A model generated the notes under the pieces. It made no database searches, was not told the DNA's origin, and saw nothing but the letters and a program-made list of their open reading frames with translations. The position numbers and the translations under genes are program-made. DNA of 64,000 nucleotides from Ancylobacter oerskovii (lineage in GTDB: Bacteria; Pseudomonadota; Alphaproteobacteria; Rhizobiales; Xanthobacteraceae), in the NCBI RefSeq assembly GCF_018390555.1, contig NZ_JAHBGB010000027.1, positions 186,001 to 250,000 on the forward strand. The letters are read 5' to 3'. Every line of letters starts with the position of its first letter. The first letter of the stretch is position 1. Positions 1 through 64,000 of the stretch are shown piece after piece.

Positions 1-111
1 CTGGCGCACCACCACGCCCGGCGGGGCGGGCGCCGCCGGGGCCCCGGCCTCCTGCGCGGCGAGCGGCAAGGCGAGGCCCAGCAGCATCAGAAGGACCAGA
101 AGCGCCCTCAT
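1..111 (-). CDS. BatD-like (oxygen tolerance) protein, N-terminal part
   Basis: Only the first 37 codons lie in the window; the gene continues beyond base 1. The translation starts MRALLVLLMLLGLALPLA and then AAQEAG, a classic Sec signal peptide with a likely cleavage near AAQ. Its ATG overlaps the stop of the TPR gene before it as ATGA, so it is translationally coupled and last in this operon as seen. In Bat (Bacteroides aerotolerance) type operons the gene after the TPR protein is usually the large BatD protein with a secreted N-terminus, so BatD is inferred from position plus signal peptide; the diagnostic domain is outside the window. Confidence 0.6.
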   Translation of the reverse strand, partial: MRALLVLLMLLGLALPLAAQEAGAPAAPAPPGVVVRQ

Positions 112-755
112 GGCGCCGTTCCCCCGGCCGCGCCGGCGGGCGCCTGCTGCGCCTGCAACTGCCAGGCGAAGCGGGCGCGCAGAAAGTCCGCCGGCTCGGT
201 GCGCACCCGCTTCAGCCAGAGCGCGCGCACCGCCTCGTCGTTCATCGGCCCGCCGGTCGTCTGGGTCTCCTGTCCCTCCTGGTTCTTCGCGTCCTTGTCG
301 TAGACGATCTGGTCGGCGCCCTCGCGCTGGTCGCCGGCATCGGCGCCGGGCGCCTTCAATTGCTCGGCGCGCAGCGCCGCGATGCGGCGGTTGGCCTCGG
401 CCTCCGCCCAGCCCGGGCGACGCTCCAGCGCATGATCGTAGCGCGCCACCGCATCCTGGTATTTGCCCAGCATCACCAGTGCATTGGCCTGGTTGAACGC
501 GCCGTCGGCGGTGTCGATGGCGGCGAAACTCGCCTCCGCCGCCTTGAAGTCGCCGCCGCGGAACTGCGCCACCCCGCGCCACATCGGGTCGCGGAAGCTT
601 TCGGCGGCGTCGGCGAAGCGCCCCTGCTCGAACAGATAGCGCCCGCGCTGGTCGGGGCTGGCCCACAGCCCGCGCCATCCGGCCATCCAGAAGCCGAGGG
701 CCAGCGCCACGACAAGCACCGCACCGAGAAGGGCGAAGGCGCGTCCCGTCCTCAT
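108..755 (-). CDS. TPR-repeat membrane protein of the Bat operon (BatC/BatB-C type)
   Basis: A 215-residue protein with one N-terminal membrane segment (about residues 7-27) followed by tetratricopeptide-like helices: the stretch around GRYLFEQGRFADAAESF, the next repeat GVAQFRGGDFKAAEASF and NQANALVMLGKYQDAVARYD. The C-terminus is Gln/Ala/Gly-rich and probably disordered. TPR proteins of Bat operons are thought to scaffold the VWA proteins on the periplasmic face. The start at 755 is chosen because ATG overlaps the preceding stop as ATGA; an ATG four codons upstream also exists. The stop overlaps the BatD-like start in the same way. The exact cargo is unknown. Confidence 0.85.
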   Translation of the reverse strand: MRTGRAFALLGAVLVVALALGFWMAGWRGLWASPDQRGRYLFEQGRFADAAESFRDPMWRGVAQFRGGDFKAAEASFAAIDTADGAFNQANALVMLGKYQDAVARYDHALERRPGWAEAEANRRIAALRAEQLKAPGADAGDQREGADQIVYDKDAKNQEGQETQTTGGPMNDEAVRALWLKRVRTEPADFLRARFAWQLQAQQAPAGAAGGTAP

Positions 756-1678
756 GCCAGCACCCATCCGCGACGGAACCAGGCGAGCACCAGCAGGGCG
801 AGCAGCGGCGTCAGCCAGTAGCCGGCCTCTTCCCAGCGCTCGCCCTCCCCCGGCGCCGGCGGCGGCGGGCCGGCGGTGGCGAGCACATGCGCCAGCCCCT
901 GCACGTCGCCGTCGTCGAGGGTCGGCTCCACCCTGTCGGCATGCAGCGCCGCCGCCGCCGCGGCCAGCGCGGGATCGGCGGCGGCACGGTCCGGCGGCAG
1001 CATGGCGAACAGCGACACCGGCGCTCCCGCCGCGCCCTCGGCCATTGCCGGCGCGGCATCGGCGAACACCACGATCGAGCCGCCCTGTCCGCCGCGTCGC
1101 AGCACCTCGGCCGCCATGGCCACGGCGTCGGCGAGCGCGTCGCCCTGGCGCGGCATCAGGTCGGGCGCCAGTGCGCCGGCCATGGCGTTCAGCGCCTCGC
1201 CATCCGGCGTCGGCGGCAGCACGAGATGCGCCGAGCCGGCATAGGCGACCAGCCCGGTCGGCGCTCCCTCGCGCAGCTTGAGCAGGTCCGCCATCTTCTG
1301 CCGCGCGCGGTCGAGCCGGGTCGGGGCGAGGTCGCGCTCCAGCATCGAGGGCGTGACCTTGACGACGAACATCGCCGGGCGCGCCGCCTGCGCGAAGGGC
1401 GACGGCACCTGCCGCCAGCTCGGCCCCGCCACCGCGACGATGCCAAGGACCCAGGCCGCCAGCAGCAGGTTCTCCGGGCTCAACCGCCGCCGTCGCTCGC
1501 CGCCTATGGTGAGATGGCGCAGCAGCACCGGGTCGATCGCCTTGCGCCAGCGCGCCGTGGTGTCGGCCTCGCGCCGCTGCAGCCACCACAGGCCGAGCGC
1601 CGGCAGCGCCAGCACCAGCCACCACGGGCGCAGGAAATGGAACTGCGCGAGCGCTGCCGTCAGGGTGCCGCCCGTCAT
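752..1678 (-). CDS. VWA-domain membrane protein (BatB-like) with degenerate metal site
   Basis: A 308-residue protein with membrane segments near residues 15-33, 70-88 and 290-305, enclosing a von Willebrand factor A-like domain. This is the second VWA protein of the operon. In its neighbour the metal-ion-dependent adhesion site is DLSAS; here the aligned segment (residues 107-111) is KVTPS, so the metal-binding Asp is Lys and the first Ser is Thr. The later TDG motif is also lost (VVFADAAP). The fold is probably kept but divalent-metal ligand binding probably is not. Start and stop both form ATGA overlaps with neighbours, so coupled translation and a shared complex are likely. Confidence 0.85.
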   Translation of the reverse strand: MTGGTLTAALAQFHFLRPWWLVLALPALGLWWLQRREADTTARWRKAIDPVLLRHLTIGGERRRRLSPENLLLAAWVLGIVAVAGPSWRQVPSPFAQAARPAMFVVKVTPSMLERDLAPTRLDRARQKMADLLKLREGAPTGLVAYAGSAHLVLPPTPDGEALNAMAGALAPDLMPRQGDALADAVAMAAEVLRRGGQGGSIVVFADAAPAMAEGAAGAPVSLFAMLPPDRAAADPALAAAAAALHADRVEPTLDDGDVQGLAHVLATAGPPPPAPGEGERWEEAGYWLTPLLALLVLAWFRRGWVLA

Positions 1679-2670
1679 GGCGCCGCCTCCGCCGCATGCC
1701 GGCGCGGCCAGCGCAGCAGCCGCAGCGCCTGCACCAGCATCGACAGCAGCGCCAGCGCCGCCAGCGGCAGCCAGTACAGCTCGACCTTCGGCTGGAAGGA
1801 AACCATGTCGACCTTGCGCGCCTCCACCTGGTCGAGCCGCGTATAGATCTGCGCCAGCTGGTCGCGGTCGAGCGCGCGGTAGAAGCCGCCGCCGGTCAGC
1901 TCCGCCACCTGCTTCAGCGCCGCCTCGTCGAGCTTCTCCTCTCCCGCCGCCGCCGGATCGCCCACCGCGACGGTATGGATGACGATGCCCTTGTCGTGCG
2001 CCACCCGCGCCGCCTCGGCCGGCGGCACCTGGCTCGCCGTGTCGTTGCCGTCGGTCAGCGCGATGATGGTCTTGGCCGGCACGGTGGAGGCGGCGAAGAG
2101 GTTGATGCCTAGCCCGATGGCGTCGCCGAAGGCGGTGCGCGGCCCGGCCATGCCGACCTGCATCTCGCCGAGCAATTGCCGCGCGAGGTCGAGATCGGTG
2201 GTGAACGGCACCAGCGCGAAGGGCGCATTGCCGAACACCGCGACGCCGACCCGGTCGCCCTGCCGGCGGGCGAGGAAGTCGTCCAGCACCTGCTTCACCG
2301 CGACGAGGCGGTTCACCTTCTGCCCCGCCGCGTCGGTGAAGTCCTGCGTGTCCATGGAGGCGGAGAGGTCGACCAGCAGCAGCAGGTCGCGCGCCGGCCG
2401 GTCCTGATGCACGGGGGGCAGCACCCATTGCGGACGCATCAGGGCGGCAAGGACCAGCAGCCAGCACAGCAGCAGCGCGGCCAGTCGCCAGGGCCCGCGC
2501 CGGCCGATGCCCGCCCCCTCGCGCGCCGGCGCACCGGAGAGCCGCGCCAGCGTCGCGAAGAACGGCACCCGCACCGCCGGGCGCCGGGTCGCGTGCGCCG
2601 GCAGCAGCCAATAGACCAGCAGCGGCGCCGGCAGCAGCAAAGCCAGCCAGGGATAGGCGACGGACAGCAT
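1675..2670 (-). CDS. VWA-domain membrane protein (BatA-like)
   Basis: A 331-residue protein with two N-terminal membrane segments (about residues 5-23 and 62-78), a VWA domain and a C-terminal membrane segment (about 300-320). The MIDAS is intact: DLSAS at residues 101-105, a conserved Thr in the GPRTAFGDAIG segment and TDGND later. Proteins of this architecture sit in the inner membrane with the VWA domain probably outside, and work with a MoxR ATPase and a DUF58 protein in envelope maturation or stress tolerance. It begins three bases after the DUF4381 stop and ends in an ATGA overlap with the second VWA gene. Confidence 0.9.
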   Translation of the reverse strand: MLSVAYPWLALLLPAPLLVYWLLPAHATRRPAVRVPFFATLARLSGAPAREGAGIGRRGPWRLAALLLCWLLVLAALMRPQWVLPPVHQDRPARDLLLLVDLSASMDTQDFTDAAGQKVNRLVAVKQVLDDFLARRQGDRVGVAVFGNAPFALVPFTTDLDLARQLLGEMQVGMAGPRTAFGDAIGLGINLFAASTVPAKTIIALTDGNDTASQVPPAEAARVAHDKGIVIHTVAVGDPAAAGEEKLDEAALKQVAELTGGGFYRALDRDQLAQIYTRLDQVEARKVDMVSFQPKVELYWLPLAALALLSMLVQALRLLRWPRRHAAEAAP

Positions 2671-2672
2671 CG

Positions 2673-3128
2673 TCAGCCCTCCTCCCGGTGGCGCCTCACC
2701 CAGTGCCGCGCCGCCGCGAGCAGCGCCGCCCCGTCGCCGGCCGGCCCGCCGGACAGCGCCCCGGCAAAGCCGAGGGCGGCGAAGTCCCCGCGGCCGGAGG
2801 TGCGCTCGAGGAAGGCGAGCCATTCCCCCCCGGTCAGCGAGGCCACCTGCCGGCGCGGATAGGCGACGAGCGCCGTCCGCTTGAGCACGGCCGAGACAGC
2901 CGCGATCCCGGCGGCGTCGGAGACCGTCCCCAACCTGTCGAGCGCGGCGAGCGCCTCCCGCCGATAGGCGTTGCGGCGATAATGCCGGCTCCCCGCCGCC
3001 AGCAGGATGAGGATCGCGGCGAGCAGCGCCGCCAGCAGGATCCACCAGCCCGGCGCCGGCGGCCACCAGGGCACCGGCGGCGGCACCACGATATCGGCCA
3101 GACGCGACAGATCGGCCTGATCGGTCAT
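2673..3128 (-). CDS. DUF4381 family membrane protein
   Basis: A 151-residue protein. It opens with a short acidic stretch and a Pro/Trp-rich segment (PPPVPWWPPAPGWW), then one membrane helix (about residues 28-46) and a basic cytoplasmic-looking C-terminal domain (YRREALAALDRL, later GGEWLAFLERTSG). This order is typical of the DUF4381 proteins found between DUF58 and VWA genes in MoxR operons. No catalytic function is known for the family. It starts in an ATGA overlap with the DUF58 gene, so it belongs to the same complex or process. Confidence 0.85.
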   Translation of the reverse strand: MTDQADLSRLADIVVPPPVPWWPPAPGWWILLAALLAAILILLAAGSRHYRRNAYRREALAALDRLGTVSDAAGIAAVSAVLKRTALVAYPRRQVASLTGGEWLAFLERTSGRGDFAALGFAGALSGGPAGDGAALLAAARHWVRRHREEG

Positions 3129-4147
3129 CTCACCGCACTCGCCTGATGCTCCGGCGCGACGTGGCGCGCCAGCCGCCGGCCGAGCAGTTCGCGGAACTGG
3201 TCGGCGGTGTCGCGCCCGGTCGAGAGCGGCAGCACCGGAATGGCCCGCCGGCGGGAAAAGCCGTCGATCGCCTCCCGCCGTTCCTGAAAGTCGGCGGCAA
3301 AATCCCGGCGCAACCCGCTGGAAAAGCTATCGATCTCGATCTGGCTTCCGGCATCGGCGACCACGGCGCGGCCGATCTCCGGCAGTTCCTCTTCCAGCGG
3401 ATCGAAGACGAAGACGGTGAGCACGTCGTTATGGGCAGTGATCTGCGTCACCAGCCGCACCGTCTCGGCATCCGCCCCGGCCGCATCGGTGATCAGCGTC
3501 AGCAGCCCGTCATGCGGCAGCAACCGCGGCACCCTCTCAAGCGCGGCGTTGAGCAGGCCGGGGTCGGAGGGCCGCGCATCATCGGCCCGCAAGGCGTTGT
3601 TGTGCCGGATGACGGCCTCGAACAGCGGCCCGATCGCCGCCTGCCGCGCGCGCGGCCGGATTTCGTCCATCCCATTCTCGGAAAAGACGATTCCGCCGAT
3701 GCGGTCGCCGAGCGACGTCACCCGCCACGCCGCCAGCGCCGCCGCCTCCGCCGCCGCCACCGACTTCATCGCGAGCCGGCTGCCGAAGAACATGGAGAGC
3801 CGCTGGTCGACCAGCAGCAGCACCGGCCGGTCGCGCTCCTCGGTATAGACGCGCAGCTGCGGCTCGCCCAGCCGGGCGGTGGCCCGCCAATCGATGGCGC
3901 GCACGTCGTCGCCCTCGTAGTAGTGGCGCAGTTCCTCGAATTCGAGCCCGCGCCCGCGCAGCCGCGAGGCATGGCGGCCGGCCAGCAGCGAATGCACCGG
4001 CTGTTTCGGCAGGAAGCTGAAGCCCTTGGCGCGGTGGTTCAGCCGCAGCAGCTCGTCGAGGGTGACGTAAGCGCGCGCTTGCCGGGTGGCGGCGTCTCCC
4101 CTGCGAGCCTCGGATGCGCGGGCCTCTGGCTGGACGGTCCGTGCCAT
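3125..4147 (-). CDS. DUF58 domain protein of the MoxR operon
   Basis: A 340-residue soluble protein with the DUF58 signature block RGLEFEELRHYYEGDDVRAI followed by DWRATARLGEPQLRVYTEER (about residues 65-105), then a VWA-like core whose first metal motif reads VDQRLSMFFGS. DUF58 proteins are regular partners of MoxR AAA+ ATPases and are thought to link the ATPase to membrane VWA proteins. It begins eight bases after the moxR stop and overlaps the DUF4381 start as ATGA. Family and context are clear; the molecular job is not established. Confidence 0.92.
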   Translation of the reverse strand: MARTVQPEARASEARRGDAATRQARAYVTLDELLRLNHRAKGFSFLPKQPVHSLLAGRHASRLRGRGLEFEELRHYYEGDDVRAIDWRATARLGEPQLRVYTEERDRPVLLLVDQRLSMFFGSRLAMKSVAAAEAAALAAWRVTSLGDRIGGIVFSENGMDEIRPRARQAAIGPLFEAVIRHNNALRADDARPSDPGLLNAALERVPRLLPHDGLLTLITDAAGADAETVRLVTQITAHNDVLTVFVFDPLEEELPEIGRAVVADAGSQIEIDSFSSGLRRDFAADFQERREAIDGFSRRRAIPVLPLSTGRDTADQFRELLGRRLARHVAPEHQASAVR

Positions 4148-4155
4148 CGCCCCCC

Positions 4156-5127
4156 CTACACCGCGACCGCGACCTGGCGGATCAGCTCGTCGATCACGTC
4201 GTCGGCGCGCTTGCCGTCGGCGCTCGCCTCATAGGTGAGCGAGACGCGGTGGCGCAGGCAGTCATGGGCGACGGCCTGCACGTCTTCCGGCGTCACATAG
4301 TCCCGTGCCTGCAGCCAGGCATAGGCGCGGGAGGCGCGGTCGAGCGCCAGCGTGCCGCGCGGGCTGGCGCCGATGCCGATCCATTGCTTCAGCTGGTCGC
4401 CGAACTCGGCCGGACGGCGGGTGGCGGCGATCAGCGACACGATGTAGCTCTCCACCGCCTCCACCATCTTCACCGCGTCGATCTCCTTGCGGGCGTCGAA
4501 GACGATGCTCTGGGCGATCTTCGGCGGCGGCGCCTCGGCGGTGCCGGCCTCCTCGGCGCGCACCAGCCGCAGCACCTTCGCCTCGTCGGCATCGCTCGGG
4601 TAGCCGATGGTGACATGCATCAGGAAGCGGTCCATCTGCGCCTCGGGCAGCGGATAGGTGCCTTCCTGCTCGATGGGGTTCTGCGTCGCCAGCACCATGA
4701 ACAGGTCCGGCATCGGGTAGCGCGTGCCGGAGACGGTGACCTGCCGCTCCTCCATCGCCTCCAGGAGCGCCGACTGCACCTTGGCCGGGGCGCGGTTGAT
4801 CTCGTCGGCGAGCACGAGATTGCCGAAGATCGGCCCCTTGCGGAACTCGAAGCTGCCGGTGCCCTGCGCATCGGTGCGGTAGATCTCGCCGCCGGTGACG
4901 TCGGAGGGCAGCAGGTCCGGGGTGAACTGGATGCGGCTGAACTCGCTCTCCAGCGCCTGCGACAGGCTCTTGATGGCGCGGGTCTTGGCGAGGCCCGGCA
5001 AGCCCTCCAGCAGCACGTTGCCATTGGCCAGCAGGGCAATGACCAGCCGCTCGACCACCCGCTCCTGTCCGATGACGGCGCGGTTCACGCGGGACTGGAT
5101 CTCGAGGACGGATTCGCGTGCCGACAT
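4156..5127 (-). CDS. MoxR family AAA+ ATPase
   Basis: A 323-residue AAA+ ATPase. Walker A is GLPGLAKT at residues 42-49, Walker B is LVLADEINRAPAK, and sensor 1 is in VLATQNPIEQEGTYPLPEAQ, all typical of MoxR. These proteins act as chaperone-like ATPases that insert metals or remodel VWA-containing partners. It follows the HAD gene by one base and leads into DUF58, DUF4381 and the two VWA genes. The family call is very secure; the client in this organism is unknown. Confidence 0.95.
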   Translation of the reverse strand: MSARESVLEIQSRVNRAVIGQERVVERLVIALLANGNVLLEGLPGLAKTRAIKSLSQALESEFSRIQFTPDLLPSDVTGGEIYRTDAQGTGSFEFRKGPIFGNLVLADEINRAPAKVQSALLEAMEERQVTVSGTRYPMPDLFMVLATQNPIEQEGTYPLPEAQMDRFLMHVTIGYPSDADEAKVLRLVRAEEAGTAEAPPPKIAQSIVFDARKEIDAVKMVEAVESYIVSLIAATRRPAEFGDQLKQWIGIGASPRGTLALDRASRAYAWLQARDYVTPEDVQAVAHDCLRHRVSLTYEASADGKRADDVIDELIRQVAVAV

Positions 5128-5128
5128 G

Positions 5129-6190
5129 TCACTTTGCCTCGAACGGATAGATGGTCTTCCAGTCGGCCTTCATGTCGACCACCAGCCAGCCGCGCGCCGG
5201 CGCCTCGTCGAGCGCCTTGTCGAGCTTGCCGATATGGGACGCACGGTCATAGGCCCATTCCCGCACCGCATCGGTGTGATGCACGATGAGGCCGAAGCGC
5301 GGGCCGGTGTTCAGCGTCGTCCATTGCAGCATCTGCTGATCGCCGTCGGAATTGCCGGCGGCGAAGACCGGCCGGCGGCCGATGAAGCGGTTGATGCCCA
5401 CCGGCTTGCCGGGGCCGTCGTCGATGAACTCGACCTCCGGCAGCTTGCGCAGCGCCGGCACGTCGCCGTCGAGCACGAATTCGGTCTTGCCGGAGGAGCC
5501 GACCACCTGCTCGGGCGGAATGCCGTACACCGTCTCGGTGAAGGCGCGCATGAACTCCACCCCGCCGCCCGACACGATGAAGGTCTTGAAGCCGTTGGCG
5601 CGCAGATAGGCGAGCAGCTCCAGCATCGGCTGGAAGACGAGCTCGGTATAGGGCCGGTCGAAGCGCGGATGCCGGGCGGTCTTCAGCCAGTCGCGCACCA
5701 GCGTGTTGAACTCGGTGACGGTGATCCCGGAATGGGTGAGCGCCACGATCTGCAGCAGCCCCTTCTCGCCGAGTGCGGCCAGCGCCTTCGGGTCGCCCGA
5801 CAGCGCGGATTTGTAGGGCTCCTGCCCGGCCAGCGCCGGATTGGCCTTCGCCAGCTCCTTCAGCCGGTCGAGCGCGAACATGAACTGGAAATAGACCGGC
5901 TGCTCCGACCACAGCGTGCCGTCATTGTCGAAGACGGCGATGCGCTCGGCCACCGGCACGAAGTCGCCGCCGCCCTCTTGCGTCACCTTCTCGACGAAGG
6001 CCCGGATCGACTGCTTGGCCGTCCCCTCGTTCCATGAGGGCAGCGGGTCGGCGGCTTGGGCGGCGACCGACTGGGCGTTGGCGTGGGGGACGATGGCTCC
6101 CGGCAACCCGGCCAGGGCGATCCATGACAGCAAGGCCGCGACGACATGGCGACGGGTGGGGCGCAGGGCGCCAGGGCTGGATCGTCTCAT
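5129..6190 (-). CDS. Exported HAD-superfamily phosphatase-like protein
   Basis: A 353-residue protein with an N-terminal export signal (residues 1-40, twin-Arg TRRHVV followed by a hydrophobic stretch ending in ANAQS). The HAD nucleophile motif is DNDGT at residues 88-92, with motif II in FIVSGGG and the metal-binding motif in FAAGNSDGDQQML. It is therefore probably a periplasmic phosphohydrolase; the substrate cannot be read from sequence. It lies one base after the FGE gene and one base before moxR, so the three are co-transcribed. The twin-Arg motif is only a partial match to a Tat signal. Confidence 0.85.
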   Translation of the reverse strand: MRRSSPGALRPTRRHVVAALLSWIALAGLPGAIVPHANAQSVAAQAADPLPSWNEGTAKQSIRAFVEKVTQEGGGDFVPVAERIAVFDNDGTLWSEQPVYFQFMFALDRLKELAKANPALAGQEPYKSALSGDPKALAALGEKGLLQIVALTHSGITVTEFNTLVRDWLKTARHPRFDRPYTELVFQPMLELLAYLRANGFKTFIVSGGGVEFMRAFTETVYGIPPEQVVGSSGKTEFVLDGDVPALRKLPEVEFIDDGPGKPVGINRFIGRRPVFAAGNSDGDQQMLQWTTLNTGPRFGLIVHHTDAVREWAYDRASHIGKLDKALDEAPARGWLVVDMKADWKTIYPFEAK

Positions 6191-6191
6191 G

Positions 6192-7169
6192 TCACGCCTC
6201 CGGTGCCGGCCGCCGCACGCAGCGAAAGCCGATATGGCTCATCGAGCTGTCGACCGGCTCGGCATGACGCGCCGCCGGCCGGTAGCGCCGGCAATAGCTC
6301 GGCGCGCACAGATGCGAGCCGCCCTTCACCACCTTGCGGGCGATGCGGATCGCCGGCTGCCCGGGATCGTAGCTCGCCTCCTCCGCGCCGCCGCGCGGGT
6401 TCTGCGGCACGCAGCAGGCCTTGGGCGCGTCCTCGGGATGGCGCGTGGTCCAGAAGTCGGCGGTCCATTCCCAGACATTGCCGATCATGTCGTAGAGCCC
6501 GTAGCCATTGGGCGGATAGGATTTCACCGGCGAGGTGCGCTCGAAACCGTCGAGCGCGAGGTTCTGGAACGGAAACTCCCCCTGCCAGGTATTGGCCATC
6601 TGCCGGCCGTCGGGGGTGAATTCCTCGCCCCAGGCATATTCCGCGCCGTCGAGCCCGCCGCGCGCGGCGAATTCCCACTCCGCCTCGGTCGGCAGGTCCT
6701 TGCCGGCCCAGCGCGCATAGGCCAGCGCATCGGCATAGGCGATGTGCACCACCGGATGGTCGTCCAGCCCCTTGAGCGAGGAGCCTGGCCCATAGGGCTT
6801 GCGCCAGCTGGCGCGGAAGCGGAACGCCCACCATTGCCGCCAGTCGCGCAGGTCCACCGGATGGTCCGGCGGCGTGAACACCAGCGAACCCGCCTTCAGC
6901 ATCTCCGGCCGGGCGCCGGGATAATCCTTGGGATCGGGGGCGATCTCGGCCACCGTGACATGGCCGGTCGCCTCGACGAAGGCGCGGAACCGGGCATTGG
7001 TCACGGGCGTCGCATCGATGAAGAACCCGTCCACCGTCACGCGATGCGCCGGCATCTCCTCGGGATAGTGCCGGTCCGAGCCCATGTGGAAGGTGCCGCC
7101 CTCTACCCACACCATCTCGTCCGCGAGCGACGGCGTCACAGGGGAACGCTGGCGATGATGTCGGTTCAT
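6192..7169 (-). CDS. Formylglycine-generating enzyme (sulfatase-modifying factor)
   Basis: A 325-residue SUMF1/FGE-fold protein. The fold signature runs from MVWVEGGTFHMGSD through VTNARFRAF, LPTEAEWEFAARGG and GNVWEWTADFW to IGFRCVRR. The redox-active pair of true FGEs is present: Cys288 and Cys293 in LCAPSYCRRYRPAAR, matching the aerobic copper-dependent enzyme that oxidises sulfatase active-site Cys to formylglycine. Many SUMF1-fold proteins lack this pair, so this is likely a genuine maturase. A candidate client, the Cys-type choline sulfatase, lies about 26 kb away. The start at 7169 was chosen as the first ATG giving the family N-terminus. It leads the MoxR/VWA operon. Confidence 0.92.
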   Translation of the reverse strand: MNRHHRQRSPVTPSLADEMVWVEGGTFHMGSDRHYPEEMPAHRVTVDGFFIDATPVTNARFRAFVEATGHVTVAEIAPDPKDYPGARPEMLKAGSLVFTPPDHPVDLRDWRQWWAFRFRASWRKPYGPGSSLKGLDDHPVVHIAYADALAYARWAGKDLPTEAEWEFAARGGLDGAEYAWGEEFTPDGRQMANTWQGEFPFQNLALDGFERTSPVKSYPPNGYGLYDMIGNVWEWTADFWTTRHPEDAPKACCVPQNPRGGAEEASYDPGQPAIRIARKVVKGGSHLCAPSYCRRYRPAARHAEPVDSSMSHIGFRCVRRPAPEA

Positions 7170-7826
7170 GCCGCATGATCCAGTTGATAGCGGGCATTGA
7201 AGCGGCAGTATAAGCCACCACGAGGCGGCTCGGGAGAGCGAATGCCGATCTGTGCGGATCTGTCCTGATAGCCGACAACCGACATGCGCGTATTCGCTTC
7301 CGATGACGCTCCGGCGCGGGGGCCTGCGTGCCCGCCAAGAGTGGGGAGCCCTGCCCTCCCTGACGATCCGCCGCCGACGCGTCCGGTCATCCGGCTCCCG
7401 AGCGTGCCCTTCGTCATTTTCCGCAACGAATTCGCCTGGATTTTCCTTCCCCCCAACCCCTGAACTCAAAGAAAATATCCATACTTCTTTTTAAATTTCA
7501 AATCATGCTTGTCGAATTTCATATTCTTCGAGAGGCCATATCTAAATTCTTTCCTTTAATGGAAAAACTCACATGGATGTCATTATCCCCAAAACAAAAT
7601 TTTCTCGCATCGAAACGTCGTATGCATTTCATATGCCACGATCAAAGGCAGCGCCATTGACCTAAACTGCATTCTTTTCCCACAACCACCTGCCTCACGG
7701 CGCATGAATCCGCTTGCTTGCCGGGTGGAACTGCGGACATCTTTCCCGTAGGCCTGTCGAGCAAAGTGCGGGCGCAATGGCCATAGCCGACCAACAAACG
7801 GGCCGTGGCTGCCGGGAGGAGGTATC
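7170..7826. other. Intergenic region between divergent FGE and DUF3300 genes
   Basis: About 650 bases without a supportable gene. The part next to FGE is GC-rich, but about 7460-7680 is strikingly AT-rich compared with the rest of the window (runs such as TTCTTTTTAAATTTC). The strong Shine-Dalgarno GGAGGAGG at 7815-7822 belongs to the DUF3300 gene. Promoters for both divergent operons must lie here, but none was assigned with confidence. Confidence 0.5.
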
Positions 7827-9347
7827 ATGAGATTTCTGTTTGCCCCATGCTCCGGCGCGAAATTTCAGATCGCCCCTCGCCTCGTCGGCACCGTCGAAGC
7901 CGGCGCCACGCGAACAATGCGCTCTTTCCGCGGGCTCGGCTGGCCGTTTCTCCTGCTGAGCGCGGCGTTCGTCTCGGCCGCGCCTGCCGGTTCGCACCTG
8001 ACGGGCACGGCCTTCGCGCAGGGCCAGGCCGCGCCGGCCGCCCCCGCCGCCCAGGCTGATGCCGCCCCGCAGGCCGAGGCCGCCCCGCAACCCTTGACCG
8101 AACAGGAACTGGAAGTGCTGGTCGCGCGCATCGCGCTCTACCCGGACGAACTGGTCGCCCTGATCTCGGCCGCCTCGCTCTATCCGCTGCAGATCGTCGA
8201 GGCCCAGCGCTTCCTGGACGCGCGCCAGAAGGACCCGAAGCTGCAGCCCAAGGCGAGCTGGGACGGCAGCGTCATCTCGCTGCTCAACTACCCGGAGATC
8301 GTCAAGATGATGAGCGACGACCTCGACTGGACGCAGCAGCTCGGCGAGGCGCTCGCCAACCAGCAGAAGGACGTGCTGGTCGCCATCCAGCAGCTGCGCG
8401 ATCAGGCGGTGGCCGCCGGCATCATCAAGTCCGACGACAAGGTCACGGTGACGAAGGACAAGGACAACGTCGTCATCCAGTCCGCCAATCCCGAGAAGAT
8501 CTATGTGCCGCAATACGCGCCGCAGATGCTCTACGAGCCCGGCTATGCCGCGGTGCCCGTCACCTATGCCGACCCCTACCCCTCCTATCTCTGGCCCGCG
8601 GCGACCTTCTTCACCGCGGCGGTGACGGGCGCCGTCTGGGCGGCGGCGGTCGATTGGGACGACTGGGGCGTGTGGGGCGGGCGCTGGCGCGGCGACGTCG
8701 ATGTCGACTGCAACAACTGCTTCAACAACCGCAACTTCAACGGCCGGGTCGACATCAACGACATCGACTGGCGCAATGTCGATCGCAGCAAGCTGAACAT
8801 TGACCGCAGCCAGATCAACCGGATCGACCGCACCAATATCCGCGACGGGCTCAAGGCCGATCACGGCAACGATCTCCGGGCGAAGGCCGGCGACATCCGC
8901 CGCGACAATCCCGGCAGGCCGCGCCCCGGCCCGGTCAACGACGTGCGCAAGAGCACGCTCGACGGGTTGAAGGCGGGCGGCGGCAACCGGCCCGGTCCCG
9001 GCGCCGGCCCCGGTGCCGCGGGCCGGCCCGGCGCCGGCAACGCCATCGCCCAGCGCCCCAATGCCGGCAATCGCCCCGGCGGCGACCGGGCCGGCCCGGC
9101 GAACCGGCCGTCCGGCGGGCAGGTGCACCGGCCGTCCGGCGCGCCCAAGCCCGGCGGGCGGGTCGACAACCGGCCGAGGGTCCCCTCGGGGCTCGGCGAG
9201 GTGCGCTCCGGGCGCAGCGTGCAGATGCATTCGGCGCGTGGCGCCTCGGTGCGCGGCGGCGGCCAGCGCGCCATGCCCCCGCGGGCCATGGGCGGCGGGC
9301 GCGGCGGTGGCCATATGGGCGGCCATGGCGGCGGCCGGCGGCGCTGA
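7827..9347 (+). CDS. DUF3300 domain protein, exported, with low-complexity tail
   Basis: A 506-residue protein. A long N-terminal region of about 30 residues precedes the hydrophobic core of a signal peptide (WPFLLLSAAFVSAAPAGS). Residues about 90-240 form the DUF3300 domain (LEVLVARIALYPDELVALIS, then LNYPEIVKMMSDDLDWTQQLG, then NPEKIYVPQYAPQMLYEPGY). Next is a hydrophobic/aromatic stretch, an Asn/Asp-rich repeat-like segment with phased N, D and I residues, and a Gly/Pro/Arg-rich tail ending GGHMGGHGGGRRR. The start at 7827 is set by GGAGGAGG just upstream; an internal ATG at 7917 would give a more compact signal peptide. Function unknown; paired with a DUF2950 gene. Confidence 0.88.
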   Translation: MRFLFAPCSGAKFQIAPRLVGTVEAGATRTMRSFRGLGWPFLLLSAAFVSAAPAGSHLTGTAFAQGQAAPAAPAAQADAAPQAEAAPQPLTEQELEVLVARIALYPDELVALISAASLYPLQIVEAQRFLDARQKDPKLQPKASWDGSVISLLNYPEIVKMMSDDLDWTQQLGEALANQQKDVLVAIQQLRDQAVAAGIIKSDDKVTVTKDKDNVVIQSANPEKIYVPQYAPQMLYEPGYAAVPVTYADPYPSYLWPAATFFTAAVTGAVWAAAVDWDDWGVWGGRWRGDVDVDCNNCFNNRNFNGRVDINDIDWRNVDRSKLNIDRSQINRIDRTNIRDGLKADHGNDLRAKAGDIRRDNPGRPRPGPVNDVRKSTLDGLKAGGGNRPGPGAGPGAAGRPGAGNAIAQRPNAGNRPGGDRAGPANRPSGGQVHRPSGAPKPGGRVDNRPRVPSGLGEVRSGRSVQMHSARGASVRGGGQRAMPPRAMGGGRGGGHMGGHGGGRRR

Positions 9348-9362
9348 GACGGAGGGAGGGAC

Positions 9363-10319
9363 ATGGACATGCTGAACGCTCTTCGTCGCGGAACCATCTC
9401 GGCAGCGGCCGCCTTCGTCGTCGCGGTGGGGGCCGCATCGCTGGGGACGCCGGCGGCGCTGGCGCAGGCGCCGGCCGATGTTGCCGCCCGCCAGCCATCG
9501 CCGGGCTTTGGCGATCCCGCCCAGGCGGTGGAGGCGCTGAAGGCCGCGCTGGCCGGCAACGACTTCGACGGCGTGGCCCGCCTGCTCGGCCTCGATGCCG
9601 GCAAGCTGCGCGCCAGCGACGGCGTCATGGACACGTTCGACAAGATCCGGCAGGGCGCCGCCGAGCGTCTGGAGGTCGAGGATGTCGCCGCCGACCGCAA
9701 GATCCTCGATATCGGCCGGGAATTGTGGCCCCTGCCCTTCCCGCTGGTGAAGAACGCCGAAGGAAAATGGGCCTTCGACACCGCCGCCGGGCTCGACGAG
9801 ATCGAAAACCGGCGCATCGGCGAGAACGAGATCGAAGCGATCGCCACGCTGCGCGCCTATGTCGACGCCCAGCGGACCTACGCCACCGCCGACCATGACG
9901 GCGACGGCGTGCTCGAATTCGCCCGCAAGCTCATCAGCTCGCCGGGCCAGACCGACGGCCTCTACTGGCCGCCGGAACAGGGCGACGGCGACAGCCCGGC
10001 CGGCCCGGCCATCGATGCCGGCTCGCTGGAGAAGGCGAAGCAGGGCAAGGGCTATTTCGGCTACCGCTTCCGCATCCTGCAGGGCCAGGGCGACAGGGTG
10101 GCGGGCGGGCGCTACGACTATGTCATCAACGGCAACATGATCGCCGGCTTCGGCCTGATCGCCTGGCCGGTCGCCTATGGCGAAACCGGCGTGCACAGCT
10201 TCGTCGTGAACCAGGCCGGCATCGTCTACGAGAAGGACCTCGGCCCCGACACCGCGGCGCGGGTCGAGAAGATCCGCCGCTTCGACCCGGACAAGAGCTG
10301 GGAGATCGTGAAGGATTGA
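9363..10319 (+). CDS. DUF2950 family exported protein
   Basis: A 318-residue protein with a Sec signal peptide (cleavage near ALAQAPAD). The body matches the DUF2950 pattern: an N-terminal region starting FGDPAQAVEALKAALAGND, central LRAYVDAQRTYATADHDGDG, then GLYWPPEQGD, AKQGKGYFGYRFRILQGQG and a closing FDPDKSWEIVKD. The TYATADHDGDG segment resembles a calcium-loop. It follows the DUF3300 gene by 15 bases with a good ribosome site (GGAGGGAGG), and these two families are commonly adjacent in Proteobacteria. The role is unknown, probably periplasmic. Confidence 0.9.
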   Translation: MDMLNALRRGTISAAAAFVVAVGAASLGTPAALAQAPADVAARQPSPGFGDPAQAVEALKAALAGNDFDGVARLLGLDAGKLRASDGVMDTFDKIRQGAAERLEVEDVAADRKILDIGRELWPLPFPLVKNAEGKWAFDTAAGLDEIENRRIGENEIEAIATLRAYVDAQRTYATADHDGDGVLEFARKLISSPGQTDGLYWPPEQGDGDSPAGPAIDAGSLEKAKQGKGYFGYRFRILQGQGDRVAGGRYDYVINGNMIAGFGLIAWPVAYGETGVHSFVVNQAGIVYEKDLGPDTAARVEKIRRFDPDKSWEIVKD

Positions 10320-10420
10320 CCGCGGCGCCGACGATCATGCCGGCGGAGAAACCGGCGGACGGCCTCGCCTGATCCCGTCCGTCCGGGCCGTCGTCGCTTG
10401 CCTGCCGCGCTTGGCGCCCG

Positions 10421-11308
10421 TCAGGCCTGCATGGCCCATCCGACCAGCCACCGCTCGAGGAGCCGAATGGCGAATTCGAGGGCGAAGGCGACGCCGGCGA
10501 TGACGAGGATGCCTGCCACCACCACGTCGGTGGCGAGGAAATTCGCCGCGGACTGGATCATGAACCCCACGCCGCGCGTGGCGGCCACCAGTTCGGCGGC
10601 CACCAGCGTCGACCAGCCGGCCCCGAGCGCGATGCGGGTGCCGGTGAAGATCGACGGCAGGGCGGAGGGCAGCACCACCAGCCGCAGCACCTGCCAGCGG
10701 GTGGCGCCGAGCGCGCGCGCCACGTTGAGGCGGTCGCGCGCCACCCCGCGCACGCCGGTGGAGGTGGCGATGATGATCGGCGGCAGCATGGCGAGCGCGA
10801 TCACCAGCACCTTGGTGGTTTCGCCGATGCCTGCCCAGATGACGACGAGCGGCAGATAGGCCAGCGGCGGAATCGGCCGCAGGAACTCGACGATCGGATC
10901 GAGCATGCCGCGCCCGAGCGTCGACAGGCCGATGGCGAAGCCGGCGGGTATGCCGATCGCCAGCGAGGCGACGAGGGCGGCGAAGACCCGGGCGAGGCTG
11001 GCGCCCAGATGCTGCGCCAGCGTGGCGTCGACGAAACCTTCGCTGGCGATGCGCCCGAGCCGCTCGACCACCACCGCTGGCGAGGGCAGGAACAGCTTGC
11101 TGACGAGCCCGGTCGCGCTCGCCGCCCACCACAGGGCGACCAGCCCGGCGATGGTGGCAAGCGAAATGACGAGGCGAAGCGGCGGCCAGCGGCGCTGACG
11201 GGGCGCCCGCATCCCGGGCGTCCTTCCCTGCGGCAAATCCCGCGGCAGCCCCTCGGCGGGCACGAGCAGCGGCAAGGCGAAATCGGAGACCGGCACCGGA
11301 GAGGACAT
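10421..11308 (-). CDS. tauC: Taurine ABC transporter permease TauC
   Basis: A 295-residue BPD_transp_1 permease. After a non-conserved N-terminus of about 40 residues there are six predicted membrane helices, with the EAA cytoplasmic loop at RALGATRWQVLRLVVLPSAL that contacts the ATPase. The segment FLRPIPPLAYLPLVVIWAGI is typical of sulfonate/taurine/nitrate permeases. The ATG overlaps the tauB stop by one base. Because tauA and tauB are clear, the taurine assignment follows from the operon. No tauD dioxygenase is present nearby, so desulfonation must be encoded elsewhere. Confidence 0.92.
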   Translation of the reverse strand: MSSPVPVSDFALPLLVPAEGLPRDLPQGRTPGMRAPRQRRWPPLRLVISLATIAGLVALWWAASATGLVSKLFLPSPAVVVERLGRIASEGFVDATLAQHLGASLARVFAALVASLAIGIPAGFAIGLSTLGRGMLDPIVEFLRPIPPLAYLPLVVIWAGIGETTKVLVIALAMLPPIIIATSTGVRGVARDRLNVARALGATRWQVLRLVVLPSALPSIFTGTRIALGAGWSTLVAAELVAATRGVGFMIQSAANFLATDVVVAGILVIAGVAFALEFAIRLLERWLVGWAMQA

Positions 11309-12084
11309 CAGGCGGCTCCTTCGAACAGGGCGGCACGCAGCCGCTCGCGGGCGGCGGCGAAATCCGGCGTCGACTTGATGCTCGCGCCGACGCCCGGCGC
11401 CAGCGAGCGGCGGCCGAAGGACGAGGGTTCGTCGACAACGATCCGCCCCGGCCGCCCGGCAAGCACGATCACGCGGGTGGCGAGGTACAGCGCCTCGTCG
11501 AGGCCGTGGGTGACGAAGAGGATGGTCTTGCCGGTGCGGCGCCAGACATCGAGCACGAGGTCCTGCATCTGCTCGCGGGTCAGCGCGTCCAGCGCGCCGA
11601 GCGGCTCGTCCATCAGCAGGATTTCCGGGTCGGCGACCAGGGCGCGCGCCAGGCTCACCCGCTGGCGCTGGCCGCCGGAGAGCTGCCAGCTCGAATGATC
11701 GCCCTTGCCGGCGAGGCCGACCAGGGCCAGCGCCTGCTCGGCCCGCGCGTCGCGCTCGCGTTGCGGCAGGCCCTTGATCCGCAGGCCGAAGCCGACATTC
11801 TCCCACGCGTTGAGCCAGGGATAGAGCGCATCCGTCTGCAGCACCACGCCGCGATCCGCCCCCGGGGCGCGCACCAGCCGCCCCTCGACGCGGATCGCCC
11901 CGTCATAGGCCGGATTGAAGCCGGCGACGGCGTTGAGCAGCGTCGACTTCCCGCAGCCGGAAGCCCCCAGCAACACCACGAGTTCTCCGGCCGGGACGGC
12001 GAGGCTGATGTTCTCGAGGATGGTGGCGGTGCCGCCGTCGGGTGTGGGGAAGCGGACGGCGAGGCCGTCAATGGTGAGCTTCAT
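11308..12084 (-). CDS. tauB: Taurine ABC transporter ATP-binding protein TauB
   Basis: A 258-residue ABC ATPase with Walker A GASGCGKST (residues about 38-46), Q-loop VVLQTDALYPWLNAWENV, signature LSGGQRQR, Walker B ILLMDEPLGALD and the switch His in FVTHGLDEAL. The Q-loop followed by PWLN is typical of the sulfonate/taurine/nitrate subfamily. It energises uptake through TauC. It lies downstream of tauA, separated by about 130 bases that hold a strong stem-loop. Confidence 0.93.
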   Translation of the reverse strand: MKLTIDGLAVRFPTPDGGTATILENISLAVPAGELVVLLGASGCGKSTLLNAVAGFNPAYDGAIRVEGRLVRAPGADRGVVLQTDALYPWLNAWENVGFGLRIKGLPQRERDARAEQALALVGLAGKGDHSSWQLSGGQRQRVSLARALVADPEILLMDEPLGALDALTREQMQDLVLDVWRRTGKTILFVTHGLDEALYLATRVIVLAGRPGRIVVDEPSSFGRRSLAPGVGASIKSTPDFAAARERLRAALFEGAA

Positions 12085-12121
12085 CGCGTTCAGCCTGTGC
12101 GAAACCGGCTCCCGAGAAGAG

Positions 12122-12162
12122 CGGCCCGGCGCCGCAGCACCGGAGTGCGGCGGGCCGGGCCG
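12122..12162 (-). promoter_or_regulatory. Intercistronic stem-loop between tauA and tauB
   Basis: GC-rich inverted repeat with arms at 12122-12136 and 12146-12162 (CGGCCCGG plus CCGCA on one side, TGCGG and CCGGGCCG on the other; two extra C/G bases in one arm). No U-run follows, so it is more likely an mRNA-stabilising or partial attenuation element that keeps binding-protein mRNA in excess over tauBC than a full terminator. Confidence 0.55.
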
Positions 12163-12215
12163 AGTTGACGCCGTTCGGTAGCCTCGACCACGGCGCTCGG
12201 GAACCTCGCCGGGGA

Positions 12216-13220
12216 TCAGTTGAGCTTGGCGGCCTGCTCGGCCGGGGTGCGGCTCACATAGGGGCCGTAGTCCTTGAGGACGGCGTCGATCCGGCCCTGC
12301 TCCTTCAGGAAGGCGGCAGTCTTCGCCAGCGCCTCGACGGTGCCGCCGCCGAGCAGCGCCTCGGAAAGCTGCTCCTTGAGCAGCGGGAACTGGTTGCCCT
12401 TGAGCAGATCCGGGACCTCCTCCGGCTTGGCGCCGGTGAGCTTGGCGATCGCGGCCACCTGCGGCGAGGCCGCCGTCCAGGACGCGCCGTTCTTCGCATA
12501 GTCGGCATAGGAATCGGCGGTCACCTTGACGAACTGCGCCACGATCTCGGGATGCTTCTGCGCGAAATCCTTGCGGACGATCCAGGCGTCGAAGGTCGGC
12601 GCGCCCCATTTCGCGACCTGCGCCGAGGAGGTGAAGACCTTGCCGTTCTCCTTGATCTTGCCGAGCGCGGGATCCCACACATAGGCGGCGTCGATGTCGC
12701 CGCGGGTGAAGGCCGCCGCGATCTCCGGCGGCCGCAGGTTCAGGATCTCGACGCTCCTGGGATCGACGCCCCAGTGCTTCAGCGCCGCCAGCAGCGAATA
12801 ATGCGTGGTGGAGACGAAGGGCACGGCGACCTTCTTGCCCTTGAAGTCCTCCGGCTTGGCGATCCCCGCGCCGTTGCGCACCACCAGCGCCTCGGCATCG
12901 CCGAGCAGGGCCGCGACATAGAAGGTCTCGATGGGAACCTCGCGGCTCGCCGCCGCGGCGAGCGGGCTCGATCCGACATAGCCGATCTGCACGGCGCCCG
13001 AGGCGATGGCGGCGATGACGTCGGCGCCGGAATCGAATTTGCGCCAGTCGATGCTGGCCTTGGTGGCCTTCTCATAGGCGCCGTCGGCCTGCGCGACCTT
13101 GGCCGGATCGGCGCCGGTCTGATAGGCGATGGTGACGTCGGCGGCATGGGCGAGGCCGGCGGTGAACAGGCCGAGCACGGCCGTGGCGGCGAGGAGCGCG
13201 CGGCGGGACAGGAAAGACAT
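12216..13220 (-). CDS. tauA: Taurine-binding periplasmic protein TauA
   Basis: A 334-residue solute-binding protein with a signal peptide (SRRALLAATAVLGLFTAGLA, cleavage at AHA-AD). The mature protein follows E. coli TauA closely: VTIAYQTGADPAKVAQADGA, then WRKFDSGADV, GSSPLAAAASREVPIE, STTHYSLLAALKHWG, GDIDAAYVWDPALG and WGAPTFDAWIVRKDFA. It delivers taurine to TauBC. The start at 13220 is preferred because it gives a compact signal peptide; an ATG four codons upstream (13232) is possible. It is first in the operon. Confidence 0.93.
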   Translation of the reverse strand: MSFLSRRALLAATAVLGLFTAGLAHAADVTIAYQTGADPAKVAQADGAYEKATKASIDWRKFDSGADVIAAIASGAVQIGYVGSSPLAAAASREVPIETFYVAALLGDAEALVVRNGAGIAKPEDFKGKKVAVPFVSTTHYSLLAALKHWGVDPRSVEILNLRPPEIAAAFTRGDIDAAYVWDPALGKIKENGKVFTSSAQVAKWGAPTFDAWIVRKDFAQKHPEIVAQFVKVTADSYADYAKNGASWTAASPQVAAIAKLTGAKPEEVPDLLKGNQFPLLKEQLSEALLGGGTVEALAKTAAFLKEQGRIDAVLKDYGPYVSRTPAEQAAKLN

Positions 13221-13565
13221 CGGGATTTCCATGGCGGGGCCGTCGCGGCGCTCGCATGGCGCCGGCGTCACGGCCGGATTGGGATGTACGGGAAACCGGC
13301 ACGGGCCGGAACGATCAGCGGCGTCGACAGGTCCAGGTCATTTTGCGCCCCCATTTCCTCGACGCGGCCCGCTCGCGAGCGGGCCTCCGGCGTCGGTTTC
13401 ATCATGTGAACGCAGGCGCGGCGAAACGTCAATATATTTTCGACTTTTTATATAGATTATTCCCGATTCCCGCCAATCCGCCTTTCCGTCCACAAGGGCG
13501 AAACTCCCTGCCCCACGGCTCCGGCCAGCCGCTATAGTGGCGCCCTCACCTGTTGGAGCCTGTTC
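13221..13565. other. Divergent intergenic region tauA / yciI-like
   Basis: About 345 bases between the divergent tauA and YciI-like genes. An AT-rich patch at about 13428-13470 (TATATTTTCGAC and TTTTTATATAGATTATTC) probably contains promoters. No recognisable regulator site or small gene was found. Confidence 0.4.
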
Positions 13566-13859
13566 ATGAATTTCGCCCTGACCGCCTATGACCGTCCCGG
13601 TGCCCTGCCGCTGCGCCTCGAGGTTCGTCCCGCCCATCTCGACTATCTCCGCGCCATCGCCGCCAACATCGTCTTCGCCGGCCCGGTGCTGGACGCCGAA
13701 GGCAAGCCCTGCGGCTCCATCATCGTGTACGAGGCGGAAGACCTGGCGGCCGCGCAGAAGCTGGTGAACGACGATCCCTACAGCCATGCCGGGCTGTTCG
13801 AGCGGGTGGAGCTGAAGGGCTACCGGGTCGTGGTGAAGGACGGCGTGGTCGCGGCCTAG
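13566..13859 (+). CDS. YciI-like family protein
   Basis: A 97-residue small alpha/beta protein of the YciI family (ferredoxin-like dimeric barrel). Typical features are an early domain with RPAHLDYLRAI, the GPVLDAEGKPCGSIIVYEAE hairpin, and AAQKLVNDDPYSHAGLFERV, where the DP and nearby His are conserved. YciI proteins are of uncertain enzymatic function. A ribosome site GGAG lies nine bases upstream of the ATG. It appears monocistronic. Confidence 0.88.
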   Translation: MNFALTAYDRPGALPLRLEVRPAHLDYLRAIAANIVFAGPVLDAEGKPCGSIIVYEAEDLAAAQKLVNDDPYSHAGLFERVELKGYRVVVKDGVVAA

Positions 13860-14036
13860 CACGACCGGGAGCGCGCCGAATCGGCAGGGGCCTACCTTCC
13901 CTCACCGGCCGGAGACGGCGCGCCCTCCTCACACGCGTCACGCGGCCATGGCCTGCGGTCGCCGCGCAGCGCCGGATGACGACACCGGAGAGGGCCGCGC
14001 CGCCCGTGCCGCCGGCGACAATGGGCAACCGCCATC

Positions 14037-14492
14037 ATGCTGGTCAGGGACGCGACGTCGGCCGATGAAGCGGCCATTATCGGCCTTCTCCGCCAGATCG
14101 CGGCGGAAGCCGACGAGCCGGATTACGGCCCGTCCTGCAGCGACGAGCGGCTGCTGCAGCTGATCGAGCAATGCCGGACGATGGTGATCGAGCGGGACGG
14201 AACGGTCATCGGCCTGAGCGCCGTCCGGTTGCTGGACTTCTCCCAGCGCCCGGATGCCCCCTACCCCAGGGAGGCCTTCATCATGGCCTTCGGCATCGAC
14301 GAGGCGCATCGGCGACGCGGCTATGGCGCCGCGCTGTTCGAGGCCATGCGGCGCTGGCTGAAGGAAGAGGATGCCGGCGCGCTCAGCCTCAACGTATCGG
14401 CGGCCAACATGGCCGCACAGGGCTTCTACCGGCGGATGGGGCTTTCCCCGCGCTCCGTTCACATGGCGGCCGTGCTGGCGCCCCGGGCCTGA
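14037..14492 (+). CDS. GNAT family N-acetyltransferase
   Basis: A 151-residue acetyltransferase. The acetyl-CoA-binding motif A is clear: FGIDEAHRRRGYGAALFEAM (about residues 83-102, pattern RxxGxG/A), followed by the typical SLNVSAANMAAQGFYRRMGL strand-helix. The acyl acceptor cannot be deduced. It stands alone between the YciI-like gene and the amide operon leader. Confidence 0.9.
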   Translation: MLVRDATSADEAAIIGLLRQIAAEADEPDYGPSCSDERLLQLIEQCRTMVIERDGTVIGLSAVRLLDFSQRPDAPYPREAFIMAFGIDEAHRRRGYGAALFEAMRRWLKEEDAGALSLNVSAANMAAQGFYRRMGLSPRSVHMAAVLAPRA

Positions 14493-14594
14493 CGGCAAAC
14501 ACGGCCGGAGGCCCCGGCTCGAACCCTGCCGGCGATCGCCCGCCATCTCGGCATCGAAACCGCGCCTTTATCCGGTTTTGCCCGACGGAAGCAC

Positions 14595-14625
14595 TTGACA
14601 AAAACATGACTTCACGCGAGCCTAA
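14595..14625 (+). promoter_or_regulatory. Probable promoter of the amide operon leader
   Basis: A perfect -35 box TTGACA at 14595-14600, with weak -10 candidates 18-20 bases downstream (AGCCTA/CCTAAG at 14619-14626). This would start transcription just before the first leader hairpin at 14633, as expected if the leader RNA controls the operon. Confidence 0.5.
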
Positions 14626-14632
14626 GAAACGA

Positions 14633-14739
14633 GCGACGGGCAAGGATGCCTAATGTCGCAGCAAATTGGTGAACATTTCCAACGACGGCGCTGCTTTCGC
14701 GGCTCTGCAGGTTGGCGGCAAGGACGCCCACGGCCAGAC
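14633..14739 (+). ncRNA. ANTAR-binding leader RNA motif (two hexaloop hairpins)
   Basis: Two short hairpins with six-base loops having A at position 1 and G at position 4, the hallmark of ANTAR-target RNAs. Hairpin 1: GCGAC (14633-14637) with GTCGC (14655-14659), inner GGC/GCC, loop AAGGAT at 14642-14647. Hairpin 2: GGC (14717-14719)/GCC (14726-14728), loop AAGGAC at 14720-14725, with further possible pairing of 14711-14716 to 14733-14739. Hairpin 2 uses the 5' arm of the terminator that follows, so the two structures are mutually exclusive. An ANTAR protein (AmiR) is encoded two genes downstream. Seen directly; RNA function is inferred from this known mechanism. Confidence 0.82.
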
Positions 14740-14757
14740 GGCCGGCGGGCGTTTTTT
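14725..14757 (+). terminator. Leader intrinsic terminator controlled by ANTAR hairpin 2
   Basis: Arms CGCCC-A-CGGCC (14725-14735) and GGCCG-GC-GGGCG (14740-14751) around the tetraloop AGAC, ten base pairs with one small internal bulge, followed by TTTTTT (14752-14757). It lies about 20 bases before the amiC GTG, so read-through requires antitermination. Confidence 0.85.
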
Positions 14758-14777
14758 GTTTTTGGTCGGAGCGCAGG

Positions 14778-15923
14778 GTGACGCAGCACTACCGCATAGG
14801 GGTCATGTTCTCGACCACGGGGCCATACAGCGTCGTTCCGCACTCGATGCTGAACGGTGCGCTGCTGGCGGTGGCGGAGGCGGTCCCCGGCGTCGCCATC
14901 GAGCCGGTGGTGGTGAATCCCGGCGGCGACCTCGCCCGCTATGCCGAACTCAGCCGCGAGCTGCTGCAATCCGGCATCCGGCACGTGGTGGGCTGCTACA
15001 CCTCCTCCAGCCGCAAGGAGGTCATCCCCTGCTTCGAGAAGCATGACGCGCTGTTGTGGTATCCCTCGCATTATGAGGGCTTCGAAAGCTCCAACAACGT
15101 CATCTATACCGGCGCCTCGCCGAACCAGCACGTATTGCCGCTCGTCGACCACATGCTCGCGCATGTCGGCACCAGTGCCTTCTGCATCGGCTCCAACTAC
15201 ATCTGGGCATGGGAGAACACCCGCATCTTCCGCGAGGCCATGCTGGCGCAGGGCGGGCGGGTGCTGGCCGAGCGCTATGTGCCGGTGGGCGACACCGAAT
15301 TCGACCAGGTGGTGGAGGCGATCCTCGAGGCGCGGCCGAGCTTCGTGTTCAACAATCTCATCGGCATCAGCAACTACGCCTTCTTCCGCGCCTTCCGCGC
15401 CGCCTGCACGGCACGCGGCATCGACCAGCCGCGGGTCATCCCGGTGGCGAGCTGCACGCTGTCGGAGCCGGAGCTGGAGGAGATCGGCACCGAGGCCGTG
15501 GACGGTCATCTGAGCTCCAGCGTCTATTTCTCCTCTCTCGCGACGCCGGCCAGCTCCGCCTTCACCCGCGCCTATCGCGAGACCTTCCCGGACGGCCCTT
15601 CCACCTCCGCCGATGCGGAGGCTTCCTACATCGCGATGAAGCTGCTGGTCCTGGCGCTGGCGGAGGCCGGCACGGACGATGTGGAGGCCGTGAAGCAGGC
15701 GGTGACGCGCCAGCATCTCGTCGCGCCGCAAGGCGAAGTACGCATCGATCCGCAGACGCTGCACGCCTATCTGACGCCGCGCATCGGCATCTCCAACCTG
15801 GAATCGCGCTTCGACATCCTCGTCGAGGCGCCCGGCCCGGTGCGCCCGGATCCCTATCTGGTGCAATCCTCGCCGCGCTATGCAGTCGCTCCCCGCAACA
15901 CGTCGCTGAAGGTGGTGAGGTGA
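14778..15923 (+). CDS. amiC: AmiC-type amide-sensing protein (negative regulator of AmiR)
   Basis: A 381-residue type-I periplasmic-binding-protein fold without a signal peptide, as in AmiC of Pseudomonas, which binds small amides and sequesters AmiR in the cytoplasm. Typical segments are GVMFSTTGPYSVVPHSMLNG, YTSSSRKEVIPCFEKHDALL, WYPSHYEGFESSNNVIYTGA and GSNYIWAWENTRIFREAM. The start is the GTG at 14778, preceded by GGAG about nine bases upstream; in-frame extension into the terminator was rejected. Its stop overlaps the amiR start by one base. Confidence 0.92.
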   Translation: MTQHYRIGVMFSTTGPYSVVPHSMLNGALLAVAEAVPGVAIEPVVVNPGGDLARYAELSRELLQSGIRHVVGCYTSSSRKEVIPCFEKHDALLWYPSHYEGFESSNNVIYTGASPNQHVLPLVDHMLAHVGTSAFCIGSNYIWAWENTRIFREAMLAQGGRVLAERYVPVGDTEFDQVVEAILEARPSFVFNNLIGISNYAFFRAFRAACTARGIDQPRVIPVASCTLSEPELEEIGTEAVDGHLSSSVYFSSLATPASSAFTRAYRETFPDGPSTSADAEASYIAMKLLVLALAEAGTDDVEAVKQAVTRQHLVAPQGEVRIDPQTLHAYLTPRIGISNLESRFDILVEAPGPVRPDPYLVQSSPRYAVAPRNTSLKVVR

Positions 15924-16579
15924 TGGCTCCTCGATTGCTCCAGAATTTCAATGGCGGCCGGGCGCATATCGTCACCACCAGCCTCTCCGCCGTCGAGGCG
16001 CTGCCCGTCACCCTCGGCAAGCTCGGCGTGAGCGCCGAGTTCGTGCCCCTCGCCGACGGGCGCGCGGCGCTCGACCTCGCCGGCCTTCAGCCCGAGCGCG
16101 ACATTCTGTTCATCGACAGCGACCTCGACAATCCGATCGCGCTCGATATCGATCCCGGCTCGCGCCAGCCGCCGGTGCCGGTGATCGGCCTCGTCGGGGT
16201 GGAAGCCCCGAGCCGGCTGAAGCACCTCGTCAATCTCGGCGCGACGGCGTTCCTGCGCAAGCCGGTGCATGGCGCCGCCGTCTACACCGCCCTGTTCCTG
16301 GGCATCAACCAGTTCACGTTGCGCGGCGACCTGCGGGCGCGGCTCGACGACATGGATCGCCGCCGGCGCGGACGCCGCGCGGTGGTGAAGGCCATCATCG
16401 CCTGCATGAAGGAGACGGGCGTGGATGACGACGAGGCCTATGAATGGCTTCGGCGCGAAAGCATGCGCTCGCGGCAGCCCCTCGAGGACTATTGCGAGGC
16501 GTTCATGAGGAAGAGGGCCGAGACGCTCGGCCAACCGGTGCAACCGCGCATCACGGGACATAGCGCGGCAAGACGATAA
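15923..16579 (+). CDS. amiR: AmiR-type ANTAR-domain transcription antiterminator
   Basis: A 218-residue protein with an N-terminal pseudo-receiver domain (DILFIDSDLDNP, later VPVIGLVGVEAPSRLKHLVN and FLRKPV), a coiled-coil linker (about residues 125-150) and a C-terminal three-helix ANTAR RNA-binding domain (about 155-205; the segment AVVKAIIACMKETGVDDDEA starts it, then YEWLRRESMRSRQPLED). It should bind the two-hairpin leader RNA upstream of amiC and prevent termination when amides release it from AmiC. It overlaps the amiC stop by one base. Confidence 0.93.
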   Translation: MAPRLLQNFNGGRAHIVTTSLSAVEALPVTLGKLGVSAEFVPLADGRAALDLAGLQPERDILFIDSDLDNPIALDIDPGSRQPPVPVIGLVGVEAPSRLKHLVNLGATAFLRKPVHGAAVYTALFLGINQFTLRGDLRARLDDMDRRRRGRRAVVKAIIACMKETGVDDDEAYEWLRRESMRSRQPLEDYCEAFMRKRAETLGQPVQPRITGHSAARR

Positions 16580-16598
16580 CCTTTCACAGGAGAACCAC

Positions 16599-17849
16599 AT
16601 GACTGGGAAGACCATGCGGGGGCTGCGTGCCGCAGCCCTCTCGGGGACGCTTTTGCTCGGCGCCGCCCAAGGCTTCACCCCGGCGCTGGCCGCCGACCCG
16701 ATCAAGCTCGGCGTGCTGGAGGATCAGTCCGGCGATTTCGCCGCCGCCACCATCGGCAAGGTGCACGCCATCCAGCTCGCCGCCGAGGAGATCAACAAGG
16801 CCGGCGGCATTGACGGGCGCCCGCTGGAACTCGTCGTCTACGACACCCAGTCCGACAACACCCGCTACCAGGAGTTCATGCGCCGCGTGCTCCAGCGCGA
16901 CAAGGTGGACGCGGTGTTCGCCGGCTTCTCCTCGGCCTCGCGCGAGGCCTACCGCCCGATCGTCAACCAGTTCGACGGGCTCGCCTTCTACAACAACCAG
17001 TATGAGGGCGGCGTCTGCGACGCCAACATGATCGTCACCGGCGCGGTGCCCGAGCAGCAATTCTCCACCCTCATCCCGTGGATGATGGAGAAGTACGGCA
17101 AGAAGGTCTACACGCTCGCCGCCGACTACAATTTCGGCCAGATCTCGGCCGAATGGGTGCGCAACATCGTCAAGGAGCATGGCGGCGAGATGGTCGGCGA
17201 GGACTTCATCCCGCTCGGCGTCTCGCAGTTCTCGCAGAACATCCAGAACATCCAGAAGGCCAAGCCGGACTTCGTGGTGACGCTGCTGGTCGGCACCGCG
17301 CAGGCCTCCTATTACGAGCAGGCCGCCGCGGCGAGCGTGAACCTGCCGATGGCCTCCTCGGTCAATGTGGGGCAGGGCTACGAGCACAAGCGCTTCAAGC
17401 CGCCGTCGCTCAAGGACATGTACGTCACCACCAACTACATCGAGGAAGTCGACAGCCCGGCCTCCAAGGCGTTCCTCGCCAAGTTCAAGGCCAAATTCCC
17501 CGACGAGCCCTATGTGAACCAGGAGGCGGAGAACTCCTACCTCGCCGTCTATCTCTACAAGCAGATGGTGGAGCGGGCGAAGTCGACCAAGCGCGAGGAC
17601 CTGCGCAAGGAGATCGCCAAGGGCGACGTCTGCATGGACGCGCCGGAAGGCAAGGTCTGCCTCGATCCCAAGAGCCAGCACATGTCGCACACCATCTATC
17701 TGGCGAAGGTGGGCGAGGATCACTCGATCTCCTTCCCGAAGGTCTGGACCGATATCAAGCCCTACTGGCTGGGCGAAGCCGGCTGCGACCTGACCAAGAG
17801 CGACCCGAGCGCGCAGTACACGCCCTCGAACCCGCCGCCGAAGCCCTGA
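16599..17849 (+). CDS. Amide/urea-type ABC transporter substrate-binding protein
   Basis: A 416-residue periplasmic-binding protein with a signal peptide (cleavage near ALAADP) and the type-I fold of the urea/short-amide (UrtA/FmdD) group: IKLGVLEDQSGDFAAATIGK, AAEEINKAGGIDGRPLELVV, FYNNQYEGGVCDANMIVTG and TLAADYNFGQISAEWVRNIV. It shows distant similarity in fold to its cytosolic relative AmiC. It captures short amides or urea for the permeases that follow. Good ribosome site GGAGAACCAC before the ATG. It is separated from the permease genes by a repeat-filled gap. Confidence 0.9.
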   Translation: MTGKTMRGLRAAALSGTLLLGAAQGFTPALAADPIKLGVLEDQSGDFAAATIGKVHAIQLAAEEINKAGGIDGRPLELVVYDTQSDNTRYQEFMRRVLQRDKVDAVFAGFSSASREAYRPIVNQFDGLAFYNNQYEGGVCDANMIVTGAVPEQQFSTLIPWMMEKYGKKVYTLAADYNFGQISAEWVRNIVKEHGGEMVGEDFIPLGVSQFSQNIQNIQKAKPDFVVTLLVGTAQASYYEQAAAASVNLPMASSVNVGQGYEHKRFKPPSLKDMYVTTNYIEEVDSPASKAFLAKFKAKFPDEPYVNQEAENSYLAVYLYKQMVERAKSTKREDLRKEIAKGDVCMDAPEGKVCLDPKSQHMSHTIYLAKVGEDHSISFPKVWTDIKPYWLGEAGCDLTKSDPSAQYTPSNPPPKP

Positions 17850-17856
17850 CGGGTAA

Positions 17857-18131
17857 TCTCCCTCTCCCCGCACCGAACCCGGCTGTTGCCGAGTTTGGCA
17901 TCCGGGAACATCGAACCCGGCAACAGCCGGGTTCGATGGAGAGGGTTGGGGTGAGGGGTCTTCCTTGGCTCCCCATCGCTAGAGCCCCTCACCGACCCGC
18001 GGACCTTGTCCTCGGGCTCGCCGACGGCGAGACCCGAGGGCGGCCACCTCTCCGCCGAGCCCAGATGTTTCCGGCTTGGGTCTCGCCAGGACCGAATTCG
18101 GCAACAGCCGAGTTCGAGCGGGGAGAGGGAA
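17857..18131. repeat. Composite palindromic intergenic repeat, copy A
   Basis: Fills the gap between the binding-protein and permease genes (17850-18297). It contains an 11-bp perfect hairpin (arms TCGAACCCGGC and GCCGGGTTCGA around AACA, 17911-17936), a related one at 18093-18116 (arms CGAATTCGGC/GCCGAGTTCG), and blocks GGGTTGGGGTGAGGGGTCTT, CCCTCACCGACCCGC and GGCCACCTCTCCGCCGA, all found again in copy B. The purine/pyrimidine blocks GGGGAGAGG/CTCTCCCC frame it. It resembles the RIME/REP-type non-autonomous repeats of Rhizobiales. No coding capacity. Confidence 0.8.
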
Positions 18132-18297
18132 TTGGGTGGGCTCTGAAGCGCCCCTTCAGGCCCGCTGCCGACCGGATCGCCGGTCCGGCCCGCTCTCTCG
18201 CGCGGCGGCGTCCCCTTCCCCGCCGCGCCCGTTGCCCCGGCCGCCCCCCTCGAGCCGGGGCAACCCTTTCCTTTTCCAGCACAAGGCCGCTTCGCCG

Positions 18298-19170
18298 ATG
18301 GATGTCGGAACCCTCGCCTTCTCCGCCCTCTACCAGTTCGGCGACGCCTTCGCCTTCCTGGTGCTGTCCGCCTGCGGGCTCGCCGTCATCTTCGGGATGA
18401 TGGGGGTGATCAACCTCGCCCATGGCGAGTTCATCATGTGCGGTGCCTATGTCACCGTCTCCGCCGCCCATGCCGGCCTGCCGCTGCCGCTGGCCATCGC
18501 GCTGGGCGCCCTCGTCGCCGGCATGGTCGGCGCACTGGTGGAGATCGTGGTGGTCCGGCATCTCTACGACCGGCCGCTCGACACCATCGTCGCCACCTGG
18601 GGCCTCAGCCTGATCGGCACCCAGGGCACGCTGATCCTGCTCGGCTCCACCATGGCCGGGGTGGGCACGCCGTTCGGCAGCTTCCAGGTCGGCGCCTATT
18701 CCTATTCGGTCTATCGCCTCGTGCTGTTCGCGGCGGCGGTCGCGGTGCTGGCGGGGCTCTACGCGCTGTTCAACTGGACGCGCTTCGGCGTCATGGCCCG
18801 CGCCACCATCCAGGTGCCGCACATGGCCGCGGCGCTCGGCGTCGATACCCGCCGCGTCTACAGCCTCACCTTCGCGCTCGGCGCCGGCCTCGCCGGGCTG
18901 GCGGGCGGGCTCTACGCCCCGACCATGACGCTGGTGCCGACCATGGGCACCACCTTCATCATGGAGGCCTTCGTGACCGTGGTGGTCGGCGGCGCCGACG
19001 TGTTCCTCGGCACCGCGCCGGCGGCGGCGCTGCTCGCGGTGGTGAAGGCCACCATGACCTCCTGGTACGGCCAGCTCTTCGGCCAGATCGGCCTGCTCAT
19101 GGCCGTGATCGTCGTCATCCGGGTGCTGCCGCGCGGCATTTCCGGCCTCCTTCTGCGCGAGCGCGCCTGA
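18298..19170 (+). CDS. Amide/urea ABC transporter inner-membrane permease (LivH/UrtB type)
   Basis: A 290-residue permease with about eight membrane helices of the branched-chain amino acid (BPD_transp_2) family. Conserved LivH-like blocks include GLAVIFGMMGVINLAHGEF near the N-terminus, VRHLYDRPLDTIVATWGLSL, and GGLYAPTMTLVPTMGTTFIM with VVVGGADVFLGTAPAAALL. Together with the next gene it forms the heterodimeric channel. The ATG at 18298 is chosen because translation upstream runs into the repeat and lacks family similarity. Confidence 0.92.
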   Translation: MDVGTLAFSALYQFGDAFAFLVLSACGLAVIFGMMGVINLAHGEFIMCGAYVTVSAAHAGLPLPLAIALGALVAGMVGALVEIVVVRHLYDRPLDTIVATWGLSLIGTQGTLILLGSTMAGVGTPFGSFQVGAYSYSVYRLVLFAAAVAVLAGLYALFNWTRFGVMARATIQVPHMAAALGVDTRRVYSLTFALGAGLAGLAGGLYAPTMTLVPTMGTTFIMEAFVTVVVGGADVFLGTAPAAALLAVVKATMTSWYGQLFGQIGLLMAVIVVIRVLPRGISGLLLRERA

Positions 19171-19187
19171 GCGGGAACACGAGACAC

Positions 19188-20263
19188 ATGAACGCGCTTA
19201 CCCGCTTCCTCCACCGCCTCGAAGGGCCGCAGACGCTGGGCCGCGGCCCCGCCTTCTGGGCCGGCTTCCTCGTCGTGCTCGCCGGCGCCTGCGCCTATCC
19301 GCTGTTCTCGGACGGCTACACGGTCGGCAACACGGTGTATTTCTTCACCTGGATCTTCATGGCCCTCGGCCTGTGCCTCATCTGGGGCTATGGCGGCGCG
19401 CTGAGCTTCGGGCAGACCGCCTTCTTCGGCATCGCCGGCTATGGCTACGGCATCCTCACCATCAATTTCGGCGCCGCCTACGGCTTCACCTTCGTGGCGC
19501 TCATTCTCGCGGTGGCGCTGGCGGCGCTGTTCGCGGCGCTGCTCGGCTACTTCCTGTTCTTCGGCCGCATCTCCGGCGTGTTCCTCGGCATCGTCACTTT
19601 GTCGGTGACGCTGGTGCTGGAACGCTTCATGGCGCAGACCGCCGGCCCGGAATGGCGCATCGGCAACGCCCGGCTCAACGGCTTCAACGGCATGAGCAAC
19701 ATGCCGCCGCTCACCCTGCCCTGGCCCGGCGGCGACATCGTGCTGTTCCCCGACGTGCAGCTCTACTACGTGGTGCTCGGCATGCTGGTGGTGGTCTATC
19801 TCGGCCTGCGCATCCTGGTGAACTCGCCCTTCGGCAACGTGCTGGTCGCCATCCGCGAGAATCCCGAGCGCGCCGAGATGCTCGGCTACGACATCCGCAA
19901 GTACCAGCTCGGCACCTTCGTCATCGGCGCGGCGCTGGCCGGCCTGTCGGGCGTGCTCTACACCAGCTGGGGCCAGTACATCACGCCCTCCAGCATGGGC
20001 ATGACCGCCGCCGCCCTGCCCATCGTCTGGGTCGCGGTCGGCGGGCGCTCCGATCTCACCACGACGCTGGTCGGCACCGTCACCGTGCTCGCGGTGTTCC
20101 AGGCGCTCACCATCCACGGCAGCCAGTACGCGCTGGTGGTGATGGGCGCGATGCTGGTGCTCACCGTGCTCCTGGCGCCGAGCGGCCTCATCCTCGCGCT
20201 CGCCAGGCTCGTCGCCCGCCCCTTCACCAGACGGGAGAACAACAACCTGCGGGGAGACGCGTA

Positions 20264-20264
<1 letters not shown>
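19188..20264 (+). CDS. Amide/urea ABC transporter inner-membrane permease (LivM/UrtC type)
   Basis: A 358-residue permease with about ten membrane helices. LivM-like signatures are GLCLIWGYGGALSFGQTAFF, VLVAIRENPERAEMLGYD and the YKLGTF-like KYQLGTFVIGAALAGLSGVL. It lies 17 bases after the LivH-type gene, and its TAA stop overlaps the next ATG by one base. The paralogous pair imports small amides or urea with the two ATPases downstream. Confidence 0.92.
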
Positions 20265-21011
<747 letters not shown>

Positions 21012-21019
<8 letters not shown>

Positions 21020-21725
21020 GGAAGTCATGCTCTCCACCATCGGCCTCCGGGCCGGCTATGGCGGCAAGCCGGTGCTGCAGGGGCTCGACCTCGAGGTGCG
21101 CGAGGGCGAGATCGTCGCGGTGATCGGCCGCAACGGCGTCGGCAAGTCGACGCTGATGAAGAGCCTGATCGGCCTCGTCCCCACCATGGACGGCTCCATC
21201 GTCTATCAGGGCAGCCAGGTCGAGCGGCTCTCCGCCTTCAAGCGGGCGCGGCTCGGCATCGGCTACGTGCCGCAGGGCCGCGACGTGTTCCCGCGCCTCA
21301 CCGTGGGCGAGAACATCGCGGTCGGCGGCCTGCGGGCCGGCGGCGTCTCCGAGGCCGACCGCAAGCGGGTGCTCGGCTATTTCCCGATCCTGGAGGAGCG
21401 CTGGAACCAGCGCGCCGGCACCATGTCCGGCGGCCAGCAGCAGCAGCTCGCCATCGGCCGGGTTCTGGTCGCCAACCCCTCGCTGATCCTTCTCGACGAG
21501 CCGTCGGAAGGCATCCAGCCCAACATCGTGCAGGACATCGCCCGCATCATGGTGCAGCTCAACAGGGACACCGGCGTCACCGTCGTCCTCGTCGAGCAGA
21601 ACATCGACATGATCCGGGCGATGGCCCAGCGCTGCTACGTCATGGACAAGGGCCGCGTCGTCGCCGCGCTCGGGCGCGAGGAGCTCGCCGACGGCGACGC
21701 CATGCGCCGCCATCTCGCCGTCTAA
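21012..21725 (+). CDS. Amide/urea ABC transporter ATPase 2 (LivF/UrtE type)
   Basis: A 237-residue ATPase: Walker A GRNGVGKST, Q-loop GYVPQGRDVFPRLTVGEN, signature MSGGQQQQLAIGR, Walker B LILLDEPSEGIQPN and switch LVEQNIDMIR. PQGRDVFPRLTV and EPSEGIQPNIV are typical of UrtE. The start at 21012 is supported by GGGAGGG five bases upstream; a later ATG at 21027 lacks a ribosome site. It overlaps the first ATPase by eight bases. Confidence 0.93.
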
Positions 21726-21752
21726 CCGACCGCCATTTTCAAGGAGAACAGC

Positions 21753-22742
21753 ATGTCCTGGCTCGAAAGCTCCCTCATGGCCCGCAAGGGCCTTGCCAAG
21801 GGCAAGGCCGGCGCCACCCACACCCTCACCGAGGCGGAGCAGGGCACCTACCATTATGTCTACGGCCCCTATGTCGACCCGGTGCTGAAGGTGCAGCCCG
21901 GTGCGGTGGTCGCCGCCGAGACGCATGACGCCTTCGAGGGCAAGATCAGGCACGAGACCGACAACCCGCTCGAGATCCTGAACTTCCCCTATCTGAACCC
22001 GCAGAACGGCCCGATCTTCGTCGAGGGCGCGGAGAAGGGCGACACGCTGGCGGTCTACATCAAGAGCATCGTCCCGCGCGGCGAGCAGCCGGTCGGCACC
22101 ACGCTGATCATGCCCGATTTCGGCGGGCTGGTGCCGACCAAGGACACGGCGATGCTCAACGCGCCGCTGCCGATCAAGGTCAAGAAGCTGCATGTCGACG
22201 CCGAGACCGGCACCAAATGGAGCGACAAGCTCACTTTGCCCTATGTGCCGTTCATCGGCACCATCGGCACCTCGCCGGAGATCGAGGCGATCACCTCGCT
22301 GCAGCCGGATTATTACGGCGGCAACATGGACCTGCCGGATGTCGGCGTCGGCGCGGTGATCTACCTGCCGGTGAACACCAGGGGCGGCCTGCTCTATCTC
22401 GGCGACTGCCACGCCACCCAGGGCGACGGCGAATTGTGCGGCGTGGCGCTCGAGCACCCGACCGTCACCACGGTGCAGATTGACCTGATCAAGGGCTGGA
22501 CCATCCACACGCCGCGGCTGGAGACCAAGGACTTCATCATGTCCATCGGCTCCACCCGCCCGATGGAGGACGCCACCCGCATGGCCTATCGCGACCTGAT
22601 CCGCTGGATGGCCGCCGATTACGGCTTCGACGAGATCGAGGCCTACATGCTGCTCACCCAGTGCGGCCGCGTGCGCCTCGGCAACATGGTGGACCCCAAA
22701 TACACGATGGGCGCCTCCATCCTGAAGTCCTATCTCGGCTGA
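21753..22742 (+). CDS. fmdA: Acetamidase/formamidase
   Basis: A 329-residue member of the FmdA_AmdA family, a beta-rich cytosolic hydrolase releasing ammonia from formamide or acetamide. Family blocks include HDAFEGKIRHETDN, VEGAEKGDTLAVYIKSI, GTIGTSPEIEAITSL, YGGNMDLPDVGVGAVIYLPV and LYLGDCHATQGDGELCGVAL. It directly follows the transporter with the ribosome site AAGGAG, so imported amide is hydrolysed by this enzyme and supplies nitrogen. The substrate choice between formamide and longer amides is not readable. Confidence 0.93.
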   Translation: MSWLESSLMARKGLAKGKAGATHTLTEAEQGTYHYVYGPYVDPVLKVQPGAVVAAETHDAFEGKIRHETDNPLEILNFPYLNPQNGPIFVEGAEKGDTLAVYIKSIVPRGEQPVGTTLIMPDFGGLVPTKDTAMLNAPLPIKVKKLHVDAETGTKWSDKLTLPYVPFIGTIGTSPEIEAITSLQPDYYGGNMDLPDVGVGAVIYLPVNTRGGLLYLGDCHATQGDGELCGVALEHPTVTTVQIDLIKGWTIHTPRLETKDFIMSIGSTRPMEDATRMAYRDLIRWMAADYGFDEIEAYMLLTQCGRVRLGNMVDPKYTMGASILKSYLG

Positions 22743-22825
22743 GGGACGACCCGGCAGAGAGACGTGTCTCCCGCTCCCGGCACCGAATTCGGCTGACGTC
22801 CACCCCAACCGCCCCAAGCAACGTA

Positions 22826-23069
22826 GCTCCCTCTCCCCATTGGGGAGAGGATTGGGGTGAGGGAACATGGATGGCGTGCGGCCGGGAAGCTATCGCCTCC
22901 CTCTCCCCGTTGGGGAGAGGGGTGGGGTGAGGGGTCTTCCCGGCTCCCCAATGTCGTCACCCCTCACCGACCCGCTTCGCGGGCCACCTCTCCGCCGAAG
23001 CCGGATGTTTCCGGCTTCGGCTTTGCCGGAACCGAACTCGGCAACAGCCGAGTTCGGGCGGGGAGAGGA
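22826..23069. repeat. Composite palindromic intergenic repeat, copy B
   Basis: Second copy of the element seen at 17857-18131, in the gap between the formamidase and nitrilase-like genes (22743-23161). It carries two CTCTCCCC-n-GGGGAGAG palindromes (22830-22850 and 22901-22921), the shared blocks GTGAGGGGTCTTCC, CCCTCACCGACCCGC and GGCCACCTCTCCGCCGA, an AAGCCGGATGTTTCCGGCTT hairpin and a 10-bp perfect hairpin CGAACTCGGC/GCCGAGTTCG at 23033-23056. Non-coding. Confidence 0.82.
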
Positions 23070-23161
23070 TGATTCCGACAGATCGCCCAACCACCTCTTT
23101 TCCCGGTGACCGCCCGCCCCTTGCGGCGCGCCGGACGCCCCCTCCTTGCCCGGAGCCTCCC

Positions 23162-24886
23162 ATGACCACGCCGCTGAAAGTCGCGACCGTCCAGTTCGAG
23201 CCGACCATGTTCGAGAAGGAACGCAACATCGCCCGCCTCCTCGACATGGTCGCGGAAGCCGCCGCGGCCGGCGCGAAGCTGATCGTGACGCCGGAGATGG
23301 GCACCACCGGCTATTGCTGGTTCGACCGCGAGGAGGTCGCGCCCTTCGTCGAGCCGATCCCCGGCCCGACCACCGAACGCTTCGCCGCCGTGGCGCGCGC
23401 ACATGGCAGCTACATCGTCATCGGCATGCCGGAGGTCGATCCGGCGACCAACCTCTATTACAACGCCGCCGTGCTGATCGGGCCGGAAGGCGTGGTCGGC
23501 ACCCACCGCAAGACGCACCCCTATATTTCCGAGCCGAAATGGTCGGCGCCGGGCGATCTCGGCCATCAGGTGTTCGATACCCCCATCGGCCGCATCGCCA
23601 TGCTGGTGTGCATGGACATCCATTTCGTCGAGACCGCGCGCCTCGCCGGGCTCGGCGGCGCCGACATCATCTGCCATATCTCCAACTGGCTGGCCGAGCG
23701 CACTCCGGCCCCCTACTGGATCACCCGCGCGGCGGAGAACAGCTGCTACCTCATCGAGGCCAATCGCTGGGGGCTGGAGCGCACGGTGCAGTTCTCCGGC
23801 GGCAGCTGCGTCATCGGCCCGGACGGCGCCATCGAGGCGGTGATCGACGCCGGCGACGGCATCGCCTTTGCCGAGCTCGACCTCCAACGCGCCCGCGCGC
23901 GGCGGGTGCTGGGCGAGAAAGTGTTCGAGCAGCGCCGGCCGGAGCTCTACATGGAATTGGCGACCAGCACCTATAGCTGGAACCCGCTGGATTTCTTCGG
24001 CCTCTACGGCCACCGCCCGCTGCCGCCCGGCCGGCGCTCGCGCATCGCCGTCGCGCAATTCGCCCCGACCGGCGACGTCGCCGCCAATCTCGCCCGCATC
24101 GAGCAACTCGCGGTGCAGGCCTCCCGCGAGGACGGCGCCGAGCTGGTCGTGTTCCCCGAGCGCGCGATCACCGGCCTCGACGCGCCGAACGCCCAACGGC
24201 TCGATGGTCCGGCGGTGGCCCGGCTCGTCGCCCTCGCCACGCGCCATCGTCTCCACATCGCCGCCGGCCTCGCGGAAGAGGACCGGGACGGCACGCTCTA
24301 CAACAGCGCCGTGCTGGTCGGCCCGCAAGGCGTGGTCGGCAGCTACCGCAAGCTGCATCTCGACGCCTCCGATCACAACTGGGCGAAGCCGGGCGATCGA
24401 TGGGGCGTCTTCGACACCGGATTTGGACGCATCGGTCTACTGATCGGTCACGACGCCGCCTTCCCGGAAGCGGGCCGGGTGCTGGCGCTGAGGGGGTGCG
24501 ATCTGGTGCTCTGCCTGGCCGCGCTGCGCGGCCCGCTGGTCGCCGCCCATGCCGGATCGAAGGTGCCGCAGGATTATCCGATCCCCACCGGCGCCACCGC
24601 CCATCATTGGCATCTCATGCGCACCCGCGCCGGCGAGAACAACCTGTATCTCGCCTTCGCCAACATTCTCGACGAAGCCGCTGGCTACAAGGGGAAAAGT
24701 GGCGTCTTCGGGCCGGATACCTTCGCGTTTCCGCGCCGCGAAGCCATCCTCGATGGGGAAGAAGGCAGCGTCACCGCCGAGATGGACACCACCAACCTCG
24801 ATACGCGCTATCCCACCAATGTCGTTCGACGCAAGGATCTGGTCGCGATGCGCCATCCCCACCATTATCGTCCCCTGATCGCATAG
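23162..24886 (+). CDS. Tandem double nitrilase-superfamily protein, second domain degenerate
   Basis: A 574-residue protein of two carbon-nitrogen hydrolase domains. Domain 1 (about 5-265) has the full Glu-Lys-Cys triad: Glu45 (TPEMGTTGY), Lys117 (THRKTHP) and Cys150 (LVCMDIHF). Domain 2 (about 293-565) keeps Glu333 (FPERAI) and Lys397 (YRKLHL), but the aligned Cys position is Gly429 (LLIGHDAAFPE), so it should not be catalytic by the usual mechanism. Domain 1 may act on a nitrile, amide or carbamoyl compound in the amide pathway. The start at 23162 gives the family N-terminus KVATVQFEP. It is likely the last gene of the operon, after repeat B. Confidence 0.9.
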   Translation: MTTPLKVATVQFEPTMFEKERNIARLLDMVAEAAAAGAKLIVTPEMGTTGYCWFDREEVAPFVEPIPGPTTERFAAVARAHGSYIVIGMPEVDPATNLYYNAAVLIGPEGVVGTHRKTHPYISEPKWSAPGDLGHQVFDTPIGRIAMLVCMDIHFVETARLAGLGGADIICHISNWLAERTPAPYWITRAAENSCYLIEANRWGLERTVQFSGGSCVIGPDGAIEAVIDAGDGIAFAELDLQRARARRVLGEKVFEQRRPELYMELATSTYSWNPLDFFGLYGHRPLPPGRRSRIAVAQFAPTGDVAANLARIEQLAVQASREDGAELVVFPERAITGLDAPNAQRLDGPAVARLVALATRHRLHIAAGLAEEDRDGTLYNSAVLVGPQGVVGSYRKLHLDASDHNWAKPGDRWGVFDTGFGRIGLLIGHDAAFPEAGRVLALRGCDLVLCLAALRGPLVAAHAGSKVPQDYPIPTGATAHHWHLMRTRAGENNLYLAFANILDEAAGYKGKSGVFGPDTFAFPRREAILDGEEGSVTAEMDTTNLDTRYPTNVVRRKDLVAMRHPHHYRPLIA

Positions 24887-24911
24887 ACCGACCGGCTACG
24901 GCCAGGAACGG

Positions 24912-25799
24912 CTACGGCCAGGCCTGCTCCATGGCTCTCACAACCATCCCGGGATGCGCCTCCCCTACCAGATCGGCCAGCACCCTACCCGGAGGCGCCT
25001 GCAGCACCTCGTTCACGCCCCGCTCGACGAGAAGCTCCATCGCATCGTGCCAGCGCACCGGCTCGGCGACGTTGCGTACCAGATCCTCCGCAACGGCCTC
25101 AGCCGCGCCGAGCACCCGCGCGCGGCGGGCGCTGGCATAGACGAGGCGCGGCGCGCGAAACGGAATGTCCCTCGCGACACGGGCGAGCGCCTCCGCGACC
25201 GGGGCCAGCAGCGGGCAATGCGACGGCACGACGACCGCGAGCCTCTCCGCCTTTCGTGCCCCGGCCTGCACGGCCAGCCGGCACAGCAGCTCCAGCGCCG
25301 CGTCGCTGCCGGACACCACGATCTGGCGGGGCGCGTTATAGTTGGACAAATAGAGGTCGCCGGCGCCGCGGCTCTCGGCGACCAGCCGTTCCACCCGGCG
25401 CGCCGGCAGGCCCAGTATCGCGGCCATTCCGTAGCCGGACGGGAACAGGCCGGACATCAAAGAGCCGCGCGCCGACACCAGGCGCAGCGCGTCGGCAAAG
25501 TCGAGACACTCCGCCGCGACAGCCGCCGCAAAGGCGCCGACCGAATGACCCAGCACGGCATCGACATGCCGGCCTTCAGCCGCCAACGCCCTCGCCGCCG
25601 CGACCCCGGCGACAAGCAGGCCGAGCTGCGCGGCCTCGGTGCCGGCCAGTGCCGCTTCGGTGTCCAGTTCCTGCCAGCGCCGACCGAGCCGGTCGCTCGC
25701 CTCCTCCAGCGTGGCGGCAACCGCCGGATGGGGCGGCAGCCCGGCCAGCATGCCGGGCATCTGGCTGCCCTGGCCGGGGAACAGCAGCGCCGTGCTCAT
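24912..25799 (-). CDS. mdcH: Malonate decarboxylase-associated malonyl transferase MdcH
   Basis: A 295-residue acyltransferase of the FabD family. The nucleophile elbow is GHSVG and the N-terminus is the FabD-like LLFPGQGSQMPGM; the oxyanion/His regions follow in YNAPRQIVVSG and VPSHCPLLAPVAEAL. In malonate decarboxylase systems MdcH transfers malonyl from malonyl-CoA to the MdcC carrier, priming it. It overlaps mdcG by four bases (ATGA) and is the last gene of the operon. Confidence 0.92.
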   Translation of the reverse strand: MSTALLFPGQGSQMPGMLAGLPPHPAVAATLEEASDRLGRRWQELDTEAALAGTEAAQLGLLVAGVAAARALAAEGRHVDAVLGHSVGAFAAAVAAECLDFADALRLVSARGSLMSGLFPSGYGMAAILGLPARRVERLVAESRGAGDLYLSNYNAPRQIVVSGSDAALELLCRLAVQAGARKAERLAVVVPSHCPLLAPVAEALARVARDIPFRAPRLVYASARRARVLGAAEAVAEDLVRNVAEPVRWHDAMELLVERGVNEVLQAPPGRVLADLVGEAHPGMVVRAMEQAWP

Positions 25800-26461
25800 G
25801 CCTGCGCCGTCAGCATGGCGCGGGAGACGAGCCGCGGCCCTTCCGCCCCGCGCAGCAGGACCTGTTCCGCCGTGCCGCAGAGCTCCGCCAGCGACACCGC
25901 GCCCTGCCTGCTCTCCACCAGCACATCAACCCGCACCGCCGCCGTTTCGCAGATCGCCTGCATTTGCCGCAGTGGCAGGAGCGGACACGGAAGCTCCGCC
26001 CGAACGATCAAATCGAGATCGCTCTGTTCGCGCAGCACCGGGCGCCCCGTCGCCAGCTCGAAGCCGGCGCCGCCGGCGATGCCCCATGGGAGGCCGGCGG
26101 CATCGAGCCGCGGCGCGATGTGCCGTAGTGCCTGCATGACGGGATGTCCGGCCCGGTCCGCGCTTTCCCAGGCGCGTCGACGCGCCAGATCTTCGGGGCG
26201 AACCCTCTCGACGATCGCGGAGGGTGCCAGGAAGGCGGCGCAACGCTCCTCCCGGCCAGCCCCCCTTATGCCCACGGCCACCCGTCCGCCGCGCGGCGGG
26301 GCCCGGCGGACCACCACCCAGGGCGTCGCCGCCAGCGCCCCGGCCAGCCATGAAGGAGGGTCCGCGACCGCGACCGCGTCCGGGGAAGAAAGCCGCAGCA
26401 GATCGTGGACCCCAAGTTGGCGCTCCCGCGGCCTCCGGTCGTCGGCCAGGGTCAGTTCCAT
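25796..26461 (-). CDS. mdcG: Phosphoribosyl-dephospho-CoA transferase MdcG
   Basis: A 221-residue nucleotidyltransferase that attaches the 2'-(5''-triphosphoribosyl)-3'-dephospho-CoA prosthetic group to the acyl carrier MdcC. Typical MdcG features are the early HDLLRL, PWVVVRRAP, and the nucleotidyltransferase motif GGAGFELATGRPVL followed by the metal-binding DLDLIVRA (Asp-x-Asp). It overlaps mdcE by ten bases and mdcH by four. Confidence 0.9.
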   Translation of the reverse strand: MELTLADDRRPRERQLGVHDLLRLSSPDAVAVADPPSWLAGALAATPWVVVRRAPPRGGRVAVGIRGAGREERCAAFLAPSAIVERVRPEDLARRRAWESADRAGHPVMQALRHIAPRLDAAGLPWGIAGGAGFELATGRPVLREQSDLDLIVRAELPCPLLPLRQMQAICETAAVRVDVLVESRQGAVSLAELCGTAEQVLLRGAEGPRLVSRAMLTAQA

Positions 26462-27258
26462 TCCGCCGCCAGCTTCTCGCGCACGAGGATGGAAGCCGCC
26501 CGATTGCGACGCGCCTCGTCCGAAAGGCGGCGGCTGGAGAGGTCCCGCGGGCCATGCCGCGCGTCGGCGATCGCCGCGACGAGCTGCTCGCGGACGCGAG
26601 AAACATCTGCCGCCGTCGGCGAATCCGCGTTCACGCCGTCGATCAGCGCATGCAACAGGCCGAGATGGGCGAAGGAAGCCACGTCATAGGCCAGCGGCAG
26701 GATATCCCGGCCCAGCCGTTCGAGGTCGGCGACGCTGCGCCGGGTGACACGCGCCGCGGCCGCCTTGCCCATGGCATGGATGGATACTCCCGGATCGTTC
26801 AGTGCCAGCACGCGGTTCGCCTGGTAGCCATGGGCGAGGAAGGCGCCGGAGAGAGCATTTCCCACCACCAGCGACACGACCGGATGGCCGGCGAGCCGCG
26901 CGGTGGCATACGCGTCCACCGCCCCGGCGCAGGACAGGTGAATGCCGAGCAGTTCCTCCATCCGCCCATAGGCCTGGCTGGGCACGTCGACGATGGCGAG
27001 GATCGGGCGCCCCGAGCCGTCGATCGCCTCGCGCACCCGGGCCGCGATCGCCCACCCCTCGTCGATGCCGATCTCTCCCTGCCGTGCGCGGGGCAGGCGA
27101 TTGTTCGGATCGGGCACCACGGCGATGATACGCGCCGTATCCGGCCCGAGGGGAGCATCGGCGGCCAGCACCGAGGCCACGTCGCCGGCGAGCGCCGACA
27201 CGCCGCCGGCGAGCCCTTCGAACCAACGCCTGCCGCGCAGGCTTGCCGCCTCACTCAT
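26452..27258 (-). CDS. mdcE: Malonate decarboxylase gamma subunit MdcE
   Basis: A 268-residue carboxyltransferase-fold subunit. With MdcD it forms the decarboxylase acting on malonyl-ACP. Conserved regions include RGRRWFEGLAGG at the N-terminus, DPNNRLPRARQGEIGIDEGW, PSQAYGRMEELLGIHLS, and GNALSGAFLAHGYQANRVLA; the oxyanion-hole glycines lie in the last. The start at 27258 overlaps the mdcD 3' end by eight bases. Confidence 0.92.
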   Translation of the reverse strand: MSEAASLRGRRWFEGLAGGVSALAGDVASVLAADAPLGPDTARIIAVVPDPNNRLPRARQGEIGIDEGWAIAARVREAIDGSGRPILAIVDVPSQAYGRMEELLGIHLSCAGAVDAYATARLAGHPVVSLVVGNALSGAFLAHGYQANRVLALNDPGVSIHAMGKAAAARVTRRSVADLERLGRDILPLAYDVASFAHLGLLHALIDGVNADSPTAADVSRVREQLVAAIADARHGPRDLSSRRLSDEARRNRAASILVREKLAAEWN

Positions 27259-28114
27259 CACCCGCCTCCCGATCCGAGCCGTTTTCCGACCAGAGTCGGC
27301 GAAGCGCCGTACCTTCCGCACGTTCCGGCAGCTGCGCCAGACGCTCCCGCCAGAACGCCACGCGCTGGCTGGCATGGGCTGCCGGCATGCCGGCGGCGAA
27401 GGCTGCCCGCACCGCCTGGCCGATGGCCTCGGCATCGTCTTCGATCAGTATGTCCGCAAAGCCGGTGGCGACGCGCTGCTCGCCGCCGGTGAGGCTCCAG
27501 ATCAGCGGCCGGTCGCGGCTGTCGAGCTCGGCGATGCCGGCATTCTGCTCGATCACCTCGGGTCCATTGAGGCCGAGCCGCCCCTGCCGGGTCATGATCA
27601 GCCGACTGACCAGCCCGGCGGTGATCGACATGCCGCCGAAGCAGCCGACCATGCCGGCGATGACGCCGACCACCGGCACATGCTGGCGCAGCGCGATCAG
27701 CGCTGCATGGATATCCGCCATGGCGGCGAGCCCGAGATTGGCCTCCTGCAACCGGACGCCGCCGGTCTCGAACAGCAGGACGGGGCGGATCGGCACGCCG
27801 GCCTCGGCATCCTTCAGCGCCAGTTCCAGCGCCCCGGCGATCTTGGCGCCGGACACCTCGCCGGTGCTGCCGCCCTGGAAGGCGCCCTCGATGGCAAGGA
27901 CGACCGCGGGCACGCCGTCGAGCGTGCCACGCGCCACGACGACACCGTCGTCGCTTTGCGGCACCACGCCCTGCCGGGCGAGCCACGGCGACTCGACCCC
28001 TTCGAACGGCCCCAGCAATTCACGGAAACCGGCGGCGTCAAGCAGCCTGCGGGCGCGCTCGCGGGCACCCATCTCGACGAAACTGTCGCGAGCGAGAAGA
28101 GCGGCCGAATTCAT
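27251..28114 (-). CDS. mdcD: Malonate decarboxylase beta subunit MdcD
   Basis: A 287-residue crotonase/carboxyltransferase subunit. Typical blocks: SFVEMGARERARRLLD, LARQGVVPQSDDGVVVARGT, then EGAFQGGSTGEVSGAKIAGA, LLFETGGVRLQEANLGLAAM and GMVGCFGGMSITAGL. Forms the decarboxylase core with MdcE. The start at 28114 overlaps the mdcC stop as ATGA. Confidence 0.93.
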   Translation of the reverse strand: MNSAALLARDSFVEMGARERARRLLDAAGFRELLGPFEGVESPWLARQGVVPQSDDGVVVARGTLDGVPAVVLAIEGAFQGGSTGEVSGAKIAGALELALKDAEAGVPIRPVLLFETGGVRLQEANLGLAAMADIHAALIALRQHVPVVGVIAGMVGCFGGMSITAGLVSRLIMTRQGRLGLNGPEVIEQNAGIAELDSRDRPLIWSLTGGEQRVATGFADILIEDDAEAIGQAVRAAFAAGMPAAHASQRVAFWRERLAQLPERAEGTALRRLWSENGSDREAGDE

Positions 28115-28398
28115 GTCGCGGTCTCCTCGAGAGCCTGGGCAAGGCGCAGCGCGACGACACCGGGGGTCGCGCCCGCATCGTTGATCTCGACCCGCACGGC
28201 GACGGGATGCCGGGCGAAGAAGCGCTCCAGCGTGGCGCGCCAGACGGCGCCGAAGCCATCGACGCTGGTGCGCACGGTCACTGTCGTGGTCTCTGCCGGC
28301 CAGAGCAGCACTTCGAGATCCCCCGAGGCCACCACACCGACATGGGCGCGCCCGGATATCCTGCGCTCCCCGGGAAAGCTGAGTTCGAGCGTCTCCAT
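28111..28398 (-). CDS. mdcC: Malonate decarboxylase acyl carrier protein MdcC
   Basis: A 95-residue acyl carrier. The prosthetic group site is Ser25 in HVGVVASGDLEVLL, matching the known Ser25 of MdcC in Klebsiella. It carries acetyl or malonyl thioesters on a dephospho-CoA-derived arm made by MdcB and attached by MdcG. It lies three bases after mdcB and overlaps mdcD by four. Confidence 0.93.
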   Translation of the reverse strand: METLELSFPGERRISGRAHVGVVASGDLEVLLWPAETTTVTVRTSVDGFGAVWRATLERFFARHPVAVRVEINDAGATPGVVALRLAQALEETAT

Positions 28399-28401
28399 CG
28401 A

Positions 28402-29277
28402 TCAACCCTCCCTGCCGAGGCTATCGAGAAACAGCGCCGCGGCCAGCATGTCGGCGGCGCCGCCAGGGGACGCATTGAGCGCCAGCAGCCGGCGGTCCAG
28501 CGCCATGAGCGCGGCCCGCCCGGCGGGCTCGCGCATGCCGCCCGCCGCAATCACCGCACGGGCGCCGAGCCGCGCCACCCTGAGCGCCCGGCGGCCGCCG
28601 CGATGCAGGAGGCAGGTGTCGTCGAGCCGGGCGATCACCGCGACCAGGGCGTCGAGCCGGGCCTCGTCTTCGCCGGCACCGGCTGCGCGCCGCCGGCGCA
28701 GGACATCGAAGGCAAGGCGGGCATGGGGAAAGCCCGCGGCCGCCTCGCCCCTCGCCCCGGAAACGCGCCAGATGCGGCAGGCGCGGGCGCCATGGGTGTC
28801 GTCGCCCGGGGCGAAGCGATCGCGATGGCGGGCAATGGCTCCGGCACGATCGCAGATCGCATCCACCTCGACCGAGCCACCGGCGCCGGCCGCGGCCGCG
28901 ACCAGCAGGCCCAGTGCCCAGATCGCCCCGCGATGGGTGTTGGCGCCGCCGGTGACGGCATACATCGCCTCCTCGCCGGCGCGGCCGATCCGTGCCAGCT
29001 CCTCGCGCAGTTCCTGCGAGGCCGCACGCCCCTCGCCCGCCTGCGCCATCTGCACGAAGCAGGAACGCAACGCGCCGGCGGAAGCGATCAGCGTGTCGAG
29101 CTCGATATCGGCATGGGCGCCGGGGCCGCGCCTGTCGACGAGGCCGGGCTTCGGCGTCAGCACCGCCTCCGCCACCAATGCGTCCACCACCAGGGCGGCG
29201 AGCCGCTCGGCCTGGGCCAGCCCCGCGCGGGCAAGCCGGTCCGGGGCCGTGGGAGAAGGAACGAGAGCGATGGTCAT
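28402..29277 (-). CDS. mdcB: Triphosphoribosyl-dephospho-CoA synthase MdcB
   Basis: A 291-residue CitG/MdcB family enzyme that makes 2'-(5''-triphosphoribosyl)-3'-dephospho-CoA from ATP and dephospho-CoA. Characteristic motifs are LVAEAVLTPKPGLVDRRGPG, GGANTHRGAIWALGLL and a C-terminal NASPGGAADMLAAALF. It starts three bases after the mdcA stop and supplies the precursor for MdcG. Confidence 0.93.
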   Translation of the reverse strand: MTIALVPSPTAPDRLARAGLAQAERLAALVVDALVAEAVLTPKPGLVDRRGPGAHADIELDTLIASAGALRSCFVQMAQAGEGRAASQELREELARIGRAGEEAMYAVTGGANTHRGAIWALGLLVAAAAGAGGSVEVDAICDRAGAIARHRDRFAPGDDTHGARACRIWRVSGARGEAAAGFPHARLAFDVLRRRRAAGAGEDEARLDALVAVIARLDDTCLLHRGGRRALRVARLGARAVIAAGGMREPAGRAALMALDRRLLALNASPGGAADMLAAALFLDSLGREG

Positions 29278-29280
29278 GGC

Positions 29281-30933
29281 TCAATAGCTCCTGAAGCGCG
29301 CGGGCGGCTGATAAAGCCCCCCGGACCAGACGACGAGATCCTCTATGGTGCGCGCCGCCAGCAGCGAGCGCTTCGCCTCCGTCGGCCGCACGCCGAGATC
29401 CTCGGGATAGGCGACAAGGCCGCGCCGGCGGAGGTCATCCGTGCGGGCGGGATCGTGCCGGAGGCCGACGGGGCTGACGCCGGCCACCGCCGCGAGCGCC
29501 GCGCGGCGCTCTTCCTCGTCGCGGGCGAGATAGAGATAGGCCACCCCCTCCTCCGTCACGACGTGGCTGACATCCTCGCCATAGATCATCACCGGCGCGA
29601 TCGGCATGCCCGCCGCCTGGCCGACCTCGATGGCGTCGAGCTCTTCCACGAAGGTCGGCACGCCGCCGGACTGGAAGGTCTCGGCCATCTGCACGACCAG
29701 CTTGTGGCCGCGCGCCAGCGGACTCGTGTCGGTCTTGAGGTCGAGCCAGGCCTTGCTGGCATGGCGGCGGCCACCGGGATCGTGCCCCATGTTCGGCGCC
29801 CCGCCGAAGCCGGCGAGACGCCCGGTGGTCACGGTCGAGGAATTGGCGTCGCCGTCGATCTGCAGGGTCGCGCCGATGAACATGTCGACCGCATATTGGC
29901 CGGCGAGCTGGCACAGCACGCGGTTGGAGCGCAGCGAGCCGTCCGGGCCGGTGAAGAACACGTCGGAGCGCGCCTCGATATAGCCCTCCATGCCGACCTC
30001 GCCGCCGAAGCAATGGACGCTCTCCACCCAGCCGCTCTCGATCGCCGGGATGAGCGTCGGATGCGGGTTCAGCGTCCAGTGCCGGGCGATCTTGCCCTTG
30101 AGGCCGAGCGATTGCGCATAGGTGGGCAGCAGCAGCTCGATGGCGGCCGTGTTGAAGCCGATGCCGTGGTTGAGCGACACCACGCCATGGCGCTCATAGA
30201 CCCCGCGAATGGCCAGCATGGCCATCAATATGTGCTGCTCGGTGATGAGGCGCGGATCGCGGGTGAACAGGGGCTCGATGGCCGCCGGCCTGTCGGCCTT
30301 CACCACGAAATCGACCCACGAGGCGGGAATGTCGACGCGCGGCAGCACGTCGACGATCTCGTTCACCTGGACCACGACGATGCCGCCGCCGAAGGCGGCC
30401 GCCTCCACGATGGTGGGCGTGTCCTCGGTATTGGCGCCGGTATAGAGATTGCCGGCACGGTCCGCCTTTTCCGCCGCCACCAGCGCCACGCGCGGCGTGA
30501 GGTCGACGAACATACGGGCATAAAGCTCGACATAGGTATGGATCGCGCCGACCTCGAGCTTGCCGTCCTCCAGAAGCTGCGCGACCCGCAGGCTTTGCGG
30601 GCCGGCATAGGCGAAGTCGATGCGGCGGGCGATGCCGGTCTCGAAGATGTCGATCTGCTCGGGACGGCTGATGCTGGACACCAGCATATGCAGGTCATGG
30701 ACCTTCGCCGGATCGACCTTCGCGAGGGAGCGGGAGAGGAAGTCCGCCTGCTTCTGGTTGTCGCCCTCCAGCGCGACGCGGTCGCCGGAGACGATGATCG
30801 TCTCCAGCGCCTCGACGATCCGGTCGGGCTTCAGGACGCGGCCGTCGGCGAAGGCGGCCGCCCGCTCGAGGCGGCGCTGCTTGTCCTCGCGCCGGGTCGA
30901 CCAGGAACGCTCCGTCCCGTCCGGTCTGGTCAT
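29281..30933 (-). CDS. mdcA: Malonate decarboxylase alpha subunit MdcA
   Basis: A 550-residue acetyl-S-ACP:malonate ACP transferase, which swaps acetyl for malonate on the carrier. Family blocks include RIVEALETIIVSGDRVALEG, QKQADFLSRSLAKVDP, TYVELYARMFVDLTPRVALV, TLNPHPTLIPAIESGWVESV, HCFGGEVGMEGYIEARSDVF and GGAPNMGHDPGGRRHAS. Length is normal for MdcA. The ATG at 30933 gives MTRPDGTERSW; an ORF extension upstream would run into the transporter gene and was rejected. Confidence 0.95.
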   Translation of the reverse strand: MTRPDGTERSWSTRREDKQRRLERAAAFADGRVLKPDRIVEALETIIVSGDRVALEGDNQKQADFLSRSLAKVDPAKVHDLHMLVSSISRPEQIDIFETGIARRIDFAYAGPQSLRVAQLLEDGKLEVGAIHTYVELYARMFVDLTPRVALVAAEKADRAGNLYTGANTEDTPTIVEAAAFGGGIVVVQVNEIVDVLPRVDIPASWVDFVVKADRPAAIEPLFTRDPRLITEQHILMAMLAIRGVYERHGVVSLNHGIGFNTAAIELLLPTYAQSLGLKGKIARHWTLNPHPTLIPAIESGWVESVHCFGGEVGMEGYIEARSDVFFTGPDGSLRSNRVLCQLAGQYAVDMFIGATLQIDGDANSSTVTTGRLAGFGGAPNMGHDPGGRRHASKAWLDLKTDTSPLARGHKLVVQMAETFQSGGVPTFVEELDAIEVGQAAGMPIAPVMIYGEDVSHVVTEEGVAYLYLARDEEERRAALAAVAGVSPVGLRHDPARTDDLRRRGLVAYPEDLGVRPTEAKRSLLAARTIEDLVVWSGGLYQPPARFRSY

Positions 30934-30943
30934 GGATGCCTCC

Positions 30944-32287
30944 TCACAACACCACGAAGAGCAGCCACACCACGAAGGGCGCGACCAGGGTGACCATCGC
31001 GCCATAGGCGACGAGTTGCTTGAAGAAGCCGTCGCGCGAGGCTTCCGGCGCGTTGGCCAGCACCAGGGCGCCGTTGGTCGAGAACGGGCTGACATCGACG
31101 ATGGTGGAGGACACCGCCATGGCGGCGATGAAGCCGATCGCCTCCACCCCTGTCCCCGCCTGGAGGAAGGGCACGGCGAGCGGGATCAGCGAGCCGAGCA
31201 CCGCCGTCGAGGAGGCGAAGGCCGAGACCACCGCGCCGATGAGGCACAGGACCAGTGCCGCCATGAGCGGGGACGCAAGGCCGGCGACGCCGTTGGCGGC
31301 GTAGTCGATGGTGCCCATGGCCTGCATCACGCCGACATAGGTGGACACGCCGGTGATCAGCACGATCTCCGGCCAGGTGACCTGCGCGACCGCCTTGCGC
31401 TGGAGCGTCGGCGCCACCAGCGACAGCACGAGGCCGATGGTGATGGCGCAGAAGCCGATGTCGAGATTGAAGGCCAGCGTCAGCACCGCCAGCAGGATCA
31501 GACCGGCGAGGGTGAGATACTGGTAGGGCCGGTTGTTCGCCATCGGATCGCCATTGGCCACCCCGCCTTCCGCGATCCGCCGCTCCAGGGTGATGGCCTC
31601 GGTCTCGGCATCTCCGTAGCGGGGCGGCGTCGCCGCGGGATAGCCCGCGCCCGCAGGGGCGCCCGCCATCTCCGCCCGCCGGCCGAGAAGCTTCAGCCCG
31701 CCCAGGGCGAAGAACAGCAGAACCGCCACACCTCCGTTGACGAAGAAGCTGGCGAGGAAGGTGACGATCGGATCGAGCGGCAATCCCGCCTTAGCCACCA
31801 CGCCGTTGGTGATGCCGCCATAGATGCTGATCGGCGAGAAGCCGCCGGCCTGTGCGCCATGGATGACCATCAGGCCCATCATCAACGGGCTGATGCCGTA
31901 TTTCACCGCGAAGCCCAGCGCGATGGGCGCGATGATCGCCACCGCGCCGGGGCTGACCGCCCCCACCGAGGTCAGCGCGGCCGCGATGAGGAACATGATC
32001 CACGGGATCGCCGCGACATGGCCGCGGACGGCCCGGACCGCCAGGCGGACCAGCCAGTCGATGGTGCCGTTGGTCTGGGCGATCGCGAAGAGATAGGTGA
32101 TGCCGACCAGGGTCAGGAACAGTCCCGACGGGAAGAACGACATGATCTTCGTCGCCGTCAGTCCTGCCAGCAGCGTGCCGACGAGGAAGGCGCCGGCGAA
32201 GGCCAGCACACCCATGTTGACCGGCAGGATCGTCGCGACGACGAACATCAGCACCAGCCCGAAGATCGAAATCAGTTCATGCGACAT
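30944..32287 (-). CDS. Malonate carrier of the MatC / SLC13-like family
   Basis: A 447-residue integral membrane protein with about 11-12 helices in two similar halves, an N-terminal MatC_N-like region (ELISIFGLVLMFVVATILPV and NMGVLAFAGAFLVG) and re-entrant segments around GAVSPGAVAIIAPIALGF and SSTAVLGSLIPLAVPFL. It resembles the rhizobial malonate carrier MatC rather than the MdcL/M or MdcF carriers of enteric mdc operons. The start at 32287 is supported by GGGGGAGG just upstream. It is the first gene of the mdc operon, ten bases before mdcA. Confidence 0.85.
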   Translation of the reverse strand: MSHELISIFGLVLMFVVATILPVNMGVLAFAGAFLVGTLLAGLTATKIMSFFPSGLFLTLVGITYLFAIAQTNGTIDWLVRLAVRAVRGHVAAIPWIMFLIAAALTSVGAVSPGAVAIIAPIALGFAVKYGISPLMMGLMVIHGAQAGGFSPISIYGGITNGVVAKAGLPLDPIVTFLASFFVNGGVAVLLFFALGGLKLLGRRAEMAGAPAGAGYPAATPPRYGDAETEAITLERRIAEGGVANGDPMANNRPYQYLTLAGLILLAVLTLAFNLDIGFCAITIGLVLSLVAPTLQRKAVAQVTWPEIVLITGVSTYVGVMQAMGTIDYAANGVAGLASPLMAALVLCLIGAVVSAFASSTAVLGSLIPLAVPFLQAGTGVEAIGFIAAMAVSSTIVDVSPFSTNGALVLANAPEASRDGFFKQLVAYGAMVTLVAPFVVWLLFVVL

Positions 32288-32447
32288 GGCGCACCTCCCC
32301 CGTCCGGCGAGCGACGCGCACATGAGCCATCCAACCGCGCCCGGGGCGCAGCTTCGCTGTCACAATCATTGGCGTTTCCTCAGGGCGATTGGTTTGTATG
32401 TCTACCCGTGTGCGATCATCGCCGAATAGAATGCCAAGTCAACTTTT

Positions 32448-32459
32448 TCGTATACAAGA
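32448..32459. promoter_or_regulatory. MatR-like operator between the carrier and GntR genes
   Basis: The 12 bases read TCTTGTATACGA on the minus strand, a near-palindrome around GTATAC. This closely matches the MatR operator reported for Rhizobium malonate genes (recalled as TCTTGTATACACGA). It lies in the 235-bp gap between the divergent mdc operon and the FCD-GntR gene, so binding could control both. A weaker related site TTTGTATGTCTAC is at about 32393-32405. Confidence 0.65.
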
Positions 32460-32522
32460 AGCTCGATATTGTGCGAAGGCCATCGCGCAAGCTAGCTTGG
32501 CGCGTTGCAAGCACCGCGGAAA

Positions 32523-33221
32523 ATGGGGTTCATGTTGACGAGTTTGGCCGCCGATCGCGACACCGGAACCCGGCATGCCGACCGGCTGCGCCAGGCGCTG
32601 GAAGCCGACATCGTGACGGGGGTCTTCAAGCCCGGCGAAAGACTGGACGAACAACGGCTTGCCGATCGCTTCGGCGTCTCGCGGACTCCCCTGAGGGAGG
32701 CCCTGGCGCAGCTCGCCGCCAATGGGCTGGTGACGCTGCAACCCCGCCGCGGCGCCTTCGTCGTGTCGCTCACCTTCCAGGAGATCGTCGAGCGGTTCGA
32801 GATGATGGCGGCGCTCGAAGGCATGTGCGGGGCCTTGGCGGCGCGGCGGCTAGTGGCGTCCGACCGGGAGGCCCTGTTGAACTCGCTCGAGGCCTGCCGC
32901 CGGGAGGCCGCCGACGGCGACAGCGACAGCTACTACCAGGCGAACGAAGTCTTCCACCAGATCATCTATCGCGCGGCGCGCAATGCCTTTCTGGCGGAGC
33001 AGTCCCGCCAGCTTCAGGCCCGGCTGCAACCGTATCGCCGCCTGCAATTGCGCGCCGGACGCCGCATCGCGGCCTCCTTCGCCGAGCACGAGCGGATCGT
33101 CGCGGCCATCCTCGCCGGCGACGCCGAGGGCGCCGAGCGCGAACTGCGCGATCATGTGCTGATCCAGGGGGATCGCCTGCGCGACTTCTTCGCCAGCCTT
33201 GCCCATGCCGGCGAAGATTAG
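32523..33221 (+). CDS. GntR-family regulator with FCD domain (MatR/MdcY-like)
   Basis: A 232-residue regulator: N-terminal winged helix (DRLRQALEADIVTGVFKPGE, RLADRFGVSRTPLREALAQL) and a C-terminal all-helical FCD ligand domain (EMMAALEGMCGALAARR, ANEVFHQIIYRAARNAFL, EHERIVAAILAGDAEGAE with metal/ligand His and Asp). Divergent from the malonate operon with a MatR-like operator between, so it probably represses mdc until malonate is present. Start uncertain among ATGs at 32505, 32523 and 32532. Confidence 0.88.
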   Translation: MGFMLTSLAADRDTGTRHADRLRQALEADIVTGVFKPGERLDEQRLADRFGVSRTPLREALAQLAANGLVTLQPRRGAFVVSLTFQEIVERFEMMAALEGMCGALAARRLVASDREALLNSLEACRREAADGDSDSYYQANEVFHQIIYRAARNAFLAEQSRQLQARLQPYRRLQLRAGRRIAASFAEHERIVAAILAGDAEGAERELRDHVLIQGDRLRDFFASLAHAGED

Positions 33222-33333
33222 GCGCCGGCGCCTGGGCCGGAAGATCCGCGCAGGCGCTTGAACGACGCGACGTGACCCCGCCGGGATCGGCCCGGGCCGG
33301 ACGTCGCCAGATTCGGCCGGAGGTCACACGTCG

Positions 33334-34848
33334 TCATTCCCCGCGCGGATAACGCTGTGACTCTTCGAGAATGTTCAGGTCCATATGGTTGCGCATGTAG
33401 CGCTCCGAGGCCTTCTGCAGCGGCTGGAAGTCCCATGGATAATAGGCGCCGTTGCGCAGGGCTTCATAAACCACGTGCCGGCGGGCCTGGCTCGCCCGGA
33501 CCTCGGCGTCGAAGCGGGCGAGATCCCACCGCGCGCGCATGGCCGCGGTAAGGGCGGCGAGCACCCCGGCACAGGCGGGATCCTGCGCGCGATTGGTGAT
33601 TTCGTGCGGATCCTCCTCCAGATTGGTCAGGATCGGCGGATCGAGCTCGCACAGGACCAGCTTCCATGGCCCGTCGCGCAAGGCGATGAGAGGCGCCTCA
33701 GAGCCTTCCGCCGCATATTCCATCGGCACCGCGGAGCGCGCGCCGCTCCCGCGGGCGAGCGGCACGAGGCTTTCACCATCGGTCCACGGCATGATGCCCG
33801 AGAGGTCCAGTGCCGCGAGGTCGGCGAGGGTCGGCAGCACGTCGAGCGTCGAGACGGGCCGGTCGATCCGCCCCGCCGGCAAACCCGGTGCGGCGATCAT
33901 CAGCGGCACGCGCGCCGATCCCTCGAAGAAGTTCATCTTGAACCACAATCCACGCTCGCCGAGCATGTCGCCATGGTCGGAGACGAAGAGGATGATGGTA
34001 TCGTCGGCGAACCGGCAGCGTTCGAGGATGTCGATCAGCTCGCCGATCTTCTCGTCGATATAGGAGATGTTGGCGAAGTAGGCGCGGCGCGAGCGGCGCA
34101 CATCCTCGTCCGTCACATGGCTCGCGGCGTGGTCGCTCGCGAGCATGAGGCGCTGCGAATGCGGGTCCTGTGCCTCGAACGGAATCGGCGGGACCACCGG
34201 GGCCAGCGCCGGACAGCCCTCATAGAGATCCCAGAAACGCCGGCGGGCGACATAGGGGTCGTGGGGATGGGTGAAGCTCACCGTCAGGCACCACGGCCTG
34301 TCGTCCTGCCGGCGGGCGAGATCATAGAGCTTGCGCCCGGCGTGATAGGCGACCTCATCGTCATATTCGAGCTGGTTGGTGATCTCCGCCACCCCGGCGC
34401 CGGTGACGGAGCCGAGATTGTGATACCACCAGTCGATGCGTTCGCCCGGCCGCGTGTAATCCGGCGTCCAACCGAAATCGGCAGGGTAGATGTCGGTGGT
34501 CAGCCGCTCCTCGAAGCCGTGCAACTGATCGGGACCGACGAAATGCATCTTGCCCGAGAGCGCGGTGTGATAGCCCGCGCGGCGCAGATGATGCGCGAAA
34601 GTCGGGATGTCGGAGGTGAACTCCGCCGCATTGTCGTAGACGCGGGTGCGGCTCGGCAGCTGGCCGGACATGAAGGACGCCCGCGCCGGCGCGCAGAGCG
34701 GGCTTGCCGTGTAACAATGCGCAAAACGGGCGGAGCGCCGCGCCAGAGCGTCGAGATGCGGCGTGTGAAGGAAAGCCGCCGGCCCGTCCGGGAACAGCGT
34801 CCCGTTGAGCTGATCGACCATGAGGATGAGGACGTTCGGGCGTGTCAT
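33334..34848 (-). CDS. betC: Choline-sulfatase BetC
   Basis: A 504-residue type-I sulfatase. The formylglycine motif is Cys52 in LCAPARASFMSGQLPSRTRV (C-x-P-x-R), metal ligands are in NVLILMVDQLNGTLF and VSDHGDMLGERGLWFKMNFF, and the C-terminus has the choline-sulfatase extension (RFDAEVRASQARRHVVYEAL, GAYYPWDFQPLQKASERYMR). It hydrolyses choline-O-sulfate to choline and sulfate in the cytosol. Cys52 must be oxidised to formylglycine; the FGE at 6192-7169 is a candidate. Ribosome site GGAG seven bases before the ATG. Confidence 0.94.
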   Translation of the reverse strand: MTRPNVLILMVDQLNGTLFPDGPAAFLHTPHLDALARRSARFAHCYTASPLCAPARASFMSGQLPSRTRVYDNAAEFTSDIPTFAHHLRRAGYHTALSGKMHFVGPDQLHGFEERLTTDIYPADFGWTPDYTRPGERIDWWYHNLGSVTGAGVAEITNQLEYDDEVAYHAGRKLYDLARRQDDRPWCLTVSFTHPHDPYVARRRFWDLYEGCPALAPVVPPIPFEAQDPHSQRLMLASDHAASHVTDEDVRRSRRAYFANISYIDEKIGELIDILERCRFADDTIILFVSDHGDMLGERGLWFKMNFFEGSARVPLMIAAPGLPAGRIDRPVSTLDVLPTLADLAALDLSGIMPWTDGESLVPLARGSGARSAVPMEYAAEGSEAPLIALRDGPWKLVLCELDPPILTNLEEDPHEITNRAQDPACAGVLAALTAAMRARWDLARFDAEVRASQARRHVVYEALRNGAYYPWDFQPLQKASERYMRNHMDLNILEESQRYPRGE

Positions 34849-34924
34849 GCCGGGCTCCGCCGCGGAGAAGGAGGAAGGGCACGCCTGCGTCGGCGCACCC
34901 TTCCGAACATTTCGTAGCGGCGGA

Positions 34925-35881
34925 TCAGATCCCGAGAGCCGCCTTCACCGCCGGCAGGCCGGGCTTGCCGTCCAGCGTGGTGACACCGGCAAGCCAGGGT
35001 TCGAGCACCTCGGGATGCGCCTTGAGCCACGCCTTCGCGGCCGCCGCGGGCTCCAGCCCCTCGTCGAGAATCTTGCCCATCATGGCGTTTTCCATGGAGA
35101 GGTCGAACTTCAGATTCTTGAAGAAGGTCGCGGCGTTGGGGCACTGCGCCGGCCAGCCGGTGCGTGCCAGGGTGCGCACGTCGGCGCCGCCGTAGTTCGG
35201 ACCGAAATAGGCGTCGCCGCCGGAGAGATAGGTGATGTCGAACGTCTCGTTCATCGGATGGGGAGCCCAGGCGAGGAACACGATCCATCCCTTGCCGTTC
35301 GCCGAGCGCTTGACCTGCGCCAGCATCGCCTGCTCGCCGGATTCCACGACCTTCCAGCCGGTGAGGCCGAAATCATTCGCATCGATCATCTTCTGGATGT
35401 TCGCATTGGCCGGCGCGCCCGGTTCGATGCCGTAGATCTGCTTGCCGAACTTGTCGGCATTGGCGGTGAGATCCTTGAAGTCCTTCACCCCCGCCTCGGC
35501 GACATAGTTGGGCACGGCGAGGGTGAACTTGGCGCCGCTCAGATTGGTTGCCAGCACCTCCACCGCCTTGGCCTCGTTGAGGGCATCGATGAATTTCTGC
35601 TGTGCCGGCATCCAGTTGCCGAGGAAGACGTCGAGATTGCCGTTCTTCATCGACTCATAGCCGATCGGCACCGAGAGCGTCTTGACGTCCTGCGTGTAGC
35701 CGAGCCCGGCCAGCAGCACGCCGGCGATGGCATTGGTGGAGGTGATGTCGGTCCAGCCTGGATCGGACATGCGGATCGTCCGGCAGGCGGGCGCATCGGC
35801 GGCGGCGGCCGCCCCGGCGAGGAGAGAGGTGGAGAGGAGAGATATGGAGAGGGCACAAGCAGCCCTAGCGAAGCGATTCAT
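34925..35881 (-). CDS. Choline/choline-sulfate ABC transporter substrate-binding protein (ChoX-like)
   Basis: A 318-residue periplasmic OpuAC-type binding protein with a signal peptide (cleavage AAAADAP). Segments typical of ChoX are CRTIRMSDPGWTDITSTNAI, YESMKNGNLDVFLGNWMPAQ, and WIVFLAWAPHPMNETFDITY, with aromatic box residues for the quaternary amine. It lies upstream of betC in the same direction. No permease or ATPase partner is in the window. The start at 35881 is supported by AGAGG seven bases upstream. Confidence 0.9.
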   Translation of the reverse strand: MNRFARAACALSISLLSTSLLAGAAAAADAPACRTIRMSDPGWTDITSTNAIAGVLLAGLGYTQDVKTLSVPIGYESMKNGNLDVFLGNWMPAQQKFIDALNEAKAVEVLATNLSGAKFTLAVPNYVAEAGVKDFKDLTANADKFGKQIYGIEPGAPANANIQKMIDANDFGLTGWKVVESGEQAMLAQVKRSANGKGWIVFLAWAPHPMNETFDITYLSGGDAYFGPNYGGADVRTLARTGWPAQCPNAATFFKNLKFDLSMENAMMGKILDEGLEPAAAAKAWLKAHPEVLEPWLAGVTTLDGKPGLPAVKAALGI

Positions 35882-36024
35882 GGTCGAACCTCTGGAAGCC
35901 ACATGACTTGCGAAAAGGCTGTCCGTATTCGGATCTGCGCCATCTTGTTCCCTGACGCATCAGACCGTTAAATGGCTGCCCCTGTGAAGCACGGTCTTTT
36001 CGATGGCAGCCCTCATGAATCTTT

Positions 36025-36918
36025 ATGGCTGAGCGTGTCCTCGACCTCGGCTGGATACGGGTGCTCGAAGCCGTCGGACGGCTCGGCAGCCTGACCGCGG
36101 CGGCGCATGAGCTGGGCCTGTCGCAACCCGCGGTCAGCTACACCGTGCGCATTCTCGAGCAGCAGCTCGGCACTTCCCTGCTGCTGCGCGGGCATCGCGG
36201 CAGCACGCTCTCGCCGGCCGGCGAGCGCCTGCACCGGGCCGCCAGCGCGGCGGTCGCCGAGCTCGATGCCGGTGCGCGCGCCATCCGCCGCATGAGCCGG
36301 CGGCCGGTGGTGCGGTTGTACACCGACTACGGCTTCGCCTCGTTCTGGATGATGCCGCGCGTCGCGCAGTTCAGGCAGGTGCGCCCCGATACCGAGGTGC
36401 ACATCATCGCCTCCGCCGCTGCAGATCCCGGCACTGACGAAGCCGAGGACGTCGCCGTGCTGTTCGGCGCACGGCCGGATTTCGGCGAGGGCGCCACTCT
36501 GCTCTTCGAGGAATGCGTCTATCCGGTCTGCAGCCCGCAATTCGCCGCCCGCCACGGGCTGGCCGACAACCCTCGCCGCATCGTCGAACTGCCGCTGCTG
36601 CATCTGGAAAGCACGCCGTTTCCACGCTGGTTCACCTGGAGCGACTGGTTCGCCGCAATGCATATGGCGCGCGAGCCGGGACCGGGGGACCTCGGCCTCA
36701 ACACCTACGGATTGGTGGTCCAGGCGGCGATCGCCGATCAGGGCGTGGCACTTGGATGGGCGGGCCTGATCGACGGCGCGATCGCGGACGGCACGCTGGT
36801 CGCGGTCGGCCCATCGATCTCGCGTCCCGACAGCGGGTACTGGATGCGGCCCGGCCCCGAGACCTCCGCTCCCGCACGCGACCTCATCGACTGGATCATC
36901 GAACAGGTACGGCGCTGA
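36025..36918 (+). CDS. LysR-type regulator of choline-sulfate utilisation
   Basis: A 297-residue LysR protein: N-terminal helix-turn-helix (WIRVLEAVGRLGSLTAAAHE, then LGLSQPAVSYTVRILEQQLG) and an effector domain (LYTDYGFASFWMMPRVAQF, then FGEGATLLFEECVYPVCSPQ). It is divergent from the choX-betC operon with a 143-bp intergenic region, the arrangement typical of the choline-sulfate LysR regulator. It probably activates the operon in response to choline or choline sulfate. No clear Shine-Dalgarno before the ATG. Confidence 0.88.
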   Translation: MAERVLDLGWIRVLEAVGRLGSLTAAAHELGLSQPAVSYTVRILEQQLGTSLLLRGHRGSTLSPAGERLHRAASAAVAELDAGARAIRRMSRRPVVRLYTDYGFASFWMMPRVAQFRQVRPDTEVHIIASAAADPGTDEAEDVAVLFGARPDFGEGATLLFEECVYPVCSPQFAARHGLADNPRRIVELPLLHLESTPFPRWFTWSDWFAAMHMAREPGPGDLGLNTYGLVVQAAIADQGVALGWAGLIDGAIADGTLVAVGPSISRPDSGYWMRPGPETSAPARDLIDWIIEQVRR

Positions 36919-37159
36919 TCCCGCGAACGGCGCTCCCCGGATCGAGCGATGCATCGCGCTTTGCCAAGGCCAGGAACCACCAGCCGGCCCGAGCTGGTCA
37001 CGATGCAAACGGCGGCGTCGACGAGCGCACACTGGACAAGACGGCCCGATGGAAGCCGAGGCAAGATCGGCGCAATCTTCAGGGCTCTCTTGCCGGTTCC
37101 GCAACGAGAGCGCACCATCGCGGTTTCGCGACCACTGAAAGCAGAAGCGGAGACGGCTC

Positions 37160-38140
37160 ATGAAGTTCTTCGGCAAGTTGAATCTCGTGGCGACCCTTGC
37201 CGGCCTGACGGCACTGACGGGGCTGGCGCTGGCTCAACAACCCACTTTCTTCCGCATCGGCACCGGCGGCACGGCGGGGACCTACTATCCGATCGGCGGC
37301 CTGATCGCCAACGCCATCTCGGCTGCCGGCGACAAGGGCGTTCCCGGCCTGGTGGCGACGGCCATCGCCTCCAACGGCTCGGTGGCCAATGTGAACGCCA
37401 TTCAATCCGGCGGCGCCGAATCCGGCTTCTCCCAGTCCGACGTCGCCTATTGGGCCTATACCGGCACCGGGCTCTACGAAGGCAAGCCGAAGGTCGAGGA
37501 CCTGCGCATCATCGCCACGCTCTACCCCGAAACGATCCATCTCGTCGCGGCCAAGTCCGCCGGCATCAAGTCGGTGAAGGATCTCAAGGGCAAGCGCGTC
37601 GCGCTCGACGAGCCGGGCTCCGGCACGCTGGTCGATGCGCGCATCGTGCTCGCCGCCTATGGGCTGACCGAAAAGGACATCAAGCCCGAATATCTCAAGC
37701 CCGGCCCCGCCGGCGACCGGCTGCGTGACGGCGCGCTCGACGCCTTCTTCTTCGTAGGCGGCTACCCAACCGGCGCGATCTCGGAGCTCGCCTCGTCCTC
37801 GGGCATCGAGCTCGTTCCCATTGCCGGACCGGAGGTGGACAAACTGCTCGCCGACTACAAGTTCTTCGCCAGGGACAAGGTGCCGGCCGATGCCTATAAG
37901 GGCGTGGGCGCGACGGATACCATCTCGGTCAATGCGCAGTGGCTCACCAGTGCCAAGCAGCCCGACCAGCTCGTCTATGACATCGTCAAGGTGCTGTGGA
38001 ACGATGCCTCTCGCGCGGCGCTCGATGCCGGGCACGCCAAGGGCAAGCTGATCACCCTGCAGAACGCCACCAACGGCCTCGGCGTCCCGCTGCATCCCGG
38101 TGCGGAGCGTTTCTACAAGGAAGCGGGCGTGCTGAAGTAG
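37160..38140 (+). CDS. TAXI-family TRAP transporter solute-binding protein
   Basis: A 326-residue periplasmic protein with signal peptide (cleavage near LALAQQP). The TAXI family signature is the start of the mature protein FFRIGTGGTAGTYYPIGG, then QSDVAYWAYTG, then the cleft region DAFFFVGGYPTGAISELASS. It delivers an organic acid or related solute to the fused TRAP permease 15 bases downstream. Ribosome site GGAG before the ATG. Confidence 0.93.
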   Translation: MKFFGKLNLVATLAGLTALTGLALAQQPTFFRIGTGGTAGTYYPIGGLIANAISAAGDKGVPGLVATAIASNGSVANVNAIQSGGAESGFSQSDVAYWAYTGTGLYEGKPKVEDLRIIATLYPETIHLVAAKSAGIKSVKDLKGKRVALDEPGSGTLVDARIVLAAYGLTEKDIKPEYLKPGPAGDRLRDGALDAFFFVGGYPTGAISELASSSGIELVPIAGPEVDKLLADYKFFARDKVPADAYKGVGATDTISVNAQWLTSAKQPDQLVYDIVKVLWNDASRAALDAGHAKGKLITLQNATNGLGVPLHPGAERFYKEAGVLK

Positions 38141-38155
38141 CCCCGGCGCCCTCCC

Positions 38156-40228
38156 ATGAGCAAGGAAGAATCCCCCTCCCCCGACGCCATCCGCCTCGAG
38201 CTCGACGAGGCGAAGGTCCGGGAGCTGGAAGAGGCCTATGATCCCGAGATCCGCTTCCGGCCGCTGGCGCCGGGAGTGGGCTATCTGGTCGGCGGTTTGC
38301 TGGTCGTCCTGTCGCTGTTCCACTACTACACGGCGGGCTTCGGGCTGCTGCAGGAAACGATGCACCGGGGCATCCATCTGTCCTTCGTGCTCGGCCTTGT
38401 CTTCCTGGTGTTCCCGGCGACGCGACGCGGCTACACGCAGCCGGCGCGCGCCGGCTTGCTGCGTCCGCTCGGCATCGCTCTGCCGGACTGGGTACTGGCC
38501 ATCGCCGCCGTCGTGGCGGTGATGCACATTCCCCTGATCCCGCTGGACGACCTCGCCTTCCGGGTCGGCAACCCGACGACGCTCGACGTCATCCTCGGCG
38601 GCCTCCTCATCCTCGCGCTGCTGGAAGCGACACGGCGCTCGCTCGGCGTGCCGTTGCCGATCATCGCCCTCGTCTTCATGGCCTATGCGCTGTGGGGGCC
38701 GTACATGCCGGGCATATTGGTGCATCCTGGCGCCAGCGTCTCCCAGCTGATCGACCATCTCTACCTGACCACGCAGGGCATCTACGGCGTCGCCCTCGGC
38801 GTCGTGGCGACCTATGTGTTCCATTTCGTGCTGTTCGGCGTGTTCGCCACCCGCATCGGCCTCGGCCAGTTGTTCCTCGATTGCGCCGCCTGGGTCGCGG
38901 GGCGCTATGCCGGCGGGCCGGCCAAGGTGTCGATCTTCGGCTCGGCGCTGTTCGGCATGATCTCCGGCTCTTCGGTCGCCAATACCGTGACGGTCGGCTC
39001 GCTCACCATCCCCGCCATGATCCGTCTCGGCTACAAGCGCCACTTCGCCGCCGCGGTGGAGGCCACCGCCTCGACGGGAGGACAGATCACCCCGCCGATC
39101 ATGGGCGCGGCGGCGTTCCTGATGATCGAGTTCCTGAACCTGCCCTACACCACGATCATCCTGGCGGCGATCGTGCCGGCCTTCATGCATTTCTTCGGCG
39201 TGTTCATCCAGGTGCATTTCGAGGCGAAGCGCAACGGCCTGCGCGGTCTCGAACCGCACGAGATGCCGGATGTGAAGGCGGCGCTGAAGCGCGACTGGCC
39301 GACCATCATCCCGCTGGTGGCGCTGATCGCCATCCTGCTCGCCGGCTACACCCCCTATCTCGCCGCCTTCTGGGGCATCACGCTGTGCATAGCCGTCGGC
39401 CTGCTCAACCCGCGCAACCGGATGAGCCTCACCGACATCGCCGAGGGCCTGCGCGACGGCGCCAAATACGCACTCGCCGTCGGTGCCGCGGCGGCCACCG
39501 TCGGCATCGTCGTCGGCGTCGTGACGCTCAGCGGCGTCGGCTTCAAGGTGTCGTTCATCGTCACCTCGACCGCCGCCTCGATGGCGTCCTGGGCAGGCGC
39601 GGCGCTGCCGGCCGCCCTCGCCGCACCGCAGACGCTGACGCTGCTGTTCACGCTGCTCATGACCGGCGTGGTCTGCATCCTGATGGGCTGCGGCATTCCG
39701 ACGACGGCGAACTACATCATCATGGCCACCATCGCCGCGCCGGCGCTCGGCCTGCTCGGGGTCGAGCCGATCGTCGCCCATTTCTTCGTGTTCTATTACG
39801 GCGTCCTCGCGGACATCACGCCGCCGGTGGCTCTGGCGGCCTATGCCGCCGCCGGCATGGCCAATGCCGACCCGTTCCGTACCGGGAACACCGCCTTCCG
39901 CCTCGGCCTCGGCAAGGTGCTCGTTCCCTTCGTCTTCGTGTTCTCGCCGTCGCTGCTGCTCGTGACCAAAGGCTTCAACTGGCCGGACTTCGTGCTCGCC
40001 TTCGCGGGATGCGTGATCGGCATCACCTGCCTCGGCGCCAGCATCTCGGGCTGGATGCTTACCGGGTTGCGTGCATGGGAACGGCTGGTGCTGGCGGTGG
40101 CGGCCTTGCTGCTGGTGGCCCCGGAACTCTACTCGTCGCTGCTGGGCCTGGCCCTGTTCATACCGGTGCTGCTCATCCAGCGGGCAAGAAGGACGCAGGC
40201 CCAGCACGGATCGTTCTCGCCACAATAG
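38156..40228 (+). CDS. Fused TRAP transporter permease (DctQ-DctM type)
   Basis: A 690-residue polytopic membrane protein. The first ~200 residues hold the small-subunit-like four-helix part; the rest is the DctM-like large subunit (LFGVFATRIGLGQLFLDCAA, GSALFGMISGSSVANTVTVG, EATASTGGQITPPIMGAAAF, GCGIPTTANYIIMATIAAPA and DITPPVALAAYAAAGMANAD). The motif GSSVANTVTVGSLTIPAMI is typical of TAXI-associated fused permeases. It uses a sodium or proton gradient. The adjacent malic enzyme suggests malate or another C4 acid as substrate, an inference only. Confidence 0.93.
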   Translation: MSKEESPSPDAIRLELDEAKVRELEEAYDPEIRFRPLAPGVGYLVGGLLVVLSLFHYYTAGFGLLQETMHRGIHLSFVLGLVFLVFPATRRGYTQPARAGLLRPLGIALPDWVLAIAAVVAVMHIPLIPLDDLAFRVGNPTTLDVILGGLLILALLEATRRSLGVPLPIIALVFMAYALWGPYMPGILVHPGASVSQLIDHLYLTTQGIYGVALGVVATYVFHFVLFGVFATRIGLGQLFLDCAAWVAGRYAGGPAKVSIFGSALFGMISGSSVANTVTVGSLTIPAMIRLGYKRHFAAAVEATASTGGQITPPIMGAAAFLMIEFLNLPYTTIILAAIVPAFMHFFGVFIQVHFEAKRNGLRGLEPHEMPDVKAALKRDWPTIIPLVALIAILLAGYTPYLAAFWGITLCIAVGLLNPRNRMSLTDIAEGLRDGAKYALAVGAAAATVGIVVGVVTLSGVGFKVSFIVTSTAASMASWAGAALPAALAAPQTLTLLFTLLMTGVVCILMGCGIPTTANYIIMATIAAPALGLLGVEPIVAHFFVFYYGVLADITPPVALAAYAAAGMANADPFRTGNTAFRLGLGKVLVPFVFVFSPSLLLVTKGFNWPDFVLAFAGCVIGITCLGASISGWMLTGLRAWERLVLAVAALLLVAPELYSSLLGLALFIPVLLIQRARRTQAQHGSFSPQ

Positions 40229-40408
40229 GGGTGATGTTCCGAAAGCGCGTTCGGGTCGGCAGGCGTCTTGGCACGATAGCGGAGAATGCGCGCCCTGATC
40301 GCTTGCGACCTTCCATCCACGGAGAGAGCGACGGAACCGCGCCGGTTGCGGACGCCCCTTCATCCGCCCGCGGCCACGCGCTGACCGCGACATTTCCAGA
40401 GGATTGCC

Positions 40409-42028
40409 ATGACTGCCACCGGCCCGACCCTGCTTCACGATCCGGTTCACAATCGCGGCAGCGCGTTCCCGCTGGAGGACAGGGCCCGGCTCGGCCTCGA
40501 AGGCCTGCTGCCACCCGGCGCCGACACGCTGGCCACCCAGATTGCCCGTGTCCACCTGCAACTGGGCGTACTGGAGGACGACCTGCAGAAATACCTGCTG
40601 CTGAGCGATCTGCAGGCGCGCAACGAGACACTTTACTACGCCACGCTGATGTCCGATCCGGCGACCTTCATGCCGTTGGTCTATACCCCAACGGTCGGCG
40701 AAGCCTGCCAGAAGTTCGACCATATCCTGCGGGCACCCCGCGGCCTCTACCTGCCGATCACGGCCAAGGGGCGGCTGAAGTCGCTCATCGCCAACTGGCC
40801 GGAAAAGGATGTGCGCTTCATCGTCGTGACCGATGGCGAACGCATCCTTGGCCTCGGCGATCTCGGGGTCAACGGCATGGGCATCCCGGTGGGCAAGCTG
40901 GCGCTCTACACGGTCTGCGCGGGCGTGCCGCCGGCGATGACGCTGCCCATCACCCTGGATGTCGGGACCAACAACCAGACCTATCTGGATGACCCGCTTT
41001 ACCTCGGCCTGCGCCAGCCGCGCATGCGGGGAGAGGAATACGACGCCTTCATCGAGGAGTTCGTCACCGCCATCGGCGACTTGTTTCCCGCGTGCTGCAT
41101 CCAGTGGGAGGACTTCGCCAACTTCCACGCGGTTCCGATCCTCGAACGCTACAAGGACCGCATCTGCACCTACAATGACGACATTCAGGGCACGGCGGCC
41201 GTGGCGCTGGCGGGTATCTACGGTGCCCTGCGCATTTCCAAGCAGAAGCTGACGGACCAGACCTTCCTGTTCCTCGGGGGCGGATCGGCGGCGACGGGCA
41301 TCGCCGAGCTCATCAGCGAAGCCATGGTGCTGGAGGGGATCGGCATCGAGGAGGCCCGGGCGCGCAACTGGCTCTTCGACGTCAACGGCCTGATGGTGAC
41401 CTCGCGAACCGATATCGCCGCTTTTCAGAAGCCGTTCGCCCATGACCATGCCGCGCTGGCCTCCTTTGTCGAGGCCATCGAGCAGATCAAGCCGACCGGC
41501 ATCATCGGGGTGAGCACGGTACCGAAACTGTTCAATCAGGCGGTCATCGAGACCATGGCCCGCATCAACGACCGCCCGATCATCTTTCCCTATTCCAACC
41601 CGACCTCGCGCTCCGAATGCACCGCCGAGGAAGCCTATAAATGGTCCGAAGGCCGGGCGATCTTCGCCTCCGGCAGCCCCTTCCAGCCAGTCCGTCTCGG
41701 CGACAGGACGTTCATCCCCGGCCAGGGCAACAACGTCTATATTTTCCCGGCCATGGGCATGGCGGTACTGGCCACGCAGGCGTCGCGCGTTACCGAGGAC
41801 ATGTTCATCGTCGCGGCGCAGGCGGTAGCGGAACTGGTGACGCAGGATGAGCTCGACAGCGGTCTCATCTATCCGCCGCAGCACGACATCAGGAATGCTT
41901 CGCTGCATGTGGCGGCGCGGATTGCCGAGAGGATCTTCGACAAGGGCCTCGCCCGCGTCGAGCGCCCGGCCGACATCGCCGCCCGGATCGAGGCCATGGC
42001 CTATCAACCCATCTATCCAGAGGTCTGA
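40409..42028 (+). CDS. NAD-dependent malic enzyme (MaeA type)
   Basis: A 539-residue malic enzyme of the large NAD-type. The catalytic Tyr lies in PLVYTPTVGEACQKF, the Lys/ metal site in TDGERILGLGDLGVNGMGIP and WEDFANFHAVPILERY, then TYNDDIQGTAAVALAG and the dinucleotide fold FLFLGGGSAATGIAELI. It converts malate to pyruvate plus CO2 with NAD. It starts 180 bases after the TRAP permease, same strand; ribosome site AGAGGA. Functional link to TRAP uptake is by position. Confidence 0.93.
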   Translation: MTATGPTLLHDPVHNRGSAFPLEDRARLGLEGLLPPGADTLATQIARVHLQLGVLEDDLQKYLLLSDLQARNETLYYATLMSDPATFMPLVYTPTVGEACQKFDHILRAPRGLYLPITAKGRLKSLIANWPEKDVRFIVVTDGERILGLGDLGVNGMGIPVGKLALYTVCAGVPPAMTLPITLDVGTNNQTYLDDPLYLGLRQPRMRGEEYDAFIEEFVTAIGDLFPACCIQWEDFANFHAVPILERYKDRICTYNDDIQGTAAVALAGIYGALRISKQKLTDQTFLFLGGGSAATGIAELISEAMVLEGIGIEEARARNWLFDVNGLMVTSRTDIAAFQKPFAHDHAALASFVEAIEQIKPTGIIGVSTVPKLFNQAVIETMARINDRPIIFPYSNPTSRSECTAEEAYKWSEGRAIFASGSPFQPVRLGDRTFIPGQGNNVYIFPAMGMAVLATQASRVTEDMFIVAAQAVAELVTQDELDSGLIYPPQHDIRNASLHVAARIAERIFDKGLARVERPADIAARIEAMAYQPIYPEV

Positions 42029-42315
42029 CAGGACACAGCTGGCCCCACCGGACGCCTCACTGTACCAACCATATTCCGCGCCGCCCGGGCAGATCGCCGC
42101 GCCCATCCGGGCGATCAACGCCGGCAGATGGCCCAAGCTTGCAGCAGCCGGCGGATGGCCAGCGCCGGACCTGAAAAGGTATCGCCTGACAGTTTCCTGT
42201 CTAGTGGCCCGCTCCTCCCGATTTCAGCTGCGGCAGCAGAGACACGGGGACGTCCATCTCCACGATTTGGCTGAAAACGGTTGAAGATGAGCCCCGCATC
42301 TGCTTCCGTATTTCG

Positions 42316-42906
42316 ATGGTTCGACATTCGCTGAGATCGACAGCCCGTCAGATCTGGGTCCGCATGTTCACCGCGATAGGCATAGTAGCCGCCATCGTGG
42401 TTGCCTGGTGGATGAAGGTGGAAGACGCGCGCGTCCCGGATGCACCGTCGCGTATCGCCTTTGGCGAGCCCGTCAAAGTGGGGCGCGCGGTCTTCACGCC
42501 GCAGAAACTGGCCGTCGAGAACACCCCGCCCTCGGCAACGGCCATCTCCCGGAAGGGCCGGACCCTCGTCCTCACGGGCCAGCTTGAGAACATGTCCGGC
42601 ACGAGCCAGGTGGCGATATTCGGATCACCGGAAAAGCCGCCCAAGCTCTCCTCGGGCGGCATCAGCTTCCCCGCGCCCCGCGTCTATCTCGTCCGGGACA
42701 TGGAGCCCCTGAGACAGCTTGAGCCGCGCCTGCGCGAAGCCGTGTCGATCGTCTGGGACATTCCGCAGGGCTGGTCCGAACAGGATGTGACCATCGAATT
42801 CAGCGCCCAGCAATTCAAGCTCAAGGACAATCTGTACGCGAAGGCGAGCTGGTTGCTGTCCTATCCGACGGGCACCCTGAGCGCACGGCCGGAGCCAGCG
42901 ACATGA
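42316..42906 (+). CDS. Unrecognised membrane-anchored protein, envelope cluster gene 1
   Basis: Not recognised. A 196-residue protein with one N-terminal membrane segment (about residues 17-33, FTAIGIVAAIVVAWWM) and a soluble C-terminal part probably outside the cytoplasm. The body has alternating hydrophobic beta-like segments (RTLVLTGQLENMSGTSQVAI, ISFPAPRVYLVRDMEPL, QDVTIEFSAQQFKLKDNL), suggesting an Ig-like beta-sandwich like DUF4352-type domains. It overlaps the next gene as ATGA. Three consecutive genes on this strand have the same layout, one opposing gene is a polytopic membrane protein. A start at the internal ATG 42364 is possible. Confidence 0.75.
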   Translation: MVRHSLRSTARQIWVRMFTAIGIVAAIVVAWWMKVEDARVPDAPSRIAFGEPVKVGRAVFTPQKLAVENTPPSATAISRKGRTLVLTGQLENMSGTSQVAIFGSPEKPPKLSSGGISFPAPRVYLVRDMEPLRQLEPRLREAVSIVWDIPQGWSEQDVTIEFSAQQFKLKDNLYAKASWLLSYPTGTLSARPEPAT

Positions 42907-43451
42907 ACCATCTCGCCAGTCTCGTTGCTGTCGTGCTCGGCGGTGGAATGCTGGGAACGATGATGAATACGCTGCCGGGCTATGACCGCAGTTTCCAGCC
43001 CTTCAGCGTTCGCGCCGACGACAGCAATTTCGGGCAGGGTCGGCTGTTCACGGCCGAACTGGGCGGCCTCCGGTCGGCCGAGGCGATCTCCTATACGCAG
43101 TACGGCAAGGACGTCGTTCGCCGTACATCCGCGACCTTTCTGGTCGTCGAGCTCGCGATTTCCGCGCGAGAGGAGTCGCGGCAGATGGAGGCGATCTGGC
43201 TCGGTGCGACCGGTCGCCAGTACAGTCAATCCGCCCGCCTGGAAAACGCTCCGCGTACCCTCTCCTCGGTAGTGTTCCAGCCGGGCCTGACGGACAAGGC
43301 ACTCGCCATGTTCGAACTGCCCGAGGACGAGATCGTGGGCGGCCGGCTGGTGCTGATGGCACGCGGCAACGCGGTCATGGACAGCGCCGTGTATTTCGTC
43401 CCACCGGCCACGGCACCGGAAAAGCAGGCTCTGCTGAGAGTCGAGCCATGA
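42903..43451 (+). CDS. Unrecognised exported/anchored protein, envelope cluster gene 2
   Basis: Not recognised. A 182-residue protein with a short N-terminal hydrophobic segment (about residues 4-22, LASLVAVVLGGGMLGTMMN) that could be a signal anchor, then a beta-rich domain (TSATFLVVELAISAREES, ARLENAPRTLSSVVFQPGL, KALAMFELPEDEIVGGRLVL). Overlaps both neighbours as ATGA, implying coupled translation and a shared function. Resembles its neighbours in layout rather than clearly in sequence. Confidence 0.72.
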   Translation: MNHLASLVAVVLGGGMLGTMMNTLPGYDRSFQPFSVRADDSNFGQGRLFTAELGGLRSAEAISYTQYGKDVVRRTSATFLVVELAISAREESRQMEAIWLGATGRQYSQSARLENAPRTLSSVVFQPGLTDKALAMFELPEDEIVGGRLVLMARGNAVMDSAVYFVPPATAPEKQALLRVEP

Positions 43452-43990
43452 GACAGATATTCTGGCTCGGGACCACGCTTGTATTCTTCACCGCCACGCT
43501 CGGCCTGACGGCATGGCCCGACCTCAAGGACCTCGCCCATCAACGGGAATGGCGCGTCGCCCGGGTCAGCACGGCCGAAGGAGAGCTGGCGGGCATCCGC
43601 GTCGAGGTGCGGGACGCACGCGCTGCCGTCGTCGAAAGCAAGCCGGATCGTGCGCTGCTTCTCGTGCGTCTCGATCTTCAGGGCCCACCCGAAGCCGCGG
43701 CATCGTGGGTCGATTGCCGGATCAGCCTGCGAGGCGCGGATGGTGCCGTCTGGCTACCGCTCCATAGCCACTCGACCCGGGGCGCAGCCAAGATCCTGGC
43801 GCCGGATGGCAAGGACAACGGCACCTGCAACACAAGGAGCGTCTCTGGGGACGCCCCGGCAACGTTCGACCAGCTTTATCGCCTGCCGAGCTCCGCCCTC
43901 GATGATCTCACCTTGCACGTCTCGGGCTATGGCACACGCCCGTCCGCGCTCGCATTCGACATCAAGCCGACGGTGCGCACCTTCAAATAG
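43448..43990 (+). CDS. Unrecognised membrane-anchored protein, envelope cluster gene 3
   Basis: Not recognised. A 180-residue protein with an N-terminal membrane segment (IFWLGTTLVFFTATLGLTAW, about 4-23) and a beta-rich soluble domain (GIRVEVRDARAAVVESKPD, LLVRLDLQGPPEAAASWVD, GADGAVWLPLHSHS). Two Cys (in VDCRISLRG and NGTCNTRS) might form a disulfide, fitting an extracytoplasmic location. It ends 23 bases before the end of the convergent polytopic membrane gene. Confidence 0.72.
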   Translation: MRQIFWLGTTLVFFTATLGLTAWPDLKDLAHQREWRVARVSTAEGELAGIRVEVRDARAAVVESKPDRALLLVRLDLQGPPEAAASWVDCRISLRGADGAVWLPLHSHSTRGAAKILAPDGKDNGTCNTRSVSGDAPATFDQLYRLPSSALDDLTLHVSGYGTRPSALAFDIKPTVRTFK

Positions 43991-44012
43991 GCGCGGGCAC
44001 GGGAAGCGCCGA

Positions 44013-45311
44013 TCAGCCTTGAGCGACGGATACGTTTGCGTGCTGCTGGGCACGTCCGGCCAGTTCCAGGCCGGCCGCAAGAATGCAGAACTGGACGACA
44101 ACGACGAGGAGGCCGTCTTGCGGCTGGCCCGGAAAGCCGAACAGGATGCTCAGCGGTCGTTCCGCGAGCCGCCACACAAGGTGATCCTGCGGGCCGACAA
44201 GCTGCGCCGCGCCGATCCAGGCCCATCGGCCCAGCCAATCGGCAAGACGCCAGAGCACGATGACGGAGACCGTAAGCGCAACGCCGGCCGATGCCGCCAG
44301 CATCACTCCATTGACGACCGCGTGCCACCGCTTGACCGTTCCACCCCAGAAATAGCTGATGAAGTCGGTGACGGGCCTCGGCAGGCGGGTCCAGCGGCTC
44401 AACATGCGGCCCGTTACCCGCTCGGTCGTGCGCGTCATCATGTTCAGGTCGTGGCCATAGATGATGGCGCCGAGATTGAACCAGATCAGGGGCAAGGCGG
44501 AATACCAGAACAGCGACGTCAGCCATTGTAAGAGCTGAAACTCGGCCGGCCAGTCGACCGGTTGCACCGCCGGGCTCGTCACTTCGGCGTTGGCCGCCGG
44601 GACCAACCACCGCAAGAGCTCCCGTGGTGACGGCAATTGCGCGAGCCACTCCACGAGCTGGGCTTGCCAGCCGGCGATCAAATGGAGACCGAGCAGAGCC
44701 CATGTCGCCTCGCAGGCAACGATGAACAGCGGCCAAAGGCGATGGCCGGTTCGCTTGTGCAGTTCCTTCGCGCCCCGGCGCAGCACCCATATGACGAAGA
44801 CCGCGACAACGACCCATAGCGAGCTCTCCATCTCCAGGGCGGAGGGACCGGAATTGGCCGGGTTCAGAAAATCGATCCGGCTCAGCTGGGTATCGAGGAA
44901 CAGTCTCGAATAGTCGCGCAACGTGTTCGACAGGAAGCCCCAGCCCGCATAATAGCCGTAGAAGGGGATGAGGACGGCCAGCAGGGCCCCGGCGAAGAAA
45001 CCGGTATCGCGGATGTCGGTCTCCGCGGTTTTCGCCTCGGCCGGCTGACGCCTTCTGCGCAGCAAGGGCAACCCGTCACGCAGGACAATGAACATCGCGG
45101 CGAAGACAAGAAGCTGCAGCAATATGATGGGCGCGAGCGCAATCAGGCCTGCAAAGCGGCTGAGGAGACCGATCTCGACGGCACCGCGCAGCAGCAGGAT
45201 ATTGAGGAAGTAGCTGCCCATCCAGATGGCGCTGAGAGGCGCGCCGAACCGCAGGACAAGGTTCGCGCTCAGCTTGATGTGAGCACCGGTGATATGCAGA
45301 ACCTCAGGCAT
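44013..45311 (-). CDS. Unrecognised polytopic membrane protein, envelope cluster gene 4
   Basis: Not recognised. A 432-residue protein with about eight predicted membrane helices (for example IWMGSYFLNILLLRG, LIALAPIILLQLLVFAAMFI, FFAGALLAVLIPFYGYYAG, SSLWVVVAVFVIWVL, GVMLAASAGVALTVSVIVLW). The long loops contain YSRLFLDTQLSRIDFLNP and ALPLIWFNLGAIIYGHDLNM, and the C-terminal part ends in LLVVVVQFCILAAGLELAG. It is convergent with the three anchored proteins at 42316-43990, so a shared system is suggested by proximity and matching membrane/extracytoplasmic layout. No transporter or enzyme motif was found. Confidence 0.72.
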   Translation of the reverse strand: MPEVLHITGAHIKLSANLVLRFGAPLSAIWMGSYFLNILLLRGAVEIGLLSRFAGLIALAPIILLQLLVFAAMFIVLRDGLPLLRRRRQPAEAKTAETDIRDTGFFAGALLAVLIPFYGYYAGWGFLSNTLRDYSRLFLDTQLSRIDFLNPANSGPSALEMESSLWVVVAVFVIWVLRRGAKELHKRTGHRLWPLFIVACEATWALLGLHLIAGWQAQLVEWLAQLPSPRELLRWLVPAANAEVTSPAVQPVDWPAEFQLLQWLTSLFWYSALPLIWFNLGAIIYGHDLNMMTRTTERVTGRMLSRWTRLPRPVTDFISYFWGGTVKRWHAVVNGVMLAASAGVALTVSVIVLWRLADWLGRWAWIGAAQLVGPQDHLVWRLAERPLSILFGFPGQPQDGLLVVVVQFCILAAGLELAGRAQQHANVSVAQG

Positions 45312-45650
45312 GCCTCCCCGCAGCTTGCTGGTAGCTTTATGGAGACTCCCCCTTCCAAAAACCGCTACATATTACCCATCTCCAACGCGGCAAGGAGTCC
45401 AATCTATTGGACGTGGCCGCAAATCTATTGTCAACGCCATCGATGCCGTGACGTCCTACCTTCTCTCAGAGAAGCAGGTTCATTGGTTCGCGGTCGGATG
45501 ATTTGAAACTATTTTTTCTTTGCAAACGACGCATCATCCGACGGCCCCGATAAGGCCGCCGTTCGGCAAGATCATTCCATTTGAAGAAGGCGGCACGAAT
45601 TCATCGTGCCCGCCGGTATCGGTCTGGTCTCACCTGGCGGCCCGCCGCCG
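45312..45650. other. Intergenic region with spaced inverted repeats
   Basis: About 340 bases between the start of the polytopic membrane gene and the end of the L,D-transpeptidase-like gene. It contains a 9-bp inverted repeat TCGGATGAT (45494-45502) / ATCATCCGA (45533-45541) flanking an AT-rich stretch with TTTTTTCTTTG, and a 7-bp hairpin GGCACGA/TCGTGCC (45592-45610) that could end the transpeptidase transcript, though no U-run follows. No gene was supported. Confidence 0.5.
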
Positions 45651-46355
45651 CTATGCCGGCAGGACGACCACCTTGGTCTTGACCGGCGTGCGGTCGTAGA
45701 GGTCGATCATGTCCTGGCTGAGCAGACCGACACAGCCGCTGGTGATCCCCGAGCCGATCGTCTCGGGATCGCTCGTGGCGTAGATGGTGTAGAGCGTGTA
45801 GGCGCCGTTCTGGTAGAGATAAAGCGTGCGCGCACCAAGCGGGTTATCAAGCCCGCCCGGCATGCCCCGGGCGTATTTCGCCGCCTCGGGCTGGCGCTGG
45901 ATCATCTCCTTGGGCGGGGTCCAGGTCGCCCATTCGCCTTTGCGCCCGACATAGGCGTCACCGTGCCACAGGAACCCCTCGCGGCCGACATTCGCGCCAT
46001 AGCGGGTGGCGAAGCCATCCTCCTCGACACGGTATACATAGTAATTGCTGGGATCGACGATGATCGTACCAGGCGCTTCCTCGGTATCGTAGCGAATGGT
46101 CCGGCGAAAATACTTCCGGTCGACCTTGCTGACATCGACGGCGGGTATCGGGAACTTCTCCTCGGGCACCGGCCCGTAGACTTTGGCCGCCTCGGCGAGG
46201 CTCATGCCGTCGGGTGTCGCGCAACCGGTCAACCCGAACGCGCCGAGACCGACGGCCGAGCCGACCAGAAACGACCGGCGGCTGACAAGTACCGCCCGGC
46301 GCCGGAGCAAGGCGATCTCGTCGACCTTCCCGGCATTCCCACCACCCATATTCAT
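45651..46355 (-). CDS. Tat-exported lipoprotein with L,D-transpeptidase (YkuD) fold
   Basis: A 234-residue YkuD-domain protein. The N-terminus has a twin-arginine motif SRRSFL (Arg26-Arg27) and a lipobox LTGC with Cys45, so it is probably exported folded and lipid-anchored. The C-terminal YkuD domain has the nucleophile Cys208 in the ITSGCVGLL motif. Usual enzymes have a His in an IHGT-like segment and Arg after the Cys (SHGCIR); here the His position is Tyr192 (IYATSD) and the Arg position is Gly. It may be a variant L,D-transpeptidase for peptidoglycan crosslinking or lipoprotein attachment, or a modified enzyme. Confidence 0.85.
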   Translation of the reverse strand: MNMGGGNAGKVDEIALLRRRAVLVSRRSFLVGSAVGLGAFGLTGCATPDGMSLAEAAKVYGPVPEEKFPIPAVDVSKVDRKYFRRTIRYDTEEAPGTIIVDPSNYYVYRVEEDGFATRYGANVGREGFLWHGDAYVGRKGEWATWTPPKEMIQRQPEAAKYARGMPGGLDNPLGARTLYLYQNGAYTLYTIYATSDPETIGSGITSGCVGLLSQDMIDLYDRTPVKTKVVVLPA

Positions 46356-46480
46356 GATTCTGGACTGCTCCTGTCCTGCTGTAGTTCAGCTGATACGCCA
46401 GCATACATCAATTCTGGGCCGGAAATTGTCGGTACCCGGTTCGACCTTCGCAACCTGCAGAGCGGAATCGACCCGCCCGG

Positions 46481-47818
46481 CTATTCTCGTGCCGCGTCGA
46501 TCGTAAGCCGCCCTCCCGCCTGCAGGCGGACGCGGCCCCTCCCGATCCGAACGATCTGGATCGGGGCCTGCTTTTCTTCGAGCCGGCGGCGTAGCAGCAG
46601 TAAGCGGGTTTCGAGATTGTCCTTGATCTCAGGTGTTCGACCGCCCAGGGCCAACCGCATTTCTCGATTGGTGAACGCGTCGCGCCCATCCTTCAGGTGC
46701 CATTGCAGCATCAGGCAAAGCAGCGCGCCGGCGACGCCCTTTACGATATACGTGCCATCGACGAACACGCTGTCGTCGACGCGGTGATGTACGACGCGGA
46801 TCTCCCGGCCGTCGGAAGCGGGCCGCAGAGCAGGTAAAACCTGCGCGGCCTGAGCCACCGCAGCCTGTTCGCCGACTCGCAAGGCGCTGGCGGCCTGTCC
46901 CGCCAGGATTTCGAGGGCCGCCTCGTCCTCCTCGCGGAAGGCCAACCGCTCCACGCTTTCAATGAAAAGGACGCCGGTCACCGCGCCGCGTGCCGCCATG
47001 GGAACGGCGATCTGGCTCATCGCCAAAGGCAGGCGTGGGAAGGCGACGACGCGCGTGGCATCCTCCGACATTTCCGCTTCGGTGCCGATCGCCTCCCCGA
47101 AGCGGCGCAGTCGGCTCATGTCGTTGACCTTGATCGTCTGCCGGCTCGCGGCTGCCGCGCCGATCAGCCCGTCGCCACTGGCGATCTCCGACCCCAACCC
47201 CGAATGCTCGTAGCCAATGCTGCCGGTCGTGACCCAGCATCCGCGATCGCCGTCGCGGATCAGCACGAGGGCATGGCGATATCCGAGCACATGCCGGACA
47301 CCGCAAAGCAGGTTATCGATGATCTCGTCCGCCTCCACCTGCCCCTCGATCGCCCGTATCGCCTCGGCAAGCGCCGGCAGGCTGATGGGCTCGCGGCTGG
47401 GCGCCGGCGTGGTCGGTACCGGAGAGGGCACTTTCTCGATCCGGTGCACCCGGAAGATGTCGGCGCTTCTCAGCCGCATGACCTCCGACATACCGACCTG
47501 GGCGCTGCTGGCCTTGAGCTGAAGCGCGATCTTGTCGAATAGCGGGCCTATATCGACCGAGCGTACGAATTCGATGTCGAGCAGGAACTGGTCGCCGGTG
47601 AAGCCATCGACGAGAATCAGCGTGACCTGGGTATTGGCACGGATGTTCGCCGCCGTCTTGGCGAAGAACTGATTGGACAGCGCAACATGGTCGTCATCGA
47701 CCCGCACCACATGCGAGAGATAGGAGATATTGGGCGTCCCATCAGCCGATGCGGTGGCGATGATGGAAGGAATGACGCCTTCGAAACAGGCGGAAAGGTC
47801 GAAAAGGCGAAGGCTCAT
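46481..47818 (-). CDS. FMN-barrel/GAF-domain sensor protein with C-terminal helical domain
   Basis: A 445-residue multidomain protein. Residues about 10-130 resemble a pyridoxamine-5'-phosphate-oxidase-like FMN-binding split barrel (PSIIATASADGTPNISYLSH, VALSNQFFAKTAANIRANTQ). Residues about 160-320 are a GAF domain (EIIDNLLCGVRHVLGYRHAL, GDGLIGAAAASRQTIKVNDM, IAVPMAARGAVTGVLFIESV). The C-terminal ~90 residues (FTNREMRLALGGRTPEIKDN, LETRLLLLRRRLEEKQAPIQ) look like a winged-helix-like domain. It may sense flavin, redox or an aromatic ligand. The start overlaps the 3' end of the small FMN-barrel gene (ATGA), so they form an operon. Confidence 0.8.
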   Translation of the reverse strand: MSLRLFDLSACFEGVIPSIIATASADGTPNISYLSHVVRVDDDHVALSNQFFAKTAANIRANTQVTLILVDGFTGDQFLLDIEFVRSVDIGPLFDKIALQLKASSAQVGMSEVMRLRSADIFRVHRIEKVPSPVPTTPAPSREPISLPALAEAIRAIEGQVEADEIIDNLLCGVRHVLGYRHALVLIRDGDRGCWVTTGSIGYEHSGLGSEIASGDGLIGAAAASRQTIKVNDMSRLRRFGEAIGTEAEMSEDATRVVAFPRLPLAMSQIAVPMAARGAVTGVLFIESVERLAFREEDEAALEILAGQAASALRVGEQAAVAQAAQVLPALRPASDGREIRVVHHRVDDSVFVDGTYIVKGVAGALLCLMLQWHLKDGRDAFTNREMRLALGGRTPEIKDNLETRLLLLRRRLEEKQAPIQIVRIGRGRVRLQAGGRLTIDAARE

Positions 47819-48294
47819 TGCGATCTCGCGCCGGCCAGCATGCCGGCAAGCGGGCCGGGTGTCTGGACGTAGATCTCTCGGACGGCGATCCGGGCAACCC
47901 GCGCTTCACGGGCGGTCAGCCATGGCGCGATGATGCTTCGGGGCACGCCCAGGGAGGCCAGTTCTTCCGTCGCCGCCATGATGAAGCGCTCCGCATGATC
48001 AAGGTCACGCGCCGCCGTGTCCTGCAAGGTGGCGTTCCCCTTGAGCTGGAAGCTGACATAGTCCGAAGGGCTGACGAAAGTGGCGGCGATCCGCCCCGTC
48101 TGCCGGATGTCGGCTTCCAGCCGCGGCCATTGCCAGGCGGAGAAGACGACGTCGAGCGTCTCCTTGTCGTCCAGCACGTCGAAGCCGACGCCACGCCCCA
48201 CGGATGGACGTCCGGCAGCACTGGCTGCGGCGATGATGCACATCAGCGGCCGCTTGAAGAATTCGAGAAGCTTGTCGTCGAGCCGCACCGCCAT
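47815..48294 (-). CDS. Pyridoxamine 5'-phosphate oxidase-like FMN-binding protein
   Basis: A 159-residue single-domain split-barrel protein: FFKRPLMCIIAAASAAGRPS, SAWQWPRLEADIRQTGRIAA, TFVSPSDYVSFQLKGNATLQ. Such proteins bind FMN, haem or F420 and reduce or sense small molecules; the exact ligand is not readable. It overlaps the multidomain FMN-barrel/GAF protein by four bases. The ATG at 48294 is preferred (GAAGGGG upstream); a GTG at 48312 is in frame with a poorly placed ribosome site. Confidence 0.82.
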   Translation of the reverse strand: MAVRLDDKLLEFFKRPLMCIIAAASAAGRPSVGRGVGFDVLDDKETLDVVFSAWQWPRLEADIRQTGRIAATFVSPSDYVSFQLKGNATLQDTAARDLDHAERFIMAATEELASLGVPRSIIAPWLTAREARVARIAVREIYVQTPGPLAGMLAGARSQ

Positions 48295-48552
48295 CCCCTT
48301 CGCCCGGCCCACACCTGCTTAGCAAAGTTTTAGGATATCTCGCACGCCTTGCACATTCATTTAGGAACGCCGGCATTCCGGGTGCGCTATAGAGGCGTCG
48401 CGCCGGCCGGGCGGCGTCACGAGCAAGTAACGCCAACTATTGGTGATGCCCCCGCTCCGACACGCTGGCGACTGCAAGGTCGCCGGAGCCGGCAGCAAGT
48501 CGCATTGAGACACAGCACCGAGAATTCAACAACGGTCCACGCAGGAGGCCGA

Positions 48553-49401
48553 ATGATGACGCACGTCCCCCCGAACGACAAAGACATGGTCCTCACCGCC
48601 GAGCAGATCGAAGCCTATCTCGCAAGGATCGGCGAAGAGCGGCCGGGTTCCCTCGACATATGCAGCCTGTCGAAACTTCATCGCGCTCATCTCATGAATT
48701 TCACCTGGGAGGCGCTGGATGCCTTCATGGGATGGCCGTCCTCAATTGCGCCGGCATCCGCCTTCGCCAAGATGGTGGAGGGGCGCCGCGGCGGCTGGTG
48801 CTACGAGATGAACGGCCTGTTCGGCGCCGCGCTCGCAGCCCTCGGCTTCCGGGTGACACGTCTGTGCGGCGGGGTCGACCGGGAGAAGCTTGGCGATCTC
48901 GCCGTCGGCAACCACCTGACGCTGCGCGTCGATCTCGATCGTCCCTACCTTGCCGAGGTGGGCGTGGCGGATGCCATCATCGAGCCGGTGCCACTGGCCG
49001 TCGGATCGATCAGCCAACGCGGGTTCGATTTTTCGATCGTGCCGGTGGAAGGCGGATGGCTCCGCTTCAACAATCATCATCGCGGGATTGCGAAAAGCGT
49101 CGATTTTCGGCCGGACTACAGCGACGAGGCTGGCATGGCGGCCACGCAGGATTGGCTGATGCGGGATCCCGGCTCGCCATTCACCAATGCGCTCGCCGTC
49201 TTCCGGCATACCGCGGACGGCTATGTTGCCCTGCAGAACGATTGCCTGCGCCACGTGACGGCGAGCGGCGTCAGCGAGCAACGCATCACCAGCGCCGATC
49301 ATCTCGCCGACACGTTCGAAACCGTTTTCAAGCTCGACATTCCCCGGCCTCGGCGGGTCTGGGAGAGAATTCGGGCCATCGGGTACGACGAGGCCGCCTG
49401 A
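48553..49401 (+). CDS. Arylamine N-acetyltransferase (NAT) homologue
   Basis: A 282-residue NAT-family protein. The catalytic Cys is Cys83 in RRGGWCYEMNGLF, and His121 lies in AVGNHLTLRV. The third triad residue is normally Asp in a DVGFG motif; here the segment is YLAEVGVAD, so Glu135 replaces it. Length and C-terminus are normal. It may acetylate arylamines or hydrazines using acetyl-CoA, or have a specialised role. Start at 48553 with GGAGG four bases upstream; an in-frame ATG three bases later is equally possible. The longer ORF start at 48349 lacks family similarity. Confidence 0.88.
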   Translation: MMTHVPPNDKDMVLTAEQIEAYLARIGEERPGSLDICSLSKLHRAHLMNFTWEALDAFMGWPSSIAPASAFAKMVEGRRGGWCYEMNGLFGAALAALGFRVTRLCGGVDREKLGDLAVGNHLTLRVDLDRPYLAEVGVADAIIEPVPLAVGSISQRGFDFSIVPVEGGWLRFNNHHRGIAKSVDFRPDYSDEAGMAATQDWLMRDPGSPFTNALAVFRHTADGYVALQNDCLRHVTASGVSEQRITSADHLADTFETVFKLDIPRPRRVWERIRAIGYDEAA

Positions 49402-49476
49402 ACCGGGTTCGCGTCGCCGACGTGGTCGGCTTCATCGAAAGCCGACCATTCCACCGGAAAAATCGGCGCAGGATCG

Positions 49477-49950
49477 TCAGAATGGGAAGCGCCGGACGAT
49501 GATCGCATCCAGCGAAAAGCTTCCCGGCCCGCGCAGGACAAGCAGCAGAAAGCACGTTGCCCAGACGCCATGCGTCGGCCAGGCGTCAGGATAGACGAAG
49601 ATCTCGATCACCATCGTCATCCCGAGGAGGGCAAGGGCCGAGAACCGTGTGGCGAGCCCAATCACCAGCAGCGCCGGGAAGAAATGCTCCGCAAAAGCGG
49701 CAAGATGCGCGGCAAGCCACGGATCGATGAGCGGCAGCCGATACTCCTCCTGGAACAGCGCAATTGCGCTGTCGGTGACCTGCCAGCCTTCGACCTTGGT
49801 CTGGCCGGATTGCCAGAATACGGCGGCGGGAAAGATGCGCGCGCAAAACAGTACCAGCGAAATCGGGACCGCATCGAGACGATCCCGTAGATGCAATATT
49901 GGGGATGCCATGTTGCTCGACGTCCGTGCAGTGGTGTTGATCGCAGTCAT
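49477..49950 (-). CDS. DoxX family membrane protein of the bufferin operon
   Basis: A 157-residue DoxX-type membrane protein with four helices (ISLVLFCARIFPAAVFWQSG, HLAAFAEHFFPALLVIGLAT, LALLGMTMVIEIFVYP, WATCFLLLVLRGPG). DoxX-like proteins often accompany bufABC genes. It overlaps bufC by four bases (ATGA). In the cluster it may assist export or protect membrane redox components; its exact role is unknown. Upstream of its end is a convergent NAT gene. Confidence 0.85.
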   Translation of the reverse strand: MTAINTTARTSSNMASPILHLRDRLDAVPISLVLFCARIFPAAVFWQSGQTKVEGWQVTDSAIALFQEEYRLPLIDPWLAAHLAAFAEHFFPALLVIGLATRFSALALLGMTMVIEIFVYPDAWPTHGVWATCFLLLVLRGPGSFSLDAIIVRRFPF

Positions 49951-50705
49951 GGCAGATCTCCATCGAAAACATGGATGCTGGTCGCCAGCCCACCGCCGAT
50001 GAGAATGGCGAGCGCGGCCGAAAGATCGAAATCCGTTGCCCTCGACGCCGCCGTGCTCGCGGCACGGCCCAGCGGCTCGCCGGCGCCGAGCGCTTCAATG
50101 AACAGCGCGGTTCCCAGGGTGAGCGGACGTATCAGGGGATCGAGTTCGGGACGATCGATCAGCACGGCCTGCGGCTGCCAATCGTCGATGGCCGCGGCAG
50201 GCTGGCTGCCACTGGTCATGGCGAGGATCGTCCACACCGGATGAGGCGAATGGATCACCGCGACAGCCGGGTGTAGCCTGACCCGCAACGCCTCGATCCC
50301 CTGCGACATCAGTGCCGAGAATGCATCGGCACCGAGCCGGACCAGATCCGGCGCGTGATAGGCGCGGGTGCGCGCAATCTCGATCCTCGCAATATCGGTG
50401 AGATAAGGCCAATCCTCGGCCGGCGTGAAGCTGGCGAGAAAGTCCGGGAGCTCATCACCGAAACTCGTCAGCAAGAGCGAAGTCGGTGGATGGGCCAGCA
50501 TGAATTCCCGCGCCATGGCGCGGAAGAACTCCTCGCCAACCAGCGAGATGAGCACCGGAAATCGCGTCTCCAACGCGCGGATCAGCGCAACCGCGACATT
50601 GTTGCGATAGACAGCGAAGCGGCGTTCGGCATGCCCGGCGAACTCTGGCGGCGGCCGCCGGTCCGGTGCCGTGAGCGCGCCGGCAAAGGAGGCGAGCGAA
50701 GTCAT
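49947..50705 (-). CDS. bufC: BufC/HvfC family RiPP maturation partner
   Basis: A 252-residue protein of the DUF2063 / HvfC-BufC family. The N-terminal domain (LASFAGALTAPDRRPPPEF, RRFAVYRNNVAVALIRALE, TRFPVLISLVGEEFFRAMA) is often listed as putative DNA-binding but in MNIO clusters acts as a partner that recruits the precursor peptide to the BufB enzyme. It starts three bases after bufB and is not itself a regulator by current understanding. Confidence 0.88.
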   Translation of the reverse strand: MTSLASFAGALTAPDRRPPPEFAGHAERRFAVYRNNVAVALIRALETRFPVLISLVGEEFFRAMAREFMLAHPPTSLLLTSFGDELPDFLASFTPAEDWPYLTDIARIEIARTRAYHAPDLVRLGADAFSALMSQGIEALRVRLHPAVAVIHSPHPVWTILAMTSGSQPAAAIDDWQPQAVLIDRPELDPLIRPLTLGTALFIEALGAGEPLGRAASTAASRATDFDLSAALAILIGGGLATSIHVFDGDLP

Positions 50706-50708
50706 GGC

Positions 50709-51563
50709 TCAGGCTACCGCGCTGCTTGCATGGCGTGTCAGCACCGCACCGACCCGCGCCGCCTCGGCACGCAGCACCGGCCAGGCCGGCACGTCATTGT
50801 CCCACTCGATCAGGCTGGGCAGCGGACCGGTACGGGCGATCACCTCCGCGAACAGGGCCCAGACCGGATCGGCCACCGGGCTGCCATGGGCATCGATGAG
50901 CAACGGTGCCCCGCTGTCGTCCATGTCCTCGTCATGGCCGCCGAGGTGGATTTCGCCCACCGCCTCGAACGGAAAATCGGCGAGATAGGCCCGCGCATCG
51001 GTGCCGTGGTTCACGGCCGAGACGAACACATTGTTGATGTCGAGCAAGAGCCCGCAACCAGTGCGAGCGACCAGCGCACCGAGAAAATCCACCTCGCCAA
51101 TGGTGCTCTCCTCAAAGCGTACATAGGTCGACGGGTTCTCCAGCAGCATGCGACAGCCGAGCGTGTCCTGAACCTCCGCGACGTGATCGCCGACGCGGCG
51201 TAGCGTCTCCGGCGTATAGGGCAGCGGCAGCAGGTCGCTGAAGAATGTCCCGCCATGGGAAGACCAGGCGAGATGTTCGGAAAAGCTCTCGGGCCGGTAG
51301 CGCTCGATCAGCGCTCTCAGCCGCGCGAGATGTGCCCTGTCGAGCGGCGCTTCGCCCCCGATGGAGAGGCCGACACCATGCAGCGAGAGGGCGAACCGCT
51401 CGCACAAGGCGGAGAGTTGGGCATGCGGCCTGCCGCCAGCACCCATATAGTTTTCGGCATGGACTTCGAGGAAGGCGATCGGCGCGGCGGGGTCGGCGAG
51501 GATGGCATCGAAATGCTCGGGCTTGAAACCGACGCCGGCGCCGGCGGGAAGACGCGTGGTCAT
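50709..51563 (-). CDS. bufB: BufB MNIO/DUF692 multinuclear iron oxidase
   Basis: A 284-residue DUF692 (MNIO) enzyme. These TIM-barrel proteins bind two or three irons and oxidise Cys residues of precursor peptides to thiooxazole or related heterocycles. Iron-ligand regions are visible: [56 protein letters not shown], and [12 protein letters not shown]. The start at 51563 has a strong ribosome site GGAGG; it is 66 bases after the bufA1 stop with a stem-loop between. Confidence 0.93.
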
Positions 51564-51586
51564 GAGAACCTCCTGCCTGGGGATGC

Positions 51587-51610
51587 GGAGGGCGCCGGCA
51601 AGCGCCCTCC
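51587..51610 (-). promoter_or_regulatory. Stem-loop between bufA1 and bufB
   Basis: A perfect 9-bp hairpin with arms GGAGGGCGC (51587-51595) and GCGCCCTCC (51602-51610) and a six-base loop. No U-run follows, so it is likely an attenuator or stabiliser that raises bufA1 mRNA relative to the maturation genes. Confidence 0.6.
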
Positions 51611-51628
51611 GGTTCGCAAGCTCCGACG

Positions 51629-51916
51629 TCACATCGCCTTCAGATGACCCATGCCCTTGGGGGTTTTGATGGTCTCGCAGGTACCCTTGGCGACGTATTT
51701 CCAGGCTTTGGCGTCATAGTTCACCTTGGAGGTGCCGGCGCAGGTGGTGCCGGCACCGGCGGCGCAATCGTTCTGTCCGGCGAGCGAGACGCCGTAGCAC
51801 TTGTCCATGTTCGGCTGCGGCGCGGCCGGGGCGGCAGCGGCGCTGGCCACCATTCCGAGCGCGGCGGCGATCGACCCGGCAAGGGTGGCAGCGACGAAGG
51901 TGGTCTTGGCGGTCAT
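51629..51916 (-). CDS. bufA1: BufA1-type bufferin precursor (copper-responsive RiPP)
   Basis: A 95-residue exported precursor. N-terminal Sec signal (about residues 1-29, ending ASAAAAP) is followed by a Cys-containing core: Cys40, Cys51, Cys59 and Cys80 (in [25 protein letters not shown] and GTCETIK). This DUF2282 family matches the bufferin-1 precursors described in Caulobacter, where BufB/BufC convert Cys residues to heterocycles and the product binds copper in the periplasm. First gene of bufA1-bufB-bufC-doxX. Confidence 0.92.
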
Positions 51917-51980
51917 GGGGATGTCCTCTGTGAGGTTGGCTTAAGCGCAGGGCATCCGTTCGCCCGGCGCTACCTCCTCT

Positions 51981-52006
51981 TTCGGCGGCCGGTGCCATTG
52001 CGTTAC
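51981..52006 (-). promoter_or_regulatory. SigF-type promoter of the bufferin operon
   Basis: On the minus strand -35 GTAACG (52006-52001), 16-base spacer, -10 CGAA (51984-51981). This matches the Caulobacter SigF consensus as remembered (GTAACC-N16-CGAA), and the ECF-sigma gene on the other side has the same motif. Predicted 5' UTR about 60 bases before the bufA1 ATG at 51916. Confidence 0.78.
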
Positions 52007-52064
52007 AGCGACGGGCGACGAAATATGCCGCGCGGAAAAATCCTCCGACCGTGCCGGACGGGAT

Positions 52065-52090
52065 GTAATGATCGGCCGGTAGCCGACGAA
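52065..52090 (+). promoter_or_regulatory. SigF-type promoter of the sigF-nrsF operon (autoregulation)
   Basis: GTAATG at 52065-52070, 16-base spacer and CGAA at 52087-52090, about 21 bases before the sigma-factor ATG at 52112. Same motif and spacing as the divergent bufA1 promoter, implying that the sigma factor drives both its own gene and the bufferin operon. Confidence 0.75.
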
Positions 52091-52111
52091 CTTACCTTCG
52101 GGAATGTATCG

Positions 52112-52660
52112 ATGGACGATCGCGAACGGCGCTGGATGCAACTCATGCAGGCCGCGCTGGCCGGTGACCGGCCGTCTTATGAACGGCTGCTGCGCGAGAT
52201 CGCCCCCGCGATCCGTTCCGTGGTGGAGCGGCGCCTCAGGCAGATGGGCGCGCCGACGGCCGAGAGCGAGGACGTGGTGCAGGAAACCTTGCTGGCGGTC
52301 CATCTGAAGCGGCATACATGGCGACCGAGCGACCCGCTCGGCCCCTGGCTGCGGACCATCGCGCGCAACAAGTTGATCGACCATCTGCGACGTCGCGGAC
52401 GGAGGGTTGAAGTGCTGGTGGAGGATTTCGCGGAATTGCTGGCGGCGCCCGAGGAGCGCCCCAGCACCGAGGCGGACGACGTGGAACGGCATCTGGCGTT
52501 GTTGCCGGACAAGCAGCGCTCGGTGATACGTTCGATCGCGGTCGAGGGAGCCTCGGTCGGCGAGACGGCCGAACGCATGAACATGACCCCCGGCGCTGTC
52601 CGCGTGGCGCTGCACCGTGCCTTTGCCAGCCTCTCGGCTCGGCTGAAGGCGGATGAGTGA
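52112..52660 (+). CDS. sigF: ECF RNA polymerase sigma factor, SigF type
   Basis: A 182-residue ECF sigma factor. Region 2 is seen in ESEDVVQETLLAVHLKRHTW and WLRTIARNKLIDHLRRRG (about residues 50-95) and region 4 in LALLPDKQRSVIRSIAVEGA and SVGETAERMNMTPGAVRVAL (about 125-175). It precedes a NrsF-type membrane anti-sigma and is divergent from the bufferin cluster, as in Caulobacter SigF. It probably responds to metal or oxidative stress. The start at 52112 is chosen for fit to the family; the Shine-Dalgarno is weak. Confidence 0.85.
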   Translation: MDDRERRWMQLMQAALAGDRPSYERLLREIAPAIRSVVERRLRQMGAPTAESEDVVQETLLAVHLKRHTWRPSDPLGPWLRTIARNKLIDHLRRRGRRVEVLVEDFAELLAAPEERPSTEADDVERHLALLPDKQRSVIRSIAVEGASVGETAERMNMTPGAVRVALHRAFASLSARLKADE

Positions 52661-52672
52661 GGACGATGTGAC

Positions 52673-53308
52673 GTGAAGACCGACGATCTCATACGTGGCC
52701 TCGCCGCCGATACGCGACCCCAGCGGAGCCTGGAGAGCGGGCTTGCCCTCGCGCTGGCCGTCGGGCTGGCTGGCGCGGTGGCCCTGTTCGCGATGATCCT
52801 GGCGCCTCGCTCGGGCATGCCCGGGCTGCTCATGGAGCCACGGGTGCTGATGAAATTCGTCGTGTCGCTTTCGCTCGCGGCCGTGTCGGTCTGGATGGCG
52901 CTGCGCCTCGTTCGTCCAGGCGCGAATGCGCGGTCCTTGGTCTGGACGCTGGCGGTGCCCGGTGGCGTGCTGGCGGTTGGGGTTGCGGCGGAATTGCTGG
53001 TGACGCCGGCGCAGGGCTGGATGCCCGGCCTTATCGGCCACAACGCGGTTTACTGCCTCTCTCTGGTGACGCTGATGGGCGCGCCGGTACTTGCAGCGGC
53101 GCTATTTGCCTTGAAGCGCGGGGCACCGGAACATCCCGCGTGGGCAGGTGCAGCCGGCGGCGCGCTCGCAGGAGGCCTCGGCGCGGCACTTTACGCGCTG
53201 CATTGCACCGACGATTCCCCGCTCTTCGTATTGACCTGGTACGGACTGGCCATCGGCTTCATGACCGTGGCCGGCGCGCTGATCGGCCGGCGCACGCTGT
53301 CGTGGTAG
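52673..53308 (+). CDS. nrsF: NrsF/DUF1109 family membrane anti-sigma factor
   Basis: A 211-residue protein with six membrane helices (for example GLALALAVGLAGAVALFAMI, VLMKFVVSLSLAAVSVWMAL, AVYCLSLVTLMGAPVLAAAL, FVLTWYGLAIGFMTVAGALI). It matches DUF1109/NrsF proteins, which hold the SigF-type sigma factor at the membrane until a stress signal releases it. The start is a GTG at 52673, 12 bases after the sigma stop; the operon is sigF-nrsF. Two cytoplasmic-side regions with Asp/Arg contact the sigma factor in the family. Confidence 0.88.
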   Translation: MKTDDLIRGLAADTRPQRSLESGLALALAVGLAGAVALFAMILAPRSGMPGLLMEPRVLMKFVVSLSLAAVSVWMALRLVRPGANARSLVWTLAVPGGVLAVGVAAELLVTPAQGWMPGLIGHNAVYCLSLVTLMGAPVLAAALFALKRGAPEHPAWAGAAGGALAGGLGAALYALHCTDDSPLFVLTWYGLAIGFMTVAGALIGRRTLSW

Positions 53309-53648
53309 CACACGGCTGACGATGGCGAGGGAGAATGTCGCCTCCTGCCGCAGAGTAATCTGCACCAAAGCTCTCCCGATGGCTTATGCCGCACGGCAGC
53401 AAGTATCGGCAAACACAGCAACGCAGCATCACAGAAACGCGAAATCCGTGCCGGAGCCATGCACTCCGATTGGACGAGGAAGGCCGGATAAAAAATCCGC
53501 CGACCCGCTTCGGCGCAAGCGGGTCGGCGGCACCACGCGGGTCCGGCGGGAGACGGCCCGCGATCTCGGGGGACGGGGAGGTTTCCGGCCCCCGGACCTC
53601 TTTCCGATCGGTTGGAACGGTGGCGCGGCGCGAAAGCGCCCGGTGTTC
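53309..53648. other. Convergent intergenic region nrsF / frcA
   Basis: About 340 bases between the two convergent operons. Apart from the intrinsic terminator at 53490-53530 nothing coding was supported; the track ORFs here lack codon or family support. A GC-rich inverted structure (GCGCCC-type) also occurs near 53620-53640. Confidence 0.5.
53490..53530 (-). terminator. Intrinsic terminator of the frc operon
   Basis: A perfect 14-bp stem: CCGCCGACCCGCTT (53497-53510) and AAGCGGGTCGGCGG (53517-53530) with a six-base loop, and on the minus strand the stem is followed by A then TTTTTT. It is about 120 bases beyond the frcA stop. Confidence 0.9.
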
Positions 53649-54440
53649 CTAGGCTGCCAGTTCCTCCGCTGGAGCCTTGGCGCCGGTCATGAAGGCCACC
53701 GCATCGGACATGGTGTAGTCCTTCGGGTTGATGACGCAGAGCCGGCGACCGAGCCGGTGGATATGGATCCGGTCGGCGATCTCGAACACATGCGGCATGT
53801 TGTGGCTGATCAGCACGATCGGCAGGCCGCGCGAGCGCACGTCGAGGATCAACTCCAGCACCCGGCGCGATTCCTTGACGCCGAGCGCGGCGGTCGGCTC
53901 GTCCATGATGACGACGCGCGAGCCGAAGGCGGCGGCACGCGCCACCGCCACGCCCTGCCGCTGGCCGCCCGAGAGCGTCTCCACCGGCTGGTTGATGCTC
54001 TGCACCGTCATCAGGCCGAGCTCGCTGAGCTTGTCGCGGGCGATCTTCTGCATCGCCGGCCGGTCGAGCATGCGGAACACCGAGCCGAGCACGCCCGGCC
54101 GGCGCATCTCGCGGCCGAGAAACATGTTGTCGGCGATCGACAGGCTCGGCGACAGTGCCAGCGACTGGTGCACCGTCTCGATGCCGGCCCGCTGGGCATC
54201 CATCGGCGAGGCGAACTTCGCCACCTCGCCATCCAGCCGGATCTCGCCCTCGTCGGGAATCAGGGCACCGGACAGCGCCTTGATCAGCGAGGACTTGCCG
54301 GCACCGTTGTCGCCGATCACCGCCAGGATCTCGCCGGGATAGAGGTCGAAATCGGCGCGGTCCATGGCAGTCACCCGGCCATAGCGCTTCACCAGGCCGC
54401 GGGCGGAGAGGACGGGGGCGGCGGAGGCGGACTTGGACAT
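53649..54440 (-). CDS. frcA: Fructose-type ABC transporter ATPase FrcA
   Basis: A 263-residue ATPase closely following the Sinorhizobium FrcA pattern: VLSARGLVKRYGRVTAMDRA, Walker A GDNGAGKSS, signature LSGGQRQGVAVARA, Walker B VVIMDEPTAALG and switch LISHNMPHVFEIAD. It ends in HIHRLGRRLCVINPKDYTMS, a typical FrcA C-terminus. Start at 54440 gives the family N-terminus; an alternative ATG at 54461 would overlap frcC as ATGA and is equally plausible. Terminator downstream. Confidence 0.92.
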   Translation of the reverse strand: MSKSASAAPVLSARGLVKRYGRVTAMDRADFDLYPGEILAVIGDNGAGKSSLIKALSGALIPDEGEIRLDGEVAKFASPMDAQRAGIETVHQSLALSPSLSIADNMFLGREMRRPGVLGSVFRMLDRPAMQKIARDKLSELGLMTVQSINQPVETLSGGQRQGVAVARAAAFGSRVVIMDEPTAALGVKESRRVLELILDVRSRGLPIVLISHNMPHVFEIADRIHIHRLGRRLCVINPKDYTMSDAVAFMTGAKAPAEELAA

Positions 54441-54457
54441 GGTCTTCAGCTCCGTAA

Positions 54458-55558
54458 TCATGCCGACACCTTGCGGATCCACTGGTCGAGGGCGACCGCG
54501 ACGATGATCAGGATGCCGACGGTGAATTCCTGCCACAGCACGTCGACGCCGGAGAGGGCGAGGCCGTTGCGGAACACGCCGACGATGAGCGCGCCGATCA
54601 ACGTGCCGATGATCGAGCCGCGTCCGCCGAACAGGCTGGCGCCGCCGATCACCACCGCGGTGATGCTGTCGAGATTGGCGGTCTGGCCGGCCTGCGGTGA
54701 CACCGAGCCGATGCGACCGATCAGCGCCCAGGCGCCGAGCGCGCAGATGACGCCCGCCGCGACATAGACGGTGAACAGCACCTTGCGGGTGCGGATGCCC
54801 GAAAGCTCGGCGGCGACCGGGTCGTCGCCCACCGCATAGAGATGCCGGCCGAAGGCGGTGCGGTTCAGCACGTACCAGACCAGCGCGATCAGCCCCAGCA
54901 TGAAGACGGAGCCATAGGTGAAGCGGGCGCCCAGCACGTCCACCGGCGTGCCGAGGAATTGCAGGAACGGCGCGGCCTTGGCGACGTCCTGCGAGCGGAT
55001 GGTCTCGGAAGCCGAGTACCAGAGGTTGAGCGCGAAGAAGATCGACCAGGTGCCGAGGGTGACGATGAAGGGCGGCAGCCTCAGCCGCGTCACCAGCACG
55101 CCGTTGACGGCGCCGCAGCCGCCGCCGACCACGATGCCGACCATGAAGGCCAGCGGCGCCGGCAGGCCGAGCGTCACCGCCAGCTTGCCCATCACCACCG
55201 AGCACAGCACCATGATGGCGCCGACCGACAGGTCGATGCCGGCGGTGATGACGATCAGCGTCTGGGCGATGCCGATGATGCCGATGATCGTCACCTGCTG
55301 GATGATCAGCGACAAGTTGAAGGACGACAGGAAGCGGCTGCCGACGATCAGGCTGAAGCCGAGGATGCCCAGCGCCAGCACGATGGCCGGCACCGCGGTC
55401 GGGTTGGCGTGCAGGAAATGCTGCACGCGCTGGATCGGCGATTTGGGCGTGACGTCGAACTCAGCAACGCGGCTGTCGCGCTTTTCGAGCACCTGCTCGA
55501 AAGCCTGCATCGCCGGAGGACCCGAAGGGTTCGCGCCGGAACTGCTCACATCGGTCAT
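54458..55558 (-). CDS. frcC: Fructose-type ABC transporter permease FrcC
   Basis: A 366-residue BPD_transp_2 permease with about ten membrane helices. FrcC-like segments: VQHFLHANPTAVPAIVLALG, AQTLIVITAGIDLSVGAIMV, LRLPPFIVTLGTWSIFFAL, GRHLYAVGDDPVAAELSGIR and GGASLFGGRGSIIGTLIGAL. The start at 55558 (MTDV) is set by GGGAGG eight bases upstream. A stem-loop separates it from frcB. Confidence 0.92.
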   Translation of the reverse strand: MTDVSSSGANPSGPPAMQAFEQVLEKRDSRVAEFDVTPKSPIQRVQHFLHANPTAVPAIVLALGILGFSLIVGSRFLSSFNLSLIIQQVTIIGIIGIAQTLIVITAGIDLSVGAIMVLCSVVMGKLAVTLGLPAPLAFMVGIVVGGGCGAVNGVLVTRLRLPPFIVTLGTWSIFFALNLWYSASETIRSQDVAKAAPFLQFLGTPVDVLGARFTYGSVFMLGLIALVWYVLNRTAFGRHLYAVGDDPVAAELSGIRTRKVLFTVYVAAGVICALGAWALIGRIGSVSPQAGQTANLDSITAVVIGGASLFGGRGSIIGTLIGALIVGVFRNGLALSGVDVLWQEFTVGILIIVAVALDQWIRKVSA

Positions 55559-55608
55559 CGCCATACCCTCCCGCAGACCGGCTTCGCGCTGGCGATGCAC
55601 GGGGCCGG

Positions 55609-55633
55609 GAGAGGCACCCCGCGGGAGCCTCTC
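55609..55633 (-). promoter_or_regulatory. Stem-loop between frcB and frcC
   Basis: Inverted repeat GAGAGGC (55609-55615) / GCCTCTC (55627-55633) with a further GC-rich inner core. As after tauA and bufA1, it lies directly after the gene whose product is needed in excess, suggesting differential mRNA levels. Confidence 0.5.
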
Positions 55634-55719
55634 GGTTGTTTCACAAGGACGATCCGCACCGCAGGGAGCGGTACGATGTCAGACCCGCCGCGCCGCCCGG
55701 GAGACGGCGCGGAGAGCGA

Positions 55720-56769
55720 TCAGCCCCAGCACTTCTTCAGCGCTTCCGAGGACGGGATCGACTTGACGCCGCTCACCGGCTTGTCGGTGACGAGCTCGAC
55801 GCCGGTGTTCACGAAGTCGAGGCCGGGGGTGGCCTGCGGCTTGGCGCCGGTGTCGGCGAAGGCCTTCACCGCCTCGATGCCCTTGGATGCCATCAGCAGC
55901 GGGAACTGCATGGAGGTGGCGCCGATGACGCCATCGGCGACGTTGCGTACGCCAGGGCAGCCGCCGTCGACCGAGACGATCAGCACGTCCTTGTCGCGGC
56001 CGACCGACTTCAGCGCCTCATAGGCGCCGGCCGCCGCCGGCTCGTTGATCGTGTAGACCACCGAAATTCCGGGGTCCTTCTGGAGCAGGTTCTCCATCGC
56101 CTTGCGGCCGCCCTCCTCGTTGCCGAGGGTGGTGTCGTGGCCGACGATGCGCTTGTCCTTCTCGTCGCCGATCACCGCCGGATTGGCGAGATCGATGCCG
56201 AAGCCCTTCATGAAACCCTGGTCGCGGGAGACGTCGACCGAGACCTGGTTCACGCTGAGGTCGAGCAGCGCGATCTTGGCGGCGCCGGCCTTCTCGCCCA
56301 GCGTCTTGGCCGCCCATTGGCCAATCAGCTCGCCGGCGAGGAAATTGTCGGTGGCGAAGGTGGCGTCGGCGGCGTTCGGCGGATCGAGCTGCGTATCCAG
56401 GGCGATGACCAGGATGCCGGCGGCGCGGGCCTTCTCGATGGAAGGCACGATGGCGCGCGAGTCGCTGGGCGTGATCAGGATGCCCTTGGCACCCGCGGCG
56501 ATGAGGTTCTCCACCGCCGCGACCTGCGAGTCGTTGTCGCCGTCGACCTTGCCGGCGAAGGAACGCAACTCCATGCCGAGCTCGTCGGCCTTGGCCTGCG
56601 CGCCCTCCTTCATCTTCACGAAGAAGGGGTTGGTGTTGGTCTTGGTGATGATGCCGACGATCGGCTTGTCGGCGGCGGCGGCGAGCCCGGCTCCCGCAAG
56701 CGTGACACTGGCGAGCGCGATGGCGGAAACGGCCGAGAAAACAAGGTGATGCCGGAACGAGCGGCGCAT
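55720..56769 (-). CDS. frcB: Fructose-type ABC transporter binding protein FrcB
   Basis: A 349-residue periplasmic sugar-binding protein with signal peptide (cleavage near LAAAADKP). Typical segments: [60 protein letters not shown], and the closing [17 protein letters not shown]. It captures fructose and possibly ribose or mannose. GGGAGGG lies before the ATG at 56769, first gene of frcBCA. Confidence 0.92.
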
Positions 56770-56857
56770 TCTTCCCTCCCTTGGGACGATGTGAAATGGC
56801 GCAGGTTTGTCCCGCGACGTGCTCTTTGGCGTTTTCATGAAGCCGCAGCCTCCCACC

Positions 56858-56898
56858 CCTGTCAATAAATAAATCACTCAGATTTAATAATTGACAGG
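56858..56898. promoter_or_regulatory. Operator/promoter palindrome between frcB and the ROK regulator
   Basis: An 18-bp imperfect inverted repeat (arms 56858-56875 and 56881-56898, 16 of 18 pairs; outer CCTGTCAAT/ATTGACAGG perfect) with a 5-base centre. Each outer arm contains TTGACA reading outward, so the operator overlaps -35 boxes of both divergent promoters. The AT-rich inner part is typical of ROK-repressor sites. Confidence 0.75.
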
Positions 56899-56967
56899 CT
56901 CAACTTGCCTGCCTCATCCTTCCGACGATAGACCTGCCCGATGAAGCGGCGGCGTGAGAACAAGACG

Positions 56968-58227
56968 ATGAGGAACGCAAGGAGCATGGACGAGACGGCG
57001 TCCTTTCCGATTCCGGGCGAGTCCGTGCCTCTTTCCCCTGCCGGCCGCGGCACCAACCCCACCGGCGTGCGCCTCTACAATGAGCGGGTCATCCTCTCGC
57101 TGATCCGTCGACACCGGGCGCTCGGCAAGGTCGACATCGCCCGCCTGACCGGGCTCTCCACCCAAACCACCACCGTGATCATGAACCGGCTGCATGCGGA
57201 TGGCCTGCTGACGGCCGGCGAGCGCCAGCGCGGGCGTATCGGCCAGCCTTCGGTGCCGTTCTCGCTGAACCCGGACGGCGCCTTCGGCCTCGGGCTGATG
57301 ATCGGCCGGCGCTCCTCCGATCTGGTGTTGATGGACTTCACCGCCGGCATTCGCGCCCGCGCCCGCCTCACCTACGCCTATCCGCTGCCGCAGGCGCTGA
57401 TGGACTTCGCGGCTCGCGAGATTCCCCGGCTGACCGCCGTGCTCACCAAGGAGCAGCACGCCCGCGTCACCGGCATCGGCGTCGCCATGCCCTTCGAGCT
57501 GTGGAACTGGGAAGCCGACCTCGAGACGCCGCCCGGCGCGCTCGCCGGCTGGCGGACCTTCGACGTCACGCGGGAGCTAGGACAGCTGTTCCCGGACTGG
57601 CCGGTGCGCATGTGCAACGACGCCACCTCCGCCTGCGCCGCCGAACTGACCTTCGGCCGCGGAGCGGCGTTCCACGACTTCGCCTATCTCTATATCGGCA
57701 CCTTCATCGGCGGCGGCGTCGTGCTGAATGGCAGCCTGTTCCCGGGCCGCTCGGGCAATGCTGGCGCGCTCGGCTCCATGCCGATCCTGCGGCGCGAGGC
57801 GGACGGCACCGCCAGCCTGCAACAGCTCATCCGCACCGCCTCCATCTACCGGCTGGAGCGGCGGCTGATCGCCCGTGGCCTGCCGGGAACGGATATCTGG
57901 GTGTCGCCGGACGACTGGTCGAAATTTGCCGAGCCGCTGGAAGACTGGATCGACGAGGCGGCCGACGGCCTCGCGCAGGCCATCGCCGCCATGCTGGCGG
58001 TGATCGATTTCGAGGCGGTCGTGATCGACGGCGCCTTTCCCGTCGATGTACGGAGCCGTCTGGTCGAGCGGACACGCCGGCGGCTCGCCGCTATCGACCA
58101 CCAGGGCCTCACCGATGCCCTGGTGGTGGAGGGATCGGTCGGGCGCGACGCCCGCGCCATCGGTGGCGCCGCGCTGCCGCTGCTCGCCACCTTCGCGCGC
58201 GATTTCGACGTTCTCTTCAAGGAATAG
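56968..58227 (+). CDS. frcR: ROK-family transcriptional repressor (FrcR-like)
   Basis: A 419-residue ROK regulator: N-terminal winged helix (NERVILSLIRRHRALGKVDI, ARLTGLSTQTTTVIMNRLHA, DGLLTAGERQRGRIGQPSVP) and a sugar-kinase-like domain (GIGVAMPFELWNWEADLETP, ICNDA-like VRMCNDATSACAAEL, YIGTFIGGGVVLNGSLFPGR). The classical CxCGxxGCxE zinc motif is not evident. It is divergent from frcBCA and probably represses it. Start uncertain among ATGs at 56941, 56968 and 56986. Confidence 0.88.
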   Translation: MRNARSMDETASFPIPGESVPLSPAGRGTNPTGVRLYNERVILSLIRRHRALGKVDIARLTGLSTQTTTVIMNRLHADGLLTAGERQRGRIGQPSVPFSLNPDGAFGLGLMIGRRSSDLVLMDFTAGIRARARLTYAYPLPQALMDFAAREIPRLTAVLTKEQHARVTGIGVAMPFELWNWEADLETPPGALAGWRTFDVTRELGQLFPDWPVRMCNDATSACAAELTFGRGAAFHDFAYLYIGTFIGGGVVLNGSLFPGRSGNAGALGSMPILRREADGTASLQQLIRTASIYRLERRLIARGLPGTDIWVSPDDWSKFAEPLEDWIDEAADGLAQAIAAMLAVIDFEAVVIDGAFPVDVRSRLVERTRRRLAAIDHQGLTDALVVEGSVGRDARAIGGAALPLLATFARDFDVLFKE

Positions 58228-58230
58228 GCC

Positions 58231-58674
58231 ATGCTCAAGGGCATCGATCCGCTCATCGGCCCCGACCTGCTCAGGACATTGCGGGCCATGGGGCATGGCG
58301 ACGAGATCGCCATCGTCGATGCCAACTACCCGGCCGAGGCCCATGCCCGGCGCCTCGTGCGCATGGACGGACATGCCGCCCCGGCGATCCTCGACGCGGT
58401 GCTGTCGCTGATGCCGCTCGACGCCTCGGTCGAGCACGCCGCCTTCCGCCCCTGTGCTCATGGTGAGTGCGGGCGGCTGGAGGAGGTGTTCGTCGAGTTC
58501 CAGCAGATCATCGATCGCCGCGAACCCGGTTTCCGGCTGGTGCCGATCTCCGGCGAGCCGTTCTACGACCGCATCCGTGCCGCCTATGCCATCGTCGCCT
58601 CGGGCGAGCGACGGCTCTATGGCAACATCGTCCTGCGCAAGGGCGTCATCCGGCCGGAGGGTGCCACGGCATGA
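58231..58674 (+). CDS. RbsD/FucU family sugar mutarotase-like protein
   Basis: A 147-residue RbsD/FucU protein, a family of sugar mutarotases catalysing anomer interconversion. Typical features: MLKGIDPLIGPDLLRTLRAM, GHGDEIAIVDANYPAEAHA with the catalytic His, and ERRLYGNIVLRKGVIRP at the C-terminus with Tyr and Asn ligands. It follows the ROK regulator by three bases and overlaps the kinase remnant as ATGA. Probably speeds conversion of imported fructose or related sugar. Confidence 0.9.
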   Translation: MLKGIDPLIGPDLLRTLRAMGHGDEIAIVDANYPAEAHARRLVRMDGHAAPAILDAVLSLMPLDASVEHAAFRPCAHGECGRLEEVFVEFQQIIDRREPGFRLVPISGEPFYDRIRAAYAIVASGERRLYGNIVLRKGVIRPEGATA

Positions 58675-58926
58675 TACTGGTCTGCGGGGAGGCGCTCATA
58701 GACCGGTTCGTCGGCCCGCCGGAGGGCACGGAGATGCCGGCCCGCGCGGTGGCCGGCGGCTCGCCCTTCAACGCCGCCATCGCGCTCATATCGAGGCTGT
58801 GCTGAGCACGCCGACGGCCTCGCCCGGCACAGCCGCTGCGGTCCTGTGCGGGATCTGAACAGGCGGCTCATGGTGATGGCGGCGACGGCGGATGTCGTTT
58901 CGCTGCTGGCAACCGGAGGGGTCTGA
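58671..58926 (+). pseudogene. Remnant of a PfkB-family fructokinase gene
   Basis: The ATG overlaps the RbsD/FucU stop as ATGA. The first 44 codons give the N-terminus of a PfkB sugar kinase: ILVCGEALIDRFVGPPEG then AVAGGSPFNAAIALI, after which a stop (about 58802-58804) follows. Shortly downstream another frame gives an LST-x-DGLARHS segment like the LSTDGLGR block of such kinases, so a frameshift or small deletions have broken the gene; the remaining 900 or so bases of a normal kinase are absent. Fits the usual frc cluster order, where a fructokinase follows. Confidence 0.7.
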
Positions 58927-58992
58927 ATCCTTCGGGGCCCCGGTGCCGATCCACTCCCGAGCCCGGCGCCTCGCGTGTCCCCTGCCGCCGTA

Positions 58993-60252
58993 TCAGATCC
59001 TGCCGTTGGCCTCGGCGATCACCTTCGTCAGACTGCCGGTTGCCGGGAACAGGGGAATGAGGCAGGCCTGCAGGGCGTGATAGATGTCGCCCTTGCCGGG
59101 GAACAGCATGTGCGAGGGCACGAGGTCTTCCGTCAGTTCCTCATGCCAGCCGCCGTTCTTGTGATCGATGAAGACGCGCTCGATCAGGTCCCAGATCTTG
59201 CGGTAATATTCCTCGTGGAAGTCGCTGGGGAGATGCTCGTTCAGGAAATGCGCGGCGCCCGCGCCTTCGCAGACTGGCCACCACAGCTTGTGGCGCTTGT
59301 CGGGCCTGTCGTTCCAGTCGAGCGTGTAGAAGAACCCTCCCCTCTCATTGTCCCAGCCGAGTGCGATGGATTGCGCGAAGAGATTCTTGGCCGCAATCGG
59401 CATCCAGTCGTGTTTGCGGCCACCGAGAACCCAAAGCTGCAGGAGGAGGCGCGACCATTCCAGCCAATGGCCGGGGGTGGTGCCGGCGGGGCGGAACATC
59501 TCGTTGGGATGATAATAGTGCGGGTCGAGATCCCAGTCGGCACTGAAATGCTCGGCCACGCGCCAGCCGACGCTACCGGCGATGCGGTGGATGATGAGGC
59601 CAGAAATGCTCTCGGCCTTGGCGAGATAGCTGCGATCGCCGGTCGCTTCGAAGGCGGCCATCAGCGCCTCCGTCAAATGCATATTGGAATTCTGACCACG
59701 GTAATCGTCGCGGCCGAGCGGCTGCCAGTCGGCAGTGAATTCCTCGGCGATGGCGTTGTGCCTGCTCTCCCAGAACCTGGTGGCTAGCACCTCCGAGATG
59801 TCGGCAAGCATGGGGTCGGCGAGCGGGTGGCCTATGGTCTTCGCGGCGGAGGCCGCAAGCAGAACGAAGGCATGACCATAGCCCTGCTTGCTCGTGTCGA
59901 CGGGACCGTTGTCGTCGAGCGACCAGAAATAGCCGCCATTCCCGCTGTCGCGATGATGGTTCCAAATGTACTGCATGCCGTGATCGACCACGGCGGACGC
60001 ACCGGGCCGGCCCAGCAGGACGCCGATGGCGAAGCAATGCACGGCGCGCGCGGCGATATGGATCGGGCGGATCTGGCCGACGGCATTCAGGGGCCGGCCG
60101 ATGTCGTCAAGATCGTAGAAGCCGCCCTTGGAATTGATCGAATTGTGCTGGAAGAAATCGAACAGGCCATTCGCCTGCGCCAGCAGCCAATCGCGATGAT
60201 AAGTGCGCCCTGACCATTTCTGGATATACGGATTCTTCATATCGCTCGTCAT
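58993..60252 (-). CDS. AGE-family sugar isomerase/epimerase
   Basis: A 419-residue (alpha/alpha)6-barrel protein of the N-acylglucosamine 2-epimerase family, which includes mannose isomerases and YihS aldose-ketose isomerases. Key regions: KQGYGHAFVLLAASAA (catalytic His), VAEHFSADWDLDPHYYHP, TTPGHWLEWSRLLLQLWVL (catalytic His) and PGKGDIYHALQACLIPL. It probably interconverts an aldose and ketose such as mannose and fructose. It is convergent with the frc cluster remnant, though possibly co-regulated. Substrate unproven. Confidence 0.88.
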   Translation of the reverse strand: MTSDMKNPYIQKWSGRTYHRDWLLAQANGLFDFFQHNSINSKGGFYDLDDIGRPLNAVGQIRPIHIAARAVHCFAIGVLLGRPGASAVVDHGMQYIWNHHRDSGNGGYFWSLDDNGPVDTSKQGYGHAFVLLAASAAKTIGHPLADPMLADISEVLATRFWESRHNAIAEEFTADWQPLGRDDYRGQNSNMHLTEALMAAFEATGDRSYLAKAESISGLIIHRIAGSVGWRVAEHFSADWDLDPHYYHPNEMFRPAGTTPGHWLEWSRLLLQLWVLGGRKHDWMPIAAKNLFAQSIALGWDNERGGFFYTLDWNDRPDKRHKLWWPVCEGAGAAHFLNEHLPSDFHEEYYRKIWDLIERVFIDHKNGGWHEELTEDLVPSHMLFPGKGDIYHALQACLIPLFPATGSLTKVIAEANGRI

Positions 60253-60622
60253 GATATACAGAAATTATATTTTATGAATTTTCATATCATGCTGAATCAT
60301 GACTGCATCGATGAATGGATTTCGCTCAACAAATGCCCCACATGGAGTGCAGCGCATTTTCCTCGGCGAACCAGCTCGCAACGAGAGTAGCGCGAATGTC
60401 GCCGCTTCGCACGAGGCGCATTGAGGCGCTCCCCGGCCAGCTCGTGCGGAAGATTTCGAAGTTGGGGTTCGTGCCGACGGGGCTTCGGAGGACGCGCTGC
60501 CAATCCCCGCCCCCGGCGCGAAACCGCCCCGGCGCCGCCCTGCATCTCCGACAATGCGGGCGCTGCCGCGCCGGACGGCGCAGCAGCCGCAACTTCCTCA
60601 GGCAACGGACTCCGCGCGTGCC
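60253..60622. other. Intergenic region with palindrome upstream of the AGE gene
   Basis: 370 bases between the dapA-type stop and the AGE start. The part next to the AGE ATG is AT-rich and has an inverted repeat CATGATAT (60252-60259) / ATATCATG (60286-60293), which could be an operator and includes the start codon region. The remainder is GC-rich without a supported gene; the overlapping ORFs are shadows. Confidence 0.5.
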
Positions 60623-61537
60623 TTAAGCGACATCCGCGACGGGAGCCGTCAGATCTGCGACGGCCGAGCGAATAGCCGCCTGCTGTTGCGGCGTAACTGC
60701 GGGGGTCGGCCGCCGGCTAATTCCCAGAGGGGCGCCCTGAAGCGAGAGGGCAAATTTCGAGGTGGCGATGCGGTTATCGGCGAAGATCGCATTCCACAGG
60801 CGCAGCATCTTCCGGTGCAGGGCGAGCGCCGTCGCATGGTCGCCGCGTTGCACGGCCTCCCACAGCTCGAGGCACTGACGCGGGGCCGCCGCCGCGAGCA
60901 TGGAAATCACGCCATGGGCGCCGAGCGCCATCGAGGGATACAGAAGCGCATCGATCGCCGCGAAGATGCGATCCCTGGGGCCTGCATCGAGCAGCAGGTC
61001 GGCAAGGAGCTTGAGATCTCCCGCGCTCTGCTTGACGCCGATCACGCCGGGCTCCTCGCGCATCATGCGCAGCAGGAGACGCGGCGTCAGATAGTTCCAG
61101 GGGATGACGTTGTAGACGATGATCGGAATGCCCACGGCATCGTAGACCTCCCGGAAATGGCGGATCATCGCCTCTTCGTCGGTCTTGTAGATGTAGTGAA
61201 CCGGCGTCAGCTGCAGCGCGGACACGCCGAGATCGGCGATCGCACGCGCCCGCTCGATGGCGTCGCGCGTGCTGTTGGCGATGACGCCCGCGATAAGCGG
61301 CCCGCTCTCGCCCAGTTCCTCGCCGACCACGCCGGTCATCGTGCGCAACTCATCGACCGAGAGATTGAACCCCTCCCCCGAGCTGCCGCCGACGACCAGG
61401 CCCTGAACGCCCTGCCGCAGCATGAAGCGCGAGAGTTCGCGCAGCGAGGAGACGTCGATCGTCTCGTCGTCGGAAAGCGGCGTCAGAAGCGGCGGCAGGA
61501 TGCCGGCAATCTCGGAAGGCTGGAAGATCCTGGACAT
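60623..61537 (-). CDS. DapA-family aldolase/lyase (dihydrodipicolinate synthase-like)
   Basis: A 304-residue TIM-barrel Schiff-base enzyme. The catalytic Lys is in GVIGVKQSAGDL, the Tyr in IPIIVYNVIPWNYL and the Gly/Ser loop in GLVVGGSSGEGFNLS; these are the features of class-I pyruvate-type aldolases/lyases. Not a housekeeping DapA by context; neighbours are a Bug-type binding protein and a LysR regulator, pointing to catabolism of a keto-sugar acid or similar. The start at 61537 has GGAGACGAGA upstream. Confidence 0.88.
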   Translation of the reverse strand: MSRIFQPSEIAGILPPLLTPLSDDETIDVSSLRELSRFMLRQGVQGLVVGGSSGEGFNLSVDELRTMTGVVGEELGESGPLIAGVIANSTRDAIERARAIADLGVSALQLTPVHYIYKTDEEAMIRHFREVYDAVGIPIIVYNVIPWNYLTPRLLLRMMREEPGVIGVKQSAGDLKLLADLLLDAGPRDRIFAAIDALLYPSMALGAHGVISMLAAAAPRQCLELWEAVQRGDHATALALHRKMLRLWNAIFADNRIATSKFALSLQGAPLGISRRPTPAVTPQQQAAIRSAVADLTAPVADVA

Positions 61538-61618
61538 TCTCGTCTCCATGAGGGCAAGAGGCGGCGATGCGGTGCGATGAAGCCCGCCGATCTGCCGCGC
61601 CGGATTGTCTTGACAGGG

Positions 61619-62593
61619 TCAGTTGATCTCGACCTTCGCGATGCGCGCCAGTTTGGCGAAGTGCTCGATCTGCTCGTCGATATAGGCCTGGAACTCGGTC
61701 GGCGAGGATATGGCGACTTCCAGCCCGAGCTCCTTCAAGCGGGCCAGCACGGAAGGATCCTTGATGGCTTCCCGCACGGCGGAATTCAGCTTCTCGACGA
61801 TGGCCGGCGACAGGCCGGCGGGCCCGACCAGGCCGTTCCACGTCAGCACCTCGAAGCCGGGCAACTGCTCGCTGATGGCCGGGACATCGGGCAGGAGCGA
61901 GGAGCGCGTCGTGGTGGTGACCGCGAGAGCCTTCAGCTTGCCGGCATTGACCTGCGGCATGACCTCGAGGATCGGATTGAACGCCGTCTCGATCTGCCCG
62001 CTCATGACGTCGGTGAGCGCGGGCGCGCCGCCCTTATAGGCGATCGGCATCATGGCGACGCCCGACATGGATTCGAACAGCGCTCCCGCGAGATGGGGAG
62101 AGGAGCCCTGCCCGGCCGTTCCGTAGTTCAGCTCCCCGGGCTTCTGCTTGCCATAGGCGATGAAGGCCTCGAGCGTCTGGGCCGGGAAAGAGGGAGCGAC
62201 CACCAGCACGCTCGGGCTGACCGTGAAGCGGGCAATGGCCGTGAAGTCCTTCCTGGGATCGTAGGAGAGCTTCGAGATGCTCACATTCGCCGCGAGCGGA
62301 CCGCTGCTGAGGAAGCCGAGCGTGTAGCCGTCGGGTGCGGCGGTGGCCACCGCCCCCGCGCCTATGGCGCCGCCCGCACCGGTGCGGTTTTCCACCACCA
62401 CCGGCTGGCCGAGGATCTCGCCCAGCTTCGTCGCGAGCACGCGCCCGGACACGTCGTTGTTCCCGCCGGCGGCAAAAGGCACGATCATGGTGATGGGACG
62501 CGTCGGATAGGCATCGCCCGCCGAGGCGTGGCCGATTCCCAGCATGAGGACTGCCGACACGATAGCCGTTTGCAGGCGGCCTAGACCTTTCAT
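61619..62593 (-). CDS. Bug/TctC-type tripartite tricarboxylate transporter binding protein
   Basis: A 324-residue periplasmic protein with signal peptide (cleavage ASAGDAYP). Typical Bug features: YPTRPITMIVPFAAGGNNDV, VVVENRTGAGGAIGAGAVAT, PDGYTLGFLSSGPLAANVSI, and YGTAGQGSSPHLAGALFESM. It captures a carboxylate for a TTT or other system not encoded here. It lies upstream of the DapA-type gene on the same strand, so uptake and aldolase may serve one pathway. Confidence 0.9.
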   Translation of the reverse strand: MKGLGRLQTAIVSAVLMLGIGHASAGDAYPTRPITMIVPFAAGGNNDVSGRVLATKLGEILGQPVVVENRTGAGGAIGAGAVATAAPDGYTLGFLSSGPLAANVSISKLSYDPRKDFTAIARFTVSPSVLVVAPSFPAQTLEAFIAYGKQKPGELNYGTAGQGSSPHLAGALFESMSGVAMMPIAYKGGAPALTDVMSGQIETAFNPILEVMPQVNAGKLKALAVTTTTRSSLLPDVPAISEQLPGFEVLTWNGLVGPAGLSPAIVEKLNSAVREAIKDPSVLARLKELGLEVAISSPTEFQAYIDEQIEHFAKLARIAKVEIN

Positions 62594-62716
62594 CGCTTCC
62601 TCCCGGTAAACAGCCTGCCGTTCTTTGCGACGGCATGGACACTGAAGGAGAGGCTAGGGAATTGATTTAAAAGCGTCTATTTTCTTTTCGTTCCCTCGTG
62701 TAAACCTACGGCTAAC

Positions 62717-63670
62717 ATGCAATCGGATCCTGGGCGTAACGCTTTCCAGCAATTGCGTTTCCGGCAACTGGAGATGGTGCGCCTGCTGGCGGACACGGGC
62801 AGCGTACGCACGACAGCGGGCCTGATGAACGTGACCGCACCGGCTCTGAGCAAGAGCCTGCGGGAGGTCGAGACGCTCATCGGCCACGAGCTTTTCATCC
62901 GCAGTTCCCGCGGTGTCGCGCCGACGCCGCTGGGGAGCGAGGTCGCCCGGCAGGCGCGCCTGCTGCTGCATGGGCTCGACGCGCTGCGGGACATCAAGCC
63001 GGAGACGCTGGGCTCGGAACGGGCGCTCCTTCGCCTCGGCACGGCCCCCTTCGTCGCGTGGCGCATCATGCCGAGCGTCATCGAGCGATTGAGGGCCGCG
63101 GATGCGCGGCTCCGCGTCCACCTCGTCGAAGGCCGGATCATCCCGCTGGCCGATCAGCTCCTGAACGGCGATCTCGACGCCATCCTCACGGTGATGACGC
63201 CGGAAGCGCTTCAGGTGCTGGGACGGGCGGAATTCCTGCTGGACCAGATTCATTCGGAGCGCGTGGTCATCATCTGCGGCCCGGGCCACCGCTGGGCAGG
63301 AAAGCGGGTTTCCTGGCCCGAGCTGGCGACCGCGGACTGGATCATGCCGCCGCAGACCTTCACCCTGCGCCTGACCGTGCAACGCACCTGCCTTCAGGCC
63401 GGCGCCATTCCCCCCGAGCCGGTGATCGAGTCGGTCAACATCCCGGCGGTCATCAACTATGTCAAAGCCGGCCTGGGCATTACCGCCGCCTTCGGATCGA
63501 CGGTGAAAGACGACCTGAATTCCGGCGCGCTCCACCTTATCCGCACCGATGCCGAGCTGCCGACGGTTCCGGTTGGACTGGCCGCACGGCGGACGCCCAC
63601 CATCGGCCAGGCGATGCGCACCCTCAGGGACGCCTTCGAACGCTACGCGGCGGCCCCGTCCGAAGCCTGA
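62717..63670 (+). CDS. LysR-type transcriptional regulator
   Basis: A 317-residue LysR: helix-turn-helix in FRQLEMVRLLADTGSVRTTA and GLMNVTAPALSKSLREVETL, effector domain with RLGTAPFVAWRIMPSVIERL and VKAGLGITAAFGSTVKDDL. It is divergent from the Bug protein and DapA-type aldolase with about 120 bases between, so it probably regulates them. Ligand unknown. Confidence 0.9.
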   Translation: MQSDPGRNAFQQLRFRQLEMVRLLADTGSVRTTAGLMNVTAPALSKSLREVETLIGHELFIRSSRGVAPTPLGSEVARQARLLLHGLDALRDIKPETLGSERALLRLGTAPFVAWRIMPSVIERLRAADARLRVHLVEGRIIPLADQLLNGDLDAILTVMTPEALQVLGRAEFLLDQIHSERVVIICGPGHRWAGKRVSWPELATADWIMPPQTFTLRLTVQRTCLQAGAIPPEPVIESVNIPAVINYVKAGLGITAAFGSTVKDDLNSGALHLIRTDAELPTVPVGLAARRTPTIGQAMRTLRDAFERYAAAPSEA

Positions 63671-64000
63671 CCACTTCCCTGGACCATGGCCCAGGAGGCT
63701 TCCGGCACCCCTCTCTGGCTCGCTGCGACGGCATCCTGCCGTGCCCTGCACGGGGCAGTTCGGCGCGGGAGGAACCAGGCACAGGACGCCTGCGCACCCC
63801 GCCCCGCGGCACCAGCTTCAGGGCATGACGACCCACCCTGGCCAGATGCCCGCGACAATCGCCGAACCGCCCAGCTGCAGTTGGCGATCAATACCCTCCC
63901 TCACCCAATCCGAAGGCCTGCATACCGCTAAGTAAACCCTACATAACTCATCTGTCTTCACGCAACCGTGATGCGTGCATGGATGCAACACCTGCCCGAA
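63671..64000. other. Terminal intergenic stretch
   Basis: 330 bases after the LysR gene to the window end. A CCTGG-n-CCAGG imperfect palindrome near 63678-63695 may be a weak terminator. The last ~80 bases become less GC-rich (TAAGTAAACCCTACATAAC) and may hold the promoter of a gene beyond the window. No gene was supported. Confidence 0.4.

Follow-up and report, generated by a model that had tools for sequence, protein, structure and literature searches.

A SigF/NrsF-type ECF sigma factor and anti-sigma gene pair divergent from a predicted Buf1 bufferin operon in Ancylobacter oerskovii

In Caulobacter vibrioides, SigF-NrsF together with CC3254-CC3257 (CCNA_03362-03366) comprises the same six gene families as a locus within the 64,000-nucleotide stretch of Ancylobacter oerskovii DNA analyzed here, hereafter the window (PMC3511200, PMC8224329). 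The adjoining gene numbers of CC3252-CC3257 indicate the same divergent layout, and the same promoter motif is reported on both transcription units (PMC3511200). The published SigF site is GTAACC-N16-CGAA, and lacZ fusions are described in which both promoters need the GTAACC and CGAA elements (PMC3511200). Copper is reported to raise the whole cluster, sigF included, and a sigF::Tn5 mutant is copper-sensitive (PMC8224329). The regulon is described as responding to chromate, cadmium, and copper and not to peroxides, paraquat, or diamide, and it also includes SigF-controlled MsrPQ (PMC3511200, PMC8224329). In stationary phase, a sigF mutant reportedly shows reduced resistance to oxidative stress (PMC8224329).

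In Sinorhizobium meliloti, the layout of RpoE7-EcfR7 and SMb20530-SMb20527 is stated to be divergent and includes DUF692 and DUF2063 genes, as in the window (PMC6180224). The printed promoters have, by our count of the letters, an N16 spacer before SMb20530 and N15 before rpoE7, whereas both spacers are N16 in the window; reporter tests of rpoE7 and its target are described as giving no response to H2O2, cadmium, or chromate (PMC6180224). The ECF16 systems EcfF-OsrA of Bradyrhizobium and BcrS-AbcS of Brucella resemble the window in having a DUF1109 anti-sigma factor (its cysteines there being Cys129/Cys179) and a GTAAC-type promoter, but the clients described in the available portions of these accounts are of the Msr type, MxKDx methionine-rich proteins, or proteins with a DsbD domain (PMC3420878, PMC8315932). 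EcfF-OsrA is reported to respond to H2O2 (PMC3420878), and the ECF16 promoter consensus is given as (T/C)GTAAC-N17-CGAA (PMC8315932). Buf1 bufferin clusters combine DUF2282, MNIO, DUF2063, and DoxX genes, the same content as in the window, and sigma and NrsF genes are reported to accompany clusters of the Buf1 type and not those of the Buf2 type (PMC12452194).

Positions 49477..53308 of the window hold doxX, bufC, bufB, and bufA1 on the reverse strand, divergent from forward-strand genes that encode an ECF sigma and an anti-sigma factor of the DUF1109/NrsF family. The gene content, layout, and promoter sites proposed in an earlier note on this DNA are confirmed at every coordinate, and all six proteins score above the Pfam gathering cut-offs. 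The bufA1 gene (51629..51916, −) encodes a 95-residue DUF2282 (Buf1) bufferin precursor (Pfam DUF2282, 85 bits; the NCBIfam search gave no match for it), and bufB (50709..51563, −) encodes the MNIO-family bufferin maturase (Pfam MbnB_TglH_ChrH, 345.3 bits; NCBIfam MNIO_BufB equivalog, 369.8 bits, cut-off 310). They are followed by bufC (49947..50705, −), for the DUF2063 partner protein (Pfam DUF2063, 85.7 bits, cut-off 27.2), and by the last gene of the operon (49477..49950, −), whose start overlaps the end of bufC by four bases and whose product is a DoxX-family membrane protein (Pfam DoxX, 62.4 bits, cut-off 23.6). Because BufC and the DoxX protein fall below the NCBIfam HvfC (46.5 bits, cut-off 142) and HvfX (49 bits, cut-off 80) equivalog models, we assign them at the Pfam family level only. 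The sigF-like gene (52112..52660, +) encodes a 182-residue sigma factor of the ECF16 type with regions 2 and 4 (Pfam Sigma70_r2/r4; NCBIfam PRK12512, 249.6 bits, cut-off 198), and, as in other ECF16 pairs, a DUF1109 anti-sigma gene follows (nrsF-like, 52673..53308, +; 211 residues; Pfam NrsF, 176.4 bits, cut-off 26.8). The anti-sigma factor scores 82.3 bits against a cut-off of 300 for the NCBIfam AntiSigF_NrsF equivalog (Caulobacter-type NrsF) and is therefore placed in the Pfam NrsF family and not in that equivalog. Genome-wide, bufB is the only PF05114 match, and one DUF2282 gene and one MNIO gene were found, whereas Caulobacter is reported to have a second SigF-controlled bufferin operon.

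The cysteines of BufA1 (residues 40, 51, 59, and 80) are kept in all 50 aligned rows, and a hydrophobicity scan of the precursor shows a single N-terminal hydrophobic stretch at residues 6-24. A DUF2282 precursor with four conserved cysteines, an MNIO maturase, and DUF2063 and DoxX partners are features of a Buf1 cluster that are present here. NrsF carries Cys128 and Cys178, which lie 50 residues apart as in ECF16 anti-sigma factors, including Caulobacter NrsF (PMC3511200, PMC8224329), and which are kept in 71/71 and 70/71 covering rows, respectively, leaving aside three truncated rows. Six hydrophobic peaks appear in NrsF when it is scanned over 19 residues with a lax threshold of 1.3, the weakest reaching 1.36.

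Two predicted SigF-type promoters face outwards from the intergenic gap: GTAACG-N16-CGAA before bufA1 (51981..52006, −) and GTAATG-N16-CGAA before sigF (52065..52090, +). Our motif search recovered both sites of the earlier note, with identical spacing and a single mismatch between the two −35 hexamers. Written in the ECF16 form, the bufA1 side (TGTAAC-N17-CGAA) fits the consensus, and the sigF side (TGTAAT-N17-CGAA) is one base off it, at the T of position 52069. The window motif equals the Caulobacter SigF site except at the last −35 base, and the GTAATG of the sigF side is unlike Caulobacter. GTAAY-N17-CGAA occurs in the window at these two sites only, and GTAAYG-N16-CGAA occurs five times in the 5,480,425-base genome, two of them here, compared with nine for the reversed control pattern. 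From the three sites elsewhere, the chance of a site in both directions within the 195-base gap is roughly 3e-9, for a pattern picked after the fact. A wider SigF regulon in this genome was considered and rejected: TGTAAY-N17-CGAA occurs three times and adds to the two sites here just one, inside an ORF, and the CGTA form gives one site, known by count only.

We compared 36 distinct divergent bufferin loci, the window included. With CGTA and spacers of 15-17 allowed, sites are present on both sides in 36/36, so that the check named by the earlier note, conservation of both motifs in related genomes, came out positive under this relaxed pattern. The stricter GTAANN-N16-CGAA is found on the sigF side in 24 loci, on the client side in 24, and on both in 21; GTAANN/CGAA with any other spacer within 12-20 gives at most 1, against 0 for the reversed pattern. 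The −10 type (CGAA or CGTA) agrees between the two promoters in 31 of the 36 loci, but we do not count a joint CGAA-to-CGTA switch as evidence of a single reader because the tree shows only two and three changes, with two independent pairs. Both sites are short, with 10 fixed bases each, and the sigF-side site could in principle be a chance match, with only the operon-side promoter in use; this is very improbable given five strict sites in 5.48 Mb and, under the relaxed pattern, a sigF-side site at all 36 divergent loci. Probably, one ECF sigma factor reads both promoters. The shared motif and its conservation favor the claim of the earlier note that one sigma serves its own gene and the bufferin, with feedback on the sigF side qualified by the T at 52069.

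This base is T in the window and C in the 62 other scored sigF-side sites (63 in total), in a scoring that admitted C or T only and would miss other changes. The aligned −35 elements read GTAACG at loci L065 and L066 and GTAACA at L024; GTAACG is the form in Ancylobacter sonchi. The singular T would be consistent with a sigma factor that controls the bufferin operon while feedback on sigF is weak or absent and another sigma mainly transcribes sigF, as would reports that dichromate brought out no strong self-control of Caulobacter sigF, whose promoter does not depend exclusively on σF (PMC3511200). We regard this as possible but unlikely: neither the remaining motif nor its spacing or its distance from the start codon is altered, copper raises Caulobacter sigF itself, the scoring was restricted as above, and the T may be a sequencing error.

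We consider it highly likely that the locus combines a SigF/NrsF-type (ECF16) pair with an oppositely oriented Buf1 bufferin operon and that a sigma factor freed by periplasmic metal stress would read both promoters. By analogy with homologues, NrsF, a predicted membrane anti-sigma factor, likely holds the sigma factor until such stress, and Cys128 and Cys178 may sense or relay the signal. The freed sigma would then transcribe sigF-nrsF, as feedback, and bufA1-bufB-bufC-doxX. BufB with BufC would modify the central Cys of exported BufA1, and the mature peptide would bind excess periplasmic copper. The earlier note called the sigma metal/redox-released; the Caulobacter responses to metals agree with the first term, and precedents for the second are mixed, with no response to peroxide, paraquat, or diamide in Caulobacter and an H2O2 response of EcfF-OsrA in Bradyrhizobium. 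Several observations count against the model, namely the sigF promoter one base off GTAAC, the NrsF, HvfC, and HvfX equivalog cut-offs not reached, the weak self-control of Caulobacter sigF under dichromate together with the incomplete SigF dependence of its promoter, and the unresponsive reporters of S. meliloti.

Other clients occur at sigF loci without an adjacent bufA. An MxKDx methionine-rich peptide gene lies on the opposite strand at L006, L007, and L070 (scored), and scoring of the genomes of L006, L007, and L008 likewise found such a gene; none was found in the genome of the window. A DsbD-like gene is present at L087 (weak, 27.8 bits) and L101 (by eye). Client swapping was dropped as a novelty, since published Brucella and Bradyrhizobium ECF16 systems have such clients (PMC8315932, PMC3420878).

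Within the operon, the bufA1-bufB gap contains a perfect 10-base-pair hairpin (51586..51611, −) with no T run (gap fold z −2.5). By raw count, unadjusted against shuffles, 24 of the 45 distinct gaps between bufA and bufB hold a stem of at least 7 pairs. The hairpin is a possible attenuator or mRNA-processing stem.

Between the promoters, 22 of the 36 divergent bufferin loci carry a palindrome, TCACG-N4-CGTGA, scored as present when at least 8 of its 10 positions match (200 shuffles: mean 1.0, largest 4); many of these rows are close kin and hence not independent events. It is absent from the other 14 loci, which comprise the window together with its three nearest kin and ten more. About where other loci carry the palindrome, the window (52016..52028, no strand assigned), L065, L066, and L024 have in common CGACGAAATATGC. 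Among non-bufferin loci, the palindrome is present in 6/8 with a client-side site and in 4/19 without one, and each of six other genomes searched has one palindrome site at this locus. WCACG-N4-CGTGA, counted on both strands, occurs 6-10 times per genome (61 in seven genomes), compared with 2-12 (39) for the reversed control, which it exceeds in five genomes, equals in one, and falls below in one; no large regulon is apparent in these seven genomes, and we set aside the palindrome as a global operator. The available portions of published accounts of related systems gave no description of it. As a separate observation, the Caulobacter sigF promoter is reported not to be exclusively SigF-dependent.

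These patterns hint at a second regulator in relatives. A putative palindrome-binding regulator acting there alongside SigF, an input that the clade of the window lost or never had, is plausible, if somewhat doubtful: the frequency over shuffles, the 6/8 loci with a client-side site, and the single site per genome speak for it, but the window is among the 14 bufferin loci without the palindrome, only 4/19 non-bufferin loci lacking a client-side site have it, and kinship reduces the independent cases. More tentatively, the palindrome might be the operator of an undescribed second ECF16/SigF regulator, serving bufferin, methionine-rich, or DsbD-like clients, which the clade of the window lost, leaving SigF alone. 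The presence of the palindrome in relatives and its absence in that clade would offer a natural comparison for a second input to the SigF circuit.

The earlier note pointed to the physical fusion of regulator and client in this locus. That the fusion is special here is not supported, as the arrangement is known from Caulobacter CC3252-CC3257 (PMC3511200) and S. meliloti RpoE7 (PMC6180224). Control of both promoters by one sigma factor is well supported and not new, and the locus is an ordinary example of a described arrangement. With its two conserved promoters, it carries the copper-stress circuit tested in Caulobacter over to another genus, and the regulator and client genes therefore very likely belong together there.

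The six-gene module lies where the earlier note placed it, and a check of ORF positions found all of its coordinates correct. On the minus strand, the predicted Buf1 bufferin operon comprises bufA1 (51916-51629), the maturase gene bufB (51563-50709), bufC (50705-49947), and doxX (49950-49477); on the plus strand, an ECF16-type sigma gene, sigF (52112-52660), is followed after 12 bases by the DUF1109/NrsF anti-sigma gene nrsF (52673-53308). The bufB and sigma gene products score above the cut-offs in both Pfam and NCBIfam. The other four exceed the Pfam gathering cut-offs; in NCBIfam, BufA1 has no match, BufC and DoxX match HvfC and HvfX at scores below the equivalog cut-offs, and NrsF matches the NrsF equivalog below its cut-off. 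An arylamine N-acetyltransferase family gene (Pfam Acetyltransf_2, 48349-49401) adjoins doxX on the opposite strand, and ORFs past nrsF (53649-56877, opposite strand) resemble, by eye, a sugar-type ABC transporter with ATPase, permease, and binding protein.

All four Buf1-bufferin cysteines are present in BufA1 and are kept in 50 of 50 alignment rows. NrsF, whose hydrophobicity profile has six peaks, one of them weak, contains Cys128 and Cys178, separated by 50 residues as in Caulobacter NrsF (Cys 131/181) and Bradyrhizobium OsrA (Cys 129/179). Among the rows covering these positions, 71/71 conserve the first and 70/71 the second, with three cut-off rows set aside (rows in both alignments were deduplicated by sequence alone, so that one gene present in two retrieved loci could be counted more than once); NrsF of comparison locus L105 has His in place of the second Cys. 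The closest named relatives, from a search that may omit very near genomes, are A. sonchi and Ancylobacter sp. Lp-2 (91% NrsF identity, full length).

Pattern searches place the predicted bufA1 promoter, GTAACG-N16-CGAA, at 52006 to 51981 (minus strand) and the predicted sigF promoter, GTAATG-N16-CGAA, at 52065 to 52090 (plus strand); GTAAY-N17-CGAA has no further match in the 64-kb window. Across the 5.48-Mb genome, the form proposed in the earlier note, GTAAYG-N16-CGAA, gives 5 matches vs 9 for the reversed pattern, and TGTAAY-N17-CGAA gives 3 vs 5, two of the three at the bufferin/sigF locus and the third within an ORF.

We compared 105 loci: 5 pattern matches in the window's own genome (two of them the bufferin/sigF locus), 30 loci each for NrsF and DUF2282, obtained by searching 61 related genomes (the window's among them), and 40 named loci. 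The NrsF loci represent 30 of 57 listed matches and cover some of the paralogues. Leaving out identical upstream regions, those under 50 bases (e.g., L068 and L073, with sigF at the locus edge), and L088, which had no sigF match, gave 65 distinct regions upstream of sigF, of which 36 have a divergent bufA (window counted) and 29 have no bufA beside sigF; many compared rows are close kin.

GTAANN-N16-CGAA occurs on the sigF side in 24 of the 36 divergent bufferin loci, on the client side, facing the operon, in 24, and on both in 21. Spacers of 12-15 and 17-20 yielded 0 or 1 in the same loci, and the reversed pattern yielded 0. Divergent loci missed by this pattern have CGTA or a 15-base spacer instead. 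A relaxed pattern picked after viewing the sequences (GTAAYN, CG[AT]A, spacers of 15-17, limited distance to the start codon) finds both sites in 36/36, with 0 or 1 outside spacers of 15-16 over the range 10-23. The motif withstands this comparison of orthologous intergenic regions, which the earlier note had named as able to refute the proposed regulation. Without bufA beside sigF, the relaxed pattern finds a sigF site in 27 of 29 loci and a site on the other side in 8; no relaxed-pattern sigF site was found at L104 or L105. The window's sigF promoter has T at its fifth -35 base (52069), compared with C in 62 of 62 other sigF-side sites, under scoring that admitted C or T alone (n = 63); C also occupies the aligned position in its kin L065, L066, and L024. 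The T might weaken feedback on sigF.

At four of the loci lacking bufA beside sigF (L006, L007, L008, and L070), the strand opposite sigF-nrsF encodes an MxKDx methionine-rich peptide, and a SigF-type site faces its gene. Two of the four, L006 and L008, belong to genomes congeneric with the window's in which DUF2282 has no match. In Rhodobacterales, a DsbD-like gene lies opposite sigF-nrsF at L087 and L090 (weak scored matches) and at L101 (by eye), and L090 also has a thioredoxin-like gene on that strand. At L015, from the same genus as the window, the bufferin operon is represented by fragments only, although the adjacent sigF and nrsF matches have normal lengths and neither promoter site is missing.

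A palindrome, TCACG-N4-CGTGA (at least 8 of 10 positions), lies between the -35 boxes of 22 of the 36 divergent bufferin loci, compared with a mean of 1.0 and a maximum of 4 in 200 shuffles; the shuffles controlled for single-base composition alone, and the palindrome counts are inflated by kinship. Relatives with the palindrome between the sigF and client promoters include L029, L069, L083, and L095. Other gaps from 0 to 10 gave 0-6 loci. Among non-bufferin loci, the palindrome is found in 6 of the 8 that have a client-side site (shuffle mean 0.1, maximum 2) and in 4 of the 19 that do not (mean 0.6, maximum 3). Of the 22 bufferin-locus copies, 14 begin 11-12 bases beyond the client -35 hexamer, and the other 8 begin 5-33 bases beyond it. 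Across seven genomes the pattern has 61 matches in total and its reversed control 39; each of the six genomes other than the window's has one match at the sigF/client locus. The palindrome is absent at 52007-52064 of the window, from L065, L066, and L024, and from ten more divergent bufferin loci; the window and these three kin share CGACGAAATATGC at about its usual place. The palindrome may be bound by a second regulator. It goes unmentioned in the titles and abstract openings of the 20 papers listed, of 253 found, by a literature search outside which most subscription papers fall, which is weak evidence of absence.

The bufA1-bufB gap contains a perfect 10-pair hairpin (51586-51611) with no T run, and the gap has a fold z of -2.5. 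Of 45 distinct bufA-bufB gaps, 24 hold stems of at least 7 pairs, as counts without a shuffle baseline. Such a hairpin may keep precursor mRNA above maturase mRNA.

The layout, motif, and logic are already published. According to the Caulobacter report (PMC3511200), sigF (CC3253)-nrsF (CC3252) and CC3254-CC3257, of families DUF2282, DUF692, DUF2063, and DoxX, have in common GTAACC-N16-CGAA, which both promoters require in lacZ fusions. Overexpression of sigF raised both promoters, a sigF mutant showed only a slight drop in the sigF promoter, and strong self-control of sigF was not seen there; chromate and cadmium elicited a response from the regulon, and peroxides, paraquat, and diamide did not. 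A second study reports that copper raises the whole cluster, including sigF and nrsF, and that a sigF::Tn5 mutant is copper-sensitive (PMC8224329); a third describes the divergent layout of the S. meliloti RpoE7 locus, whose reporters gave no response to H2O2, Cd, or chromate (PMC6180224); and a fourth lists sigma and NrsF genes among the parts of Buf1 clusters (PMC12452194). The observation of a bufferin operon and sigF-nrsF under matched divergent promoters is true and was well read. The window locus belongs to an already known kind of system, and its mechanism is very likely that of Caulobacter.
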